A stretch of 64,000 nucleotides of DNA from NCBI GenBank assembly GCA_019239895.1, contig JAFAZH010000006.1:124001-188000 (forward strand), written 5' to 3'. The notes under the pieces were generated by a model. The model was not told the origin of the DNA, did not search any database, and saw nothing but the letters and a program-made list of their open reading frames with translations. Both the position numbers and the translations under genes were made by a program. Shown here one piece after another: positions 1-64,000 of the stretch. The stretch comes from Abditibacteriaceae bacterium (GTDB lineage Bacteria > Armatimonadota > Abditibacteriia > Abditibacteriales > Abditibacteriaceae). Position 1 is the first letter of the stretch. Each line of letters starts with the position of its first letter.

Positions 1-2666
1 AAGAGATCACCCACCGCAGCGTCTACGTCAAACTGCCAATCCTCCTGAATCAATCGTCAATCGTCAATCGTCAATCGTCAATCCAAGAGGGTGACAGTTT
101 CCTGGTGTGGACAACCACCCCCTGGACGTTAACCGCTAATGTCGCAGTCGCTTTGCATCCTGACCTGACTTATGTGCGGGCGCGCACCGATGATATGGTT
201 GTCATTCTCTCCAAGGGCACAGTGGCGACAGCCCTCAAGCCAGGCTATGAAGTACTGGATGAGATGCCGGGGCGTGATTTAATTGGCCTCTCTTATAGCG
301 GCACCTTTGACGATCTTCCAGTGCAGCAGAAGATGAACGAGCAGACACCGCGCCGTTCTGTCGCGTGGGAAGATGTGGGCGAAGAGGAAGGCACGGGCAT
401 TGTGCATATCGCGCCCGGCTGCGGTGCGGAAGACTACCAGTTAGGACAACGCGAAGGGTTGGGCTTTATTGTGCCAGTTGATACCGAAGCACGCTTCCTC
501 AGCGGTTGTGGCCCCCTTGCAGGCTTACACGGCCTGGAAGATGTAGAGACCATTTTTGCCGAGTTAGAGAAGCGGGACCGACTCTACCGGATTCAACGCT
601 ATAAGCACTCCTACCCACATTGCTGGCGCTGCGCTCATGAACTTATCTTCTATGCGACGCAAGAGTGGTTTATCCGCGCTGAAGCGGGGCCGCGTCCGGC
701 GCGCGAGCGTTTGCGCCGCGCCGCGCGAGAAGTGCAGTGGATTCCCGAATATGCCGGAAAGCGCATGGACGACTGGCTCAGCAACATGGGCGACTGGTGC
801 ATCTCGCGCAAGCGGTTCTGGGGCTTACCGTTGCCGTTCTATCAAGATGAACATGGCAACCTGGAAGTCATCGGCTCTAAAGCGGAGTTGCGCGAGCGAG
901 CCGTGACGCCGGAACTGGTGGACTCATTGCCGGAACTGCATCGCCCGTGGATTGACGAGATTGAGATTCTTTCCCAAGACGGGAAAAGCCTCATGCGCCG
1001 CGTGCCCGAAGTGGGTGATGCCTGGCTCGATGCCGGTATCGTGCCTTTTTCCACCCTCGGCTATAACGGCAATACCCAAGACTTGCGGCTGCCACCGGAG
1101 TTGCTCGGCTACATGCCGGAGAACGCCGGGAACTACTGGCGCGACTGGTATCCCGCTGACTTCATCACCGAAATGCGTGAGCAGGTACGTCTCTGGTTCT
1201 TCTCCATGCTGTTTATGAGTGTGGCTCTCGAAGATCGTGCGCCCTATAAAACGGCGATGGTTTACGAGACTATGCTTGATGAAAATGGAGACCGCATTTC
1301 TAAAGCTAAGGGCAACGGCGTACCTTATAATGAAGCAGTCAGTAAGGTTGGCGCTGACCCCATGCGCTGGACATTCGCGGGCAACCTGCTCACGAAAGAC
1401 ATTCGCTTTGGCTATCAGCCCATCCAGGAATCGCAACGCCGCTTGCTCACTTTATGGAACGTTTACTCGTTCTTTGTAACTTACGCCAACCTCGATAAGC
1501 CCAAGTTGGACGGTGAACGGGAAGAAGCCCGCAATATCTTAGATCGCTGGATACTGGCACGGTTGCAACAGCTTACCGAGCAAGTGACCACTGCCATCAA
1601 TAGTTTTCAGTTGGGCAATATCACACGCTCGGTGGAAAGCTTCGTGGATGATTTATCGAACTGGTATGTGCGCAGCAGTCGCCGTCGTTTCTGGAAAAGT
1701 GAGAGCGATCAGGATAAGCAAGCCGCTTATCAAACGCTGCACCATGTGTTGCTAACAGTCGCCAAACTTATTGCCCCCGTGATTCCTTTTACCGCCGAAG
1801 CGATGTATCAGAACCTCAAGCGGCCCCTTGCAGATGCTCCACTGAGTGTGCATTTATGCCCGTGGCCTGAAGTGACGGACACCTGGCGTGATGAATCGTT
1901 AATCCGTGAAGTGGAAGATGTGTTACAGGTGGTTTCCCTCGGCCATTCGGCACGTAAAGATTCCGGTGTCAAAGTGCGGCAGCCATTGGCGAAGGCCTTT
2001 GTGCAGACACCAACGCCCGCCCAGCGCACCAGTGTGGAAAACTGGCGCGAAACTATTCTCGATGAATTGAATGTCAAAGAGTTAGAACTGCTGGATGATG
2101 CCGGAGAGTTTGTCACTTATTCGCTCAAGGCTAATTTGCCCAAGCTTGGCCCCAAGTTTGGCAAACAGATTGGCGCGATTCGGCAAGCGTTGGAAAAAGC
2201 GGCTCCCGAAGAGGCGCGGCGTATTGGTAAAGCCGCACGCCGTGGCGAGAGTTTTGCCTTGCAAGTCGGAGACGCAGCATTAGAATTAGCTGCCGATGAA
2301 GTGTTGGTGCAAACTCAACAGCAGAGCGGTTACAGCTTTGCCACTGAAAACGGCTGGGCCGTGGCGTTGGATACCACGCTTAACCAGGATTTATTGGATG
2401 AAGGCTTAGCGCGTGATTTTGTGCGTGCCGTGCAGAATGCGCGCAAAGAAGCTGGCTTTGAAGTTAGTGACCATATAGCCATTCTCCTGGCTCCTGAAGA
2501 TGCTAGCCGCTTGCCTGATGTATTTGAAAAGTTTGGCGATTATATTCAGCAGGAAACGCTGGCCGATGAACTGCGTCTGGTGGCGTGGGATTATCCCGAA
2601 CTGACGGAAGTGAAGATTGGCGAGGAAACGGTGCGGCTGCGTGTCGAGCGTATTGCTAATAGTTGA
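1..2666 (+). CDS. ileS: isoleucyl-tRNA synthetase, 3' part (5' end outside window)
   Basis: Cytoplasmic class I aminoacyl-tRNA synthetase that charges tRNA-Ile and edits mischarged valine. The frame is open from position 3, so the gene enters from the left edge; the HIGH motif must lie outside. Visible are the editing-domain motif WTTTPWTLTANVA right after position 105, a CWRC metal-site motif near position 620, the RISKAKGN form of the KMSKS loop near 1290-1315, and an anticodon-binding domain. The C-terminus (ARDFVRAVQNARKEAGFEV) resembles the eukaryote-like IleRS type without the terminal zinc finger. Two oddities stand out: KMSKS is degenerate (RISKA), and an in-frame heptamer tandem repeat lies just before the editing core at 51-83. 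Stop TGA at 2664. An inverted-repeat element and then lspA follow. Confidence 0.96.
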   Translation, partial: EITHRSVYVKLPILLNQSSIVNRQSSIQEGDSFLVWTTTPWTLTANVAVALHPDLTYVRARTDDMVVILSKGTVATALKPGYEVLDEMPGRDLIGLSYSGTFDDLPVQQKMNEQTPRRSVAWEDVGEEEGTGIVHIAPGCGAEDYQLGQREGLGFIVPVDTEARFLSGCGPLAGLHGLEDVETIFAELEKRDRLYRIQRYKHSYPHCWRCAHELIFYATQEWFIRAEAGPRPARERLRRAAREVQWIPEYAGKRMDDWLSNMGDWCISRKRFWGLPLPFYQDEHGNLEVIGSKAELRERAVTPELVDSLPELHRPWIDEIEILSQDGKSLMRRVPEVGDAWLDAGIVPFSTLGYNGNTQDLRLPPELLGYMPENAGNYWRDWYPADFITEMREQVRLWFFSMLFMSVALEDRAPYKTAMVYETMLDENGDRISKAKGNGVPYNEAVSKVGADPMRWTFAGNLLTKDIRFGYQPIQESQRRLLTLWNVYSFFVTYANLDKPKLDGEREEARNILDRWILARLQQLTEQVTTAINSFQLGNITRSVESFVDDLSNWYVRSSRRRFWKSESDQDKQAAYQTLHHVLLTVAKLIAPVIPFTAEAMYQNLKRPLADAPLSVHLCPWPEVTDTWRDESLIREVEDVLQVVSLGHSARKDSGVKVRQPLAKAFVQTPTPAQRTSVENWRETILDELNVKELELLDDAGEFVTYSLKANLPKLGPKFGKQIGAIRQALEKAAPEEARRIGKAARRGESFALQVGDAALELAADEVLVQTQQQSGYSFATENGWAVALDTTLNQDLLDEGLARDFVRAVQNARKEAGFEVSDHIAILLAPEDASRLPDVFEKFGDYIQQETLADELRLVAWDYPELTEVKIGEETVRLRVERIANS
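51..83 (+). repeat. CAATCGT heptamer tandem repeat inside ileS
   Basis: Four perfect copies of CAATCGT plus a partial CAATC sit inside the open ileS frame and are translated in rotating phase (NQSSIVNRQSSIQ). The unit is not a multiple of three, so gain or loss of one copy would shift the frame of an essential gene. It lies in a loop between the VKLPI strand and the WTTTPW editing motif. Confidence 0.9.
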
Positions 2667-2682
2667 CCCAAGTTGCTACAAC

Positions 2683-2799
2683 AACCCAGTGGTTAAAACC
2701 ACCGGCTGCAAAACGAAGTCGCCCTGCGGCGACTCAGGCAGTCCGCGCAGGCGGACTTCGTTTTGCAGCCTGCGAATTCATTCGCGGGTTGATTCGCCC
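2683..2799 (+). repeat. cloverleaf-type inverted repeat, copy 1
   Basis: Fills most of the gap between ileS and lspA. A long outer stem (GCTGCAAAACGAAGTC with GACTTCGTTTTGCAGC) encloses two hairpins, GTCGCCCTGCGGCGAC and AGTCCGCGCAGGCGGACT. Outside it sit two small palindromes, GGTTAAAACC and GCGAATTCATTCGC. A near-identical copy in reverse orientation lies at 6243-6355. The rest of the gap (2800-2872) shows no clear feature. Confidence 0.85.
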
Positions 2800-2872
2800 T
2801 TAGCCTGTAGTAACTTAGGTTGATAGTGACAGGACTACTTGTTCGCTAACAACTCTAACTTTATAACTCTTA

Positions 2873-3478
2873 ATGGAACGTTCTTTGGACGCGATAGCAG
2901 ACACCGAAACCCGCCTGGAACCTTTGCCAGTGGTAGCTGAGAGCAATGCTCCTCAGGTTGCAGCACCGCTGAAGCGTCGCTTTATTGGATTTTTGCTCCT
3001 TGCCGTTGGAGTTGTCCTGGCCGATCAATGGAGTAAGTATTGGCTGCGTGGCGCGTTGCCATTAGGAGAGACCCGTCCGCTCGTGCCGGGTTGGGTGCAT
3101 CTTAGCCATTTCCAGAATCACGGCGCTGCTTGGAGTATGCTCAGTGGGCAACGCTTGTTCCTGGTGGGTATTACCCTGCTGGTCATTTTTGTGGTGGGCC
3201 GGATGGCACCGGAAATTATCCAGCGCGGTCTTTTGCCAACGCTTGGGTTAGGTCTTATTCTGGGTGGAGCGGTGGGTAACTTGATTGACCGTATTTTGTT
3301 CGCTTCAGTCACGGACTTTATTGATCTCGATACCACCATTTCCTGGATTCAAACCTTTCCCGTCTTTAATTTGGCGGACTCGGCCTTGACGGTCGGGGTT
3401 ACGCTGTTGCTTATCAACTTTGTCTTTGGCGCTAAGCCACCCGCGCTGGATAATTCTGATGCGGTAAACTCATCTTAA
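2873..3478 (+). CDS. lspA: lipoprotein signal peptidase (signal peptidase II)
   Basis: Inner-membrane aspartic protease that removes the signal peptide of diacylglyceryl-modified prolipoproteins. At 201 aa it is longer than the usual 160-170 because of an N-terminal hydrophilic extension of about 35 residues. Four hydrophobic segments follow. The ADQWSKYW motif is near residue 50, and the catalytic Asp pair lies in GNLIDRI and FNLADSAL. The next gene, lgt, performs the preceding step of lipoprotein maturation and starts 41 bases downstream, so the two form a functional operon. ATG start with no strong ribosome binding site visible; a shorter start is not obvious because there is no second in-frame Met before the first membrane segment. 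Confidence 0.95.
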   Translation: MERSLDAIADTETRLEPLPVVAESNAPQVAAPLKRRFIGFLLLAVGVVLADQWSKYWLRGALPLGETRPLVPGWVHLSHFQNHGAAWSMLSGQRLFLVGITLLVIFVVGRMAPEIIQRGLLPTLGLGLILGGAVGNLIDRILFASVTDFIDLDTTISWIQTFPVFNLADSALTVGVTLLLINFVFGAKPPALDNSDAVNSS

Positions 3479-3519
3479 GCATCGTCTCTGCTGCTTTTAC
3501 CAATGTCTTTTGTTAAATT

Positions 3520-4632
3520 ATGCGACCTATTTTAGCCATTATTCCTCAACTCCCAGCCCATCTGCTGCTTCCCCTCTGGATAGTCACCTTTCTCATCGCT
3601 ATGGCTGCTGTAGCCTATAACCTGGTGCAACTGCGCCGTCCGGTGCCATCCAATGTAGTGGCCGCAAGCGGCGCTAACGATGCGCTGTTAGACGGCAATC
3701 GCAGCAACGATGCTCTACTGGCTGCGCTCTCGCCCCTTATTGTGGCGGGGGTGGGGTGCTTCCTCTTCTTCTTATGGAGCCATCACTCTATCACGCTGCA
3801 CTCTTACGGCTTTTTCCTGGTGCTGGGTTTCTTTACCGCGACCTGGAATGCCTGTCTGGAAGCCAAACGTCGTGATTATGACCCGAACTTGATTTTAGAC
3901 ATTGCTCTGCCGATGCTGACGGTAACAGTGCTGATGTGCCGCCTGCTCTATGTGGTGCTGAATCTTAACCAGTTCCATTCGGTCTGGGAGATGATGCAAA
4001 TCTGGAGTGGGGGACTCTCTTTTCACGGCGCGATCATCGGTGGGGTCTTAGTTTCGGCCTATTACTCTTGGAGCAAGAAGATTAGCATTGGTGCGCTGCT
4101 CGACTTGATGGCTCCTTCCGTATTCCTGGGCTACTTCTTCGGGCGCATTGGCTGTCTCTTTAATGGGTGTTGCTATGGCAAGGAGTGCAGTCTGCCGTGG
4201 GCGATGCGCTTTCCCGATGAGTTCCATCATGGCCAGATTACGCCGCCTTCTCATCCCACTCAAATCTATTCGGCTATTTTTGCGATGGGTCTGTTCTTGT
4301 TTATGCAGCACGCCAAGAAACTGCCACGCTTTAATCGCTTCGCGGGGCAACCGACGCTGCTTTTCTTAGCCCTCTATGCGGTGGAGCGGGGCTTTGTCGA
4401 AATCTTCCGCAATGGTGCAACCGCCCTGACAGTTTTTGGCACCACCTGGCTCACTCAGGCTCAACTTGCCTCTATTATTGGCCTGGTTGTTATCTCAATC
4501 TTGTGGGTGGTTTTCTCACGCCGTGCCCAGCGGATGGCGGCTGCGGGGTATGACACCTATGCTTCCTCTGTTACCGAGAAAGCTGCTCCATCTACTCTGG
4601 CCAGCCCGCAGCCACCAGTCTCCAGCCCCTAA
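3520..4632 (+). CDS. lgt: prolipoprotein diacylglyceryl transferase
   Basis: Transfers diacylglycerol from phosphatidylglycerol to the lipobox cysteine of prolipoproteins in the inner membrane. Motifs: HSYGFFLVLGF near residue 95, SFHGAIIGG near 170, and the Lgt signature GRIGCLFNGCCYGKECSLPW with its essential Arg; then HPTQIYSA and ERGFVEIFRNG. It has 370 aa against about 290 in E. coli. The surplus is an N-terminal block of about 90 residues (two hydrophobic segments separated by an Asn/Asp/Ala-rich stretch) and a Pro/Ser-rich tail. It sits between lspA and aat; aat begins 4 bases after its stop, which suggests one transcript. Confidence 0.94.
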   Translation: MRPILAIIPQLPAHLLLPLWIVTFLIAMAAVAYNLVQLRRPVPSNVVAASGANDALLDGNRSNDALLAALSPLIVAGVGCFLFFLWSHHSITLHSYGFFLVLGFFTATWNACLEAKRRDYDPNLILDIALPMLTVTVLMCRLLYVVLNLNQFHSVWEMMQIWSGGLSFHGAIIGGVLVSAYYSWSKKISIGALLDLMAPSVFLGYFFGRIGCLFNGCCYGKECSLPWAMRFPDEFHHGQITPPSHPTQIYSAIFAMGLFLFMQHAKKLPRFNRFAGQPTLLFLALYAVERGFVEIFRNGATALTVFGTTWLTQAQLASIIGLVVISILWVVFSRRAQRMAAAGYDTYASSVTEKAAPSTLASPQPPVSSP

Positions 4633-4636
4633 GCTC

Positions 4637-5272
4637 ATGTTCCCTCCGGTTGAGGCAGCCAATGCCGATGGCCTCTTGGCAGTTGGCGGCAAACTTTCCG
4701 TCTCAACCTTGCGCGAAGCCTATCATAACGGCATTTTCCCCTGGCCCGTTGAAGACTTTCCTCTCCTCTGGTTCGCCCCGCCGCGTCGTGCGATCCTGCC
4801 GTTCGACCAATTCCACATTTCGCGCCGTTTGCAGCGCACCCTGCGCCATGCCAACTTTGAAATGCGAATAAATACCAATTTTGAGGCAGTCATTCGCGCC
4901 TGCGCCGAACAACGTCAGGATGCAGAAGGCACCTGGATTACCGATGAAATGCTGGAGGCTTACATCGCTCTGCACCAAGCTGGAGACGCGCATAGCGTTG
5001 AGACGTATCAGAATGGCGAGTTAGTCGGTGGCTTATACGGTGTTGCTTTCGGTTCCTACTTCGCGGGGGAATCCATGTTCTACAAAGTTAGCGATGCTTC
5101 TAAAGCAGCCTTAGTGCATCTGGTAGAATACCTGCAAACTAAGGGCGCAACGTGGCTCGATGCTCAAATGATGACCCTGCTCTTCGCCAACTTCGGCGCG
5201 TGCGAAATCCCCCGTCGCCGCTTTATGAAGATGCTGAAAATCGCGTTGGAGCAGCCGACGAAGTTGTTTTGA
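4637..5272 (+). CDS. aat: leucyl/phenylalanyl-tRNA--protein transferase
   Basis: Cytoplasmic N-end-rule enzyme that adds Leu or Phe from aminoacyl-tRNA to N-terminal Arg/Lys of target proteins. The 211 aa contain the family motifs GLLAVGGKLS, GIFPWP, GTWITDEM, AHSVE, ELVGGLYGVAFG, GESMF, ASKAAL and ACEIPRR. I chose the ATG at 4637, four bases after the lgt stop, because the family consensus starts about there (FPP...DGLLAVGG). The frame stays open upstream to 4436 but only inside lgt, where the translation has no family similarity. The protein lacks roughly the first 12 residues seen in E. coli Aat. It is the last gene of the lspA-lgt-aat group. Confidence 0.93.
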   Translation: MFPPVEAANADGLLAVGGKLSVSTLREAYHNGIFPWPVEDFPLLWFAPPRRAILPFDQFHISRRLQRTLRHANFEMRINTNFEAVIRACAEQRQDAEGTWITDEMLEAYIALHQAGDAHSVETYQNGELVGGLYGVAFGSYFAGESMFYKVSDASKAALVHLVEYLQTKGATWLDAQMMTLLFANFGACEIPRRRFMKMLKIALEQPTKLF

Positions 5273-5291
5273 GGCTCTCACCCCCAACGCC

Positions 5292-5456
5292 GCACCCACG
5301 AGAAGAACCACAGAGACACAGAGAAGTTTTGAGGATGGGAGAGTGGGGGTATGTGGGGTGATCCGGCAATTTCCACCATCTCCCATCCTCCCACACCCAC
5401 TTTCTCCCAAACTCTCTGTGCCTCTGTGTCCCTGTGGTTCTTCTCGTGGGTGTGGG
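5292..5456. repeat. long inverted repeat with CACAGAG-type arms
   Basis: Fills the gap between convergent aat and the amidase gene, ending next to the amidase stop codon. The left arm begins GCACCCACGAGAAGAACCAC at 5292 and continues with CAGAGACACAGAG; the right arm at about 5411-5456 is its reverse complement with few mismatches. An inner pair (GAGGATGGGAGA near 5331, TCTCCCATCCTC near 5379) extends the pairing, so almost the whole 165 bases could fold as one hairpin. It could act as a bidirectional terminator. Confidence 0.85.
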
Positions 5457-6185
5457 CTAACGCACCCCAACCTGCTGCCAACGGGCGATACCAGCGGCGA
5501 TGGCCTCGGCCATTTTTTCTTGGCCAGCGGCAGAGGCGATGAAGTGAGCGTCGGAAGCTTGGTTGATGAAGCACATTTCAATAAGAGCGGTGGGCACACG
5601 GGCGAAGATCGAGCCAGTCAGCACGCCTCCCTGTTTCCCCCCCACAAAGGTTGCCGCGTCGGTTTTAATTGGGTTCGGCTTGAGATAGCCGCGTAAGATG
5701 GGTTTCATCGCCTCGTTGAGTACATAAGCTGCCTGGCGGCTGGCACGCTGCACGTTTGGTGGTGGCCCAGTCACACCTTCCTTGTGTCCGGCACGGTCGG
5801 GATAATACCAGGTGAAGCCGCGCCCTGCGCCTTCATCACAATGCAAGCGCACCAGTAGAGCAGCCCCCGCATAATTGGCAATCTCCGCACGGTGACGATT
5901 CGTCACATATTGGTTCTCGCGGGTCTTGGTCATCACATATTGAATGTTCATCGCGCTTAGGCGATGCGCTAAACGGGTGGCCACCTGCCAGTTGAGGCGA
6001 TTTTCCGAAAGCCCATGCGAAGCGGCCCCATTGGAAGTTTCCGATGGGTGGCCCGGATCAATACAAACGACAAATGACGGGTTAGCTGCACGGCTAACAG
6101 GTTTTGCCTGCGGGTTGGTGCCAGTACTGAAAGTGAGCACAGAGAGGATAAGCCCTGGTACGATGATTCGTTTAAACTGTTTCAT
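5457..6185 (-). CDS. N-acetylmuramoyl-L-alanine amidase (Amidase_3 type), exported
   Basis: Zinc hydrolase that cuts the amide bond between MurNAc and the stem peptide in the periplasm. The 242 aa begin with a signal peptide (MKQFKRIIVPGLILSVLTFS). Motifs in order: CIDPGHPSE (first Zn His), GLSENRLNW (Zn Glu), RLHCDEG (third Zn ligand; the usual form is S.HxN) and PTALIEMCFINQASD with the catalytic Glu. There is no cell-wall binding domain, so it is a bare catalytic module. The gene is monocistronic, convergent with aat and divergent from rluD, and is isolated by repeat elements on both sides. Confidence 0.9.
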   Translation of the reverse strand: MKQFKRIIVPGLILSVLTFSTGTNPQAKPVSRAANPSFVVCIDPGHPSETSNGAASHGLSENRLNWQVATRLAHRLSAMNIQYVMTKTRENQYVTNRHRAEIANYAGAALLVRLHCDEGAGRGFTWYYPDRAGHKEGVTGPPPNVQRASRQAAYVLNEAMKPILRGYLKPNPIKTDAATFVGGKQGGVLTGSIFARVPTALIEMCFINQASDAHFIASAAGQEKMAEAIAAGIARWQQVGVR

Positions 6186-6242
6186 ATATTTGTGAGTTGT
6201 GTTGCCTAATACCTTTACTCAACTTGCTACTAAGTTATGACC

Positions 6243-6355
6243 GGATCAACCAGCGAATGAATTCGCAGGCTGCAAGACCCAGTCCGCCTGCGCGGACTAA
6301 GAGAGTCGCCGCAGGACGACTTCGTTTTGCAGCCGGTGGTTTTAACCACTGGGTT
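6243..6355 (-). repeat. cloverleaf-type inverted repeat, copy 2 (reverse orientation)
   Basis: The reverse complement of this stretch matches the element at 2683-2799 over nearly its full length (same GGTTAAAACC palindrome, same GCTGCAAAACGAAGTC arm, same GTCC/GGCGAC and GTCCGCGCAGGCGGAC hairpins, same GCGAATTCATTCGC end), with scattered substitutions. One base of the outer stem region is changed (GGGTCTTGCAGC instead of TTCGTTTTGCAGC), which weakens the outer pairing. It lies in the divergent gap between the amidase and rluD starts, so it is not only a terminator. Confidence 0.85.
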
Positions 6356-6394
6356 ATGGGTAGCAAGTTAAGTTAATACCTTTATTATTTTACT

Positions 6395-7363
6395 GTGGAC
6401 GAGAAACCAGTAGTATCTTACAAAATTGAGCCGGAAGAAGCCGGACAGCGGCTGGATGTTTTTTTTGCAGCACGACTGGGAGTGTCCCGGTCACGGGCGC
6501 AAAAACTGATTAGCACGGCAACGCTGGCTGGTGCGTCTATCAAAGCTTCCTATGTGACGCGGGAAGGGGACGAAATCCACCTTGAAGGCGCGGCGGAAGC
6601 AGCGTCGGATACTCCGGCAGAAGCCTTAGCGCAACCGTTTATTGCAGGCGATGTAGCAGTTCCCCCCATCTTCTTTGAAGATGATTATTTAATTGTGCTC
6701 AATAAACCGCGTGACCTTGCGGTGCATCCAGGAGCAGGGGAGCGACAAACGACCCTGGTGGATGTGTTACGAGCCAGTGGCCGTAGCCTCTCGGCGGTTG
6801 GCCCCCCCGAACGCGCTGGCATTGTGCATCGGCTGGATAAAGATACATCTGGTGTGATGGTGGTCTGCAAAACCGATGTGGCGCATTGGAAACTGGCGGA
6901 AGATTTCGCAGCGCGGCGCGTTACTAAGACTTACACGGCCCTGGTCTGTGGTGTGCCGACCTTGCGCGGGCGTATCGAAGCCCCCATAGCCCGGCATCCC
7001 GTGCAGCGTAAGAAAATGGCGATTGTCCCTGCCGGAAGGCCCGCTGTCACCGAATACGAAACCGTTCACACCTGGCCGAAGTTCGCTCAACTGAAGATTA
7101 ATCTGCTCACAGGCCGCACCCATCAAATCCGTGTCCATCTCGCTTATGTGCAGCATCCTGTGGTTGGCGATGCCGTTTATGGGGGCGTGCAGCGTGCCTT
7201 ATCCAGTGTGCCCAACGAAGCGGCACGCCAGGCCATAGAAGCCCTGCAAGGCCAGGCTTTGCACTCAACCCGCCTGGCCTTCACGCATCCTATCACCGGC
7301 ACTGCTCTGGAATTTGAAACGGCTTTGCCAGAAGATATGCAGCGAATTATCGAAGTATTGTAA
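6395..7363 (+). CDS. rluD: RluA-family 23S rRNA pseudouridine synthase
   Basis: Converts specific uridines to pseudouridine in rRNA. The 322 aa consist of an N-terminal S4 RNA-binding domain (QRLDVFFAARLGVSRSRAQKLI, residues about 17-60, quoted in two parts by motif) and the catalytic domain with PRDLAVHPG and the active-site HRLDKDTSGVMVV containing the nucleophilic Asp. RTHQIRVHLAY and HPVVGDAVYGG follow. The domain order matches RluD/RluC; the exact target uridines cannot be told from sequence, so the symbol is a best guess. GTG start at 6395; no good ribosome binding site is visible. Confidence 0.88.
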   Translation: MDEKPVVSYKIEPEEAGQRLDVFFAARLGVSRSRAQKLISTATLAGASIKASYVTREGDEIHLEGAAEAASDTPAEALAQPFIAGDVAVPPIFFEDDYLIVLNKPRDLAVHPGAGERQTTLVDVLRASGRSLSAVGPPERAGIVHRLDKDTSGVMVVCKTDVAHWKLAEDFAARRVTKTYTALVCGVPTLRGRIEAPIARHPVQRKKMAIVPAGRPAVTEYETVHTWPKFAQLKINLLTGRTHQIRVHLAYVQHPVVGDAVYGGVQRALSSVPNEAARQAIEALQGQALHSTRLAFTHPITGTALEFETALPEDMQRIIEVL

Positions 7364-7374
7364 GGTCAATTGGA

Positions 7375-9224
<1,850 letters not shown>

Positions 9225-9485
9225 AAAAATCTCCCCAATCTGTAGCGAGTAGGCGAATCTTATTGAATAATTCTTGAGACCATTCTTATAGTAGCTTAAC
9301 CTAACTTTATTCCCATCCATGTTACAATTATCAGGCAAGTATCCGTTGTACAATGGAATGCTAATTCGCAGATAGCCAAGTTGTTGCAGATAGAACTGTG
9401 TCACGTCCATTTTCCAACTGTGACATGTCTTGTGTGGAACTCGGCCAAGTCCGCTCAAGTCCAACGACCCAAAAGGAGAAGGATC

Positions 9486-11540
9486 ATGTTTTTCAAAGCT
9501 GTGCTTGATACCGGCTGGCATAAGCGGTATCGCCCCCTGGTCGCCTTGTTGATGGTGGCCTGTGCGTTTGGCGTTCGACCGGCGCACTCTCAATTTCCCA
9601 GTCCCACCTTGAGTACTGCCGTGAGCGGCACCATTACCGCGCCGACTTCCGGCCCCATTACGACTTTCCCCGTCATCAATGGCACCGCCCACGATGATGA
9701 CAGCGATTTAAGCCTCGTCGGTGTGCTGATTGTGCGCCGCTCGAACGGAGCCACGCAGGATACTTACGCCTTCTGGACAGGTTCCGCCTGGCAGGATGCC
9801 ATCACCCTGGCACATGGCGCGACTCTTACCGCTGACCAAATCAAGGGTCTGGTGAAAGACCATGCCCTCCAACTACCGACCATTACCGTCAGCGGCAAGG
9901 ATGCCAACTGGACTTACACCAGTGTTCCTACTGGGGCCAACCTGACTAGTGGCGACAAGGGCACCTATTTTGTGGCGGCTGGCATTGTGGATAAGCAGTT
10001 GAATTTCAACATTGCTAAAGCGGGCGACGCGCCTTTTGTGACCCTGACCGTTGGCAGCACAACACCTCCTGACAAAACACCGCCCACTGGCACACTCTTG
10101 CCCACCAGCGGTATTTACTCTCTGGTGCCTGCTGTCCAGGTTGTAGCCAATGATAATGTGGCTCTCGACCATGCCCTTATTGGCCTTTTGCGTCGCCTGG
10201 AGGGGCCGACCACGGCACAATATCAATTCTGGAATGGCACTGCCTTTGTGACGGCTGTTACGGTATCGAAAACGCAAATCCTGCCTGCCGTACAGATTGG
10301 TGCTATCGTGCAGTCCAAGCTGGCATTGCTGCCCAGAGTCCCCTTGAGTGGCAAAACGGCAACCTTTTCCTATACTAAGCTGCCACGCGATAAAGGTACT
10401 TATTACCTCGCAGTAGCTATCTTCGATAAAGCTGGCAATTTCAAGCTGCTGCCTGGTGCCCCCGGCTACTTCAACACCATCACGGTGATGACGCCCCAGG
10501 CTTTTATCAGTGGGCGAGTGACCAAGTTGGATGGTACCGAAACAGTGGGTGTAGGGGGCATACCCGTCTATCTGGCTTCCGCCGATGATCTGAGTTCACA
10601 CCTGACACTTAACACCCTCAGTTCACTCCGCCACACCACCACTTCAACGACTGCGACCACCGAGCATCCGGCTGGGTTCTATAGCTTTGGCGCTGTCGCG
10701 CCGGGTAATTACCTTGTGCTGCCCGTTGCACCGGGTAATTATTTCACCCCCTTCTCTTACCGAGTGCCGGTGACAGCCGCTACCACAAAAGTCGGCGACC
10801 GTAACTTCCAGGTGGGCGGCACGGATACCGACAAGCCAGTGGTCACTATCACCACGCCTAAAGCCAACAGCACGCAGACGAGTTTGACCAGTGTCGTTGG
10901 CACTGTCAGCGATACGGGCGGCAGTGGAGTCTTAGGGGTTGTGCTGGGCCTCTTCAAGTTAAATAAGATTGGCGACAAGGAGCCAGTCGCCATCTTAAAC
11001 TGGACGAGCAATACCTTTGTCTCCTCCACTGTTGGTGATGGCAGCGTGTTCAAATTCATCACCACTGATAACACCAGTTGGTCACAGACTTTGCCCAAGC
11101 TCGAAAACGGCAACTATCGCGTCCGCGCCTTTGCCCTCGATAAAGCGTTCAATGTTGGTGCTGTGGTCAGCAGTGACTTCACGATTGGTACTCCTACCAC
11201 CACGCCACAGACCTTAATCGCGGCGGATAGCCGTGGCGAGCGTCAAAAGCCCCTGTCGCGGGGTGTAGTCGTAGCCGCAACGGGTATCGTTCATCTGCAA
11301 TTCCTGCGCGCCTTGGATGCTTCGTCAGCGAGTGATCCCAAGAGTTTCTCTGTTCTCGTGAACGGGCAGTCTGTAGCAGTGGAAAGTGCCGCCTATCACG
11401 GCCACAGCCATCAAGTCACCTTAAGTCTGGCAGATGGCTCCGTGAAACCAGGCGACAAAGTTACAGTCGGGTGGAGTGGTTTGCAAACTGCTAAGGGTGC
11501 CCCCATTGCTGATGGTCAAATTACTCTGACCGCACGCTAA
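9486..11540 (+). CDS. large exported Ig-like/carboxypeptidase-regulatory-like protein 1
   Basis: The 684 aa start at ATG 9486 behind AAAGGAGAAGGA; the upstream in-frame start at 9381 lacks a site. A signal peptide of about 35 residues (VALLMVACAFGVRPAHS) precedes two related beta-rich units, each ending in GTYxxAxxxxDKxxNF. Then comes a carboxypeptidase regulatory-like fold (ISGRVTKLDG...), a third unit (TDTDKPVVTITTPKANST to NYRVRAFALDKAFNVG) and a C-terminal bacterial Ig-like domain (SVLVNGQSVAVESAAY to GDKVTVGWSGL). No sorting or autotransporter signal is seen. It is probably a surface or secreted structural or carbohydrate-contacting protein; its function is unknown. The next gene is a full-length paralogue. 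Confidence 0.85.
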   Translation: MFFKAVLDTGWHKRYRPLVALLMVACAFGVRPAHSQFPSPTLSTAVSGTITAPTSGPITTFPVINGTAHDDDSDLSLVGVLIVRRSNGATQDTYAFWTGSAWQDAITLAHGATLTADQIKGLVKDHALQLPTITVSGKDANWTYTSVPTGANLTSGDKGTYFVAAGIVDKQLNFNIAKAGDAPFVTLTVGSTTPPDKTPPTGTLLPTSGIYSLVPAVQVVANDNVALDHALIGLLRRLEGPTTAQYQFWNGTAFVTAVTVSKTQILPAVQIGAIVQSKLALLPRVPLSGKTATFSYTKLPRDKGTYYLAVAIFDKAGNFKLLPGAPGYFNTITVMTPQAFISGRVTKLDGTETVGVGGIPVYLASADDLSSHLTLNTLSSLRHTTTSTTATTEHPAGFYSFGAVAPGNYLVLPVAPGNYFTPFSYRVPVTAATTKVGDRNFQVGGTDTDKPVVTITTPKANSTQTSLTSVVGTVSDTGGSGVLGVVLGLFKLNKIGDKEPVAILNWTSNTFVSSTVGDGSVFKFITTDNTSWSQTLPKLENGNYRVRAFALDKAFNVGAVVSSDFTIGTPTTTPQTLIAADSRGERQKPLSRGVVVAATGIVHLQFLRALDASSASDPKSFSVLVNGQSVAVESAAYHGHSHQVTLSLADGSVKPGDKVTVGWSGLQTAKGAPIADGQITLTAR

Positions 11541-11583
11541 ACCGCGCGACACATTGATTGGAAGTCGTTTGCAGTGAACAAAG

Positions 11584-11630
11584 ATAAGAGCGGCTACCCC
11601 CTGGCCAAAGGGCAGCCGCTCTTATTTTTT
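11584..11630 (+). terminator. rho-independent terminator
   Basis: The stem ATAAGAGCGGCT / AGCCGCTCTTAT with inner CCC/GGG pairs is followed by a run of T residues (TTATTTTTTC). It lies 44 bases after the stop of the first Ig-like gene. It separates the two paralogues into different transcripts. A weak promoter candidate (TTACAA at 11650, 16-base spacer, TATAAC at 11672) follows for the second paralogue. Confidence 0.85.
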
Positions 11631-11825
11631 CAGGCTTTTCAATAAGGTGTTACAATATACTTATCGTACTGTATAACTTGTCAAGTAGTGAAGCAGGCCG
11701 TGATTGTTATAACCGTCAGATAATCGCTCTATATTAATTCCTATTTACTCTACATATTAGGCAACAGCCGAGATGAAGGAATCGTTGTTATGACAAATGT
11801 GCCGGTTCTAACAGGAGAAGAAACT

Positions 11826-13901
11826 ATGTTTATAACACCAAAAATTTATTGTGGGCAGAGTTTTACGCGTGGCTGGAAGAAATACGGGCGACTGATGGCC
11901 GCTCTATGCATTCTAACGGTTATCCTTACTTCACTGATGTGTCCCGCACGAGCGGTAACACCCACATTGAGTGGTGTCCTCAACACGCCTGCTAATGGAG
12001 AATTCAAGTTCTTTCCAACTGTTTCTGGCACCGCGCATGATAGTAGTGGTCGCCTCAGTTCGGTCAAACTTTTTATTTTTCGCCGCGTGGAAGTAAGTCA
12101 TCTCGCCTTCCGACTGGACACCTGGAATTTTGGCACTTGGTATACGGCGGCACGGTTCCAAGGCACGGATGCTTTATCCCAGTTCAATGGGGATTTCATA
12201 TTAAAACTGGCCGAGAGTTTTAGCCTGCGCTACCCCATTCTCCCGGTGAGCGGCACCGATGCTAACTGGAGTTATAAAGATGTGCCTACTGGTAAGAACT
12301 TTACCAAGGGAATTTATTATATTGCGGCAGTTGTCTTTGATCGTGCTGGTAACGCTGCTCTAATTACTCCTAAAGCTGGCGGCATCTATGTAACCGGCAC
12401 AGTTGGTACGCCACCTGATGTAACTCCCCCGACTGGTACCTTAATCGCACCCAATAGTGGATCGTTTAGCACCTTTCCCGCCATCACTGGCAATGCTGCT
12501 GATGCGGGTGGATTAGATCGTGTTGTTATTGGCATTGTGCGGCGTAAAGTTGGGGTAACTACAACTGAGATTGACTATTGGAACGGCGCTTCTTTTTCCA
12601 CTGGGGCCATTATTCCCAATGACACTTATTTCTCCCCCAAGGACGTAGTAGACCTGGTTAATGAACATCTTAGCGCACTACCGGAGGTCCCTCTTACGGG
12701 CACCTCCGAAGCGTGGAGTTATTCCATTAAGCCACCGGCTGTGCCACCGGGCGACGGCACTTATTATGTGGCCGCTGCGGTTTTTGATAAATCGCAAAAT
12801 TTTGCGTTGCTGCCGGGGCCACCAGGTTACTTTCACACCGTTACGATAGGCGCCACCACTGGTGTTACCATCAGCGGACAAGTAGTTCAACCTGGTAGCC
12901 CAGCTCCAACTGGTGTGGGCAATATGCCGGTCTATCTCTTACCTTCTTTTAATTTACGGTCATTATTGGCCGGGAACCTGGCTGGGCTGAGCCGCACTAC
13001 AACTCTGGCAAGCTCGACTACGCTTCATCCCCTCGGCTATTTTAGTTTCCCCAATGTCCTTGGTGGTAACAGTTATTACGTCTTGCCAGCGGCTCCGGGT
13101 TACTATTGCGTGCCATCTTTTGCTTCGGTATTAGTCAATAATGGCAAGGATGTATCTCTCCCGCCGTTTATGCTGGCCGGGCAGGATAGTGTGCCCCCTG
13201 CTGTCACGATTAAGACCCCAGGTGCAGACAGCACTCAGCCCAGCTTAACCCTTGCCACTGGCGGTGCAGTGGATACAGGCGGCAGTGGCGTCCTCAAGGT
13301 ATTCGCTATCCTTTATAGCCTGAACTCGATTGGAGACACTGCTGCAACCGGGGCCTGGAACTGGGATACTAATACCTTCTCGAAGGTGGCGGGCCTTAAT
13401 CCAGCGACTATAACTATTGCGAATTACAACAATACAACTAAGAGTTGGTCATTAAATTTGCCTTCTCCGACTGCGCCTCCGGCTCTGCCTAATGGCAACT
13501 ATCGTCTGGCTGTCTACGCCATTGACAATGCTTTCAACATCAGTGCTCCAACGAGCCATGACTTCACGATTGGAGTGGTAACAACTGCTACATCGGTTGC
13601 CAGGGCGATTGGACTGTCGAAACCTGATGCCCAGGCTCAGACGGGCGTTATCTGTCTCCAATTCGTCAAAGCCCTGGACGCAGGGGAGGCTGGGGATACA
13701 GCTCATTATGAGGTGACTGTCAATGGCCAAACTGTGCGTGTGCAAAGTGCCAGTTACAATAGCCAGGCCCAGCGCGTGGACATCAGTTTGCCAGATAATT
13801 CGCTTCATGCAGGCGATACTGTTACGGTGCGGTGGATAGGCTTAAAGACAGTGGCAGGTGTGACTACAGCCAATGACCAGGTGACTCTAACCGCTCATTA
13901 A
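11826..13901 (+). CDS. large exported Ig-like/carboxypeptidase-regulatory-like protein 2
   Basis: A 691-aa paralogue of the preceding gene with the same architecture: signal peptide (LMAALCILTVILTSLMCPARA), two FWxG/YWNG-type beta units with GTYYVAAAVFDKSQNF ends, a regulatory-like domain (ISGQVVQPGSPAPTGVGN), a third unit with SVPPAVTIKTPGADSTQPS and NYRLAVYAIDNAFNIS, and a C-terminal Ig-like domain (YEVTVNGQTVRVQSASY, GDTVTVRWIGLKT). ATG 11826 is preceded by ACAGGAGAAG; the ATG at 11790 in the same frame lacks a site. The two copies differ throughout, so the duplication is not recent. Function unknown. Confidence 0.85.
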   Translation: MFITPKIYCGQSFTRGWKKYGRLMAALCILTVILTSLMCPARAVTPTLSGVLNTPANGEFKFFPTVSGTAHDSSGRLSSVKLFIFRRVEVSHLAFRLDTWNFGTWYTAARFQGTDALSQFNGDFILKLAESFSLRYPILPVSGTDANWSYKDVPTGKNFTKGIYYIAAVVFDRAGNAALITPKAGGIYVTGTVGTPPDVTPPTGTLIAPNSGSFSTFPAITGNAADAGGLDRVVIGIVRRKVGVTTTEIDYWNGASFSTGAIIPNDTYFSPKDVVDLVNEHLSALPEVPLTGTSEAWSYSIKPPAVPPGDGTYYVAAAVFDKSQNFALLPGPPGYFHTVTIGATTGVTISGQVVQPGSPAPTGVGNMPVYLLPSFNLRSLLAGNLAGLSRTTTLASSTTLHPLGYFSFPNVLGGNSYYVLPAAPGYYCVPSFASVLVNNGKDVSLPPFMLAGQDSVPPAVTIKTPGADSTQPSLTLATGGAVDTGGSGVLKVFAILYSLNSIGDTAATGAWNWDTNTFSKVAGLNPATITIANYNNTTKSWSLNLPSPTAPPALPNGNYRLAVYAIDNAFNISAPTSHDFTIGVVTTATSVARAIGLSKPDAQAQTGVICLQFVKALDAGEAGDTAHYEVTVNGQTVRVQSASYNSQAQRVDISLPDNSLHAGDTVTVRWIGLKTVAGVTTANDQVTLTAH

Positions 13902-13963
13902 CGTAATGGCTGAGCAGGTGTGGAGAAAGCCATTCCGCTGCGTTTAGGGGCGGAGGTGTTACC

Positions 13964-13993
13964 GGTAGAGACGCGATTAATCGCGTCTCTACC
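13964..13993. repeat. 30-bp perfect palindrome, GTAGAGACGCG family
   Basis: GGTAGAGACGCGATT is followed directly by its exact reverse complement. Flanking CGGAGGT (13950) and ACCTCCG (14008) extend the symmetry. Shorter or decayed relatives lie at 32101-32124 and 33579-33606, so this is a dispersed family. It lies between the second Ig-like gene and the ftsZ promoter. Confidence 0.85.
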
Positions 13994-14080
13994 ACACACC
14001 CTGCCTAACCTCCGTAGAAGGATACAGTTGTGTTGGGTTGCATTTTGCACCTTGTTGATGGTCGGATGGGCTGCTTCCGC

Positions 14081-14110
14081 TTGACAGCGAGGGTAAAATC
14101 ACCGTACAAT
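14081..14110 (+). promoter_or_regulatory. sigma-70-type promoter candidate for ftsZ
   Basis: A perfect -35 TTGACA (14081-14086), an 18-base spacer and a -10 TACAAT (14105-14110) lie about 80 bases before the ftsZ ATG. The leader contains a twice-repeated CAGACTTACA and an AGGAG site near 14177. Confidence 0.6.
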
Positions 14111-14191
14111 AAGGGGAATTGACAGGTTGCACCGACTAACGCAGACTTACATAGCAGACATTCGTCGCAGACTTACAGGAGAACCTCCACG

Positions 14192-15298
14192 ATGGCAATT
14201 GGACGGCCAGGCGGAATTGCGTCTATCAAGGTAATTGGAGTAGGCGGGGGCGGCTCCAATGCCGTCAACCGCATGATTGAAGCCGGACTTTCCGGCGTTG
14301 AATTTATAACCGTTAATACTGATAAACAGGCGCTGGATTTATCCGCCGCCGAAAAAAAGATTCAAATTGGCACCTCGGTGACCTCTGGCTTAGGGGCCGG
14401 TGGCAACCCTGAAATGGGACATCGCAGCGCCGAAGAATCGCGGGATGAAATAGCGGATGCGGTCGCCAAAAGCGACCTGATTTTCATTACCGCTGGCATG
14501 GGTGGCGGCACGGGCACGGGGGCGGCCCCGGTGGTGGCTGATATTGCCAAGCAAACGGGTGCGCTCACGGTGGCCGTCGTCACCAAGCCATTTCAGTTTG
14601 AAGGCCAGCAGCGCAAGATGAATGCGGAAGTGGGCGTCGAAAAGCTGCGTAATGCCGTGGACACCTTCATCGTTATCCCCAATGAGAAGTTGCTGGAAGT
14701 TATTGAACGACGCACGCCCATTCGCCAGGCTTTTCGCAAAGCGGATGATATTTTGCGCCAGGGCGTGCAGGGCATTTCGGACTTGATTACCGTGCCCGGT
14801 GAAGTCAACCTTGACTTCGCCGACGTGCGTTCCGTAATGCAGGAAGCGGGCACGGCCTTGATGGGCATTGGCCTGGGTCAGGGCGACCGTCGCGCCGCCG
14901 ATGCGGCGGGCGATGCGATTTCTTCGCCGCTCTTTGAATCGTCCATCATTGGCGCACGCAAGCTGCTGATTAACGTTACGGCGGGCGATGACTTAGCCAT
15001 TGGAGAAGTCGAAGAAATCGTGCGGATTGTGCGCGAGGCTGCCGATGTGGATGAAGCCAATGTATTCTGGGGCTTGGTCTTTAACCCAACCATGCAGAAC
15101 GACATTCAGGTGACGGTGGTAGCGACTGGCTTTGACAAGCCAGCGCAGCCAACTAACGCCTTTGGCCAGAATCCGTTTGCGCCATCGTCTTATACGGCCC
15201 CAACACCGACGGCCCCCAGTCGTCAGCCACCGCCAAAACTGAATAGTGATGATGTTGACATTGATGTGCCCTCCTTCCTGCGGCGCGGCTCATCTTAG
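14192..15298 (+). CDS. ftsZ: cell division protein FtsZ
   Basis: Tubulin-like GTPase forming the cytokinetic ring at mid-cell. The 368 aa have the N-terminal [13 protein letters not shown] nucleotide motif, the tubulin signature GGGTGTG at residues 104-110, the T7-loop NLDFADV region near 208, a variable Pro/Thr-rich linker from about residue 318 and the conserved C-terminal peptide [10 protein letters not shown] that binds FtsA/ZipA/SepF-type anchors. ATG start with AGGAG upstream. ftsA, ftsQ and mur genes are not adjacent, so ftsZ is outside a classical dcw cluster here. It has its own promoter and a hairpin downstream. Confidence 0.97.
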
Positions 15299-15316
15299 TT
15301 TAAATTTAGCGTAGAA

Positions 15317-15350
15317 ACAGTGGCGCGGTGAACCTTCACCGCGCCACTGT
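15317..15350 (+). terminator. hairpin after ftsZ, likely terminator
   Basis: ACAGTGGCGCGGTG and CACCGCGCCACTGT form a perfect 14-bp stem with a six-base loop, starting 19 bases after the ftsZ stop. The T-rich tail is poor (TGTTG), so termination may need Rho or be partial. Confidence 0.65.
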
Positions 15351-15413
15351 TGTTGAAGAGTCACATTAATCACGGATACTGGCTTCATTCAATTTTGGGG
15401 TGAAGTTGAAGTT

Positions 15414-16163
15414 ATGCCAAACGACATTGTTATTGAAAATCAGTGTTCTCTTGAAAAAATTGATAGCATCTTCGCACCTATTATCGAAGAAGCCATTAGT
15501 ATCTATAGGACAATTTTCGGTGCTAGTGTTATTAACATCCGACTTTTAGGTTCTGTAGCGCGTGGAGAAGCTATTCCGTATCAGTCAGAAATAGATTTTG
15601 TAGCAATCTTAGCGCAGGATACACCGTCCCAGATAGAAGTGATCGAAACCTGGGAAAACCGATTGCGCCGTAAATATCCTGTCGTAGCAAAAGTTGATCT
15701 TGAGGTTGAGAGGGTAAACAACTTAGTAGAATTTCGACGGTTTGTTTTTGCCAGTGATTCATTGAGTTTGTTTGGTTCAGGCCTTTATCCACAGCAGGTT
15801 CAACGCATGGACAGGCACCAACTTGCCGAACTTGTAACCCCTAATTTGCCAGAGATCATAGAAAGTTACCAGAGCAGTGTCGAACATATTGATAGTAGTA
15901 ACCAATCAAGTCTATCTTTCTACAGCAGAATTATTGGCAAAGACATTCTAAAATGCTTTCGTTATGCCATGTTGATGCGCGGGGGCGCATATGAGAGAAA
16001 TGTAACGAAAATCTATAATCAACTTTTAGATTACACTCCTGAACGGCAAGAGCTACTGCATGACTTACATGAACTCTATATCCATCCAGTCATAGACAAG
16101 AAAAAGCTTTTGGATGTGCTGAATGATGTGAGGCGGGAGTCGGAATGGTATCGTGTTCAATAA
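15414..16163 (+). CDS. nucleotidyltransferase-fold protein
   Basis: The 249 aa carry an N-terminal polymerase-beta-type nucleotidyltransferase motif: RLLGSVARGEAIPYQSEIDF near residues 43-62 with the GS core and an EID metal site (Glu in place of the usual first Asp), and a third acidic residue in KVDLEVE near 100. The C-terminal half is alpha-helical, as in aminoglycoside/MNT-type or DUF4111-like transferases. The substrate cannot be told from sequence. Base composition is visibly more AT-rich than the neighbours, and the gene stands alone between ftsZ and a hydrolase gene, which suggests acquisition by transfer. No partner HEPN gene is adjacent. Confidence 0.75.
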   Translation: MPNDIVIENQCSLEKIDSIFAPIIEEAISIYRTIFGASVINIRLLGSVARGEAIPYQSEIDFVAILAQDTPSQIEVIETWENRLRRKYPVVAKVDLEVERVNNLVEFRRFVFASDSLSLFGSGLYPQQVQRMDRHQLAELVTPNLPEIIESYQSSVEHIDSSNQSSLSFYSRIIGKDILKCFRYAMLMRGGAYERNVTKIYNQLLDYTPERQELLHDLHELYIHPVIDKKKLLDVLNDVRRESEWYRVQ

Positions 16164-16220
16164 CCGGCTTAGGTTATTTGTCAAATTAGGTATTTAAGCG
16201 AATATATACTGCAATCTCTT

Positions 16221-16946
16221 ATGCCACGAATTGGAATTACCTGCTCATATTATGCCTGGCCCGAAGAAGAGAAGAACTGCCTCAGCCTGACGCGCTATGT
16301 GGATGCTGTTGGGGACGCTGGTGGTCGGGGCGAGTTATTATGGCTACCCCCGGAGACAGAGAATGGAGCGGCCTCCAATGAGGCGGTGCAGCAGCACGCG
16401 CAACGCCTAGCGCAACAATTAGACGGGTTAATTATCAGCGGTGGAGCGGATTTGCCGCCTTCCTATTATGGGGCTGACGAGCATCCAGACTCTCATATTA
16501 AATTGGTACCTGCGCTCCGTCCGGCCTTTGAAACTATCCTGTTACGAGAATTTCTGGAACGGGGCAAACCAGCTTTTGGCATCTGTTATGGTTGCCAGTT
16601 CTTCAATGTGCGGCGTGGCGGTTCCTTAGTCCAAGACATACCCACTGAGTGGCCGAATCCGATTGCCCATGCTGATACCCGCCATACCGTGCGGGTGCTG
16701 CCAGGCACGCAATTGCATCACATCGTGGGCATGGAAGAGGTTGACATCCGATCTTCGCACCACCAATCAGTTAAAAAATTAGCGCCGGATGCGGCAGTGA
16801 CCTCTTATGCCCCCGACGAAGTCATTGAGGCTATCGAGTTTAAGGATCAGCCCTTTTTTATAGGTGTGCAATGGCATCCTGAACATGACCGCGACAGCCT
16901 CGCCACCCAACGTCTGTTTGGAGCCTTGATAGCCGCCTGTCGTTAA
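16221..16946 (+). CDS. gamma-glutamyl-gamma-aminobutyrate hydrolase family protein (peptidase C26)
   Basis: Class-I glutamine amidotransferase-like hydrolase that cleaves gamma-glutamyl amides, as PuuD does in putrescine breakdown. The 241 aa include GLIISGGADLPPSYYG, the nucleophile elbow FGICYGCQFFN (the usual form is GICRGxQ), HxVRVLPGTQLHHI, SSHHQSVKKL and the catalytic His-Glu in QWHPEHD. There are no puu genes around it, so its physiological substrate is uncertain. The next gene starts six bases after the stop; the two are probably co-transcribed. Confidence 0.88.
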   Translation: MPRIGITCSYYAWPEEEKNCLSLTRYVDAVGDAGGRGELLWLPPETENGAASNEAVQQHAQRLAQQLDGLIISGGADLPPSYYGADEHPDSHIKLVPALRPAFETILLREFLERGKPAFGICYGCQFFNVRRGGSLVQDIPTEWPNPIAHADTRHTVRVLPGTQLHHIVGMEEVDIRSSHHQSVKKLAPDAAVTSYAPDEVIEAIEFKDQPFFIGVQWHPEHDRDSLATQRLFGALIAACR

Positions 16947-16951
16947 GCATT

Positions 16952-17860
16952 ATGGATGAGCAATTACCAATGCCTTGCATCCATAATTCCACAATTCGTA
17001 ACAGAAACTTTATGTCTTTGCTTTCGCGTGCTGCTGCGCTCACCCTGGCCGTGCCCATAGCCTATAGCCTGGTGGAGCCTCATTATTTGCGGGTGCGCCA
17101 TTTTACCGTCTGCCTGGAAGGTATGCCCGCCGCCTTAGATGGGCTGCGTGTGGTGCAACTCTCTGATCTGCATTTTTCTGCTATCACTTCCGCGGCGCTC
17201 ATTCATCATGCGGTGGATTTATGCAATGCCCAGCAGCCTGACCTCGTGGTGCTGACAGGGGATTATGTGTCGCGCCGCAATTCTTACTCTCAAGTCACCC
17301 TGGCACGCCGCTGGGCGCGTCCCCTCATGGAGTATGGAGAGGCAATGGCTGAGGAAGTGGCGCGACTTAAAGCTCCTTTGGGCATTTTCGCCGTGCCCGG
17401 CAACCACGACTATTCAATGGGTAGCTTTGAAGCCGTGCGCCAATTGCTCAATGGTGTTGGTGTTAAAACGCTGGTGAATGAAAGTCTACGGATAGAAGGT
17501 TCGCTACCCATCGTTGGCCTTGATGATTTACGTGCCAGCCGCCCATTACTGCGCCAAGCGTGTGAGGGCATTGCGCCCGATGAGCCGCATATTATTCTGA
17601 GCCATAATCCACGCCTCTTGCAGCGGGTGCCCGACCGTAATTGCCTGATGCTCTCCGGGCACACGCATGGCGGTCAAGTGCATTTGCCATTTACTTCATT
17701 CCGTAAACGTCCCCATGATATGGGTGAAACTGAATGGCACCAGGGCTGGTATCGGCATGGCCAGGCGCAGATGTATGTCAGTGCGGGCGTGGGCAGCGTG
17801 CATTTTCCGATGCGCTTCCGTTGCCCTCCCGAAATGCCAGTTTTTACTTTCCGGGCGTGA
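16952..17860 (+). CDS. membrane-anchored calcineurin-like metallophosphoesterase (YkuE/LpxG-like)
   Basis: Binuclear metal phosphoesterase. The 302 aa show an N-terminal hydrophobic segment (LLSRAAALTLAVPIAYSLVE), then LSDLHF, VVLTGDYV, VPGNHDY, ILSHNP and SGHTHGGQVHLPF, the complete set of metal ligands. An alternative ATG at 17012 would still keep the anchor. Homologues include YkuE and chlamydial LpxG, which makes lipid X from UDP-diacylglucosamine. Because lipid A genes lie elsewhere in the window without an lpxH, this gene is a candidate for that step; this is inference, as YkuE-type phosphoesterases are very diverse. Confidence 0.88.
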   Translation: MDEQLPMPCIHNSTIRNRNFMSLLSRAAALTLAVPIAYSLVEPHYLRVRHFTVCLEGMPAALDGLRVVQLSDLHFSAITSAALIHHAVDLCNAQQPDLVVLTGDYVSRRNSYSQVTLARRWARPLMEYGEAMAEEVARLKAPLGIFAVPGNHDYSMGSFEAVRQLLNGVGVKTLVNESLRIEGSLPIVGLDDLRASRPLLRQACEGIAPDEPHIILSHNPRLLQRVPDRNCLMLSGHTHGGQVHLPFTSFRKRPHDMGETEWHQGWYRHGQAQMYVSAGVGSVHFPMRFRCPPEMPVFTFRA

Positions 17861-18018
17861 GGCACATACAGAACAGCAATGGAACGCTAAACTACGTTTC
17901 ACTATGCTACGCAACGCTAAATTGCGCTATAACTGAATAGCGTTCAAATAGCGCACGCGGTTAGAGAACATGGTTAGCGTGCTATTAAAATGGAAGCCCC
18001 TTAGCTTTTGAGAATATT

Positions 18019-18594
18019 ATGGTTCTATCTGACGTTGATATTCAGGCCGCTTTAGAAAGCGGCGAGATCAAAATTACGCCGACCCCTGATTTCCAAACCC
18101 AACTCGGCGCGTGTTCGGTGGATATGCGCCTGGGGAATGAATTTCGTATTTTTGAGCGCACCCGCAATGCTTTTATTGATCCACGCGGCCACATTGATTG
18201 GGACTCTTTCACGCGAGTGATTAAGGTGTCCGAAGACGAGCCTTTCATTATGCATCCCCAGGAATTGGTGCTGGCAGCGACTGTAGAGGAGATTTCCTTG
18301 TCCAACCATGTGCTAGGTCGTCTCGAAGGTCGCTCATCACTGGGACGACTGGGTATTATTGTGCATGGCACGGCTCCGCTCTTTTATCCTGGCTTCTCAG
18401 GCCGCGCTGTGATGGAATTAGGCAACATTGGCCCCATGCCGGTGGCGCTTTATCCTGATATGCGTATCTGCTCATTTACTTTCGAGCGGTTATCATCACC
18501 TTCCAGCCGTCCCTATCGCGGTAAATATATGGGGCAGAGCGGCCCGTTGGGTTCCCGCTTGCAACGTGATGATGAAATGCATGAAGGTACTTAG
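18019..18594 (+). CDS. dcd: dCTP deaminase
   Basis: Deaminates dCTP to dUTP for thymidylate supply. The 191 aa match family length. Motifs: LSDVDIQAALESGEIKI at the start, LGACSVDMRLGNEF, the substrate-binding EGRSSLGRLGI, VHGTAPLFYPGFSG (the family usually has TAxxIDPGF; here FYPG) and the catalytic Glu in VMELGNIG. The last part, YRGKYMGQSGP, is the nucleotide-closing tail. It stands alone; the 158 bases before it hold AT-rich sequence with several GCGCTA/GCTAAA motifs and no gene. Confidence 0.93.
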   Translation: MVLSDVDIQAALESGEIKITPTPDFQTQLGACSVDMRLGNEFRIFERTRNAFIDPRGHIDWDSFTRVIKVSEDEPFIMHPQELVLAATVEEISLSNHVLGRLEGRSSLGRLGIIVHGTAPLFYPGFSGRAVMELGNIGPMPVALYPDMRICSFTFERLSSPSSRPYRGKYMGQSGPLGSRLQRDDEMHEGT

Positions 18595-18614
18595 ACAGGG
18601 AATTTGAGTGAAAT

Positions 18615-18647
18615 AAAGCGGAGCAAGCTTTATGCTTGCCCCGCTTT
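18615..18647. terminator. bidirectional hairpin terminator
   Basis: AAAGCGGAGCAAGC / GCTTGCCCCGCTTT stem with a short loop, between convergent dcd and the thioredoxin-like gene. A- and T-rich flanks on both sides allow use in either direction. Confidence 0.7.
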
Positions 18648-18680
18648 GAAATTTGACTGGAGCCTTGTTGCCAATAGAAA

Positions 18681-19352
18681 TTATTTCTTTTTCGTAGAGT
18701 TGCCCTCAGAGCCTAAGATATAACCTAAATAACGAGTCAAGGCCTGTGCCTTGGCCTGGTCATGTCCAGTTTGAAGAAAGGCTACATGGCCACTTTTATC
18801 CAGGACAATCACCATCGGGTAGAGGTTGCCGTGATATTTGTTAAAGAGTACGCGTCCTTTATCGAAGGCTACCGGGTAGGGGAGTTTCCATTCTTTAACC
18901 TTGCCCTGCACCTGCTGCCAATTGTTTTCCAGATTATCAGCGTTAGGTTGGCCGGGAGATTCAAAGGTGACCATTTTTAGGCCACGCGGATGAAGATGAT
19001 CATAGAGTTGGCTCATAAATGGCGCAGCTTCCTGGCAGTGGATGCAGTTGGCCCGCCAGAATTCTAAAAGAGTTACCGACCCCTTCAGGTCTTTCAGGGT
19101 GATCGGATGTGGCGTGTTGACCCAGTATTCCGGGGCAATGTCCCAATCTATAGCAGGCTTGTTAAGCAAGGCATCCTTTTGCACATCCGGCGGCGCAGGT
19201 GGTGGATTTTTGCTATCGGTATTACTTTTGTTGTCTCCATTACCATTGGTCTCGCTGCTATTGGCCGCACTTGGCGGGTTATTCTGATAAAACCCGTAAA
19301 AGCCGAGGCCCACTACTAAAAGAATACTGACGCCTATTTTCCATTTATCCAT
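18681..19352 (-). CDS. membrane-anchored thioredoxin-like protein (TlpA/NHLRC2-like)
   Basis: A 223-aa envelope thiol-disulfide protein. After an N-terminal membrane anchor (KIGVSILLVVGLGFYGFY) comes a low-complexity Asn/Ser/Lys/Pro linker, then a thioredoxin fold with LLEFWRANCIHCQEAAPF; the redox motif CIHC is near residue 117. The cis-Pro region NLYPMVIVLDKSGHV follows. Likely a periplasmic reductase or electron donor, for example in cytochrome maturation; no ccm genes are adjacent. Start ATG 19352 is chosen over GTG 19361 because AGGTGA sits at the right distance. A Lys run closes the protein (STKKK). Confidence 0.85.
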   Translation of the reverse strand: MDKWKIGVSILLVVGLGFYGFYQNNPPSAANSSETNGNGDNKSNTDSKNPPPAPPDVQKDALLNKPAIDWDIAPEYWVNTPHPITLKDLKGSVTLLEFWRANCIHCQEAAPFMSQLYDHLHPRGLKMVTFESPGQPNADNLENNWQQVQGKVKEWKLPYPVAFDKGRVLFNKYHGNLYPMVIVLDKSGHVAFLQTGHDQAKAQALTRYLGYILGSEGNSTKKK

Positions 19353-19472
19353 CTTTATCACCTGACCCTCAACGCTTGGTAGCTATAAGTTTACTAAGTT
19401 TCAACGGTATCTGGTTGTCGTGAGACAACCAGAAAGACAGAATTTTGGCGATTATCATCACCGTATAATTTC

Positions 19473-22067
19473 TTATTGACGTAGGTGCATCCAAGCGAGG
19501 GTGCTTTCGACCCGCATCAGGTCGAAGCGTAGATTCGGCACAGTGCGCAGAGTCGGATCGCTAATAGCCGGGCGGAAATCACGGGTGTTATAGCCGGGCA
19601 TTAAACGGGTGTGCGGAGCCGCCAGAGCCGGAGCCAATTTGATAATGCGGGCACGCCAGTTCAGCGGCACGAGCGCCACAATAGAGTCGTCATAGCTGCG
19701 GTGTTGTTCTTCTTCACGACGTTCTGCATAGCCTGCATCTATCTGGGCCACAATGCGCCAGTGATCTATGGCTTTTTCTACCCGATTTTGCAGATAGTAG
19801 GCCAGACCCAGATTGGAATGCGTAACGGCTGAGTGTGCATTCAATTGAAGGCTCTGCTGAAAGGCGGTGATAGCACGCTGTAATAAGGTGTGCGCTTCTC
19901 GCTTGTCCTTCTCCTGCCGTGAAGCCTGGGCGAAACATACGCCTAATGCCCCCAGGACATCGGGCTGAGCCGGATCAATGCGATGGGCATTCATATAATG
20001 CTTTATCGCCTCTTTGAAATTCCCGGATTGGTAGTAGACATAGGCGATATTAGCGTGCAGGTCAATATTGCCAGGCTCATACTGCAAGGCGCTGTTCCAG
20101 GCCGCCAGAGCCTCTTTGAAACGTTTAGCTACCGCATGGCCCGCTCCAATCAGATAATAAGCGGGCGCAAAGGAGGGATCGCACTTGGTAACCTGTTGCA
20201 ATTGCAGGGCAGCCGCATCCAGAAAGCCCATCAGATACTGGCAGAGCGCAAAATTATAAAGTCCAGCCATTAAGTTAGGTTGCGTCGAAAGGGCGGCTGA
20301 GAATTGCGCCCCAGCCTGTGCCCAGTGCTCGGCATCCCCCCGTTCCATCGTCATCAGAGCAATCAGGAAAATGGCTTCGGTGCTTTTGGGGTGGACTTTG
20401 AGCGCCTGGCGCAGAATCAGGTGCGCCGCGTCCTCATCATCCATTTCCATCATCGTCATGGCCAGATCCGCAAATGCGATACGATGGTGCGGATTTAGTT
20501 GTAGGGAGCGCTTAAGGTATTTTAAAGCTTCGTTAAGCAGTTCGGCGCGGCCACGCATCAGATAGGCAGCCCCCAAAACCGCATGAACATCGGCATGGTT
20601 GGGATTGAGTTGATAGGCATGGCGTAGATACTCAACGCCTTTTTGCGGCTTGCCATGCTCGATGAAAGCGCGTCCCAGATTATAAAAAACCTCGAACTCA
20701 GCGCGTTCATGGGTGCCAGCGTGCTGAAATTGCTCCATGCTTTCTTCTAAGCGGCCCACTGCTGATAGCACCACCCCCAGGTGGTTATAAGTGGCTGGCT
20801 CTGGCTGGCTGACGAACTCTTCAACTTCCTTGGCGGTTTCAAGATATTTGAGAGCTAATTGATAGTAGCCCTGCTCATAAGCTAACACGCCCAGGTTATT
20901 GAGCACGCGAGTATGCCCCGGTTCAATGCGTAGTGCCGCCGCCAAATGGGCCACAGCGTTTTCAATGTCCCCTCCGGCGGCTTCTGCGATAGCCAGGTTG
21001 TTCAAGAAATCAGCTTGATTGGATTTGCTTTCCCATTCCAACAAATCAGCCTCAGACAAAGGTTCATGATGCGCTGGCTCCGTTGGTGGTAAAGTCGCGG
21101 ACGCCTTAACCGCCGGGGTCTGAGCGCCAGTTCCAGTGGCAGCAGGCACAGCATCCTGACCGGAACTGGCGGGGGGAGTAGCCGCTTTAAGCTGAGGCGT
21201 GGTCGGAGAAACTGGGCCACCAGCTTCACCCACTTGCCCATGCGCCGGTGTTGCCACTCCGTTCGCCTCTGTTTCCTCTTCTGGAGTTGTAACCGTATAA
21301 ATAATGTCTTCATCATCTTGCGGTACGTAGTCAACGAGCGGCTCTGGTGGTGGCGCTTCATGTAAGTCTGGGGGCAGGTGACGGGCAGCGGCATCTAAGG
21401 CGGCGCGGGCCTCGGTTAATTTATTTAGCTGCAACAGGGCCAGGCCGCGCACGGTCAGCACCTGGTCGTGATAGTGCAACAGGGCGTGATTCTCAAACCA
21501 CAGGTGTTCCAGGGCATCGGCAGCATCAATGGCCAGTTGAGGCCGTCGTGCCTGCAACGCGACCAGGGCGAGATTAAACAACACCAGGGGACTGGTCGGC
21601 CACTGCGGACGTGCGGCTTCTAACAGGTCAATGGCAGGTTGGACTTGCCCGCGTTGGGCCAGCACAATCGCCAGGTTAATGTGCGTCTGGCAATCGTGAT
21701 TATTGAGTTGACGGGCACGTTCTAAGTGGGCATGGGCGCGTTCCCAGTTGTTCTCCAACAGTGAGAGTAGTCCTAACGCCCGATGCGCCTCAAAGTTGGT
21801 CGTATCCGATTCCAACTCGTCTTCCAGCTTCTCAACGCGCTGGCCCAGGATATTATGTAATTCGCGCTGTAAATGAGCGCGATGGCTTTCGTGGCGACGG
21901 CGCGTTAAAAAGCCAGCGTGACGAGGGATTTCGACATTGAGGATACTAGTATCCTCAGATTCCTTGGGTGCGGGAATATCGGTGAAAAGTGTCCACCGGT
22001 CGTGGGGGCAATAGGTTGATTTTGGTGCCGTCAAATTGCCACAACGACCGCATACCATGCGTGACAT
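19473..22067 (-). CDS. large TPR-repeat protein with N-terminal zinc ribbon
   Basis: The 864 aa start at ATG 22067 behind GGGGAGG; the upstream ORF extension is unsupported. Residues 1-30 form a zinc-ribbon (CGRCGN...CPHD). Residues about 60-225 hold several TPR units; a Pro/Thr/Ala-rich linker spans about 230-330; then at least ten TPR units follow (LNNLGVLAYEQGYYQLALKY, LYNFALCQYLMGFLDAA, HSNLGLAYYLQNRVEKAIDH and similar). There is no signal peptide or membrane segment, so it is probably a cytosolic scaffold. It follows uppP on the same strand after 186 bases. The partner is unknown. Confidence 0.85.
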   Translation of the reverse strand: MSRMVCGRCGNLTAPKSTYCPHDRWTLFTDIPAPKESEDTSILNVEIPRHAGFLTRRRHESHRAHLQRELHNILGQRVEKLEDELESDTTNFEAHRALGLLSLLENNWERAHAHLERARQLNNHDCQTHINLAIVLAQRGQVQPAIDLLEAARPQWPTSPLVLFNLALVALQARRPQLAIDAADALEHLWFENHALLHYHDQVLTVRGLALLQLNKLTEARAALDAAARHLPPDLHEAPPPEPLVDYVPQDDEDIIYTVTTPEEETEANGVATPAHGQVGEAGGPVSPTTPQLKAATPPASSGQDAVPAATGTGAQTPAVKASATLPPTEPAHHEPLSEADLLEWESKSNQADFLNNLAIAEAAGGDIENAVAHLAAALRIEPGHTRVLNNLGVLAYEQGYYQLALKYLETAKEVEEFVSQPEPATYNHLGVVLSAVGRLEESMEQFQHAGTHERAEFEVFYNLGRAFIEHGKPQKGVEYLRHAYQLNPNHADVHAVLGAAYLMRGRAELLNEALKYLKRSLQLNPHHRIAFADLAMTMMEMDDEDAAHLILRQALKVHPKSTEAIFLIALMTMERGDAEHWAQAGAQFSAALSTQPNLMAGLYNFALCQYLMGFLDAAALQLQQVTKCDPSFAPAYYLIGAGHAVAKRFKEALAAWNSALQYEPGNIDLHANIAYVYYQSGNFKEAIKHYMNAHRIDPAQPDVLGALGVCFAQASRQEKDKREAHTLLQRAITAFQQSLQLNAHSAVTHSNLGLAYYLQNRVEKAIDHWRIVAQIDAGYAERREEEQHRSYDDSIVALVPLNWRARIIKLAPALAAPHTRLMPGYNTRDFRPAISDPTLRTVPNLRFDLMRVESTLAWMHLRQ

Positions 22068-22253
22068 GATGGTAAGCCTCCCCATTAAACAAGATAAGCC
22101 GCCAGGCACCTTGAAATTGTGCCGGTCTATCTGCTATGAGATGTTAGCGGTGCAAGATAGATATGAGAGCAAAGACGAGTAGTGCCACGATAATGCGCCA
22201 GGCTACGAATAAAGTGACATCCCGTCTTTGGGGGTAGTTTAACAGAACGTCTA

Positions 22254-23165
22254 TTATTGTGGCGATATGTCTATTTTCTGAGCATGAAGAGGTTTTGCGT
22301 TACTTATTTCCCTGGCTGGGGGCTGGCGCAGATAACCGGTATGCAGCAGATAAAGCAGTAACAGGCCGAGGATAATACGATAAGCAATAAAGATATCGGT
22401 GCGATGCGATTTCATGTAGCCCAAGAACCAGCGCACCACCACGTAGGCAAACGCGCCTGCGACTAAGGCTGCCAACAGATAAGGCCCCGCTTCATGGCCT
22501 AGATGCGTTTGCTTTAAGACCTTGAGCAATTTATAAAGGCCAGCCAGAGCAATCGCCGGAATACTGAGTAAGAAGCTAAAGCGGGCGGCGCTTTCATGAT
22601 CGAGGTCCTGAAAGAGGGCAGCCGTAATGGTAACGCCGGAACGTGAGGTGCCAGGAATTAACGCCAGTGCCTGCACCAAACCAATGATCTGGCTTTGTCG
22701 CCAGGTCATTTGCTCTAAAGTGCGGGTGCCGCGTCCGACTCGTTCCGCGCACCACAACAGCAAACCAAGCGCAATAAGACTGATAGCGATTACATTGAGA
22801 CTGCGAAAGACGGTGTCTATCTTTTTCTCTAAGAGGACGCCGCAAATAGCCAAAGGCAGTGTCCCGATTAAGACATACCAGCCCAACCTTGCATCTACGT
22901 CGGCGGCGGGGATGCGAGTTGGATTTTTGGTGCGGAAAATACCCCGCAAATAACGCGCTAAATCGTTGCGGAAATAAGCGATAATAGCGACAATTGGTCC
23001 TAATTGCACAACAGCAGAAAAGGGAGCGCCGGGATCAGCTAAACCCATGAGTTGGGGTGCAATCGCCATATGAGCAGTACTGCTGACCGGTAAAAATTCT
23101 GTTAAGCCCTGCAAAAGTCCCAGCCAGATAGCCTGGAAGTAAGTAAGATGAACAACCTGATTCAT
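22254..23165 (-). CDS. uppP: undecaprenyl-diphosphatase UppP/BacA
   Basis: Integral membrane phosphatase that recycles undecaprenyl pyrophosphate to the monophosphate carrier used for peptidoglycan and surface glycans; it gives bacitracin resistance when abundant. The 303 aa have the two signatures QGLTEFLPVSSTAH (with the catalytic Glu, near residue 20) and IPGTSRSGVTI (near residue 170), and about eight hydrophobic segments. The genomic setting with wecA and wecB upstream on the same strand fits carrier recycling. The ATG at 23165 has no near ribosome binding site; the leader instead holds tandem AAGGAG-containing repeats. Confidence 0.95.
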   Translation of the reverse strand: MNQVVHLTYFQAIWLGLLQGLTEFLPVSSTAHMAIAPQLMGLADPGAPFSAVVQLGPIVAIIAYFRNDLARYLRGIFRTKNPTRIPAADVDARLGWYVLIGTLPLAICGVLLEKKIDTVFRSLNVIAISLIALGLLLWCAERVGRGTRTLEQMTWRQSQIIGLVQALALIPGTSRSGVTITAALFQDLDHESAARFSFLLSIPAIALAGLYKLLKVLKQTHLGHEAGPYLLAALVAGAFAYVVVRWFLGYMKSHRTDIFIAYRIILGLLLLYLLHTGYLRQPPAREISNAKPLHAQKIDISPQ

Positions 23166-23195
23166 ATTCGATGGCGGCTGTAAACGACGGCTACT

Positions 23196-23266
23196 GTTGA
23201 CTCCTTTAAGTTGGCCCCTTTTAAGTTGACCCGTTCAGGCTGACTCCTTCAGGTTGACTCCTTCAG
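23196..23266 (-). repeat. five tandem 14-15 bp repeats containing AAGGAG-like cores
   Basis: On the minus strand the units read CTGAAGGAGTCAAC, CTGAAGGAGTCAGC, CTGAACGGGTCAAC, TTAAAAGGGGCCAAC and TTAAAGGAGTCAAC. The first overlaps the stop codon of the permease gene (23263-23265); the array ends about 30 bases before the uppP start. Confidence 0.85.
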
Positions 23267-24657
23267 GGTGCGGCTGGACTTGGCGTCTCGGCTGAGGGTA
23301 TAACCTCTGAGGCGATTCCAGGCTTGGGCGCGGTTCCAGTATAACTGTTCTGCTGCAAGCTGCTAACCGGTGCCAGGCCGTTAACTATCTTAGCAGATTG
23401 GGTTGCTTCGTGAACTCTATCCGTTACCAGTGCAGACTCTAACGCATTTTGGTTTTTAGCTATCCCATTCATAGTAGCACCATCTGCCACGCCCATTGTT
23501 GCATCTTGTTGTGCCGCGAGTTTAGCGGCTTGTGACTCATGCCATTCGGCTAACAGGATCTTCACCACAGCCGCCAGGGGCACCGCCAGAAAAATGCCAA
23601 GGAAGCCGAAGAACTCCATGCCTAACAGGAGAGAAACGATCACTGAAACAGGATGCAAATCCACTTGATGGCCCACAATTTTCGGTAGCAAAACTTTGCT
23701 TTCCAGAAGATGCATCACGGTGAGTCCCAGCATCAGAGCACCTGTTAGCGGCAGTGAGCGGGTGGTGATAAAGCACACCAGGACAATTGGTACGCCGCCG
23801 ACCATCGGCCCAATGACCGGGATGCCCCGCGCCAGGCCCGCAATAAGCCCCAGCGTAAAGGCATATTTAACACCTATCAGGAGCAGCCCCAGCGTCACCA
23901 CGACCCATGCGATGAGACACATGAAGAGTTGGCCGCGAATAAAGCCTGCAAAGACGCTGTCAAAGTGAGCCGCCATGCGACTGATATGAGGTCGCCAATG
24001 GGGTGGGCACAACAGACGTGCTTCGGCCCGAATCGCAGGCCCATCGGTTAGAAAATAAAAAACCAAAACCGGTACCAACAGAAGTTCGACAATGAATCCG
24101 ACATGGGAAAACCATTGACTGACTTGCTGTGTCACCCAGCCTTGCACCCTGGTGGTAGCATCCGGCACATCAACGGTGCCCGTGGAAGCAGGCAGAAAAC
24201 TCCGATAAGGAGCGAGGGCATTCTGCACTGTTTCCTGCCATTTCATAATAATCTCGTGGCGTTCGGCGGGAGTGTGCCCAACAAACCATTGGTTCCACAG
24301 CACGCTCAGGTTATGCGTCACAGGGCGCAACCCAATAATGAGAAAACAGACCAGCAACAGGCCGCAGAGGAGAAAAACCACAACGGTCGCTCCGATACGG
24401 CCCTGCCGGGAACCAGACCCAAAAGCGCGGGTGCCATGCAGCGCATTCACGGGAGGACGCAGCAAATAGGTCAAGGACATGGCGAAGACGAGGGTAACGA
24501 AAACTTCCCCGGCTCGTTCGCTGATGTAGCGGGCTTCAAGGGGCAGATTCCAGAGGGCACTAACAATCAACGTGCCCACAGCTAACAGCAACAGAATGCG
24601 CCGGTTCGTCCACGGTTCAGAAGTGGGAGGAGAAGTTGAGGGAAGATCAGGTGTCAT
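23263..24657 (-). CDS. AI-2E/PerM-family membrane permease
   Basis: The 464 aa have the PerM family layout: hydrophobic segments near the N-terminus (ILLLLAVGTLIVSALW, VVVFLLCGLLLVCFLI), a periplasmic helical domain of about 120 residues, then the conserved membrane core (VGFIVELLLVPVLVFYFLTD, GFIRGQLFMCLIAWVVVTLG, IAGLARGIPVIGPMVGGVP and DLHPVSVIVSLLLG). The long hydrophilic tail after about residue 375 is variable and ends in AETPSPAAP. The family exports or exchanges various small solutes and the substrate here is unknown. It lies between wecB and uppP on the same strand. Confidence 0.88.
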   Translation of the reverse strand: MTPDLPSTSPPTSEPWTNRRILLLLAVGTLIVSALWNLPLEARYISERAGEVFVTLVFAMSLTYLLRPPVNALHGTRAFGSGSRQGRIGATVVVFLLCGLLLVCFLIIGLRPVTHNLSVLWNQWFVGHTPAERHEIIMKWQETVQNALAPYRSFLPASTGTVDVPDATTRVQGWVTQQVSQWFSHVGFIVELLLVPVLVFYFLTDGPAIRAEARLLCPPHWRPHISRMAAHFDSVFAGFIRGQLFMCLIAWVVVTLGLLLIGVKYAFTLGLIAGLARGIPVIGPMVGGVPIVLVCFITTRSLPLTGALMLGLTVMHLLESKVLLPKIVGHQVDLHPVSVIVSLLLGMEFFGFLGIFLAVPLAAVVKILLAEWHESQAAKLAAQQDATMGVADGATMNGIAKNQNALESALVTDRVHEATQSAKIVNGLAPVSSLQQNSYTGTAPKPGIASEVIPSAETPSPAAP

Positions 24658-24665
24658 TAGGAATT

Positions 24666-24904
24666 AAGGCAAAAGTAAAAAGGCAAAAGGTAAAACAAAG
24701 TTGGACTATGCCAACCCGCCGCTGAAGCAGTGGGCTGAGGATAAAAGCCCGGTGAACCGGGCTGAGCGCGTTCTATTAGCCCCATTCAGGGGGCTTTGTC
24801 CCTTCAGCCCGCTGCTTTAGCGGCGGGTTGGCTCCGACAGAGGAGCCACAAAAGAAATCCAGAGAGACCTACAATTTTGCCTTTTACCTTTTTACTTTTG
24901 CCTT
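24666..24904. repeat. nested inverted repeat: A-rich outer arms around a cloverleaf element
   Basis: Outer arms AAGGCAAAAGTAAAAAGGCA (24666 on) and its complement ending TTTTTACTTTTGCCTT (about 24875-24904) enclose an inner element at 24711-24831. The inner outer stem pairs CCAACCCGCCGCTGAAGC with GCTTTAGCGGCGGGTTGG. Inside it are two hairpins, AGCCCGGTGAACCGGGCT and AGCCCCATTCAGGGGGCT. This is the same three-way-junction plan as the 2683 and 6243 elements with unrelated sequence. A small hairpin GGCTCCGACAGAGGAGCC follows. It fills the gap between wecB and the permease gene. Confidence 0.85.
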
Positions 24905-24908
24905 GTTT

Positions 24909-26147
24909 TCAACTTTGGCTCGCCTCGATAGTAAAATCATCCGGGCGAGAATCACGTCCGGCCCAGTGTAAAATTGCCTGGGCGATACGTTCGCTGGCAT
25001 GGCCATCGCCATACGGATTAGCGGCACGACTCATGGCCTCATAAGCCTGTTGATCCCCCAACAAAACCGACGCCGCCTGGACAATATCTTCGCGCCTGGT
25101 GCCGACGAGTTTGGCCGTCCCTGCGTCCACCCCTTCGGGTCGTTCTGTGGTGCGGCGCAGCACCAATACTGGCAGACCCAAAGCTGGAGCCTCTTCCTGC
25201 ACGCCGCCGCTATCAGTCAGCACCAGATGCGACTTTTCCATCAAGCGCACTAAATCCACATAATCTTGCGGTTCGATTAGTTCGACTCGCGGATGTTGCC
25301 CCAATATCCGTTGCAACGGTTCGCGCACGGTAGGATTCGGGTGCATGGGCAAGATGATGCGCGTGTCGGGGAACTTTTCCACAATATCGTGTAATGCGCC
25401 CGCGATTTCTTCTAAAGGTGCGCCCCAGTTCTCACGCCGGTGCGTGGTCACTAATAAAATACGCTCTTTGCTGCCGTCTTGCTGCCCATTGGTTAGCGTT
25501 GTGTCCGCTTCATGTACTCGCTTGGCGACCTGGTGCAAAGCATCTATCACGGTGTTGCCAGTGAGATAGATGGAATCCGCTTTGATACCCTCGTGGAGCA
25601 GATTCTCCCGCGCCCGTTGCGTCGGGGCAAAATGCAAATCCGTCAATTGTCCCGTAAGGCGACGATTAATCTCTTCGGGAAAAGGGTCGAATTTATTATC
25701 CGTGCGCAGACCCGCTTCAACATGGCCAAAGGCAATCTTCTGATAAGCTGCTGCCATCGCTGCGGCCAGTACGGTCGTCGTATCCCCCTGCGCCAACACA
25801 ATATCTGGCTGCACTTTCTGAAGGACGCCTTCCAGTCCTTCCAAAGCGCGCGTCGTTACCTGGGTCAGCGTCTGCCCCGTTTGCATGATATTGAGGTCAT
25901 AATCCGGCTTAATAGCGAAGAACTCTAACACCTGATCCAAAATCTGCCGGTGTTGAGCCGTAACGCCAACCACACAACGGAATTCCTGGGGCCGCGACTT
26001 CAATAGATTAACCAGTGGAGCCATTTTGACAGCTTCAGGCCGCGTGCCAAAAATTGGCATGACAACTAATGGTGTGCGATGAGAATCAGTAGCGGGCATC
26101 GCTTCCCAGTTTACCGCATTGCTTTTGACGGTGGAACGAAGATTCAT
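24909..26147 (-). CDS. wecB: UDP-N-acetylglucosamine 2-epimerase (non-hydrolysing)
   Basis: Interconverts UDP-GlcNAc and UDP-ManNAc for surface polysaccharide. The 412 aa include the GTRPEAVKMAPLV start, TAQHRQILDQVLEFF, AQGDTTTVLAAAMAAAYQ, HVEAGLRTDNKFDPFPEEIN, TGNTVIDAL, TTHRRENWG, HPNPTVREP and LTDSGGVQEEAPALG with the UDP-binding and catalytic His/Glu residues. About 25 unconserved residues precede the core. Start ATG overlaps the wecA stop by four bases (ATGA), indicating translational coupling. Confidence 0.95.
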   Translation of the reverse strand: MNLRSTVKSNAVNWEAMPATDSHRTPLVVMPIFGTRPEAVKMAPLVNLLKSRPQEFRCVVGVTAQHRQILDQVLEFFAIKPDYDLNIMQTGQTLTQVTTRALEGLEGVLQKVQPDIVLAQGDTTTVLAAAMAAAYQKIAFGHVEAGLRTDNKFDPFPEEINRRLTGQLTDLHFAPTQRARENLLHEGIKADSIYLTGNTVIDALHQVAKRVHEADTTLTNGQQDGSKERILLVTTHRRENWGAPLEEIAGALHDIVEKFPDTRIILPMHPNPTVREPLQRILGQHPRVELIEPQDYVDLVRLMEKSHLVLTDSGGVQEEAPALGLPVLVLRRTTERPEGVDAGTAKLVGTRREDIVQAASVLLGDQQAYEAMSRAANPYGDGHASERIAQAILHWAGRDSRPDDFTIEASQS

Positions 26148-27157
26148 CCCCGCACTTTAACCCACATCATAGCGGCGGCTCCCAGAGCAGCGGAGATGGC
26201 ATAGAGGACAAGGACTGTCTTACGGGGGGAAAAGCCACGGGCAAGCAGGCGATGGTGTAGGTGGCCTCGGTCGGCGTGCCACATGGGTTGGCGGGCCAGG
26301 GTGCGGCGGGTGACGGCCCAGAGAGTATCAACCACAGGTACGCCGAGAATCAGCATGGGGAGAGCTAAGGTTGTGGCAGCGGCGGTTTTAGCGGCGGCGG
26401 CGACACCAATAGCGGCCAGCCAGAAACCCAAGAGTAAAGCACCCGCATCGCCCAGGAAGATTTTAGCCGGAGGAAAGTTATAGCGTAAGAAGGCTAGGCT
26501 TGCCCCACAAACAGCAGCGGCGGCACCGGCGGCCCACGGTGCGTCTTTCAGAATTTCGATGATCGAGAGGCTGCCTGCCGCAATAGCGCAAACCCCAGCC
26601 GCTAAACCATCCACACCATCAATGAAGTTCACCCCATTGGTAAGGCCCAGCACCCAGAACATTGTCCAGGCGAGCGAGGCGGTGTCGGAAAGGCTCTGGG
26701 TGCCGGATGAGAAGGGGAGAGTGCGAATGCGCACGCCGCCGCGCCACAAGAGATAAGCGATCACAATTTGGCCACCGAATTTCAGCACTGGCTTTAGCTC
26801 GAAGCGGTCGTCCAGCATACCCCAGAGCAGCATCAAAAAGCCGCAGCCGAAGAAAACCGTGGATAAATGCAAAGTTTGGGCAGTATTCGCTACATCTTGC
26901 GGTGTGCCGGAAGGAGCCAGCAAGCGAATATCCGGGCCAGCCGGTTGGCGCCAGAACAAAGCGGCGATAGCAACGCCCATAAAAATGGCAATGCCGCCCC
27001 ACTGGGCAATCGGCTCAGGATGGGTGCGCCGAGCATCAGGACGCGCCAGCGCGTTGCAGCGCCATGCCAGCACTTTCACCCACGGGGTTACCAGCAGTGT
27101 GGCGATAAAGGCGGCAACGAAGGCAACAAAGGGCGAACCTTTTATCAGTTCTAACAT
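26144..27157 (-). CDS. wecA: undecaprenyl-phosphate N-acetylglucosaminyl/glycosyl-1-phosphate transferase (WecA/TagO type)
   Basis: MraY-like membrane enzyme that loads a HexNAc-1-phosphate onto undecaprenyl phosphate, the first step of a lipid-linked surface glycan. The 337 aa have about ten hydrophobic segments and the cytoplasmic loop motifs WGMLDDRFELKP, NGVNFIDGVDGLAAG, FLGDAGALLLGF and the WecA/TagO-specific HADRGHLHHRLLARGFS; these distinguish it from MraY. It is translationally coupled to wecB. Which sugar is used cannot be fixed from sequence. Confidence 0.92.
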   Translation of the reverse strand: MLELIKGSPFVAFVAAFIATLLVTPWVKVLAWRCNALARPDARRTHPEPIAQWGGIAIFMGVAIAALFWRQPAGPDIRLLAPSGTPQDVANTAQTLHLSTVFFGCGFLMLLWGMLDDRFELKPVLKFGGQIVIAYLLWRGGVRIRTLPFSSGTQSLSDTASLAWTMFWVLGLTNGVNFIDGVDGLAAGVCAIAAGSLSIIEILKDAPWAAGAAAAVCGASLAFLRYNFPPAKIFLGDAGALLLGFWLAAIGVAAAAKTAAATTLALPMLILGVPVVDTLWAVTRRTLARQPMWHADRGHLHHRLLARGFSPRKTVLVLYAISAALGAAAMMWVKVRG

Positions 27158-27170
27158 TCTCGTTTCAAAT

Positions 27171-27319
27171 CAACACAAAGGACACAAAGGAGGCACAAAG
27201 AGCACAGAGGAAAAACGAGGATCGAGAATAGAAGATCGAAGATAGCTGGTAATGACTTGCTTTTGCGATATTATATCCTCTTTTGCGCCCTTTGTGCCTC
27301 CTTTGTGTCCTTTGTGTTG
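27171..27319. repeat. long inverted repeat with CACAAAGGA-type arms and GAGAATAGA core
   Basis: Fills the gap between glyA and wecA. The left arm CAACACAAAGGACACAAAGG continues to 27214; the right arm (27281-27319) ends TCCTTTGTGTCCTTTGTGTT and is its complement with few mismatches. The centre carries GAGGATCGAGAATAGAAGAT, the same core as the elements at 7375 and 28644. Confidence 0.85.
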
Positions 27320-27323
27320 AAAT

Positions 27324-28601
27324 TCACTTAACAGGTGCGCCAAAGAGCGGTGTGCTTTCGTAGAGCGGGAAGCGGGCGCAGAGGTCATCTACCCGACGGT
27401 GCAACTCATCTAATTTGGCCGTATTATCACGATTCCCAATGGCCCCGGTGATAATCTCGGCGATAGCTTGCATTTCTGGCTCTTTCATGCTGCGTGATGT
27501 GACCGCCGGGGTGCCTAAACGGATGCCAGAAGATACGGCAGGTGGAGCCGGGTCGAAGGGAATCTGGTTTTTGTTACAGGTCACGCCAATATGCTCTAAT
27601 AAATTCTCACAGTCTTTGCCGGTAATATTAGCGGGGGTTAGATCAACCAGCATCAGATGGTTATCGGTGCCGCCACTGACGAGTCGCACCCCACCAGCAA
27701 TGAGACCTTCGGCCAAAGCGCGGGCGTTTTTGCGGATTTGCTGCTGATAGGTCTTAAAGCCTGGTTGCAGCGCTTCTTTTAAACAGACCGCTTTGGCGGC
27801 GATAACATGCATAAGCGGGCCGCCCTGAATGCCGGGTAAAATCGCTTTATCTACTGCCGAAGCATACTGGGAGCGGCAGAGAATCAAGCCAGCACGGGGG
27901 CCACGGAGAGTTTTGTGGGTGGTCGTGGTCACAAAGTCGGCATGTGGCACCGGGGAAGGATATTCACCTGCTGCTACCAGACCTGCAACATGGGCCATAT
28001 CTACCATAAAGAGGGCGTTTACTTCGTCGGCGATAGCACGGAATTTGGCCCAGTCAATCACGCGAGGGTAAGCCGAGAAGCCTGCGACAATCAGCTTGGG
28101 TTTATGCTCTTGCGCCAAACGCTGGACTTCATCGTAATCCACCAGTTCGGTCTCGCGGTTGAGACCATATTGCACCGCATTATAAATCTTGCCACTAAAA
28201 TTGACCTTATGCCCATGTGTCAGGTGTCCACCCGCGTTCAAGCCCATGCCTAAGATGGTGTCCCCTGGTTTAAGCATCGCCATGTAAACGCCTGCATTAG
28301 CCTGTGAGCCAGAGTGTGGCTGCACATTGGCGTGTTCGGCCCCAAATAGCTCCTTGGCGCGTTCAATGGCTAAGTTTTCGACAACATCTACATATTCGCA
28401 GCCACCATAATAGCGATGTCCCGGATAGCCCTCGGCATACTTATTGGTCATCACGCAGCCAGTGGCTTCCAATACGGCCTGCGATGTAAAGTTCTCCGAA
28501 GCAATCAATTCAATGGTACCACGCTGTCGTTTTAATTCACTATCAACGGCTTGGGCAACGTCTGGATCGGTTGCCCGCAGATGCGGCATTTCAAAACTCA
28601 T
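27324..28601 (-). CDS. glyA: serine hydroxymethyltransferase
   Basis: PLP enzyme that interconverts serine and glycine with transfer of the one-carbon unit to tetrahydrofolate in the cytosol. The 425 aa fit the bacterial family. Motifs: [64 protein letters not shown] and the PLP-lysine in [15 protein letters not shown], then [19 protein letters not shown] and [10 protein letters not shown]. Start ATG 28601 has AAGGAC upstream. Flanked on both sides by long inverted repeats. Confidence 0.97.
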
Positions 28602-28643
28602 CGAGATGTCCTTGCATGTCCTTTTCTTTACATTTTAACAGCC

Positions 28644-28789
28644 TTTGGAACCACGAATGAACACGAATAGACACAAATGGGAACGAGGATCGAAGATTGA
28701 GAATAGAGGATCGAGCATCCAGCATCTTGTATCCAGTATCAAGCAGCTAAACCATTTGTGTTTATTCGTGTTCATTCGTGGTTCCAAAA
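28644..28789. repeat. long inverted repeat with CACGAAT-type arms and GAGAATAGA core
   Basis: Between the CoA-binding protein gene and glyA. The left arm TTTGGAACCACGAATGAACA (28644-28680) and the right arm (28752-28789, ending TTCATTCGTGGTTCCAAAA) are near-perfect complements. The centre holds GAGGATCGAAGATTGAGAAT and further AGAGGATCGAG repeats. The right edge touches the stop codon of the upstream gene at 28791. Confidence 0.88.
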
Positions 28790-28790
28790 T

Positions 28791-29159
28791 TCAAAACTCA
28801 CTCGGTGAACGGCCCGCTAAGGCGATGGAGCAGGCGAGGGTGGATTGGATGCCTAATGCTTCAACTTTTCGTAAAAGCTCTTCGCTTTCTGCACCAGGGT
28901 TTAGCAGAATTTGAGGAATACCTTTTTGCTTGACCTCTTCAATCACTTTCAGCCCCACTTCTGGCGGCACATAGAAGGTGGCAATATCAATATCGCCGGG
29001 AACATCCAGCACCGATGCGTAGGCGCGCACGCCTTCGACTTCGCTTAGGCGAGGGTTAATAGGGTAAACGGTATCTCCCCGCTGTAAATAGGCACGCAGG
29101 GCTTTGTTGCCGTATTTGGCGCGATTGGCAGATGCGCCGATAATAGCGATGGATGGCAT
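28791..29159 (-). CDS. CoA-binding domain protein
   Basis: A 122-aa single-domain Rossmann-like protein of the CoA_binding_2 type (YccU-like). It begins PSIAIIGASANRAKYGNKAL with the nucleotide loop, then VYPINPRLSEVEGVRAYASV, IDIATFYVPPEVGLKVIEEV and GIPQILLNPGAESEELLRK. Such proteins bind CoA derivatives; the physiological role is not established. ATG 29159 follows GAGGAGACCAAC, a strong ribosome binding site. The last residues run up to the inverted repeat. It is divergent from fabZ-lpxA. Confidence 0.88.
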   Translation of the reverse strand: MPSIAIIGASANRAKYGNKALRAYLQRGDTVYPINPRLSEVEGVRAYASVLDVPGDIDIATFYVPPEVGLKVIEEVKQKGIPQILLNPGAESEELLRKVEALGIQSTLACSIALAGRSPSEF

Positions 29160-29312
29160 GTTGGTCTCCTCGATAAAACAAAAGTCTGTTTAATGGTGTA
29201 AAGAAGCATAATTTTGACTTCGCTTCTTAAACAGGCTAAAATCAAAAGAGCTTCTATTTATTAAAGATACCAGGCAAACCACACCTGAGAATGGCCGAGA
29301 GAAATCAGACAT

Positions 29313-30812
29313 ATGGCAGAAAATCGTAATGGCAAAGTGCAGATGGCAAAAAATCCCTTCCCCGCGCTGAAGATGCCGCTGGGCTATGAAGAGATTTGCC
29401 AGATATTGCCGCATCGCTACCCATTTCTTTTAGTAGATCGCATTATCGAATTAGAACCGGGCTATCGGTGCGTCGGCGTTAAGAGCGTCACAGCCAATGA
29501 AGACTTTTTTCAAGGGCATTTTCCTGGTCATCCGGTGATGCCAGGTGTGCTGATTTTGGAAGCGATGGCACAGGTCGCCGGAGTTTTAACCTTAGTCTCG
29601 CGTAACACACCGGGTGCCCTATCTTATTTCGCGGCCATTGAAAAAGCCCGTTTTCGCCAGCCAGTGCGCCCCGGCGACCAACTCGTGACCGAAGCCATTC
29701 TGGAAGTGCTGCGTGGCCCCTATTGCAAAGTGCATGTGGTGGGACGGGTGGATGAGCAACCTGTTGTAGAAGCTGATTATACTTTTATGACTTCGGCGGA
29801 TACCTCGGCCAGCACCAGCATCTTGCAGCACACGGCAACACCTTCGGCTCCTCCGGTGCTGTCTATGCCTGCTACAATGCCCTTCGCCATGCCAGCGGAG
29901 AACGGTCGAGCTGAAAATCCTGCTTTTAGTAGCACCCAGAGTAACACCCATGCCATAAACTCCTCGGTGCCGACTCGCACTGAAACGATCTCCGCGCCGC
30001 GCCAGGGCACGGGCAAGTTGTTCATTCATCCGACTGCCCTGGTTGATCCCACGGCGCAACTGGCTCACGATGTGTGGATTGGCCCCTATTGCATTGTTGA
30101 AGGTGGTACGCAGGTTGGTGCAGGCACCATCCTGGAAGCGAATGTGATTGTTAAGCGAGGCACTACCATCGGTGCGCGCTGTCGCATTTTGCCGCACGTT
30201 ACTCTTGGCCATGAGCCACAGGATGTAAAGTTTCGCGGTGAAGAGAGCTTTTTGCGCATTGGCAACGATAATATCCTGCGCGAGATGGTGACGATTCATC
30301 GCGCCACCGGAGAAGGCGAAGCGACCGTTATTGGCGACAATAACCTGCTCATGGCGTATGTGCATATCGGCCACAACTGCGTGGTGGGCAACAACACCAT
30401 GATTAGCAACTCCACCGGCGTTTCCGGCCATGTTACCATTGAAGATAAGGTCGTTATCGGCGGCTTTGCGGGTGTGCATCAGTTTGTGCATATCGGCAAG
30501 GTAGCAATGATTGGCGGTCTTTCCAAAGTGGTGCAAGATGTGCCGCCTTTCTGCACCTGCGATGGCCGTCCCGCCAAGATTCACGGACTTAACATTCGTG
30601 GTCTGCGCCGTAACGGAGTGCCCACCGAAGAGCGCAACCAGGTCAGCGCCGCTTTTAAGTTGCTCTATCGTTCTGGCCTGAACACTTCCCAGGCGCTGGA
30701 GCGCATACACGCTGAGATACCCAAAAGCGTGACGCTTGATTACTTCATTAACTTCGTCGAGCGTGTCCGCGAAGGCCGCCTCGGTCGCCAGGACGAAACG
30801 CCGCACTTATAG
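29313..30812 (+). CDS. fabZ-lpxA: fused 3-hydroxyacyl-ACP dehydratase FabZ / UDP-GlcNAc acyltransferase LpxA
   Basis: One 499-aa frame with two enzymes. Residues about 20-160 are Fab[11 protein letters not shown], then [20 protein letters not shown] with catalytic His69 and Glu83. Residues 161-234 are a Ser/Thr/Pro/Ala-rich linker. Residues 235-499 are LpxA: left-handed hexapeptide repeats ([16 protein letters not shown]), the catalytic HIGHNC with His354 matching E. coli His125, VHQFVHIG, and Gly402 at the acyl-ruler position (E. coli Gly173, long chain). LpxA acylates UDP-GlcNAc with 3-hydroxyacyl-ACP, the same pool FabZ dehydrates. No stop or frameshift separates the halves. lpxB follows. 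Confidence 0.95.
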
Positions 30813-30940
30813 GTTTAGGGTTCGGGGTTTAGGGGTTGGTTGCCAGAGTTTAAGACTTGCTGCTCTTTAGCCAATAGCTAATCCACTGATTGGTAATAGT
30901 TTGGACTTCCAAACCCTAAACCCCAAACCCCGAACCCTGC
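30811..30940. repeat. inverted repeat with CCCTAAACCCC arms, right arm inside lpxB
   Basis: The left arm AGGTTTAGGGTTCGGGGTTT (30811-30839) follows the fabZ-lpxA stop directly. The right arm CCAAACCCTAAACCCCAAAC... (30909-30940) is complementary with an extra CCAAA unit, resembles telomere-like CCCTAAA repeats, and encodes residues 4-13 of LpxB. Confidence 0.85.
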
Positions 30941-32082
30941 TTTTCATTGCTGGCGATGTCTCCGGCGATATTCACTCCGCCCGCTTAGCGCGTACTATCC
31001 TTGAACGCCATCCCGACTGGATTATTTATGTTGTGGGCGGTACGCAATTAGGTGCCATAGCTCAGGAATTTCCGAATGTGCATTTTTTAGGCGATACCAG
31101 TGGCTATGGGGTCATTGGTTTCGCGTCGGCGGTGGCGATTTACCCCCGTGTGCTGCAACTGCGCCAGCAGGTATTGAAGTGGTTGCAGTCGCATTCCATA
31201 GATGCGGCTGTACTCTGCGATTGGGGAGCTTTCAATGGTAGATTGCTGCCTAACCTCAAGGAACGGGGCATTCCCGTTCTCTACTACTTCCCCCCTCGCT
31301 CCTGGCAAAAAACGGGTGCTGGTGGTCTCGGTATTGTACCCTTTGTGACTCGCGTTGCCACACCCTTTGAATGGTCAGCCCAACGCCTTACTAAAGCTGG
31401 CTGCCAGGCCGAATGGGTGGGTCATCCCCTGTTGGAGTATGTGCGCCCCTCGCGCCCACGCGAAGCGTTGCGGCGCGAATTTGGCGTGTCCGATGACAGT
31501 CCGTTAGTCGCTTTGCTGCCAGGTTCGCGGGCAATGGAGTTGCGCTACATTGCCCCCCACATGGTGCAAGCGGCGCAACGGCTACGAGCGCAACGACCAA
31601 TTCACTTCGTGGCAGCGGTGCCACAGGGTGTGACCGCTCGCGCTCGTCAGTACTTTCCGTCCTGGATTCCGTTAGTCGAAGGACGCGCCGCAGACGTGCT
31701 ACTGGCCTGCGATGCGGCACTGGTCAAAAGTGGCACCGCTACGCTTGAAGCGGCAGTGGCGGATGCACCGCAAATCGTGGTTTACGATGTGCCTTGGTTG
31801 CTGCGAATGCAATGGCATCTCACTGGCATGACCAAGAAAGTGCCTTTTGTAGTGATGCCGAATATTATTCTGGAGCGTGCTGCCGTGCCGGAATTACTGG
31901 GCGATAACTGTCGCGCAGTGCCAATTTACAATGCCTTAAAGGGCTTATTGGACAATGCGGCCAGACGGCAGCAGATGCGCGAGGATTATGCTCTGGTGCG
32001 TCGCGCTTTAGGTTCTAATCTGCCCTTTGCGGCCACCGAACGCACCGCAGACATCCTGTGCGAAATGTTAGCATCACGCTAA
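30901..32082 (+). CDS. lpxB: lipid-A-disaccharide synthase
   Basis: Peripheral membrane GT-B glycosyltransferase (GT19) that joins UDP-diacylglucosamine and lipid X into the lipid A disaccharide. The 393 aa have LLFIAGDVSGDIHSARL at the start, FLGDTSGYGVIGF, YYFPPRSWQKTG, EWVGHPLLEY, VALLPGSRAMELRYI and KSGTATLEAAVADAP. Start TTG 30901 is the only standard start between a stop at 30868 and the conserved core; no ribosome binding site is visible. Residues 4-13 (QTLNPKPRT) are encoded by the right arm of an inverted repeat, an unusual N-terminus. Downstream of fabZ-lpxA by 88 bases. Confidence 0.93.
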   Translation: MDFQTLNPKPRTLLFIAGDVSGDIHSARLARTILERHPDWIIYVVGGTQLGAIAQEFPNVHFLGDTSGYGVIGFASAVAIYPRVLQLRQQVLKWLQSHSIDAAVLCDWGAFNGRLLPNLKERGIPVLYYFPPRSWQKTGAGGLGIVPFVTRVATPFEWSAQRLTKAGCQAEWVGHPLLEYVRPSRPREALRREFGVSDDSPLVALLPGSRAMELRYIAPHMVQAAQRLRAQRPIHFVAAVPQGVTARARQYFPSWIPLVEGRAADVLLACDAALVKSGTATLEAAVADAPQIVVYDVPWLLRMQWHLTGMTKKVPFVVMPNIILERAAVPELLGDNCRAVPIYNALKGLLDNAARRQQMREDYALVRRALGSNLPFAATERTADILCEMLASR

Positions 32083-32100
32083 CTTTATAAGGTTTTGGTG

Positions 32101-32182
32101 GTAGAGACGCGATGCATCGCGTCTTGAGACAAATCACGTCTCGCCCAGACCCCCTCCTAACCTCCCCCTTGTTAAGGGGAGG
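32101..32182. repeat. palindrome (GTAGAGACGCG family) plus CCTCCCC hairpin
   Basis: AGACGCGATGCATCGCGTCT (32105-32124) is a perfect 20-bp palindrome related to the one at 13964. A second hairpin CCTCCCCCTTGTTAAGGGGAGG lies at 32161-32182. Together they sit between convergent lpxB and the desaturase gene and may terminate both transcripts. Confidence 0.7.
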
Positions 32183-32206
32183 AACTAGCCCCACTAACTC
32201 AGCGAT

Positions 32207-33190
32207 TCAATCTGCGTAAGCAGATTGCACATTACTGTGACCTATGACTTCAGCCGTCTGGCTGTTGGCAGCCAGTTTTCGGGAGAGGTCGCGGAAGCTG
32301 ATGAGCTTTTTCTCTTCTTCGTCCCAGAGCGTGAGGATCATGCTCCTGATGCCAGTGCGCAGGGTTAAGACCACCGCTCCTTGCAACGGTGGGTTCTCCT
32401 CATGGCATTGGGGCAGGAGATAGTTAGGAATGCGCGGGCTGAGATGGTGAATGTGATGGAATCCGATATTGCCGCTAAACCATTGCAACACCGGGGGCAG
32501 TTTATAGAAGGAACTGCCTTTCATCGCGGCGGTGGCATAATCCCATTTATCTTGCCCTTCCCAATAGGTATCTTCATATTGGTGCTGGACATAAAATATC
32601 CAGGTGCCAACCGATGCCGCCCAAACCTCAACGGGGAAGTGGACTAATAAGAAGGTCTGCCATCCCACTAACTTAACTAATCCCGCTACCAGACAAGCGA
32701 TCCCCAGATTCGTCCAATAGATGCTCGACTGCACCGACTTCATGGTCTTGGTGCGTGAAGTGGGAAAGCGATACACCACCACGAACAGGAGGAATGCAAT
32801 GATGCCAAAAAGGATAAACGGGTTGCGATAAATACGATATTGAAGTTTCCCTAGAGGCGATAGTTGCAGATATTCTTTAACAGTCAGAGTTTGCACATCG
32901 CCAATGCCACGCCCATCCAGATTCCCTACATGGGCATGGTGAATGGCATGGCTCTTTTTCCAGTAGTAATAAGGTGTCAGAGTAATAAGGCTGGAAATCA
33001 TGCCAACCACATCATTCGCTCGCTTGGAACTAAAAAATGAGCCGTGTCCGCAATCATGTTGAATAATGAAAATGCGCAGCATGAAACCGGCTTCCGGTAA
33101 GGAAAGCGCGAGTGTTAGCCAGTAGCTAACCTGAAGCGAACGCACCATCAAATACCAGACTAAAAAGAATGGTATAAACGAATTAGCCAC
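32207..33190 (-). CDS. membrane fatty acid desaturase
   Basis: Di-iron acyl-lipid desaturase of the inner membrane; it inserts a double bond into membrane fatty acids. The 327 aa from GTG 33190 carry the three histidine boxes HDCGHGS, HAIHHAH and GFHHIHHLSPRIPNYLL, with hydrophobic segments between (ILFGIIAFLLFVVVYRF, LGIACLVAGLVKLVGW). The GTG start is probably not the true one: the frame stays open to 33365 and encodes family-like sequence (LVAPYKVSYTWRSLWQV) directly before it. Upstream in frame there is no ATG, GTG or TTG; an ATA at 33340 is six bases after AGGAG. Regiospecificity is unknown. Convergent with lpxB. Confidence 0.9.
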   Translation of the reverse strand: MANSFIPFFLVWYLMVRSLQVSYWLTLALSLPEAGFMLRIFIIQHDCGHGSFFSSKRANDVVGMISSLITLTPYYYWKKSHAIHHAHVGNLDGRGIGDVQTLTVKEYLQLSPLGKLQYRIYRNPFILFGIIAFLLFVVVYRFPTSRTKTMKSVQSSIYWTNLGIACLVAGLVKLVGWQTFLLVHFPVEVWAASVGTWIFYVQHQYEDTYWEGQDKWDYATAAMKGSSFYKLPPVLQWFSGNIGFHHIHHLSPRIPNYLLPQCHEENPPLQGAVVLTLRTGIRSMILTLWDEEEKKLISFRDLSRKLAANSQTAEVIGHSNVQSAYAD

Positions 33191-33340
33191 TTGCCAGAGA
33201 CTGCGCCATGTGTACGAAACTTTATAGGGAGCTACCAGGCTTTTCCAGTTCTTGGGACTCGCTGTGGGAGTTGCCGGGGAACTCTGAGGGGTGGGTGAAT
33301 TTGAGGTTGCGTCGGCCAGTAATCGTGACTCGTGCTGTAT
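33191..33340 (-). other. probable N-terminal coding extension of the desaturase with ATA start
   Basis: Translated in frame, this stretch gives about 50 residues: a Pro/Ser/Thr-rich segment and then LVAPYKVSYTWRSLWQ, which reads straight into the first membrane segment and resembles desaturase N-termini. AGGAG at 33351-33347 is six bases from ATA at 33340. Alternatives are a CTG at 33319 or loss of a former ATG. Inference from reading frame and spacing. Confidence 0.55.
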
Positions 33341-33666
33341 AACAATCTCCTGGAAATCAATGACTTACGACGGCATCTGAGGACGGACAGCGAACCGCGT
33401 TGCTGAGGACTTCAACGCATGAGGTTCTCGTTCAGCAGTCCTTTAATTTTAGCGTAAAAAGGCCCGGCTTGGCTACTGGTTCGCCTATTTTTGTGACTTT
33501 TTACAGTTAGCGCCCGAATTTTTCCGTAAGCCTATTGATTAAACATAATACCTTGCCAAAGTAAAGAAAGCCCGGTAAGTAGGGTGGCGATTAATCACAT
33601 CTCTACGGACTTGATGTCAGTTATACTTTAGGCATCGCCTGGAGAATCCAAGGATTATAGCCCGCA
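33341..33666. other. intergenic region between divergent desaturase and msbA
   Basis: No gene seen. It contains the desaturase ribosome binding site, a weak hairpin near 33400-33437 (TGCTGA / TCAGCA), and at 33579-33606 a decayed relative of the GTAGAGACGCG palindrome (GTAGGGTGGCGATTAATCAC...). No convincing promoter was found, although both genes need one here. Confidence 0.6.
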
Positions 33667-35463
33667 ATGGATAACGTTAAACGCCTGCTGCCTTACGTCA
33701 GGCCGCACCTGCAAGCTCTCCTGCTGGGAGCTATCTGCATGGTGTTGTCAGCAGTGCTGGGTGGCGTGTTTGTCCTGCTGGCCAAGGACGTGTTAGGGCC
33801 GATGCTCAATGGCGGGCCTGCGGCAGAGCGGTTATATAAACTCGATTATTTTACTATCCTGGTCTTAGCTGTTTCCCTGCTGCGCATGGTGACAGATTAT
33901 GGACAGACATATATTACCCAACGCACCGGACAACGCGTTCTCGCACGATTAAGGCTTGACCTTTTTTCTCATTTTCAAGCCTTATCAGTCGGTTTCTTCG
34001 AGCAACGACGCACCGGTGAAATCTTGAGTCGGATGACCAACGACTTAGGAGCTTTGCAGAGTATCCTGACGCTCGCGGTGGTTACGACCATCTCCTCGCC
34101 CCTGCGCTTAGTCATCTATATTGGCTTGATGGTGCATTTTAACTGGCGACTCTCCCTCTTCGTTTTGGTGGTTCTGCCCCCTGTGGCTTTGTTAATTAGT
34201 GCCACCGGGCGCAGAATTAAGGTGGCGACTACCAGCCTACAGAGGCGGTTGGCCGAGTTGACGAATTACCTGCAAGAGCGGGTCGCCGCTATGCGCTTGA
34301 TTCAAACTTTCGGCACCAAGGACTACGAAATCCAGCTTTTTGAGCAGGTGAACCATGAGACCTTTCGTAGTACGATGAAACCGATTCGTATTCAAGCTGT
34401 GCTCTCGCCAGCTATTGAATTTACCGGGATGCTGGGAGTCTTGCTAAGTTTGTGGTTCGGCGGTCGTGATGTTATTGCGGGGCATATGCAGTCCGAGGCG
34501 CTGCTGACCTTCTTGTTCTCCATGCAGCAGGTGGCGATGCAGGTTAAATCAATTTCTGGCCTTAATCTCATGGTGCGCCAGGCGGATGCCGCTGCTGCTC
34601 GACTGTTTGAAATCCTTGATACCAAGCCCGAAGTGTGTGATGTGCCAGATGCCATTGACTTGAGTCAGCGCGAAGTGCGCGGTCATATTGTCTTTGATGA
34701 TGTCTATTTTTCCTATCAGACAGGGCCAGAGGTTTTGCATGGCATTTCATTTGAGATTAAACCGGATGAAGTAGTGGCCCTGGCCGGGCTGAGCGGTTCC
34801 GGCAAAACTACGATTTCCGCTTTAGTGCCGCGTCTCTATGACCCAACCAAGGGCAAAGTGTTAGTAGATGGCCATGATCTGCGCGATGTATCAATGGCTT
34901 CCCTCCGGGCACACATTGGAGCGGTGCCGCAGGAAACCATCCTTTTCCACGGCACCATTCGGGATAACATCGCTTATGGTCGTCCGCAGGCGACTTTGGA
35001 GCAGATTGTGGAAGCGGCGCGACGGGCTAATGCTGATGATTTCATCCGGGCGCAGCCTGAAGGCTATGACACGCAGATTGGGGAACGCGGAGGTCGTTTA
35101 AGTGGTGGCCAACGCCAGCGCATCGCTATCGCCCGCGCCTTCTTGCGTGACCCGCGCATCTTGATCTTAGATGAAGCCACTTCGTCCCTTGATGCCGAGA
35201 GCGAATCCAAGGTGCAGGAAGCCTTGGCCAAGCTAATGGAAGGCCGCACTACACTCATTATCGCCCATCGCTTTTCAACGATTCAACATGCTGACCGCAT
35301 CCTGGTCTTAGATAATGGATGCATTGCTGAAAGCGGTAAACATGAAGAGTTGTTGCAGCAACGCGGACGCTATTATTCGCTTTATCAAATGCAAGCCTTC
35401 GCTTCACGACATGGTGTCAACGAGCAAGCTTTAGATGGTGAAGCTAAAGATTCGGCAGCATAA
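33667..35463 (+). CDS. msbA: ABC exporter, lipid A flippase MsbA-like
   Basis: Homodimeric ABC exporter half-transporter that flips lipid A-core across the inner membrane. The 598 aa comprise a six-helix membrane domain (residues about 1-310; FFEQRRTGEILSRMTNDLG coupling region) and an ATPase domain: Walker A GLSGSGKTT, Q-loop GAVPQETILF, signature LSGGQRQRIAIARAF, Walker B ILILDEATSSLD and H-loop IAHRFSTIQHAD. The location just before waaA and lpxK supports MsbA over a generic drug exporter. 35 bases separate it from waaA. Confidence 0.9.
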   Translation: MDNVKRLLPYVRPHLQALLLGAICMVLSAVLGGVFVLLAKDVLGPMLNGGPAAERLYKLDYFTILVLAVSLLRMVTDYGQTYITQRTGQRVLARLRLDLFSHFQALSVGFFEQRRTGEILSRMTNDLGALQSILTLAVVTTISSPLRLVIYIGLMVHFNWRLSLFVLVVLPPVALLISATGRRIKVATTSLQRRLAELTNYLQERVAAMRLIQTFGTKDYEIQLFEQVNHETFRSTMKPIRIQAVLSPAIEFTGMLGVLLSLWFGGRDVIAGHMQSEALLTFLFSMQQVAMQVKSISGLNLMVRQADAAAARLFEILDTKPEVCDVPDAIDLSQREVRGHIVFDDVYFSYQTGPEVLHGISFEIKPDEVVALAGLSGSGKTTISALVPRLYDPTKGKVLVDGHDLRDVSMASLRAHIGAVPQETILFHGTIRDNIAYGRPQATLEQIVEAARRANADDFIRAQPEGYDTQIGERGGRLSGGQRQRIAIARAFLRDPRILILDEATSSLDAESESKVQEALAKLMEGRTTLIIAHRFSTIQHADRILVLDNGCIAESGKHEELLQQRGRYYSLYQMQAFASRHGVNEQALDGEAKDSAA

Positions 35464-35498
35464 TTTACATCTCTTCTCTTCAAAATGATAACCCTATC

Positions 35499-36854
35499 GT
35501 GAGAAACGATTTCAATCGGCGCTGCTATGCCGCCTACAATACGCTGCTATTGCCGCTTTCTCCCGCAGCCATACTTTATACACTTTACCGGCGTCACATT
35601 CAGGGCCGCTCCGCTGCTTCTCTGCGAGGACAACAAGGCTATGTGCCTGCCTCTGTGGTTCACGCCCTGCATCCCGCACCGGGGCGACAGAGCGGGCCGT
35701 GCATCTGGATACATGCGGTTTCTGTTGGCGAAACAATGGCGGCTCGTCCGGTGGCGCGAGCCTTGCGCGAGGCTTTGCCCCATTGCCGCATCGGGTTTTC
35801 CGTAACGACGGACACCGGCTACGAAACCGCACAAGGGGCCGTGCGCGCTGGCGATGTTGATGCGGTATTCTATTTTCCGCTGGACTTACCAGTGCGGGTG
35901 CGCCGCGCCTTGCGTGCGGTCAAACCGGATGTCTTTATCACGATGGAGACAGAGCTATGGCCCAACTTCCTCTCGCTGGCTCGTCAACGAGGTGTCCACA
36001 CATTTTTGGTGAATGGGCGAGTATCGGATAATCTGCTTAAAACCGCGCCGCGCTTGGGCTGGGTTTGGCGTTGGATGATGGGCAACCTGGACGCCGCATT
36101 AATGCGCTCGGATTTTGATGCAGAGCGTCTGCAAACATTACCGGGCGCACCGGCACGAATCGAGGTCACGGGCGATGTCAAGCTGGATAGTGTACCAACG
36201 GGAGCCGCCAGTCAAGCAGCCCGGGAAACATGGCGCGAAAAATTGGGCATTGTGGCCAACGCTCCACTCTGGGTGGCGGGTTCAACCCATTCTGGTGAAG
36301 AAGAGCTAATATTGCGTGGCTACACCAAATTGCGCCAAGAGATGCCACAACTTCGGCTAATTTTAGCTCCCCGCCATATTGAGCGGGTAGATGAAGTGAT
36401 GCAAGTTATACACTCCTGTCAGTTGCCTGCTGTTCGGCGCACCCAGGTGGAAACTGTTACTCCGTCATTAGCTGATGCCGTCATTGTTTTAGATACGGTG
36501 GGTGAATTAGCCCAAATCTACGCAGCCGCAGATGTGGCTTTTGTGGGGGGGAGTTTGATTGAGCGGGGTGGTCATAATCTCTTGGAGCCAGTGCTGTGTG
36601 GCGTGCCTGTCGCCTTTGGCCCCTATGTTATGAACTTTAGGGAAGCCTCCAAATTAGCTGAGTCTGCCAATGTGGGGCGAATGGTGCATAACGAGCAAGA
36701 GTTGTACACCATTACAAAGCAGTGGTTAAGAGATGATGCAGCGCGCAGAGATGTGGCTGAACGGGCGCGCACGGCGCTGATTCCTCATCATGGCGCAGCG
36801 GCACGAGTCGCGCGCATTGTAGCCGAAACAGTAACCGCAAAACAGAATCCATAG
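35499..36854 (+). CDS. waaA: 3-deoxy-D-manno-octulosonic acid (Kdo) transferase
   Basis: GT-B transferase (GT30), anchored at the N-terminus, that adds Kdo from CMP-Kdo to lipid IVA. The 451 aa have an anchor (YNTLLLPLSPAAILYTLYR), the family motif IWIHAVSVGETMAARP with the conserved Glu base, FSVTTDTGYETA, FYFPLDLPVRVRRALRA, METELWPNF, VAGSTHSGEE, LAPRHIERVDEV, and FVGGSLIERGGHNLLEP for CMP binding. GTG start 35499 without a clear ribosome binding site; the gene is 35 bases after msbA and lpxK follows after 21. Number of Kdo residues added is not deducible. Confidence 0.94.
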   Translation: MRNDFNRRCYAAYNTLLLPLSPAAILYTLYRRHIQGRSAASLRGQQGYVPASVVHALHPAPGRQSGPCIWIHAVSVGETMAARPVARALREALPHCRIGFSVTTDTGYETAQGAVRAGDVDAVFYFPLDLPVRVRRALRAVKPDVFITMETELWPNFLSLARQRGVHTFLVNGRVSDNLLKTAPRLGWVWRWMMGNLDAALMRSDFDAERLQTLPGAPARIEVTGDVKLDSVPTGAASQAARETWREKLGIVANAPLWVAGSTHSGEEELILRGYTKLRQEMPQLRLILAPRHIERVDEVMQVIHSCQLPAVRRTQVETVTPSLADAVIVLDTVGELAQIYAAADVAFVGGSLIERGGHNLLEPVLCGVPVAFGPYVMNFREASKLAESANVGRMVHNEQELYTITKQWLRDDAARRDVAERARTALIPHHGAAARVARIVAETVTAKQNP

Positions 36855-36875
36855 CAATCTGAAATGTGAAACGCC

Positions 36876-37904
36876 TTGAATCTCTTAGAATCCATCTACT
36901 ACTGCTTTTATCTCAAGCGTCGCCGCAGATTCGAGGTGCTATCTCATGCGCGTGTCGCACCAGAACTTTCCTGTAAAATTATATCCATCGGTAACATCAC
37001 CACCGGGGGCACTGGGAAAACCCCAGCAGTACAATGGCTGGCACACTTGCTGCAAGCACAGGATAAACGAGTCGCTGTGGTAGCGCGGGGTTATGGAGGC
37101 CGCTTGTCGCAGGCGGGTGCGATTGTCTCTAATGGACAGCAGGTTCTATTAAATGCCGCTGATGCCGGGGATGAACCCGTCTTGCACGCTAAGGCTTTAC
37201 CAGGGGTGCCAGTGGTTATTGGGCGTGACCGGGCCGCAGCGGTGCAAATGGCAGTGCAACAGTTTGGAACCGAAATTGTGATCTTAGATGATGGTTTTCA
37301 ATATTGGTCGCTGCCGCGCGACCTGGATGTGGTGTTACTCGATGCGCGTCGACCCTTCGCTAATGGCCGTTTACTGCCCTCTGGTCACTTGCGCGAGCCG
37401 CCCCTGGCACTGCGCCGCGCCGATACCTTGCTGTTAACGCGTTCCGACCTCGCTACAGAGAGGCAGCGTGCCACGGCGCGGGCAAACATCGAAAAGATTA
37501 CTCCCGCACCACTGTTTGAGGCTACCCATGCCCCGGTCGCCTTGCGAGACGAGAGTAACGGTAGCACAGTAGCACTAAAATCGTTGCATTCTGCACCGAT
37601 CTGTGCGGTATCAGCATTGGCGGACAATGAGGCATTTTGCACAAGCTTGCAGGCGTGTGGCGCACAGGTGTTGATGCAGGTTGGGCGGCGCGATCATCAT
37701 CGTTGGCGAGAAGCGGAAGTCCAATACATTGCCGCCCGCGCCCGCGCTAGGGGAGCTGAGGCTATTGTCACCACAGAAAAGGATGCCGTAAAAATGAAAG
37801 CGGATTGGGTGCAGCCCTTGCCCCTGTGGAGTTTAGTCATTGAGTTGCGGATCGCTGACGAAGCCGCTTTGCAGGCATTTATTTTGAACCGTTTGCAAGT
37901 GTGA
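36876..37904 (+). CDS. lpxK: tetraacyldisaccharide 4'-kinase
   Basis: Membrane-associated P-loop kinase that phosphorylates the 4' position of the lipid A disaccharide. The 342 aa have the N-terminal hydrophobic entry (LLESIYYCFYLKRRR), the Walker A-like SIGNITTGGTGKTPAV, VVARGYGG, GDEPVLHA, GRDRAAA, VILDDGFQYWSLPRDLDVVLLD and LPSGHLREPP, then ADTLLLTRSD. TTG start at 36876, 21 bases after waaA; the previous stop codons in frame leave no better one. Part of the msbA-waaA-lpxK-kinase series. It acts before WaaA in the pathway even though it follows it in gene order. Confidence 0.94.
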   Translation: MNLLESIYYCFYLKRRRRFEVLSHARVAPELSCKIISIGNITTGGTGKTPAVQWLAHLLQAQDKRVAVVARGYGGRLSQAGAIVSNGQQVLLNAADAGDEPVLHAKALPGVPVVIGRDRAAAVQMAVQQFGTEIVILDDGFQYWSLPRDLDVVLLDARRPFANGRLLPSGHLREPPLALRRADTLLLTRSDLATERQRATARANIEKITPAPLFEATHAPVALRDESNGSTVALKSLHSAPICAVSALADNEAFCTSLQACGAQVLMQVGRRDHHRWREAEVQYIAARARARGAEAIVTTEKDAVKMKADWVQPLPLWSLVIELRIADEAALQAFILNRLQV

Positions 37905-37972
37905 AGTGAACATGTTTTTAAGAGGCACGCAGCAATCCATACCGACGCTAATTTTAAGGTGGAACGCCAACC

Positions 37973-38689
37973 GTGAGCAAGCAGCAGGCACAAACAGCTA
38001 TTAAACCATCACCGATGAACTTACCCAACTCCATCAAGGGGCACCCGGCAGCCAAGTTGCGTCGCCGTGATATACAGCGTTATGTGAAACGTATTATTCA
38101 TCAGGGCAAGGGTTACCAGAGTACCGTCTATTTGATAGAGGTGGAGGGGGCGCAAGCTATTGTCAAAGATTTCGCTACGGCCCCAAAATTGTTCCGCCGT
38201 TTTGTGGCCCCTTTTTTGTTGCGCCGTGAAGCCCGTGCCCTCCAATATCTTAATGGCACCCCTGGCGTGCCCCGACTTTACGGGCGTATTGATCCTTTAG
38301 CCATAACGATGGAATATATTGAGGGCACGCCGCTCTCGGAGTTTAAGCAAGGCGAGTTAGCCCCAGAAGTTTTCCCCCGTGTGCAGCAAACCATAGATGC
38401 CATTCACGCACGCGGTGTGGCGCACGGTGACGTTAAGCGGCGCAGTAATTTAATTCTCACCCCGCAAGGTGAAGTTTTCGTGATTGATTTTGCAGCGGCC
38501 ATTATCGGTCGCCGTCCTCTTCATCCTATCATGAATTGGCTGCAACACCAGATGGCCGCAGTGGATGATAAATCTTTGCCCCGGCTGAAAAAAGCTGTTG
38601 CGCCCGAATTGCTAACTGAAGCCGACTGGGAAAAGCTCAACAACCCAACAGGGCTGGAAAGATTAGCGCGTCGTTTGCTTAACCGTTAA
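37973..38689 (+). CDS. Kdo/lipopolysaccharide kinase-like protein (RIO/WaaP fold)
   Basis: The 238 aa have a protein-kinase-like fold: a Gly-rich entry QGKGYQSTVYLIEVEG, the Lys in AIVKDFATA, FLLRREARALQYLNGTPGVP (helix C Glu), MEYIEGTPL hinge, catalytic loop HGDVKRRSNLILT and metal-binding DFAAAI. This combination is seen in the lipopolysaccharide kinase (Kdo/WaaP)/RIO1 group. Downstream of lpxK and waaA, it most likely phosphorylates Kdo or an inner-core sugar; this is inference from context. GTG start 37973 in the absence of an ATG nearby; the next in-frame ATG is 14 codons inside. Confidence 0.82.
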   Translation: MSKQQAQTAIKPSPMNLPNSIKGHPAAKLRRRDIQRYVKRIIHQGKGYQSTVYLIEVEGAQAIVKDFATAPKLFRRFVAPFLLRREARALQYLNGTPGVPRLYGRIDPLAITMEYIEGTPLSEFKQGELAPEVFPRVQQTIDAIHARGVAHGDVKRRSNLILTPQGEVFVIDFAAAIIGRRPLHPIMNWLQHQMAAVDDKSLPRLKKAVAPELLTEADWEKLNNPTGLERLARRLLNR

Positions 38690-38741
38690 TTGTTGGCATT
38701 GTAGGGGAAATCTCCGCAGGTTAATCATCAGGTTGGATTGA

Positions 38742-40463
38742 TTAACTGGCTGCGGCGCGAAAGCGTTTGAGTCCTTTGCCCAGAATGAGTGACCAAAACT
38801 CTCTTTGTTCTCGTATCTTCAATATCCAGGCTAAACCAAGGTAAACAACACCATAAACGGCTCCCGTGATGAGCCAGGGGGTCACGGGACGCACGATGAA
38901 GACAACCAGATTGGCAATTAAGGCGATTACGGTCAGGGTAGCCATGCTGCTCATGATTTCGCCTAAAGGCAAAGCAATAGAAGAGTGGGTGCGATAAAGA
39001 GCAAAGGCTGTGGCCATCAGGCAATCTGCCGAACTTGCGAGTGGAATGGAACGATAGCCAAGCACATTCTTAAAGCAGAGCATGAACACAACGTCCACGA
39101 CGGTGCCTAAGATTAGGGTTTCCAACAACACACGCAGGGCGTTGCGCGCTTGGATCACTTTAAAGAGGATCATCCAGATTGGGCCAATCCAGATGAGAGG
39201 GGTGCAACAGGTCATCATATCCGCTGTGAGAATAGCGGCGTTGCGGTCGAACTTGCCGCCACCTAAAGCGATGCTGATGACTGGGAAAGCATAGCAAGCC
39301 AACACCATTGCTAAGGGCACTAAAACATAAGCTAAGACGCGAATGGCCTTGGTAGTGTTGCTCAAGGCGGCAGCATCCAGGCCATTTTCCGATGTCTGGT
39401 GCTTTTCGGCTAGGCTGGGTAGTAAGGCGTTACCCACTGAGTTGGCCAGCACGGTGACGGGCATCCAGGAGAAACGGCCCGCATATTCGACACTCGCAAT
39501 GACGCCATCCCCCATACCAGAGGCCAGAATACGTCCCACGATGGCTGGAATTTGCACCTGCATCGTGGTAATCAGAGCCAGCATAAAGACGCTGCTAAAG
39601 TGCGGGACTTCGCGCAGAGTTGTATCCTGCTGCCCGTTACCATTTAAGCCATTAACGATATTGTCATCTTGCCAGGAACCACGAAGCGACCACAGCACAG
39701 GAAGACAACCAAGGAGGGGGCCTATCATAAATCCTGCGGCCAGAGCGAACACGCCCAGAGTCTTGCCAAAGCAAACTAACAGCACGAGAGTTACGGCTGG
39801 GTTGATAAGAGTCGCCAGCGCCATCCCTTTAAACCGTTGTTGCGAATGGGCAATGCTGGTTAAAACCGAGAGTGCCATAAAGCAGACGCCACCGGGGAAA
39901 GTCCACTTCATGAGGTTTACTACTAATTCCTGGTCAGTCGCGCGTTTAAAGCCTGGTGCTAAGACCGCTGCCACTTCTCGATTCCAGAAATAGCAAAGTA
40001 GGAGCAGAATCGCCGTAACCGATGGGCAAAAGATTAAGAGCCGCGTCTGCATGGTGCGGGCAAAGGCAGTGCCCTTAGCATGGCGCAGGGAAATGAGCCA
40101 CGGCACTAAAAAGGCGGAAAAGCGGGGGCCAAAGGTAATGCCCAGTAGCTGAGGCACTAACTGGGCAATGAGGTAAGCATCTAAAGGACGTGTGGCCCCC
40201 ACCAGACGAGCCATTAACAGGCCATTGGCTAAACTAATGACAGCAGAAAGACCAGTGGAGCCAACCGTGAGCAAGGCTGCTCTGCGTGTCTTGCCTGTGG
40301 TGCCTGGCTCTGTTGTGGGCGTGGTAACACTGTCGGACGGCGGAATTATGGTTGGTGAGGGCGGACTAGAAACCTCAAATGCAGCAGGGGCAGGTGATGC
40401 AGGAGCATCATCAGGCGGCGGAAACGGGAAAGGGACGGAAGAAGCGGGATTCTCGTTAGGCAT
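38742..40463 (-). CDS. murJ: MurJ/MviN-family lipid flippase
   Basis: MOP-superfamily membrane protein with about 14 hydrophobic segments over 573 aa, expected to flip lipid II or another undecaprenyl-linked saccharide. Conserved stretches include RLVGATRPLDAYLIAQLVPQ, the MurJ-like VEYAGRFSWMPVTVLANSVGNALLPSLAE and ALGGGKFDRNAAILTADM. The first about 60 residues are a cytoplasmic Pro/Ser/Thr/Glu-rich tail not found in typical MurJ. Next to wzc and an SLBB export gene on the same strand, it might serve a polysaccharide rather than peptidoglycan; sequence alone does not decide. Confidence 0.85.
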   Translation of the reverse strand: MPNENPASSVPFPFPPPDDAPASPAPAAFEVSSPPSPTIIPPSDSVTTPTTEPGTTGKTRRAALLTVGSTGLSAVISLANGLLMARLVGATRPLDAYLIAQLVPQLLGITFGPRFSAFLVPWLISLRHAKGTAFARTMQTRLLIFCPSVTAILLLLCYFWNREVAAVLAPGFKRATDQELVVNLMKWTFPGGVCFMALSVLTSIAHSQQRFKGMALATLINPAVTLVLLVCFGKTLGVFALAAGFMIGPLLGCLPVLWSLRGSWQDDNIVNGLNGNGQQDTTLREVPHFSSVFMLALITTMQVQIPAIVGRILASGMGDGVIASVEYAGRFSWMPVTVLANSVGNALLPSLAEKHQTSENGLDAAALSNTTKAIRVLAYVLVPLAMVLACYAFPVISIALGGGKFDRNAAILTADMMTCCTPLIWIGPIWMILFKVIQARNALRVLLETLILGTVVDVVFMLCFKNVLGYRSIPLASSADCLMATAFALYRTHSSIALPLGEIMSSMATLTVIALIANLVVFIVRPVTPWLITGAVYGVVYLGLAWILKIREQREFWSLILGKGLKRFRAAAS

Positions 40464-40500
40464 TGGATAAACAGGCGGCTACGACTGCTAAGCTGCAACA

Positions 40501-40568
40501 GGGTAGTTTACTATAGGGGCTACCCGTGCCGCAGGTGGGTAAACGACCAGAATTCTTACCCACCTGCG
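40501..40568 (-). terminator. two hairpins after the Wzc-type gene
   Basis: GGGTAG...CTACCC (40501-40525) and CGCAGGTGGGTAA / TTACCCACCTGCG (40530-40568) sit between the stop of the tyrosine-kinase gene at 40589 and the murJ start. No T-run, so termination is uncertain. Confidence 0.5.
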
Positions 40569-40588
40569 TAGCAGGTTAGAGCAATGCA

Positions 40589-42868
40589 TTAACGTCCCCG
40601 TGTCAAAAGGCCCTTAGGTCGGTTACTTAAGTTCTGACCGTCCCCATAGGCAGAGTAAGAATAGTAAGCGCCGTAGCTATCGGGGTTGTTACTCTCGCGC
40701 ACTTTGTTGAGAATAATACCTAATACCCGTCCACCTGCGTGCCGTAACATCGCCTGGGCACGCTTAACGTGTGGTTTAGCCGTCGAATCCGCCCCGACCA
40801 CCATCACAACACCATCAGCGAGCGAACATAATACCTGTGCATCGGTTAAAGATAGCACAGGCGGGCTATCAATAATGACCACATCGTAATGCTCCTTCAA
40901 ATCTTGTAGCATCTGGCGGCAATGACCACTGCCCAGTAATTCGGGTGGATTGGGTTGTAAGCTGCCTGCTGGAATGACCCACAGGTTATCAATGGGCGTT
41001 TTCTTAATGGTTTGTTCAATGGTGGACTCACCAGACAGCACATTGCTGACACCTGGCTCTAAGGGTATCTCATGCAAAAAATGTTGGGCTGGGCGACGCA
41101 GGTCGCAGTCAATTAAAACAACTTTGCGACCATCGAAAGCCATAACAGTGGCCAGGTTTAGGGCGCTCAGTGACTTGCCTTCGCCGGGATCAGCACTGGT
41201 AATCAGCACGCTCCGGGCTGGACTATCGAGGGTGGCGAAAGCTAGATTAGAGCGCAAAATACGACAAGATTCTAATAGCATCGGCGATGCATTGCCATTG
41301 CCGTTGACCTGCATCAAACGCCGCTCTGATGGTTTCTTCAGGAGGGGCATTGTGCCCATCACAGAAGCATGGGGCAAGAGGGATTCCAGGTCGTCCACAG
41401 AATGGAGAGTATTATCCGTCTGTTCTAACAGGACAGCCGCTAAAGCCGCCAGCACCAGGGCACAGATCATGGCTGTGATAGCAGCTTGTTGCCAGGTGCG
41501 CACTGCGGCCACTGCTCCGGTAGCTCTTGTCAAAGGCACGGCAGTAGCAATCGCTGACCGGCTTTGCAGTTCCATATTAATAAGATTATTGCTGAGCGTC
41601 TGGTAAGTCTTGGTGTACTGTTCCACCTGGCCCATCAGTTCGGTGAGCTTATATTCTGTGGCCGGTAGGGTGCTAGCTTCTTGCTGTGCCTGAGCCAGTT
41701 CCGTATGCACCGCCCGCGCCCGTGCCTGGGCCGTTTGGTGCATCGTAGCGATACGATTTTTGACAAGTTGATCGGCTGCTTGCCAGTCTTGCTGTGCCTT
41801 AATCGCTTCTGGTGCCGTGGGATAATAGTCCCGCAACACAGTCTCGTATTTGAGCTTGGCCTCAGTAGCTTTTTGCAAGAGGCCAGAGGTGGTGGCGTCC
41901 CCTAAGACTGTCGAGCTATTATCTCCCGCAGCCACTTCTGCATCCGCTTTATTGGCTTCATCCCGTAAATTTTGCAACTGGGTCGTGATTTGCGTTAATC
42001 GCGTTTCGACAGTATAGACTTTGGTCTGTTCCTTGAAGTTTTGTAGCTGTCGCTTAGCGTTATCCAGATTGTGTTTGACATTATTTACTGTCTGTCTCAA
42101 GAAAATCAGATTAGCCTTAGTTAGATTCTTGTTTTGATTCTTTAAGTATTCTCCATAAACATCAATCATCTCATTTGCCAGGGCTTTGGCTGCCGTGGGA
42201 TTGCCAGCCCTGGCAGTGATATCAATGAGGTCCGTCGAGATAGGTGCCGCAGCCTTTACGTCGGCGGCTAACGCATTAGGGTCTTGCCAGCCCTTAGCCC
42301 GCAAATCGTGGGGTAACTTTGACATGGCTTTGGCCACAAGATCAGGGCTTTCGACAACCGCGATTTGGGTGTCGACGCTGCCCCCTGATGCCACAACTTT
42401 ACCACTGATTAAGTTCGCCACGTCGGTGGCTGTTGCGGCAGCAGTGGAGTTATTGGCAGTGGGGAGCAGCATGGTGGCGGTGGCCGCATAAGTCGCAGCT
42501 TCCGGTTTTAACTTGAAGGCGATGAGCGCAGTGGTCACTAGAAAAACAAACAGCATGGGACGCCAGCGTCGCCGCAAAGCCGTGAGATAATGGCCCAAAC
42601 CTATGGTGTGGGCCATCTTTTCCTCCGCCGGGACACTTTCATGGGAGAGCGTGGTTAAGAGTTGTTCCAACAACAGTCTGGTGCGGGGATCATCCAAACT
42701 TACACTCGTGCCGCTGCCATTGCCATCAGTGTTGCCATTCCCATGACCGTTACTGCCGTTGGCATGGCCGTTGCTGCTATTGGCATGGTCGCGTGCCAGC
42801 ACCGGGTAGTTAGGAGTTGGGGTTGAGCCAGAGGATTGGCCCTGTGCTTCGGGTTCTACTTGAGCCAT
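40589..42868 (-). CDS. Wzc-type polysaccharide co-polymerase / bacterial tyrosine kinase
   Basis: Inner-membrane BY-kinase that controls chain length and export of a surface polysaccharide. The 759 aa consist of an Asn/Gly/His-rich N-terminal tail (to about residue 65), a Wzz domain between two membrane segments (MLFVFLVTTALIAF near 105, AAITAMICALVLAALAAVLL near 470), coiled coil in the periplasmic part, and a cytoplasmic kinase with Walker A SADPGEGKSLSALNLA, A' VLIDCDLRRP and B VVIIDSPPVLSLTDA. The C-terminus has the Tyr cluster SYGAYYSYSAYGDG for autophosphorylation. The partner export protein is the next gene upstream. Confidence 0.93.
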   Translation of the reverse strand: MAQVEPEAQGQSSGSTPTPNYPVLARDHANSSNGHANGSNGHGNGNTDGNGSGTSVSLDDPRTRLLLEQLLTTLSHESVPAEEKMAHTIGLGHYLTALRRRWRPMLFVFLVTTALIAFKLKPEAATYAATATMLLPTANNSTAAATATDVANLISGKVVASGGSVDTQIAVVESPDLVAKAMSKLPHDLRAKGWQDPNALAADVKAAAPISTDLIDITARAGNPTAAKALANEMIDVYGEYLKNQNKNLTKANLIFLRQTVNNVKHNLDNAKRQLQNFKEQTKVYTVETRLTQITTQLQNLRDEANKADAEVAAGDNSSTVLGDATTSGLLQKATEAKLKYETVLRDYYPTAPEAIKAQQDWQAADQLVKNRIATMHQTAQARARAVHTELAQAQQEASTLPATEYKLTELMGQVEQYTKTYQTLSNNLINMELQSRSAIATAVPLTRATGAVAAVRTWQQAAITAMICALVLAALAAVLLEQTDNTLHSVDDLESLLPHASVMGTMPLLKKPSERRLMQVNGNGNASPMLLESCRILRSNLAFATLDSPARSVLITSADPGEGKSLSALNLATVMAFDGRKVVLIDCDLRRPAQHFLHEIPLEPGVSNVLSGESTIEQTIKKTPIDNLWVIPAGSLQPNPPELLGSGHCRQMLQDLKEHYDVVIIDSPPVLSLTDAQVLCSLADGVVMVVGADSTAKPHVKRAQAMLRHAGGRVLGIILNKVRESNNPDSYGAYYSYSAYGDGQNLSNRPKGLLTRGR

Positions 42869-43061
42869 GAGACTGATGGTTTCCTTTTAATAAACTTCGT
42901 TGCTGCTAAATAAGCGTAGCCATAGCAAGGTAATTTATAGAGACCCCAACAACCTAAGCCTGGGGACTGCATTTTCAAATTTTATGACTAATCTCTAAGT
43001 ATGAGGCAATGTGTGGGTATGCTGCAAATCACGCCATTTTCATGTGTGGATATGCTTCAAC

Positions 43062-43111
43062 TCGATTTAAGGGCAGCAAGAATTTTGGACAGATTGCTGC
43101 CCTTAAATCGA
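43062..43111 (-). terminator. perfect 18-bp inverted repeat after the SLBB export gene
   Basis: TCGATTTAAGGGCAGCAA at 43062 and its exact reverse complement at 43094, loop of 14. It lies 35 bases after the SLBB gene stop and before wzc, so it may terminate or attenuate between the two. A near-duplicate pair ATGTGTGG(G/A)TATGCT lies just beside it at about 43010 and 43042. Confidence 0.6.
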
Positions 43112-43145
43112 AACGCCCCTTAGCTGATGGCTGAGAAATGCTTGC

Positions 43146-45329
43146 CTATAAACCAGCAAAGGAACGTAAAAAGCCAAAGAGTCCAATATACGATGCTGAC
43201 TTCTGGATGAAGTTGCCAGATATTTTGCCCTGAGGCACTGCCACAACATCATGATCTTCCAGGGGAATATTATATTTAAGGTCGCCCTTCTGGATTCGGT
43301 CATAAGGGATGGTAATATTATTATTACCAGTAGGGGTCTGACGAATAACCAGGACTTCCTGGATTTTAGCGTTATATTGCGGCCCCCCCGCCAGGTTAAT
43401 CGCATCAAGCACTGTTAAAGTCTTCTTCTCTGGCATTGGCACAAAGCCCGGCTTATTTACTCCGGCTATCACCAGAACGCGCTGTTCATTAAGGGGAACG
43501 ATGATGTTATCTCCCGCTTCTAAGGGGAAATCCAACTTAGCCCCCATCCTTAAAGCATTGTAGGCATCTATGGTATGAACTTCGCCAAGGCGATTGACCG
43601 TGACCCGTGTGAGGGCAGCCGTATCGGTGGTGCCGCCGGCATCTGCAATAGCCTGGATCAAGCCCTCGCCTGGCTTTAATTCCAGTGCGCCGGAGTGTGC
43701 TACCTGGCCGCTGACATACACAATTCGCTTCTGGAGATCGGCAACGGTAATGACATCACCATCTTTTAATTGCCCATTCTGGCTGGGGTCGGTTCCATTC
43801 AATAACGTGATAGGATCAACGCGCAAGATAGTGGTTTTGCCGTTGGATAGGGTCCTTAGGATACTCAGCGTGACTGTGTCAGGATTGGGAGTTATGCCCC
43901 CAGATTGGGTAATAGCATCTAACACCGTTGCATTCGTGGGCAAGCGCAGGGCATCCGGGCCAGTAGGCTTCCCCACTGCGCCCGACACATAAACGCGGAT
44001 AATATTGGGTTCATCGAGTTGCAAGGTATCCTGATCTTCCAATAAGGGATTATCTTCCGGTACTCTGCCTAAGAAAGCTCGGTTCAGATCAACCGGAATG
44101 ATCAGATTCCCTTTGCGGTGAATCGTGGCATTAATTTTTTCGGTTGGCTTGGTCAGGCTGCCTGCCTGGGCAATAGCCTGCACCACCCCGACACCACGCG
44201 TGAAGGTATAAGCGTTTGGCGCATTCACAAATCCATTAATATAAACTGTGATCGGGGGCACTTTTTCAACGGTGACGAGGTCACCTGCCTGAAGCGCAAT
44301 ATTCGATTCAGAATCCTTGAACTTGATGGCATCATTAATGTGGAGGGTGATCTTTTGACCCTTACGCATCAAGAAACCGGTATATTGCACTTCTCCAGTG
44401 GTGGCATTGGTTGGCCCTGCATTTGTTGATACGGCCTTGACCGCCGCGCCTGCTCCGCCAGCAGATCCCCCCGTCCCTCCCCCGCCAGTTGTATTGGCCG
44501 CTACGCCACCAGTCAGCCCGGCTGCTACTAACAAATCCACTAAATGCGCATTCATTGGAATTTCCTGATCCGCAGCATGTGGCACGCGGCGCATATCATA
44601 GAAACCGGGAACTCGAACGTCGCCATTGATGGCAACCTGGGCGGGGTCTTTGACGCGCACGGTTAAAATATCGCCGCTCTGAAGCACCGTATCAGCGGCG
44701 GATTTCGGAGAAGTTGAGGCTTTGAAAAGATCAACTGGTATCTGTATTTTCTGCTTGCCTTTGCTACGGGCCAATGTCGCCTCAGTGTCATCAATACGAC
44801 CATTGCGTACCCCACCAACACGGGCCAAAAGATTGCTAATCCGATAGCCATTACGAATGTCTATGGTGCCGGGAGCCTGGACATCGCCAATGACGAACAC
44901 GTAGCCGGAACTGGCTGGACGTAATGCCATGATACTGACTGTAACATGTGGGCTGCGCAGGCGAGTGCCAATCTTTTTAGTAAGAGCAGTTTGAACTTGT
45001 GCCCTGGTTTTCCCCTCAACTTGTAGCGTGCCAAAAACTGGCAGCACGATAAGGCCATCTGGCGGCACAATCACGTTATCCTGATCATACTCAGGATGGT
45101 TTTCTACAGCGATTCTTAATTTATCCCCTGAGCCTAAAACATAGTTTTTTACCTGATCAGGAATATCCATACCTGAACTTGACACTGTTGGGCGGCTGCT
45201 ATCGCCAAACCCTCCTCCCGATTGAGCCATAGCAATAGGACTGCTGGTGATGATACTAAGACCTAAGCCCAGACTCAGTAACTGCTTGCGAGAGGTAGAA
45301 GAACCCGACATAAAAACGCGCATACTCAT
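43146..45329 (-). CDS. polysaccharide export protein with Poly_export and multiple SLBB domains
   Basis: The 727 aa start with a signal peptide (QLLSLGLGLSIITSSPIAMA) without a lipobox Cys. They continue with a polysaccharide-export domain (YVLGSGDKLRIAVENHPEYD, VPPDGLIVLPVFGTLQVEG, SPHVTVSI) and then at least five SLBB-type repeats (VFVIGDVQAPGTIDI, VAINGDVRVPGFYDM, VYINGFVNAPNAYTF, VYVSGAVGKPTGPDA, VYVSGQVAHSGALEL, LVIAGVNKPGFVPM). A Gly/Ala-rich insert lies near residue 285. It probably forms the outer-membrane or periplasmic conduit for the polysaccharide governed by the Wzc-type kinase. It is the promoter-proximal gene of the group. Confidence 0.9.
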   Translation of the reverse strand: MSMRVFMSGSSTSRKQLLSLGLGLSIITSSPIAMAQSGGGFGDSSRPTVSSSGMDIPDQVKNYVLGSGDKLRIAVENHPEYDQDNVIVPPDGLIVLPVFGTLQVEGKTRAQVQTALTKKIGTRLRSPHVTVSIMALRPASSGYVFVIGDVQAPGTIDIRNGYRISNLLARVGGVRNGRIDDTEATLARSKGKQKIQIPVDLFKASTSPKSAADTVLQSGDILTVRVKDPAQVAINGDVRVPGFYDMRRVPHAADQEIPMNAHLVDLLVAAGLTGGVAANTTGGGGTGGSAGGAGAAVKAVSTNAGPTNATTGEVQYTGFLMRKGQKITLHINDAIKFKDSESNIALQAGDLVTVEKVPPITVYINGFVNAPNAYTFTRGVGVVQAIAQAGSLTKPTEKINATIHRKGNLIIPVDLNRAFLGRVPEDNPLLEDQDTLQLDEPNIIRVYVSGAVGKPTGPDALRLPTNATVLDAITQSGGITPNPDTVTLSILRTLSNGKTTILRVDPITLLNGTDPSQNGQLKDGDVITVADLQKRIVYVSGQVAHSGALELKPGEGLIQAIADAGGTTDTAALTRVTVNRLGEVHTIDAYNALRMGAKLDFPLEAGDNIIVPLNEQRVLVIAGVNKPGFVPMPEKKTLTVLDAINLAGGPQYNAKIQEVLVIRQTPTGNNNITIPYDRIQKGDLKYNIPLEDHDVVAVPQGKISGNFIQKSASYIGLFGFLRSFAGL

Positions 45330-45660
45330 TTACCTGCTGTACATAATTAAGATTGACCTCTGTTAACAGAGGCAAAGCAACAAATTCTGCTGCTTTTAAA
45401 TGTGACGAAAGTTATATCATGCATCTGAGAGGCTGTCACGCCTGGCGAGATAACCGAAGGCGGCAGACGAATGTCAAAAGAGACAGGTTCAGAGAATTTG
45501 CCCATCTGCCCTCTCAAGATACGATAAAGGTTACCTCTGCTTATTGACACCTTGCCATGAGTTTCTGTTCCATATTCAATATGAAGTGCAAGCTTATTGA
45601 TAGTTAGACACACCAATTAGACGTGGTTATAAAGCCGAATGTAGTCAATAGGAGATCAAT
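45330..45660. other. 331-bp divergent intergenic region
   Basis: It lies between the SLBB export gene (-) and the PIN-fusion gene (+). No gene is supported; a minus-strand 89-codon frame here has no credible features. The region contains the 16-bp palindrome described separately and, at its right end, the ribosome binding site ATAGGAGATCAAT of the PIN-fusion gene. Confidence 0.6.
45357..45372. promoter_or_regulatory. perfect 16-bp palindrome, possible operator
   Basis: CCTCTGTTAACAGAGG starts 28 bases upstream of the start codon of the SLBB export gene. The position and perfect dyad suggest a binding site for a dimeric regulator of the export genes; no regulator gene is adjacent. Confidence 0.4.
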
Positions 45661-46377
45661 ATGTCACTTTTTGAGGAAGCGATGGCGATAGCTGTTCAAT
45701 TGCCACAAGCGGAGCGCGAGCGGTTAGCTCAGGCGTTGGGGGTTCAGGCAGCCGCGCCATCGAGGGGGCAAACGTTGCCACTTCAAAACTTTGTGCCACG
45801 TCCTGACCCTGTGGCCTGGCGCAAAGCCGAAACCGGACACGCTGTGCTGGCGACGGGAAGCATTGGTACCACTAACATTCCAGATGGCCATCAGGCCATA
45901 GCGGGTATCTGGGCTGAGCGAGCGGGCGAGACGGGACAGGCTGATGCTGCAACTGAGTCTGGGGCATGGTCGTTGGCCTCCGCTTTACCGTCTGGCAGCC
46001 CAGTGCTGGTGCATACCGATGTTTGTATCGCGTTAGCGACTGGTGCGGCACCAGCGGTGCGTTTTTTCGAGCAGCCACCCGTGGAGATTCGCTTGGCAAC
46101 GGCGAGTTACCTGACTTTACTGGGTGGAGCGCAGAATGAGGAGCAATTGCAGCGCATCCGGCGTTTTGTGCAGCCCTATGCGGTGCTATCTTTAGGCCCA
46201 ATGGCGTCTTCCCGCTCGGTTGAACTATTGCTGGCGCACACTTTAGCCGATGGCTTAGAGCCTTTGGATGCTCTCATTGCCGCCACCGCCCTCGCGCATG
46301 AAATTCCCTTGGTAACCCAGCATCTCCGCCCATTTAGGAACATTCAAGGCCTAACCATTTGTTTGCCTTATAATTGA
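45661..46377 (+). CDS. fused antitoxin-like / degenerate PIN-domain protein
   Basis: A 238-aa protein with a strong start (AGGAGATCAATATG). Residues 1-30 (LFEEAMAIAVQLPQAERERL) resemble short addiction-module antitoxins. Residues about 31-112 are a linker. Residues 113-238 follow the VapC-like PIN pattern, with EPLDALIAATALAHEIPLVT near 199-218 and the closing FRNIQGLTI. The usual first motif DTNVLIAL reads HTDVCIAL (His118/Asp120), the middle Glu region reads ASYLTLLGGA without Glu, and TxN reads TQH; only Asp203 is clearly kept. RNase activity is therefore unlikely. It may be a relic or a regulatory single-chain toxin-antitoxin derivative; inference from motif reading. Confidence 0.65.
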   Translation: MSLFEEAMAIAVQLPQAERERLAQALGVQAAAPSRGQTLPLQNFVPRPDPVAWRKAETGHAVLATGSIGTTNIPDGHQAIAGIWAERAGETGQADAATESGAWSLASALPSGSPVLVHTDVCIALATGAAPAVRFFEQPPVEIRLATASYLTLLGGAQNEEQLQRIRRFVQPYAVLSLGPMASSRSVELLLAHTLADGLEPLDALIAATALAHEIPLVTQHLRPFRNIQGLTICLPYN

Positions 46378-46454
46378 TATGCTGATTGAGATCACTAAAG
46401 GAAATGGGATTCAAGTCGCAATTTTGTCTATACTGAGAAGAACAGAAGACCATC

Positions 46455-46688
46455 ATGACAGCAAATGATTCTCACCATAAAGTAAATGAGCCGAGCGGGG
46501 TATGGTGCCTGGTACGACGCCAGGGCACCGGGTCATGGATGCCAATCATGTCCACTGCTCTTTGCTCACCACAGCAAGGTTATGAAGTTCGTGGCCCCTT
46601 TTCTGACATAGACACTGCCTTAGATGCGGCTCGTGCCGATGGTGAAAACGTTCGTCTTATAGACGGTTTAGAAACAACGGGTACGTAA
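46455..46688 (+). CDS. small protein of unknown function
   Basis: A 77-aa frame with protein-like composition: GVWCLVRRQGTGSWMPI, then GYEVRGPFSDIDTALDAARA and a short acidic end. There is no signal peptide or membrane segment. The ATG is preceded by AGAAGACC, a weak site. It is 77 bases after the PIN-fusion gene on the same strand. I do not recognise it; the helix-like last half and the charged composition speak for a real gene. The 169 bases after it hold no feature I can name. Confidence 0.45.
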   Translation: MTANDSHHKVNEPSGVWCLVRRQGTGSWMPIMSTALCSPQQGYEVRGPFSDIDTALDAARADGENVRLIDGLETTGT

Positions 46689-46857
46689 TTCCCCTGACGC
46701 GCTTGAGTCTGGTTCATCTCCGGCAAGGTTGGCCCAATCTGCTCTAACCTCAGCCTTTCTTCTCCATACCCAGAGCCATGACAGGCACCATCAATGTAGC
46801 TTGTATGCGGCCTTACCTGAGTTCTCTGAACTTCATGAATTACCAATTTAAGGAATA

Positions 46858-49800
46858 ATGATGAGGCCCACGTTTGTTGATGCCTGGATCATATTGTTGA
46901 TTACGTTAGGCTTGATGAGTGGGGCAGTGCAAGCCCAACAAAGACAGACATCTGCTGTGAACAACTCAGAGGTTGCCACAGATGCGCAGTTGCCTGCTGG
47001 CGAACGGCTGTATTGGGGGCAGGAGCCAGTGGAAAATGTCAGTGCGACACGCGGGCGGGTGGTGCTGAACGGCCTCTGGAAATTTCAACCGGCACAGGCG
47101 ACGCTCAAAGAGCCTGCGAGTCATGGTTGGGGTTACATCCGCGTCCCCGGCAGTTGGCGCACGGGTTATAGTGACATTAACATTCCCCGTGTGGTGGCTC
47201 CTGGCAATGGCCCGATGTGGGATACCTGGAAGAACGACAGTCTCTCCCAGGGTTGGTATGAGCGCCTGATTCATGTGCCAGCAGCCTGGCAACGCCGTGC
47301 TATTATCTTAAATTTCCAGCGTGTCTCGACCGATGCCTGGATTTATGTGGATGGTAAAGAAGCAGGGCGCATTGGGTGGCCCGGTGGTGAAGTGAATATC
47401 ACCAGCTTGGTGCAGCCAGGGCAGGATGCTAACTTGCGCGTTTTTGTCGCAGCGAGTCCCTCCAGTGATAAAGTCGGCACCTTTATGGGGCCAGGTGCTG
47501 GGCAGGTTTCTTTTGCCGAAGCAACCCTGCCCAGCAAGGGCATTATTGACGATGTGCTGCTGGAATCGCGGCTCCAGGAGCAATATATCTCCGATGTCTT
47601 TGTGCAGCCTTCGACGCGCCAGCAGCAAATTACCCTCGATGTTGAACTGGCCCATGTGCAACCCGCAAGTCAGGTGCAATTCATAGCGCGCATGGAGCGC
47701 AACGGCAAGGTAGAGCAAACCTTTAGGACGACCGTCACAGTGCAGGCGGCCCCGCTGCAAACTGTAAAAATTTCCTGGCCCTGGCACAATGCGGCTCTCT
47801 GGGATTTAGATCAGCCCAACTTATATACGGTGAAATTAACGGCCCAGCAAATCTTTCCTCCCACTTACTCCCCGCTAACTCCTAATCCATTGAACGATGA
47901 ATACGCGCAAGAATTTGGCTTTCGTGAATTTTGGGTCGAGGGACGCAAGTTCTTTCTAAATGGCAAGGAATTTCGGTTGCGCCCGCAAGTAATGCCGGAA
48001 CAATGGTCGGGCACTGGCGGCACCCCCGAATATATAGATGGCGTGCTGGATGGAATGCGCTGGGTTGGTTATAACATTGGCGAGATGTGGCCCTACCAGG
48101 CGCAACGGCGAGGGCAACATCATTTTCATGAGGTCTTTTACACCGAGGCTGACCATAAGGGATTTCCGCTCATGGGTTCTTGCGGGGCCATGAACGATTA
48201 CATGCCGTGGGGCGGCAACGATTGGAAAAGTCCCGTTGCCCGACAAGAATTTGAACGGCTAACCTGGCAGGAAGTGCGGCGTGCCCGCAATCATCCCTCG
48301 ATTCTCTTGTGGAGTTCCAGCGGCAACCTGTTCGGGCACGCGCAAGACCAAAACCCCCGCGAAATAGGGCGTGATACGGTAGTTCACACCCCTGCTGAAA
48401 AGAAGCATCTGGCCGTGATTTATGACGGCTTAAATACCATCAAACGCTATGATCCAACACGCCCTGCCTTCATCCACCAGGCGATTGCGGGGGATGTTTA
48501 TGCCGTTAATAATTACCTCGACTTTCACCCCTTGCAGGAGCGTGAAGAGTGGCTCTCGCAATGGGCTAAAGATGGCCCGAAACCCTACCTGGCTGTCGAA
48601 TTCGGCACGCCACTCGATTGTTCCTATATGCGGGGCCGCTCTGACTTCGGTGGCGCGATAGCGAGCGAACCCTGGCTCACTGAATTTGCGGCTATTTATT
48701 ATGGGCCTGAAATATACAGGCACGAAACGCCAGAGTATCGGGCTGCCATGCGGGAGCATTTTACCGGCGAACAGGTTTATAAAAACTGGCAGGGCGATGC
48801 CGCCTTAGATTTTTCGCCCGCCAGTCAGATGCTACAACAGTTGTTTGTGACCAACACCTGGCGCAGTTGGCGGGCGACTGACATCACGGGCGGCATGGTG
48901 CCCTGGTCGGCGGCGCATGGCTGGGAGGGTGGCACTGCCGCGTCCGTAGACGCGCCGCCATTTCAACCGGGTCGGCGCGGCACCTATGAGCCAAAGCTGT
49001 CGCAGTCCTTGCTGTTTTACTTGCGTCCCGCAGGTGGCTATAAACTATTACCCGCTGCCCACGCCCTGATGGAAAACGATGGCGCAACACTGGCTTATAT
49101 CGGTGGTGAGCCTGGAACTGTTACCGATAAGCAGCACGCTTTTTGGGTAGGCCAGCGGGTGTCCAAGCAAGCCGTGCTCATTAATGATACTCGCTCAACT
49201 CAGCCTTACGCCGTAAGCTGGTTGACTCGTGTCGGAGACCGTGTCATAGGGCGAGGCCAAAGTCATGGCATGATTGACACAGCGCAAAATCTCTTCGTGC
49301 CATTCTCCTTTGCCGCGCCAAAAGTCAGCCAAAAAACTGATGGCATGATTACCCTTACGGTTAAGATCGGCGCGGTAACGCACAACGACCAGTATTCCGT
49401 TCGCGTCTTTCCGCGCTTGCCGCGGGAGCGTGGCACCGTGCTGGCCTTTGACCCGGTCGGCGCGACGACTAAGATGCTCAAGAGTTTGGGCTATAGTGTC
49501 CAGCCTTGGACGGGCGAGAGCAGGGGAGGCCAGAAGGCACCCCTCTTAGTGATTGGCCGTGAAGCCTTCAATCATATTCCGGCTAATGCCACGCTTATGC
49601 CGCGCCAATTGCAAGACTTTGTACGCAATGGGGGACGGGCTATCATTTTTACGCAACAGCCAGATTGGATGCGCGATACCTGGGGCCTGCGCGTGTCACG
49701 CCACGTCACCCGCCGGGTTTTTCCCATCAATGCGGCTCACCCGGTGGTGCGTGGATTAGATGCTCAAGATTTGCGCGACTGGGCCGGACAAAGCACCCTC

Positions 49801-51246
49801 GTTGATCCTTACCCTATGCCGAGTAATTGGGAACAGGAGCAGCCTTATGGCTGGCACTGGGGCAATCGTGGCGGCGTGGCTTCAGCCGCCATTGAAAAGC
49901 CCCATCTCTCTGGCTGGCGGCCTCTCCTGGAATGTGAGTTTGACGGGGCCTATGCACCGCTGCTGGAACTCGACTACAGTGCCGGACGCCTGACACTCTG
50001 CTTGCTCGATTTAGAAGAACACACGCTCCAGGAACCGGCAGCGGATCGCCTGACGCGCCAGATTATCAATTATGCACAGACGGCACCTTTGCAGCCACGC
50101 GCGGCTAAAGTCGCTCTGTTAGGCAATGCTCCCGACTGGTTTTCGATGTTGGGTGTGCAGTGTGAACGGTTGGATTCGCTGCCCGGCGATGCGGGCCTTG
50201 TCCTGCTGGCCCCGGATGCTCATGTGGCAGAGGCAACGTTGAGGGCTTATCTGGAAAAAGGTGGCAAGGTTGTCTTCTTGCCGCGTCAGGGGGCAGGGGG
50301 GACAGGGGTATTGCCGTTAGGCGCAACTCTTGTGCAAAAGACCAGCATTGGCTCCCTGGAAGTGCCCACCTGGAATGCGGCGGCGGGACTATCGCCCTCG
50401 GATTTACGCTGGCGCAATGAAGCATCTGCCTGGTTGCTGCAAGGCGTTGCCGACCCCTACTTGCAGGTGGGCGCAGGTGGTCAATTAGCGATGAAGCGCG
50501 TTGGTCAAGGCGTCGTGGTATGGCTGCAATGTGACCCGGAGCGTTTTGATGCTGACCGCTTAACTTATTTTCGTTTCACTCGCTGGCGGCAGACCCGCGC
50601 TGTGGCCCAGGTGCTGGCTAACCTGGGCGCAACCTTGCGAGCGGATGATTTTGTCTTTACGGCGCAACGGGCTGATCCGAATGATGTATCGCTGGCCGGG
50701 ACATGGCAGGTGGCTTATACCAAGCTCGTGCCCGGCGCGGCCACACCCGCTGACGCGATCCCTGACCCTGGCATTTCAGATGCCGCGCAGCAATTAGTGC
50801 AAGGGAAAGGCACCGCCAACTGGCAGCCAGTGCAAGCGCCCGTTATGCTACCTGCTTTCACGGCGCAAGACGGTGAAGCCGTTCTGCGTCGTGAAGTTGA
50901 GGTGCCGTCTGGTTGGTCAGGCCAAGACCTGGTGTTAGAGTTGGGTGCGCTGGATGACTTTGACCAGACCTTCTGGAATGGAGAAAGCATTGGCCAGACC
51001 AATACACCTCCCGGTGATGCTTGGAATCTGAAACGCACTTATACCGTTCCCGGTCGCCTGGTGCGTGCCGGGAAAAATACCTTATCTATTCGTCTCTGGG
51101 ATCGCTATGGAGGAGGCGGCTTTGGCGCTCGTGCCGAAGAAATGATTGTGCATCCTGCCGCGAAACCCATGCCGCGTTTTTATCATCCCGATTACCGCAC
51201 CGACTTTAACCTGGGTGATGATCCCTTTCGGTATAAGCGTTGGTAA
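46858..51246 (+). CDS. exported GH2-like multidomain glycoside hydrolase
   Basis: The 1462 aa have a signal peptide (IILLITLGLMSGAVQA), a GH2 sugar-binding jelly roll (GLWKFQPAQ, VPGSWRTGY, WYERLIHVPAAW, DAWIYVDGKEAG), an Ig-like GH2 domain (DLDQPNLYTVKL), a TIM barrel (EFGFREFWVEGRKFFLNGKE, ARNHPSILLWSS), then a ThuA/amidotransferase-like region (LLVIGREAF...DFVRNGGRAIIFTQQP) and a second terminal jelly roll (LDDFDQTFWNGESIG). The acid/base Glu after NHPSILLWSSSGN is replaced by Leu491. A nucleophile-like Glu581 stands in YLAVEFGTP. Substrate unknown; family members act on beta-galactosides, glucuronides or mannosides. Convergent with a GH43 gene. Confidence 0.85.
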   Translation: MMRPTFVDAWIILLITLGLMSGAVQAQQRQTSAVNNSEVATDAQLPAGERLYWGQEPVENVSATRGRVVLNGLWKFQPAQATLKEPASHGWGYIRVPGSWRTGYSDINIPRVVAPGNGPMWDTWKNDSLSQGWYERLIHVPAAWQRRAIILNFQRVSTDAWIYVDGKEAGRIGWPGGEVNITSLVQPGQDANLRVFVAASPSSDKVGTFMGPGAGQVSFAEATLPSKGIIDDVLLESRLQEQYISDVFVQPSTRQQQITLDVELAHVQPASQVQFIARMERNGKVEQTFRTTVTVQAAPLQTVKISWPWHNAALWDLDQPNLYTVKLTAQQIFPPTYSPLTPNPLNDEYAQEFGFREFWVEGRKFFLNGKEFRLRPQVMPEQWSGTGGTPEYIDGVLDGMRWVGYNIGEMWPYQAQRRGQHHFHEVFYTEADHKGFPLMGSCGAMNDYMPWGGNDWKSPVARQEFERLTWQEVRRARNHPSILLWSSSGNLFGHAQDQNPREIGRDTVVHTPAEKKHLAVIYDGLNTIKRYDPTRPAFIHQAIAGDVYAVNNYLDFHPLQEREEWLSQWAKDGPKPYLAVEFGTPLDCSYMRGRSDFGGAIASEPWLTEFAAIYYGPEIYRHETPEYRAAMREHFTGEQVYKNWQGDAALDFSPASQMLQQLFVTNTWRSWRATDITGGMVPWSAAHGWEGGTAASVDAPPFQPGRRGTYEPKLSQSLLFYLRPAGGYKLLPAAHALMENDGATLAYIGGEPGTVTDKQHAFWVGQRVSKQAVLINDTRSTQPYAVSWLTRVGDRVIGRGQSHGMIDTAQNLFVPFSFAAPKVSQKTDGMITLTVKIGAVTHNDQYSVRVFPRLPRERGTVLAFDPVGATTKMLKSLGYSVQPWTGESRGGQKAPLLVIGREAFNHIPANATLMPRQLQDFVRNGGRAIIFTQQPDWMRDTWGLRVSRHVTRRVFPINAAHPVVRGLDAQDLRDWAGQSTLVDPYPMPSNWEQEQPYGWHWGNRGGVASAAIEKPHLSGWRPLLECEFDGAYAPLLELDYSAGRLTLCLLDLEEHTLQEPAADRLTRQIINYAQTAPLQPRAAKVALLGNAPDWFSMLGVQCERLDSLPGDAGLVLLAPDAHVAEATLRAYLEKGGKVVFLPRQGAGGTGVLPLGATLVQKTSIGSLEVPTWNAAAGLSPSDLRWRNEASAWLLQGVADPYLQVGAGGQLAMKRVGQGVVVWLQCDPERFDADRLTYFRFTRWRQTRAVAQVLANLGATLRADDFVFTAQRADPNDVSLAGTWQVAYTKLVPGAATPADAIPDPGISDAAQQLVQGKGTANWQPVQAPVMLPAFTAQDGEAVLRREVEVPSGWSGQDLVLELGALDDFDQTFWNGESIGQTNTPPGDAWNLKRTYTVPGRLVRAGKNTLSIRLWDRYGGGGFGARAEEMIVHPAAKPMPRFYHPDYRTDFNLGDDPFRYKRW

Positions 51247-51259
51247 CAAGCAGATGTGG

Positions 51260-52345
51260 TTAGCGGACAAGTGGTAACGGCGGTTCGCCAGATGGCGGTT
51301 CACCAGATGGTGCGGGAATGTCCTGGTCTACAGGCAAGGGCAAGCCAAAGTTCGGGGTGCCGTCCGGGTTCCAAGTGAAGCGTTGCGCCCGCGTGGAGCG
51401 GTCGGCGTAGGTATCGGCAGTGCCGGACTTGGCATGGTAAACAATCCAGTCTTCTTTGCCATCTGGGGATTGAAAGAAGAAGTTATGTCCCGGCCCAAAG
51501 ACGCCATATTGATCTACCCGTGCGAAAACAGGCTGGGGGTATTGTTGCCAGGAAGCGAAGTTGAGCAGGTCGCTGTGTATATCCGCACTGAGCATTCCCA
51601 GCTTATAGTCAGGGGTAGATGCGCCACAGGATGAGTAGATGAGAAACACCTTGCCGTTGCGTTGCAGCGTCTCTGGCCCCTCGCGCACGACGTTGCAGCC
51701 AAAACCATCAGCAGGCAAGTAAACACGCGGGCCGGTCAGTGTCCACGGGTTGGTCATGCGTGAAATATAAAGCCCCTGACCTGTGGGGCTGGGACGACCA
51801 CACCAGATAAAGTAGAGGGAGCCATCCGGCAGCTTTAAGACTGTGCCATCTATGGCATAGAATTCGTTGTTAGGATCAGTTAGCAGTTGAGCCTTAAAGG
51901 TGTATGGCCCCATCGGATTGGTGCCTGCGCTCTCGCAGACATATAAGCGATGGTGTTCATCAGGCCCATCGGAGGCAGTGTAATAGAGATACCAATGCAG
52001 GCCATTACCTCCGTTGAGCAGGTGGAATTCCGGTGCCCACATATCCCGGAAGCGGGTAGGGGTACTGTCCTTCCAGACAACTTGATCGGGCGCATCCTTC
52101 AGTTCTCCCAAACGCCGTGCCCGTCGCAAGCGGATGTCTACCGCCGTTGTCGTGGAGAGATAATACCAGCCGTTGTAATAAGTCAACCAAGGGTCGGCTC
52201 CTTCTAACTTGAGAGGGTTGCGGAAGGTAGAATTCACGGTAGTGCGAATAGCAGGCTGCCCCTGTGCGAAAATAGGTCTGGTGATTGAGGATAACCCAAC
52301 TAATAGAAGAGTAATATTCAACAAAAAACGCCAGAAACGCGGCAT
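51260..52345 (-). CDS. exported GH43-family glycosidase
   Basis: Five-bladed propeller glycosidase. The 361 aa start with a signal peptide (LLNITLLLVGLSSITRPIFA). The catalytic trio is complete: Asp51 in EGADPWLTY, Asp166 in AIDGTVLKL and Glu222 in VREGPETL. Other motifs are DMWAPEFHLL and GPGHNFFFQSPDG. Likely an arabinosidase, xylosidase or related exo-enzyme in the periplasm or outside. The C-terminal tail has a 15-bp duplication giving SGEPPSGEPP. CAGGAG precedes the ATG. It ends 13 bases from the convergent GH2-like gene. Confidence 0.9.
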   Translation of the reverse strand: MPRFWRFLLNITLLLVGLSSITRPIFAQGQPAIRTTVNSTFRNPLKLEGADPWLTYYNGWYYLSTTTAVDIRLRRARRLGELKDAPDQVVWKDSTPTRFRDMWAPEFHLLNGGNGLHWYLYYTASDGPDEHHRLYVCESAGTNPMGPYTFKAQLLTDPNNEFYAIDGTVLKLPDGSLYFIWCGRPSPTGQGLYISRMTNPWTLTGPRVYLPADGFGCNVVREGPETLQRNGKVFLIYSSCGASTPDYKLGMLSADIHSDLLNFASWQQYPQPVFARVDQYGVFGPGHNFFFQSPDGKEDWIVYHAKSGTADTYADRSTRAQRFTWNPDGTPNFGLPLPVDQDIPAPSGEPPSGEPPLPLVR

Positions 52346-52398
52346 GTTATCATTCTCCTGGTGTGCCGTTATGAGCTTGAAGCATAGGTTATTAAAAG

Positions 52399-53418
52399 TT
52401 ATTTCGGACGACTTGCCTGCCGCGCTGCTTCGGGGTCATTAGCCGAATCATGCCCCGCGAAGAGAATAGACCAACGTAGCGCCAGCCCACCCAACAGCGT
52501 ACTCATGTCAGCGATGATTTTAATCCAGCGCCGTACTTTACCGCCTACGGGAAGCCGCTCTAATAGTTCAGGTAGCATAAAGCCGCCGCCCACTGTGCCT
52601 CCCCACAGATGCGGCGCGAATTTGCCCTTTGTCAGTGGCTCGTTCAGTTCACCACAGGATACCAGATAGCCACTTAACATGGCACCTTCGACCACGCGCG
52701 CGGTGGTCTCCACCTTCTGGAGAGCGTCTTTGGCGGGACTCTTTGCTTCTGAGGTTGCTTCTAACGCCAGGCTGATGGCAGCCGCCCCGGTGCTCATGGC
52801 ACTGGATATAAAGAGTGGCCCCAACCAGCGATTGCGTGACCACACTGGTGTAGCTGTAGCACTGAGTAGAATCCCGGTGTAGCTGCCGAGCAGCAGCATC
52901 AGGGGCAACCCGACTATATCACTAATATTGATAGCTCCATCGGCTACCCGTACAGCCTCGGTGGGTAAATCCTCCTGTTTGCTGTCTAAGACTTCCCGGA
53001 CTGTCGCCAAGCCAATGAGGGCGCTACAGGCGGTAAGTACCCAACTCCCCAGGTTCATGGGCGACTTGGGCTTGAACACACGCAGCATGTGGTGAAAGCG
53101 TTTAGGATCACCCAGGTCTTTTATTAAGAGGGGCGAGCAGGGGATAGCGGCCACTGCCGCAATCGCCGTGCCTGCCCGTGTGATCTCGCGGTAATCTTCG
53201 CCGCCAAAGCGTTCGGCCAGGCGTCCCAGAATATAAGCACCCGAAGCCAGGCCACCCAGAAAAAAGTAAGTAGCAATCTCCCACTGCCATACGGGGGGCT
53301 TTAGCATAGGCACATCATAATAAGATGCTTCTTGTCCACTGCTATCCGCAGAATTCTTGCCACCCTTGCCTGCTTGCTCGTCAGGAGACTGGCGTCGGTT
53401 GTCGGTATCACCGGGCAT
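52399..53418 (-). CDS. NrfD-like membrane subunit of formate dehydrogenase
   Basis: The 339 aa form a polytopic quinone-reactive membrane subunit of the NrfD/PsrC type: a hydrophilic N-terminus (to about residue 40), then WQWEIATYFFLGGLASGAY, a conserved loop DLGDPKRFHHMLRVFKPKSPMNLGSW, and further hydrophobic segments (ADGAINISDIVGLPLMLLLG, GPLFISSAMSTGAAAISL). Its start overlaps the end of the ferredoxin-type subunit by 11 bases, with AAAGGAG before the ATG. In this operon it would pass electrons from formate to quinone without a cytochrome b. Confidence 0.88.
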   Translation of the reverse strand: MPGDTDNRRQSPDEQAGKGGKNSADSSGQEASYYDVPMLKPPVWQWEIATYFFLGGLASGAYILGRLAERFGGEDYREITRAGTAIAAVAAIPCSPLLIKDLGDPKRFHHMLRVFKPKSPMNLGSWVLTACSALIGLATVREVLDSKQEDLPTEAVRVADGAINISDIVGLPLMLLLGSYTGILLSATATPVWSRNRWLGPLFISSAMSTGAAAISLALEATSEAKSPAKDALQKVETTARVVEGAMLSGYLVSCGELNEPLTKGKFAPHLWGGTVGGGFMLPELLERLPVGGKVRRWIKIIADMSTLLGGLALRWSILFAGHDSANDPEAARQASRPK

Positions 53419-54265
53419 AGTTATCTCCTTTGCTGAAGAAAAGGGCCGATAAAAGCATCAGCACGAGGCCGGTCAAAAGGCTGAGGGCGTAGCGGGTTTC
53501 CTGGCCGTGGAGCGGCTGGGGCGGCGCTTCCGGTAAGTTGTATTCGTTGGGATGGTCTTCCAGCAGGAAGAAAGAGTTTAATCGCCCATAGCCATCGAGC
53601 GAGTCGGCTCCATACAAATAAGCCTGCGTGTTGCCCTGCGCGTGCAGAGTTTCAACGCGCTGTTTCGCCTTCTCGCGTAGCTCTTCTACCGGGCCAAACT
53701 GAATGGAAGCCGTGGGGCACGATTTAGCACAGGCGGGTTGCATCCCATCAGTTTGGCGATCATAGCAAAGGGTGCATTTGTGGGCACGACCATCTTCCGG
53801 GCTGCGGCCCAAGACTCCAAACGGGCAGGCACTGATGCAATAGCCGCAACCGTTGCAAATATCGGGCTGCACATACACGTCGCCAAACTCGTTGTAAATA
53901 ATTGAGCCAGTCGGACACGATTGTTGACAGGGGGCATCCTCACAATGCTTGCACACATCGCTCATCATCAACCAGCGACTCTTTTCACCGCCGATCTTCT
54001 CTTTGAAAGCGACATGTCGCCAAGTCGTTTCCGAAAGCATCCGCGTATTGTCATAGGAATGGCCGGTAAAGTTAAAGCCATCAGAAGGCAATTGGTTCCA
54101 CTGCTTACAGGCCACCTCGCAGGCTTTGCAGCCGATGCAAACTGAGGTATCCGTAAAAAAACCCATGAGCGGCTGAGTGTCGGAACCGGGGCTGGGCACT
54201 GGTGTCTGGCGCGGCGGAAAGGCATTCGATAATTCATTCAGCACTGGCAATTGCTGTAGGATCAT
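53408..54265 (-). CDS. fdhB: formate dehydrogenase iron-sulfur subunit
   Basis: Electron-transfer subunit with four [4Fe-4S] clusters over 285 aa. The cysteine motifs in order are CIGCKACEVACKQW, CKHCEDAPCQQSCPTGSI, CNGCGYCISACPFGV and KCTLCYDRQ...CAKSCPTASI. The C-terminus has one membrane helix (YALSLLTGLVLMLLSALFF), as in FdnH. ATG 54265 follows AGGAGTAACGC. The gene is 184 bases after fdhA, a gap that contains an inverted repeat, and overlaps the next membrane subunit gene. It wires the catalytic subunit to the quinone-reactive NrfD-like protein. Confidence 0.94.
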   Translation of the reverse strand: MILQQLPVLNELSNAFPPRQTPVPSPGSDTQPLMGFFTDTSVCIGCKACEVACKQWNQLPSDGFNFTGHSYDNTRMLSETTWRHVAFKEKIGGEKSRWLMMSDVCKHCEDAPCQQSCPTGSIIYNEFGDVYVQPDICNGCGYCISACPFGVLGRSPEDGRAHKCTLCYDRQTDGMQPACAKSCPTASIQFGPVEELREKAKQRVETLHAQGNTQAYLYGADSLDGYGRLNSFFLLEDHPNEYNLPEAPPQPLHGQETRYALSLLTGLVLMLLSALFFSKGDNYAR

Positions 54266-54312
54266 TTTGCGTTACTCCTGAGTCGAACATTTACCTAAAT
54301 AAAAAGGGTATG

Positions 54313-54399
54313 TGTCATGTTGAGCGCAGTGAAGCATCTCGTGCGTATTATTCCCTTGTACTAAGAGGCACGAGATGTTTCACTGCGCTCAACATGACA
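54313..54399. repeat. long inverted repeat, TGTCATGTTGAGCGC arms
   Basis: The 32-bp left arm starting TGTCATGTTGAGCGCAGTGA and the right arm ending TGCGCTCAACATGACA pair with a single mismatch; the loop is 23 bases. It lies between fdhA and fdhB inside one gene group, where it could act as an RNA stabiliser, attenuator or a mobile insertion. Confidence 0.88.
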
Positions 54400-54449
54400 A
54401 CTTTTAACGATCTTTGCAACTCAAATTGTTAATAAAGCGTTACACGCCA

Positions 54450-57400
54450 CTACTTCAAATGTCCTTCCGGCTGCGCCGATTTGGGCGTATCCGGGCTGTC
54501 TTCGCGGGTCGGCCAGGGCGCGACCTTTTTGGTTGGTTGTGCTGGAGTGCCGGTGCGTCCGGGGCGCACCTCGCAAACAAAGGCTTTACCCTCGTGCATA
54601 CTCACGTTGGGATCAGCCGTGAGCGAGGTTAAGTCATTGGCATTCCCGCCCACCGTTTCCCCGGCAAAAGCCCAGTGAAAAGGTAGCCCAATCTGGTGAA
54701 CGATACGGCCATCAATGGTTAATGGCTTAATGCGCCGCGTCACCATCGCCCGCGCTTCAATGGAGCCGCGCGGTGAGGAGATGGTCATCCAGCCGCCATG
54801 CTCAATTCCTCTTTCCTCCGCCAGTTCAGGACTCAGTTCCGCAAACATTTCCGGTTGCAACTCGTTGAGCCAGCTATTGAAGCGACTCATTGGGCCACTC
54901 AGGTAATGCTCTGTTAAACGGAAAGTGGTGGCTACGATGGGATACTCACTTTCTGGCGTATGCGCGATAGGATTGAGCGGCCCCTCGAAGTAGCGCGTGG
55001 TGGGGCTGGCCTGGTACTTGGGATACAGCAGGTTGCGCACGGGAGATTCCCCAGCCTCGTAATGCGCCGGGAACGGGCCATCTTTAGTGCCGCCGGGGGC
55101 AAACAGCCAGGCGCGGCCATCCGGCTTCATAATAAATGGCTCGGCCCCTGAAATGGCATCCATACCTTTGCAATCGGGAGCCGGACGATAGCTCGGTGGC
55201 TTATCCGGCTCAAAGTCCGGCTCATCGTTGCCCACCCATTTTTTCTTCTCTTCATCCCACCAGATATACTTCTTGCGCTCCGACCAGGGTCGCCCCTGCG
55301 GGTCAGCACTGGCCCGGTTATACATCATGCGCCGGTTATGTGGCCAGGCGAAGCCCCACTCTGGTTGCACCGGGTTATCGGTGATCTTGCGCTCGCGGGC
55401 ACGGTTGCGATCCGGTTCGGGGAAGACGCCGCTGTAAATCCAGCAGCCGCAAGCCGTCGAACCATCCTCCTTACACTCCGAGAAGCCACTGAGCAACTTG
55501 GGTTTGCCAGTGCGTGAGTCAATTTCCTTCAAGTTATAACCGTTAATTTCCTGTAACACTTTGGAGGCATTCGGCTCACCTTCAATACGGCTCAGCGAGC
55601 CATCCGGCAGACGTGGCGGCTCGTCATGATCGTAGTCCCAGGTCAGATGCTTAATGGGATCATCTTTGGGATCAGTGGAATCGGCATACAGTTGCTTAAT
55701 GCGCTTGCCCAGATTGTAGACAAACCATAGGTCAGAGCGGCAGTCGCCTTCGGGGTCAACGGCTTTATCATGCCATTGCAGCAGGCGTTGGGTATTGGTA
55801 AAAGAGCCTTCTTTAGCGGTGGCCGAGGCTGCCGGGATAAAGAAGACCTCGGTCTTGATTTCCGATGACGGCGGCGCGGTGGGATCATTCTTCCAGAAAA
55901 CAGCACTTTCGGTCTCGAACCAGTCGGCTACTACCAGCCAGTCGAGGTTGCGCAGTCCGGCGCGGTGCAGGCGGGCGTTCGGACCACCCCCACCAGGGTT
56001 CTGCCCGAAAAGGAAGTAACCTTTCACTTCGCCTTTCGCCATCTTGTTGAAGAACAGTAATTGAGAATAGTCGTCATCAATGCGTGGCAGCCAGCTAAAG
56101 CAGAAATCGTTCTCTGGTGTGGCCGCCTCACCATACCAGGCTTTCAAAAGGCTGACGATAAACTTACGGAAGTTCGCCCAGTAGCCAGTCGGCATTCCTT
56201 CATACTTCACATAGGAAGCCAAATCTTCATGCCCTTTATCGGCTGCCGGTTGCGGGAGATAACCCGGCAAGAGATCATAAAGCGTCGGCACATCCGTCGA
56301 ACCTTGAATACTGGCATGGCCGCGCATCGCCATAATGCCACCGCCGGGGCGTCCCATATTACCTAAGAGCATTTGCAGAATGCCTGCGGCGCGAATAATC
56401 TGCACCCCTGTAGTGTGCTGTGTCCAGCCCACGGCATAGACCAGTGCGGTGGTGCGCTCCGGCCCGGAATTGTCACAGAGTAGTTGGGCCACTTCTAAGA
56501 ATTGTTCAACCGTGCAGCCACAGGTTTGAGTCACCATTTCGGGGGTGTAACGCGCATAGTGGCGTCGCAGGTATTGCATGGCGCAACGCGGGTCTTGCAA
56601 TGTTGGGTCACGCGGCGGTTGTCCAGCGGGAGCAGCAGTTGATTCGCTCTGCGGCGTCGAATGGCTACTGGCTCCACCCATCAGGCCATAACCATGCACG
56701 CCTTTGCTGCCCTGCTGGGATTTTTGCTCACCGCCTTCAGCGGCACCCCCTGCGCCTTCTACTCCCTGATCTTGCTTTGGTTTGTCGCCGCCTGCACCCT
56801 CGTAGCCCCAGTGACCTTTAGAAGCGTCATATTCTTGCTTTTGAGGATCATAGCCACTAAATACACCTTCTAATTCCTCGGTGTCCTGAAAACCCTCTGC
56901 AACAATGGTGGAAGCGTTGGTATAGGCTAAGACGTAGTCTTTGAACCATTTTTCATTGGTGAGGACATAATTAATGAGGCCGCCCAGAAAAGCAATGTCA
57001 CTGCCAGCGCGGATGCCCACGAACAAATCGCACAAGGCCGAGGTGCGGGTAAAGCGGGGGTCAACATGAATCAGCTTGGCTCCCTTTTCTTTAGCCTTCA
57101 TGGGCCAGCGGAAGCCGACCGGATGGGCCTCGGCCATGTTGGAACCCATGATGAGAATACAATCGCTGTTGGCTAAGTCCTGCTGGAAAGAAGTGGCCGC
57201 GCCGCGACCAAAAGAAGCGCCCAGACCGGGCACCGATGCGCTATGTCATATACGTGCCTGGTTCTCGATAGAGACGATGCCCAGGCCCCCGGATAACAAC
57301 TTCTTTATCAGATAATTCTCTTCGTTATCTAGGGTGGCACCACCTAAGCTGCCCATATTCTGCACCGCATTCAAGCGCAAGCCGTCTTCGCTCTTCGCTT

Positions 57401-57815
57401 TGAAACCTTCCTCGCGGGTTTCCTTGACACGTTGGGCAATCCGCTCTAAAGCCCAATCGAGCGATTTGGTTTCCCAATGGTCAGAGTAAGGCGCACGGTA
57501 CATCACGTTCTTGACACGATGGGGGTTGACCGCTAACTGAAAGCTGTTGGCCCCCTTGGGGCAAAGTGTCCCTTCGTTAATGGGGCTACGAGGGTTGCCT
57601 TCAATATCAATGATTTTGCCGCCCTTGGTATAAATGTTTAGCCCACACCCCACGGCACAATAGGGGCACACGCTTTCCGTAACAGTGGCTCCCTCAAGGC
57701 GCGAGCCTTTATGCAGAGTTTGTTCACTGTAGGGTTGGGGTGGGCGCGGCCCGGCACCGTGCAGGGTGTTATTCTTGGCATTCTGACTGGCGGAAAATAA
57801 CGGCAACTTAATCAT
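54450..57815 (-). CDS. fdhA: selenocysteine-containing formate dehydrogenase catalytic subunit
   Basis: Mo/W-bis-MGD enzyme that oxidises formate to CO2. 1121 residues result when the in-frame TGA at 57246-57248 is read as Sec190: the context NQARI-U-H is that of E. coli FdnG and the frame resumes with PGLGASFGRGA. An N-terminal [4Fe-4S] site (CPYCAVGCGL...TLCPKG, near 50-87) and the motifs SNMAEAHPVGFRW and LFGQNPGGGGPNARL match FdnG. The start ATG 57815 has CAGGAG, and there is no twin-arginine signal. A Gly/Gln/Ser-rich insert of about 60 residues lies near 340-402. Reading it as two separate genes or a pseudogene is unlikely because conservation continues across the TGA. Confidence 0.95.
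57205..57248 (-). promoter_or_regulatory. selenocysteine UGA codon and bacterial SECIS hairpin
   Basis: On the minus strand UGA (57248-57246) is followed after 12 bases by GUGCCC (57233-57228), loop GGUCU, and GGGCGC (57222-57217), a 6-bp stem with one G-U pair. Loop and spacing match the E. coli fdhF/fdnG SECIS, whose apical GGUCU binds SelB. Confidence 0.9.
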
Positions 57816-58080
57816 CGCGCTGTGCTCCTGTGGATGAGGCTATTTCGCTCAATAGGTCGTAAGAAAATGATGGTAAAATCCTGTGCAACTACTCTAACAA
57901 TGTTAGCATCGAATCGAGTGTACGCGGCGGCTTTTATTCAGTCTGTCCACTACCGGACACAGCATGACACTACTTAGACTTTATTTTGGAAGTGGTGAGG
58001 CTGCCGCAACTTCAATTGCGTTCCAGTTTTGTGCCAACACTGAGCAGAAGTAACTGCTTCGGCTAAGAAAGAACTAATTT

Positions 58081-59511
58081 ATGCCCTGTCTCCTAAAATC
58101 GAAATATCACCAAAAGACAACGAGACTGCTTCCCGCTTTTAAACTGATGCTGTTAGTATTACCGTTGTTGCTTGCTGCTGAAGCTCACGCTACAACTTAC
58201 GCGACCTGGCTTATGGTCTGGAACGGTCATACTGAAAAGTGGTGGAAACCTACCGACTATGAAGGTGCCAGGGTATATGTTGGAGGCACCTGGAAAGCGA
58301 TAGATTGGGCCGATAACAGCCAGATTAATGAATATCTCGACAACTGCAAAAAGGCGGGCATCCAGTTAGTTATTGTGGATTTAACTAATGGCTGGGGTTG
58401 GCTCAATACCAGGTCCCAGTATATGCAGAGCCTCTGCGCTCAGAAGGGTCTTAAATTCTGTGTGGCAGAAAATAGCCTGGGCAATGCCGCCACTTTCGAG
58501 ACTCACGCACAGGACATCTGGAACAACTTCGCTGGCCCGACCGCGCCCCATGCCCCAACTTATGTTACAGACGGCGGTAAATCGCTCATTGTTTGCTATA
58601 GCACGCGGGAATGGTTCCATACCATTAACAGCAGCCCAGGGCCGTGGCGCAGCAAGTTTAAGGTGGTATGGGCTTCAGGCGAAGACTCGGACGCGAACAA
58701 ATGGGGTTGGCAGCTTGAACCCTGGATCGGCAGCGTGCCCTCGCCAGAAGCCATGTTTGTGACCTCTGCCATCAAATGGAACTCTACAGATGAGACCATG
58801 TGGCGTAAGTCGTTGGCCTGGCTGGACTACAACTTCGCCTTAGCCAAAAGTAAATCCCCGGCTTACATAATTGTCGGTTCTTACGATGACATTCATGAAC
58901 GCAACAGTTGGCTGGTGGCTGATACGGCTAACTGCATTCCTGGTTGCCAGATGCGGGATCAAGCTGGAGCCATTAGCACCACCGCCTATTACCAGCGGGT
59001 GCAGCAATGGATTGCTGGTACGCCACCTAGCGTTCCCGGTGGCTACCTGCGCGATGGCGCTTACCGTGTCCTGAATCGCAACAGCGGCAAAGCCCTGAGC
59101 TTCCTGCCTACTGATTCGACTAAGCCCACCAATGGCTCAAACGCGACTGTGGGATCGAAATTGGTGCAAGCTGCACCTTCTAACGCTTTTTACAATTATT
59201 TTTGGTTCTATCACCTGGGCCACAATCAATATAAAATCATGCCCCTGCATAGCGGACTGGCACTGGAAGCACCGAACGGAGATTCGCACGATGGACTTCA
59301 AATAGACCAGGGATGGAATACGACAGATGCATGGCAACGGTGGACAGTGCAGCGCGTGCGGGGCAGTTGGTATCGTATTCAGAACGAAGCGACTGGTAAA
59401 GTGCTGGAAGTTAGTGGCGCGTTGAGAGGCGATGGGGCGGCTGTCGTGCAAGGACTCAAAAATAAAAATACGAATCAGCAATGGCGCTTCGAGCGAATCG
59501 TTGGCCTCTGA
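58081..59511 (+). CDS. exported protein with unrecognised N-terminal domain and C-terminal ricin-type lectin
   Basis: The 476 aa start with a signal peptide (LPAFKLMLLVLPLLLAAEAHA). The first about 320 residues look like a TIM-barrel glycoside-hydrolase-type domain (WLMVWNGHTEKWW, IQLVIVDLTNGWGW, KFCVAENSLGNAA, KSLIVCYSTREWF, KVVWASGEDSD, AYIIVGSYDDIHERNSW) that I cannot place in a numbered family. Residues about 330-476 form a beta-trefoil RICIN lectin with Q-W repeats (AWQRWTVQRV, NTNQQWRFERI). It is probably a secreted polysaccharide-binding or hydrolysing enzyme. Convergent with the GH42-like gene 38 bases away. The 265 bases before it separate it from the divergent fdh genes. Confidence 0.8.
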   Translation: MPCLLKSKYHQKTTRLLPAFKLMLLVLPLLLAAEAHATTYATWLMVWNGHTEKWWKPTDYEGARVYVGGTWKAIDWADNSQINEYLDNCKKAGIQLVIVDLTNGWGWLNTRSQYMQSLCAQKGLKFCVAENSLGNAATFETHAQDIWNNFAGPTAPHAPTYVTDGGKSLIVCYSTREWFHTINSSPGPWRSKFKVVWASGEDSDANKWGWQLEPWIGSVPSPEAMFVTSAIKWNSTDETMWRKSLAWLDYNFALAKSKSPAYIIVGSYDDIHERNSWLVADTANCIPGCQMRDQAGAISTTAYYQRVQQWIAGTPPSVPGGYLRDGAYRVLNRNSGKALSFLPTDSTKPTNGSNATVGSKLVQAAPSNAFYNYFWFYHLGHNQYKIMPLHSGLALEAPNGDSHDGLQIDQGWNTTDAWQRWTVQRVRGSWYRIQNEATGKVLEVSGALRGDGAAVVQGLKNKNTNQQWRFERIVGL

Positions 59512-59549
59512 GTTTTACCTTTCAATTGCGCTATCGGTTCTGAAAGTGC

Positions 59550-62057
59550 TCATGGCTTGTTTTCGTGAATCTGATAAAGGGGCTTGTGGATTTCAGTATT
59601 CAGCCCCCGTTCGTTGTTAGCCAGGGCAAAGAATGTCCATGCGTTGGCCGGGGTGTGGTAGCGGAACTCTACTGCATGATTGGTGCGTTTGAAAGATATG
59701 GCTGTTCCGGTGCGCAGATCACTTAAATAGTGTCCATCTCCCGATAAGCGCACCGTAACATCCCTGGCATTTCCATAGTTGACTAAGGAAAGGAGAGTTG
59801 TGCCATCAGACGTTTTTAACACACTGGTGCGCACAGCATCATTATTAGGGCCAGTAACCTGGGTATCCTGCACACTCAGATGATTTAAGATGGCTGCATA
59901 ATACGCGCAATAAGCAGGATCAAACGCCGCCCAGAAATCAAAGGGCTTTTCACGCTGTTGTGTGATTGCATGGATGTAAGCGAACGAAGCATCTCGCACA
60001 ATCCAGTTCGGTGCCCAGATAAGAATGCCTTTGCCAACTCTACGCAGCAGCACAGCGGGCGAGCCATCAGTGAACTTGGCTACCACCTGCGTGTCAGGAC
60101 TAACCCTTTCGACGCGGGACAAACGACGGATTTTGAAGCGTAGAATCTGGCCAGAGATAGCAGCATCATTCACAAGGGTAATCTCGTCATCCGTGGGTGT
60201 CGCGGCTGTTACCTGGGCACCGATGAAACGGTTCAGGCGGCCCGGTGCAGGCTCATAAAACTCGTTACGCTCTCCCAACCCCTCTAAATACAGCTTGCCG
60301 CCAGAACGGACATATCTTTCGGCCTGAGATAGAAAACGGTCGCTGGTTAAGTTGCCTAATGTCGCTAGGACAGCGGGAAAGTGGGAGCCTGCCTCGGCAG
60401 TAAAGGCATCTTGATAGAGCCATCGTTTATTAAGGTGCAATCGGGTCAGGGCATGGGCGATGCCTGCATTGGTGCTGTCAGCATCGCGCACCGTGTCTTT
60501 ATCACGCCCATACTTTAATGTATCGGTGGGGGTGACTAAAGCTACGTCGGGGACAACATGAGAACCCACAAAAAGGTTGGCTTTTTCACAGAGGAAGCGG
60601 TTGACTTCCCCGGCAGCGCGCAGATGGTCAAGGAAAGCAGGCTCTTTCTTGCCCATTTCATAGATCGCCCCGACGTGTTCCATAAAGGTGCCAGTGGCCC
60701 CATGACCAATCTGGTCTACACGCTTGAGGATGAGTGAGTTGGCAATGTCCGGCCCGATACTGAGATAAGTGTAGTAATCCGGCCAGATAGGTTTGGATGG
60801 CACTCCCTGCAATCCTGGGTCGGTAGCGGCTGTTAGCAAATCACTGTGCCCCGCCACATAGTCAGCCCAGCCTTCGGTGCCAATGACATCTACTGTTTTA
60901 GCAACTTCGCGCTCATCCGATGCGACAAAAGCATTGCTGCCTGTTACCCAGTCGTCATTCTGCATGGTGCCCAACATACCACCGATAATCGGCAAGAGAT
61001 AAGCTCCGGGAAAGACGTGGCGCATCTCTGGCTGTAGATAAGAATAAAAATCAGCGATATTGCGAAAGCGGAAGTCCGTCCAGGGGATCCAATCGTGGCG
61101 CGTGGACTGGGCATCGCGTGGGGCGTCGAGTGCATCCCACGACTGCCAGGTGGTGCCGTAGGCTTTGTTATAAGCCTCAATGGTTGTGAACTTGGCGTGC
61201 ATGGCCGCGCGATAGGCAGCAATCGCGGATGGTGAGTAGTCGAACCACGGGCCAAATCCCATGTGGTTCTCAAAGGCACAGATGCCCAAAAACGCAGGTG
61301 AGATGGTACCAGTGGGAAACTGGCTGGCTTTCAATTGCTGCACATAGTTCATGACAGCAGCCCGGTTGTTACCTGACCAAAAGCCGCCTTCGTTACTGGG
61401 CTTACCTTGCTCGTTTTGCTTCTTATCCACCGCAAAAGGCCCCGTCAGTCCTTCCCAACCCAATTCCCCCGGTAAAGCAAAAGCATAAGCGCCATTACGC
61501 TCAAGAATTGGCCAGTCATGGCTGCGGTTCTTAGCTTCACCTGTCTCGATCATGCTTGCGTGGATTTCCAGCGTCAGGACGTTAAAGCCATAACCGCCTT
61601 TATAGGGCGGTTGAATCAGCTTTTCGGCTTCGCCATCTACCCCGCCCCAGGTGCGAATCGCGCCACACATCGGTTGCCCTGTAAACAGCCACCACGCGCC
61701 CCGCTTAGTGATACCAGGGACAAAGAAATAGCCCGGCCCGGCTAAACGGGTGCCGCGCATATCTTCTATCCATACCGCATAAGCCCCCGGTTGCGCGCTA
61801 TAGGAGAGGTTAACTTCAGCCTCGCCCTGGGTATTCCGCACTAATGATTTGCGGGAACGCAGTAGTGCCGTGCCCCGGTAGGCGTCAGTGACAACGACGT
61901 TACAAGTCGTAGGCCAGGTTGATAGCTTGCTCGTAATTAGGATGGTGCCAGAGGGAGCGGCCCGTTCCGGGGTAACGGTCAGTTCTGCGGCGAGTACCTG
62001 GGAGGCTGACCAGACGGAAAGTGTGAGAGTGAGGAGCAAGAAAAGGAGTTTGTTCAT
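59550..62057 (-). CDS. exported GH42-like (beta-galactosidase-type) protein
   Basis: The 835 aa from ATG 62057 begin with a signal peptide (LLFLLLTLTLSVWSASQVLA). A beta-sandwich domain (residues about 25-125) is followed by a TIM barrel (GYGFNVLTLEIHASMIE, FLGICAFENHMGFGPWFDYS, AYNKAYGTTWQSWDAL, SLGPD-like SIGPDIANS, GATGTFMEHVG), a trimerisation-like Rossmann region (VALVTPTDTLKY, AERYVRSGGKLYLEG) and a C-terminal beta domain (TTLLSLVNYGNARDVTVRLS). The plan and AYNKAYGT motif are those of GH42 and relatives; the acid/base would be in ICAFENHMG. An upstream in-frame start at 62099 is unsupported. Substrate unknown. Confidence 0.75.
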   Translation of the reverse strand: MNKLLFLLLTLTLSVWSASQVLAAELTVTPERAAPSGTILITSKLSTWPTTCNVVVTDAYRGTALLRSRKSLVRNTQGEAEVNLSYSAQPGAYAVWIEDMRGTRLAGPGYFFVPGITKRGAWWLFTGQPMCGAIRTWGGVDGEAEKLIQPPYKGGYGFNVLTLEIHASMIETGEAKNRSHDWPILERNGAYAFALPGELGWEGLTGPFAVDKKQNEQGKPSNEGGFWSGNNRAAVMNYVQQLKASQFPTGTISPAFLGICAFENHMGFGPWFDYSPSAIAAYRAAMHAKFTTIEAYNKAYGTTWQSWDALDAPRDAQSTRHDWIPWTDFRFRNIADFYSYLQPEMRHVFPGAYLLPIIGGMLGTMQNDDWVTGSNAFVASDEREVAKTVDVIGTEGWADYVAGHSDLLTAATDPGLQGVPSKPIWPDYYTYLSIGPDIANSLILKRVDQIGHGATGTFMEHVGAIYEMGKKEPAFLDHLRAAGEVNRFLCEKANLFVGSHVVPDVALVTPTDTLKYGRDKDTVRDADSTNAGIAHALTRLHLNKRWLYQDAFTAEAGSHFPAVLATLGNLTSDRFLSQAERYVRSGGKLYLEGLGERNEFYEPAPGRLNRFIGAQVTAATPTDDEITLVNDAAISGQILRFKIRRLSRVERVSPDTQVVAKFTDGSPAVLLRRVGKGILIWAPNWIVRDASFAYIHAITQQREKPFDFWAAFDPAYCAYYAAILNHLSVQDTQVTGPNNDAVRTSVLKTSDGTTLLSLVNYGNARDVTVRLSGDGHYLSDLRTGTAISFKRTNHAVEFRYHTPANAWTFFALANNERGLNTEIHKPLYQIHENKP

Positions 62058-62185
62058 GTGCTTGGTTGTAATTCTGAAATGGATGACAGTAGAACGCAAG
62101 GAGTTTATGATAGTATATGCACCAGAATGAAGGTTAGGAATGCCAACGTGTTTTCAATGTTGGCACCTGTTGAGGAGTATGAGGT

Positions 62186-63202
62186 ATGGATAAGACGTAC
62201 CGCGTTGGGCTAATTGGCTGCGGCGGGCAGGGCCGCGCGCATGTGACAGGAGTCCAGGCTGACCCCCGCTTGCAAGTGGTGGCCTTAGCCGACCCCAACC
62301 GTGAGGCTGCCGATAAATTTAATACAGACTATGGCTTCAATGCCCCGGTCTATACTGACTACCAGGAGCTATTAGAGAAAGCAAAGCCAGATATTGCCGT
62401 TGCCTGTCTGTGGACGCCGCTCCATCTGCCAGTGTATCGGGATTGCGCGCAGGCCGGAGTGAAAGCGGTGCTGTCCGAGAAACCAATGGCCCCGACTTGG
62501 GGTGACTGTTTAGAGATGGCCCGCATTGCGGAGCAGACGGGTTGCCAATTGACCTTCTCGCATCAACGGCGTTTTGCCAAAGGCAATATCTTGGTGCGCC
62601 AGTTAATTGCCGATGGTGTATTTGGTGAAATTAAAAGGTTAGACCTTTATTCGCCGCCGAACCTGTTGGACTGTGGGACGCATACGGTAGATCAAGCCCT
62701 GAGTTTTATCAATGAGACGCCTGCTCGTTGGGTATTAGGTGCGGCAGATACCAGCGAGGTGTTGAACTGGTTTAATGTGCGCTCTGAGTGCATGGCCGAG
62801 GGCACGATTGTTTTCCAGAATGGGGTGCGCGCTCATCTGCAAATCGGTGGCCCGGACATGGATATGTGGGGTGGGGTGCGGGTAATTGGCAGCGAGGGCT
62901 TTATTGAAGTTTTCTGGGATGGCAACTATGGCCAGGCCGCTGTCTATAAACAGCCCGATTGGAAGCCGCCCGTTATTGAAGAGAAGAGTGATGAACACAT
63001 GGTTGGCTTAGTCCGTAACGCCGTAGATTGCTTGCAATCGGGCCAGGAACCAGAGGCATCTTACCAGAAGGCATTGCGCGCCTCGGAGATTCTCTTTGCT
63101 CTCTATGAATCGGTGCGACGGCGCGCACGAGTGGAATTACCCTTGACGGATGTGCTGGATAATCCGCTGCACGCTCTGCTTGATGCCGAGACGAATAATT
63201 GA
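62186..63202 (+). CDS. Gfo/Idh/MocA-family NAD(P)-dependent oxidoreductase
   Basis: Cytosolic sugar or inositol dehydrogenase type. The 338 aa have an N-terminal Rossmann fold (RVGLIGCGGQGRAHVTGV), the conserved VLSEKPMAPTWGDCLEM with the catalytic Lys of the EKP motif, TFSHQRRF, and LLDCGTHTVDQALSF in the C-terminal alpha/beta domain. GAGGAGTATGAGGT precedes the ATG. It is followed 29 bases later by a sugar isomerase gene, a common pair in sugar and inositol breakdown. Substrate unknown. No signal peptide, so it acts inside the cell. Confidence 0.92.
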   Translation: MDKTYRVGLIGCGGQGRAHVTGVQADPRLQVVALADPNREAADKFNTDYGFNAPVYTDYQELLEKAKPDIAVACLWTPLHLPVYRDCAQAGVKAVLSEKPMAPTWGDCLEMARIAEQTGCQLTFSHQRRFAKGNILVRQLIADGVFGEIKRLDLYSPPNLLDCGTHTVDQALSFINETPARWVLGAADTSEVLNWFNVRSECMAEGTIVFQNGVRAHLQIGGPDMDMWGGVRVIGSEGFIEVFWDGNYGQAAVYKQPDWKPPVIEEKSDEHMVGLVRNAVDCLQSGQEPEASYQKALRASEILFALYESVRRRARVELPLTDVLDNPLHALLDAETNN

Positions 63203-63231
63203 TGAAACATTAATGATAAAGGAAAAGGAAT

Positions 63232-63990
63232 ATGCAAAAGGCAAAGTTAGGTTTAATTGGTTTAGTACATGAAGAGGCCAAGCAGGATTACTGGGGGACG
63301 ATGGAAAAAGTGGCTGCCCTGGGCTATCAGGGCATTGAGGGTGGGGAATCCTTATTGCAAGGCGATGTTGAGGCCAATGTAAAACGGTTTCATGACATCG
63401 GTTTGCAAGTCTTAACAATTAGCTCTGGCAAGGATCAACTGAGCGATAATGTTGATAACTTAATCGCCAAAGCTAAATCTCTGCATACGGATCGAGTCAC
63501 CGTGTGGTGGGCACCCTGCGATTCACGGCAGGCCGTGCTGGAAGATGCCGCTTTATACAATGAGGTGGGCGCTAAAATGGCACAGGAGGGAATTACCCTG
63601 TGCTATCATAATCACCATCACGAATTCCTCAACGTGTTCGATGGCGTGTATGCCTTGGATTTATTAGCCGCTAATACCGATCCTGCGGCGTTAAAGTTTG
63701 TGGTAGATGTGGCCTGGGTGACATTCGGTGGCGAAGACCCGGTGCGTGTCCTGAAACGCTTGAAGGGGCGCATCGCTTCGGTTCATGTCAAGGACTTTGC
63801 CCGCCTGGATGAGCCGGGTCATTTCACCGCGGTCGGCACCGGTGTGGTTAACGTCAAAGGCTCGGTGCAAACGGCCACTGAAATCGGTGTGGAATGGATG
63901 GTCGTTGAACAAGACACCTTGCGCAACTTAAATGCGATGGAGACCGTTACTCTCAGTGCCCTCTATTTAAGAGAAGCAGGTTTGGTGTAA
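63232..63990 (+). CDS. sugar phosphate isomerase/epimerase family protein (xylose isomerase-like TIM barrel)
   Basis: The 252 aa form an AP_endonuc_2-type TIM barrel: LGLIGLVHEEAKQDYWGTME, YQGIEGGE, TLCYHNHHHEF with metal-binding His and Glu, KFVVDVAWVTFGGEDPVRVL, GRIASVHVKDFA and EWMVVEQDTL with the final metal Glu. AAAGGAAAAGG precedes the ATG. Co-directional with the preceding oxidoreductase and probably co-transcribed, suggesting a two-step sugar oxidation and isomerisation. The exact substrate is not deducible. The stop is close to the right edge of the window. Confidence 0.9.
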   Translation: MQKAKLGLIGLVHEEAKQDYWGTMEKVAALGYQGIEGGESLLQGDVEANVKRFHDIGLQVLTISSGKDQLSDNVDNLIAKAKSLHTDRVTVWWAPCDSRQAVLEDAALYNEVGAKMAQEGITLCYHNHHHEFLNVFDGVYALDLLAANTDPAALKFVVDVAWVTFGGEDPVRVLKRLKGRIASVHVKDFARLDEPGHFTAVGTGVVNVKGSVQTATEIGVEWMVVEQDTLRNLNAMETVTLSALYLREAGLV

Positions 63991-64000
63991 CTAACTGTCA

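Follow-up and report, generated by a model that had tools for sequence, protein, structure and literature searches.

The TGA codon at positions 57246–57248 (minus strand) of the window, a 64,000-nucleotide stretch of contig JAFAZH010000006.1 from an Abditibacteriaceae bacterium, is almost certainly read as selenocysteine (Sec), in a known arrangement that belongs to the most common family of bacterial selenoproteins. We are highly confident that the gene carrying this codon specifies the catalytic subunit of a formate dehydrogenase (FDH) that depends on molybdenum or tungsten, with a predicted Sec at active-site residue 190 and a UGA decoded by way of SelB and a hairpin. Direct sequence support is provided by the codon itself, the hairpin with its covarying stem, the sel genes and the operon, from which we infer Sec insertion at residue 190. 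By this mechanism, SelB carrying Sec-tRNA(Sec) would bind the hairpin located right after the codon, causing the ribosome to read UGA as Sec. The Sec-tRNA would be made by SelA, and SelD would supply the selenophosphate.

The codon lies in frame between two minus-strand open reading frames (ORFs), 57815–57246 (189 amino acids) and 57233–54450 (927 amino acids). An earlier reading of this DNA, made from the letters alone (the sequence-only reading), had proposed that one frame runs through the TGA, and there is indeed a single frame of 1121 codons from 57815 to 54450 in which this TGA is the sole interruption. It had also predicted that automatic annotation would split the gene in two, and an ORF caller using translation table 11 does split it. 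When read through the TGA, the 1121-residue alpha subunit (54450–57815) exceeds the cut-offs for both the FDH-N alpha model TIGR01553 (1031.6 bits, cut-off 814.2) and the model NF041513 (1506.6 bits, cut-off 1400), and it carries Pfam molybdopterin domains. Both halves align with solved FDHs, and the TGA coincides with the residue denoted X in the FDH alpha chain 1h0h, which is Sec in that enzyme. The codon context N-Q-A-R-I-U-H differs by one residue from N-Q-A-R-V-U-H in FdnG of Escherichia coli K-12, and thus the match to FdnG claimed earlier for these flanks holds for the rest of the motif but not for the Ile residue, which is Val in FdnG. Elsewhere in the protein, approximately 50 low-complexity Gly- and Gln-rich residues (window positions 56628–56783, near alpha residues 345–396) are inserted relative to E. 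coli FdnG. Close relatives also carry this insert, where its length and sequence vary greatly.

The TGA could instead be a true stop codon, or an error of sequencing, in an FDH of the Cys type, or could mark a pseudogene. Homologues with Cys at this position do exist, as TGC is present in an Actinomycetes relative (L067 1371) and in the homologues from two genomes (G060 and G083) that belong to the phylum of the window's organism. However, TGA occupies the Sec codon in 49 of the 50 relatives from other assemblies whose sequences cover it, with L067 being the one exception, and both halves of the gene remain open with no other stop. Moreover, the GGTCT loop is absent from the Cys homologues of G060 and G083, and the stem is altered in L067. 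We therefore judge this explanation to be very improbable, including the misread TGC that the sequence-only reading had raised. The other Sec-type gene from the same phylum (G081) also has TGA at the homologous codon. The L067 gene itself represents a natural Sec-to-Cys replacement inside the Sec clade.

The region 3′ of the TGA has the organization of a bacterial SECIS element (57217–57233, minus strand). Twelve nucleotides separate the codon from a 6-bp stem (GUGCCC/GGGCGC) that closes a GGUCU loop at 57227–57223, and the loop begins 18 nucleotides past the TGA. Comparison with E. coli fdnG and fdhF reveals the same spacing in both, which bears out the stem, loop and 12-base spacing described in the sequence-only reading. 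Published constraints for bacterial SECIS elements call for a loop of 3–9 nucleotides, a stem of 4–16 bp, a G within the first two loop positions, a spacing of 16–37 nucleotides and a minimum free energy of −7.5 or lower (PMC13188914). The corresponding values for this hairpin are 5 nucleotides, 6 bp, GG, 18 nucleotides and −11.9 kcal/mol (for a 38-nucleotide piece), all within these limits. The label ‘canonical’ applied to the hairpin earlier is apt in this respect, but the stem lacks the bulged U of E. coli fdhF, and the loop is of the fdhF type (GGUCU) rather than the fdnG type (AGUCU).

A permissive search of 301 bases with the Rfam model SECIS_3 (RF01989) yields an end-to-end match of 32 bits (E = 1.4e-5), which is below the 63-bit gathering score, and nothing in the window reaches an Rfam gathering threshold. 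The folding energy of the hairpin region is not unusual in itself: 58 of 200 shuffled sequences fold equally well (z = −0.53). Since this single-sequence energy test fails to distinguish the hairpin, the case for a SECIS element rests on comparison.

Stem covariation was assessed on 49 sequences (33 distinct) aligned without gaps. Among the stem cells in this alignment, 98.0% are paired, versus 28–56% when the partners are slid. Two of the six base pairs exhibit compensatory changes, with both sides altered in 17 cells, and none of 500 shuffles reaches the observed covariation score. The shuffle control ignores the relatedness of the sequences, whereas the slid-partner control retains it. The loop sequence is also informative. 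Among the genes whose codon usage was checked, those with a GGTCT loop always have GGT as the loop codon, even though GGT accounts for just 1–22% of their Gly codons. In a few relatives, the loop reads AGTTT or AGTCT in place of GGTCT. The conservation of the TGA, the covariation of the stem and the choice of loop codon among relatives place the predicted feature well beyond chance.

The sequence-only reading had also predicted that the organism carries selA, selB, selC and selD, and a family-by-family search of the genome (60 contigs totalling 6.65 Mb, 93.7% complete) recovered all four above their cut-offs. The genes for SelA (545.8 bits), SelD (369.2 bits) and tRNA-Sec (selC, 75 bits) form a single selA-selD-selC cluster within 2.6 kb of contig 14, and ARAGORN assigns this tRNA to SeC (anticodon TCA). 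SelB (341.8 bits) is encoded on contig 23 and possesses the GTPase domain and both C-terminal winged-helix domains. Contig 2 encodes FdhD, a sulfur-transfer protein required by formate dehydrogenases. Given that contig 14 is short (22 kb), contamination was considered as its source. This is unlikely because its composition matches that of the genome: its tetranucleotide profile correlates with those of the other stretches compared at r values of 0.92–0.95, with one at 0.81, and comparison with other genomes of the phylum gives 0.55–0.57. The profile of contig 23 likewise matches the rest of the genome.

These genes also bear on the idea that the UGA is read in some other manner, by a UGA-decoding Trp tRNA, under a reassigned genetic code or through plain readthrough. 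The existence of a tRNA-Sec gene and SelB argues against this idea, as does the fact that neighbouring genes are ordinary full-length frames under table 11. Furthermore, the residue in question aligns with Sec or Cys of solved FDHs, and not with Trp. Nothing in the analysis favours any such reading, which we regard as exceedingly improbable, and a SelB-dependent Sec codon is the interpretation that we retain.

The selD gene (1480–2541 of L017; contig 14, 5108–6169) itself contains an in-frame TGA at the catalytic Sec/Cys position, within the context SSCAG-U-ASK, which is the known Sec/Cys site of SelD. The genome therefore encodes a second selenoprotein, for a total of at least two. As a Sec-containing SelD, this protein has nothing unusual about it.

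The FDH gene is the first of an operon with the order alpha-beta-NrfD, which is shared by most relatives whose sequence extends far enough. The beta subunit (53408–54265, minus strand) is a 4Fe-4S ferredoxin-like protein (Fer4_11) with one C-terminal hydrophobic helix evident from hydropathy, and it matches TIGR01582 at 189.5 bits, below the cut-off of 334.7. The third gene (52399–53418, minus strand) encodes an NrfD-like membrane subunit (PF03916, 115.2 bits, cut-off 25.8), and the operon contains no cytochrome b gamma subunit. By inspection, no twin-arginine signal is present at the N terminus of alpha; the alpha subunits of two Phycisphaerales relatives (L063 and L066) carry one. The system resembles E. 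coli FdnGHI in its alpha family, Sec location, hairpin spacing and a ferredoxin-like beta subunit whose C-terminal region holds a hydrophobic helix. It differs in using an NrfD membrane subunit where FdnI is a cytochrome b, and in lacking the twin-arginine signal on alpha.

Because alpha is without this signal and is encoded in an alpha-beta-NrfD operon, the enzyme is probably a cytoplasm-facing, quinone-linked FDH built as a membrane-anchored complex, which would oxidize formate and hand the electrons to quinone. We infer its location, electron acceptor, metal and reaction direction, with direction and topology proposed by analogy. On the opposite strand upstream of the operon lies a gene (58081–59511) whose product has a ricin-type beta-trefoil lectin domain at its C terminus, and a GH43-family protein is encoded on the other side (51260–52345). 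A second FDH-like match in the genome (C40) proved to be a different, 697-amino-acid molybdopterin enzyme, whose gene adjoins what appear by eye to be nitrite or sulfite reductase genes.

FDH-N is rare in the phylum, being found in 4 of the 101 genomes sampled; SelA is above its cut-off in 48 of these genomes. Neither SelA nor FDH-N was detected in the two genomes of the same family that were searched. In a tree of alpha subunits, the protein from the window groups with Planctomycetota and the Armatimonadetes assembly L068 (set support 97–98), inside a larger mixture of Acidobacteriota, Gemmatimonadota, Binatota and Planctomycetota. The rarity of FDH-N in the phylum, together with this mixing of phyla in the tree, suggests horizontal transfer of the FDH as the simplest reading. 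Joint transfer of formate dehydrogenase and Sec traits has already been reported (PMC5029168).

Relatives of the NF041513 ‘formate_DH_Act’ type occur in Acidobacteriota, Planctomycetota, Actinomycetota, Binatota and Chloroflexota. Those with roughly 70% identity share the alpha-beta-NrfD order, the TGA and the hairpin, and we found no notable difference from this type. In three relatives (L029, L033 and L072) the sel genes adjoin the FDH operon, whereas here they reside on other contigs. A tentative proposal, which we consider possible but doubtful, is that these enzymes constitute a widespread lineage of Sec-dependent, cytoplasm-facing alpha-beta-NrfD FDHs that has spread across phyla, sometimes beside sel genes, and that the operon may carry and keep Sec decoding in lineages otherwise free of Sec.

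Among bacterial selenoproteins, formate dehydrogenase and SelD are the two found most widely (PMC5029168, PMC13188914), and the finding is ordinary for this reason. General understanding is unchanged, as both families already appear in published surveys. For this organism, the result amends the annotation of a key enzyme, whose gene is cut in two by a plain ORF caller, and identifies the bacterium as one that uses selenium, in at least two predicted selenoproteins.
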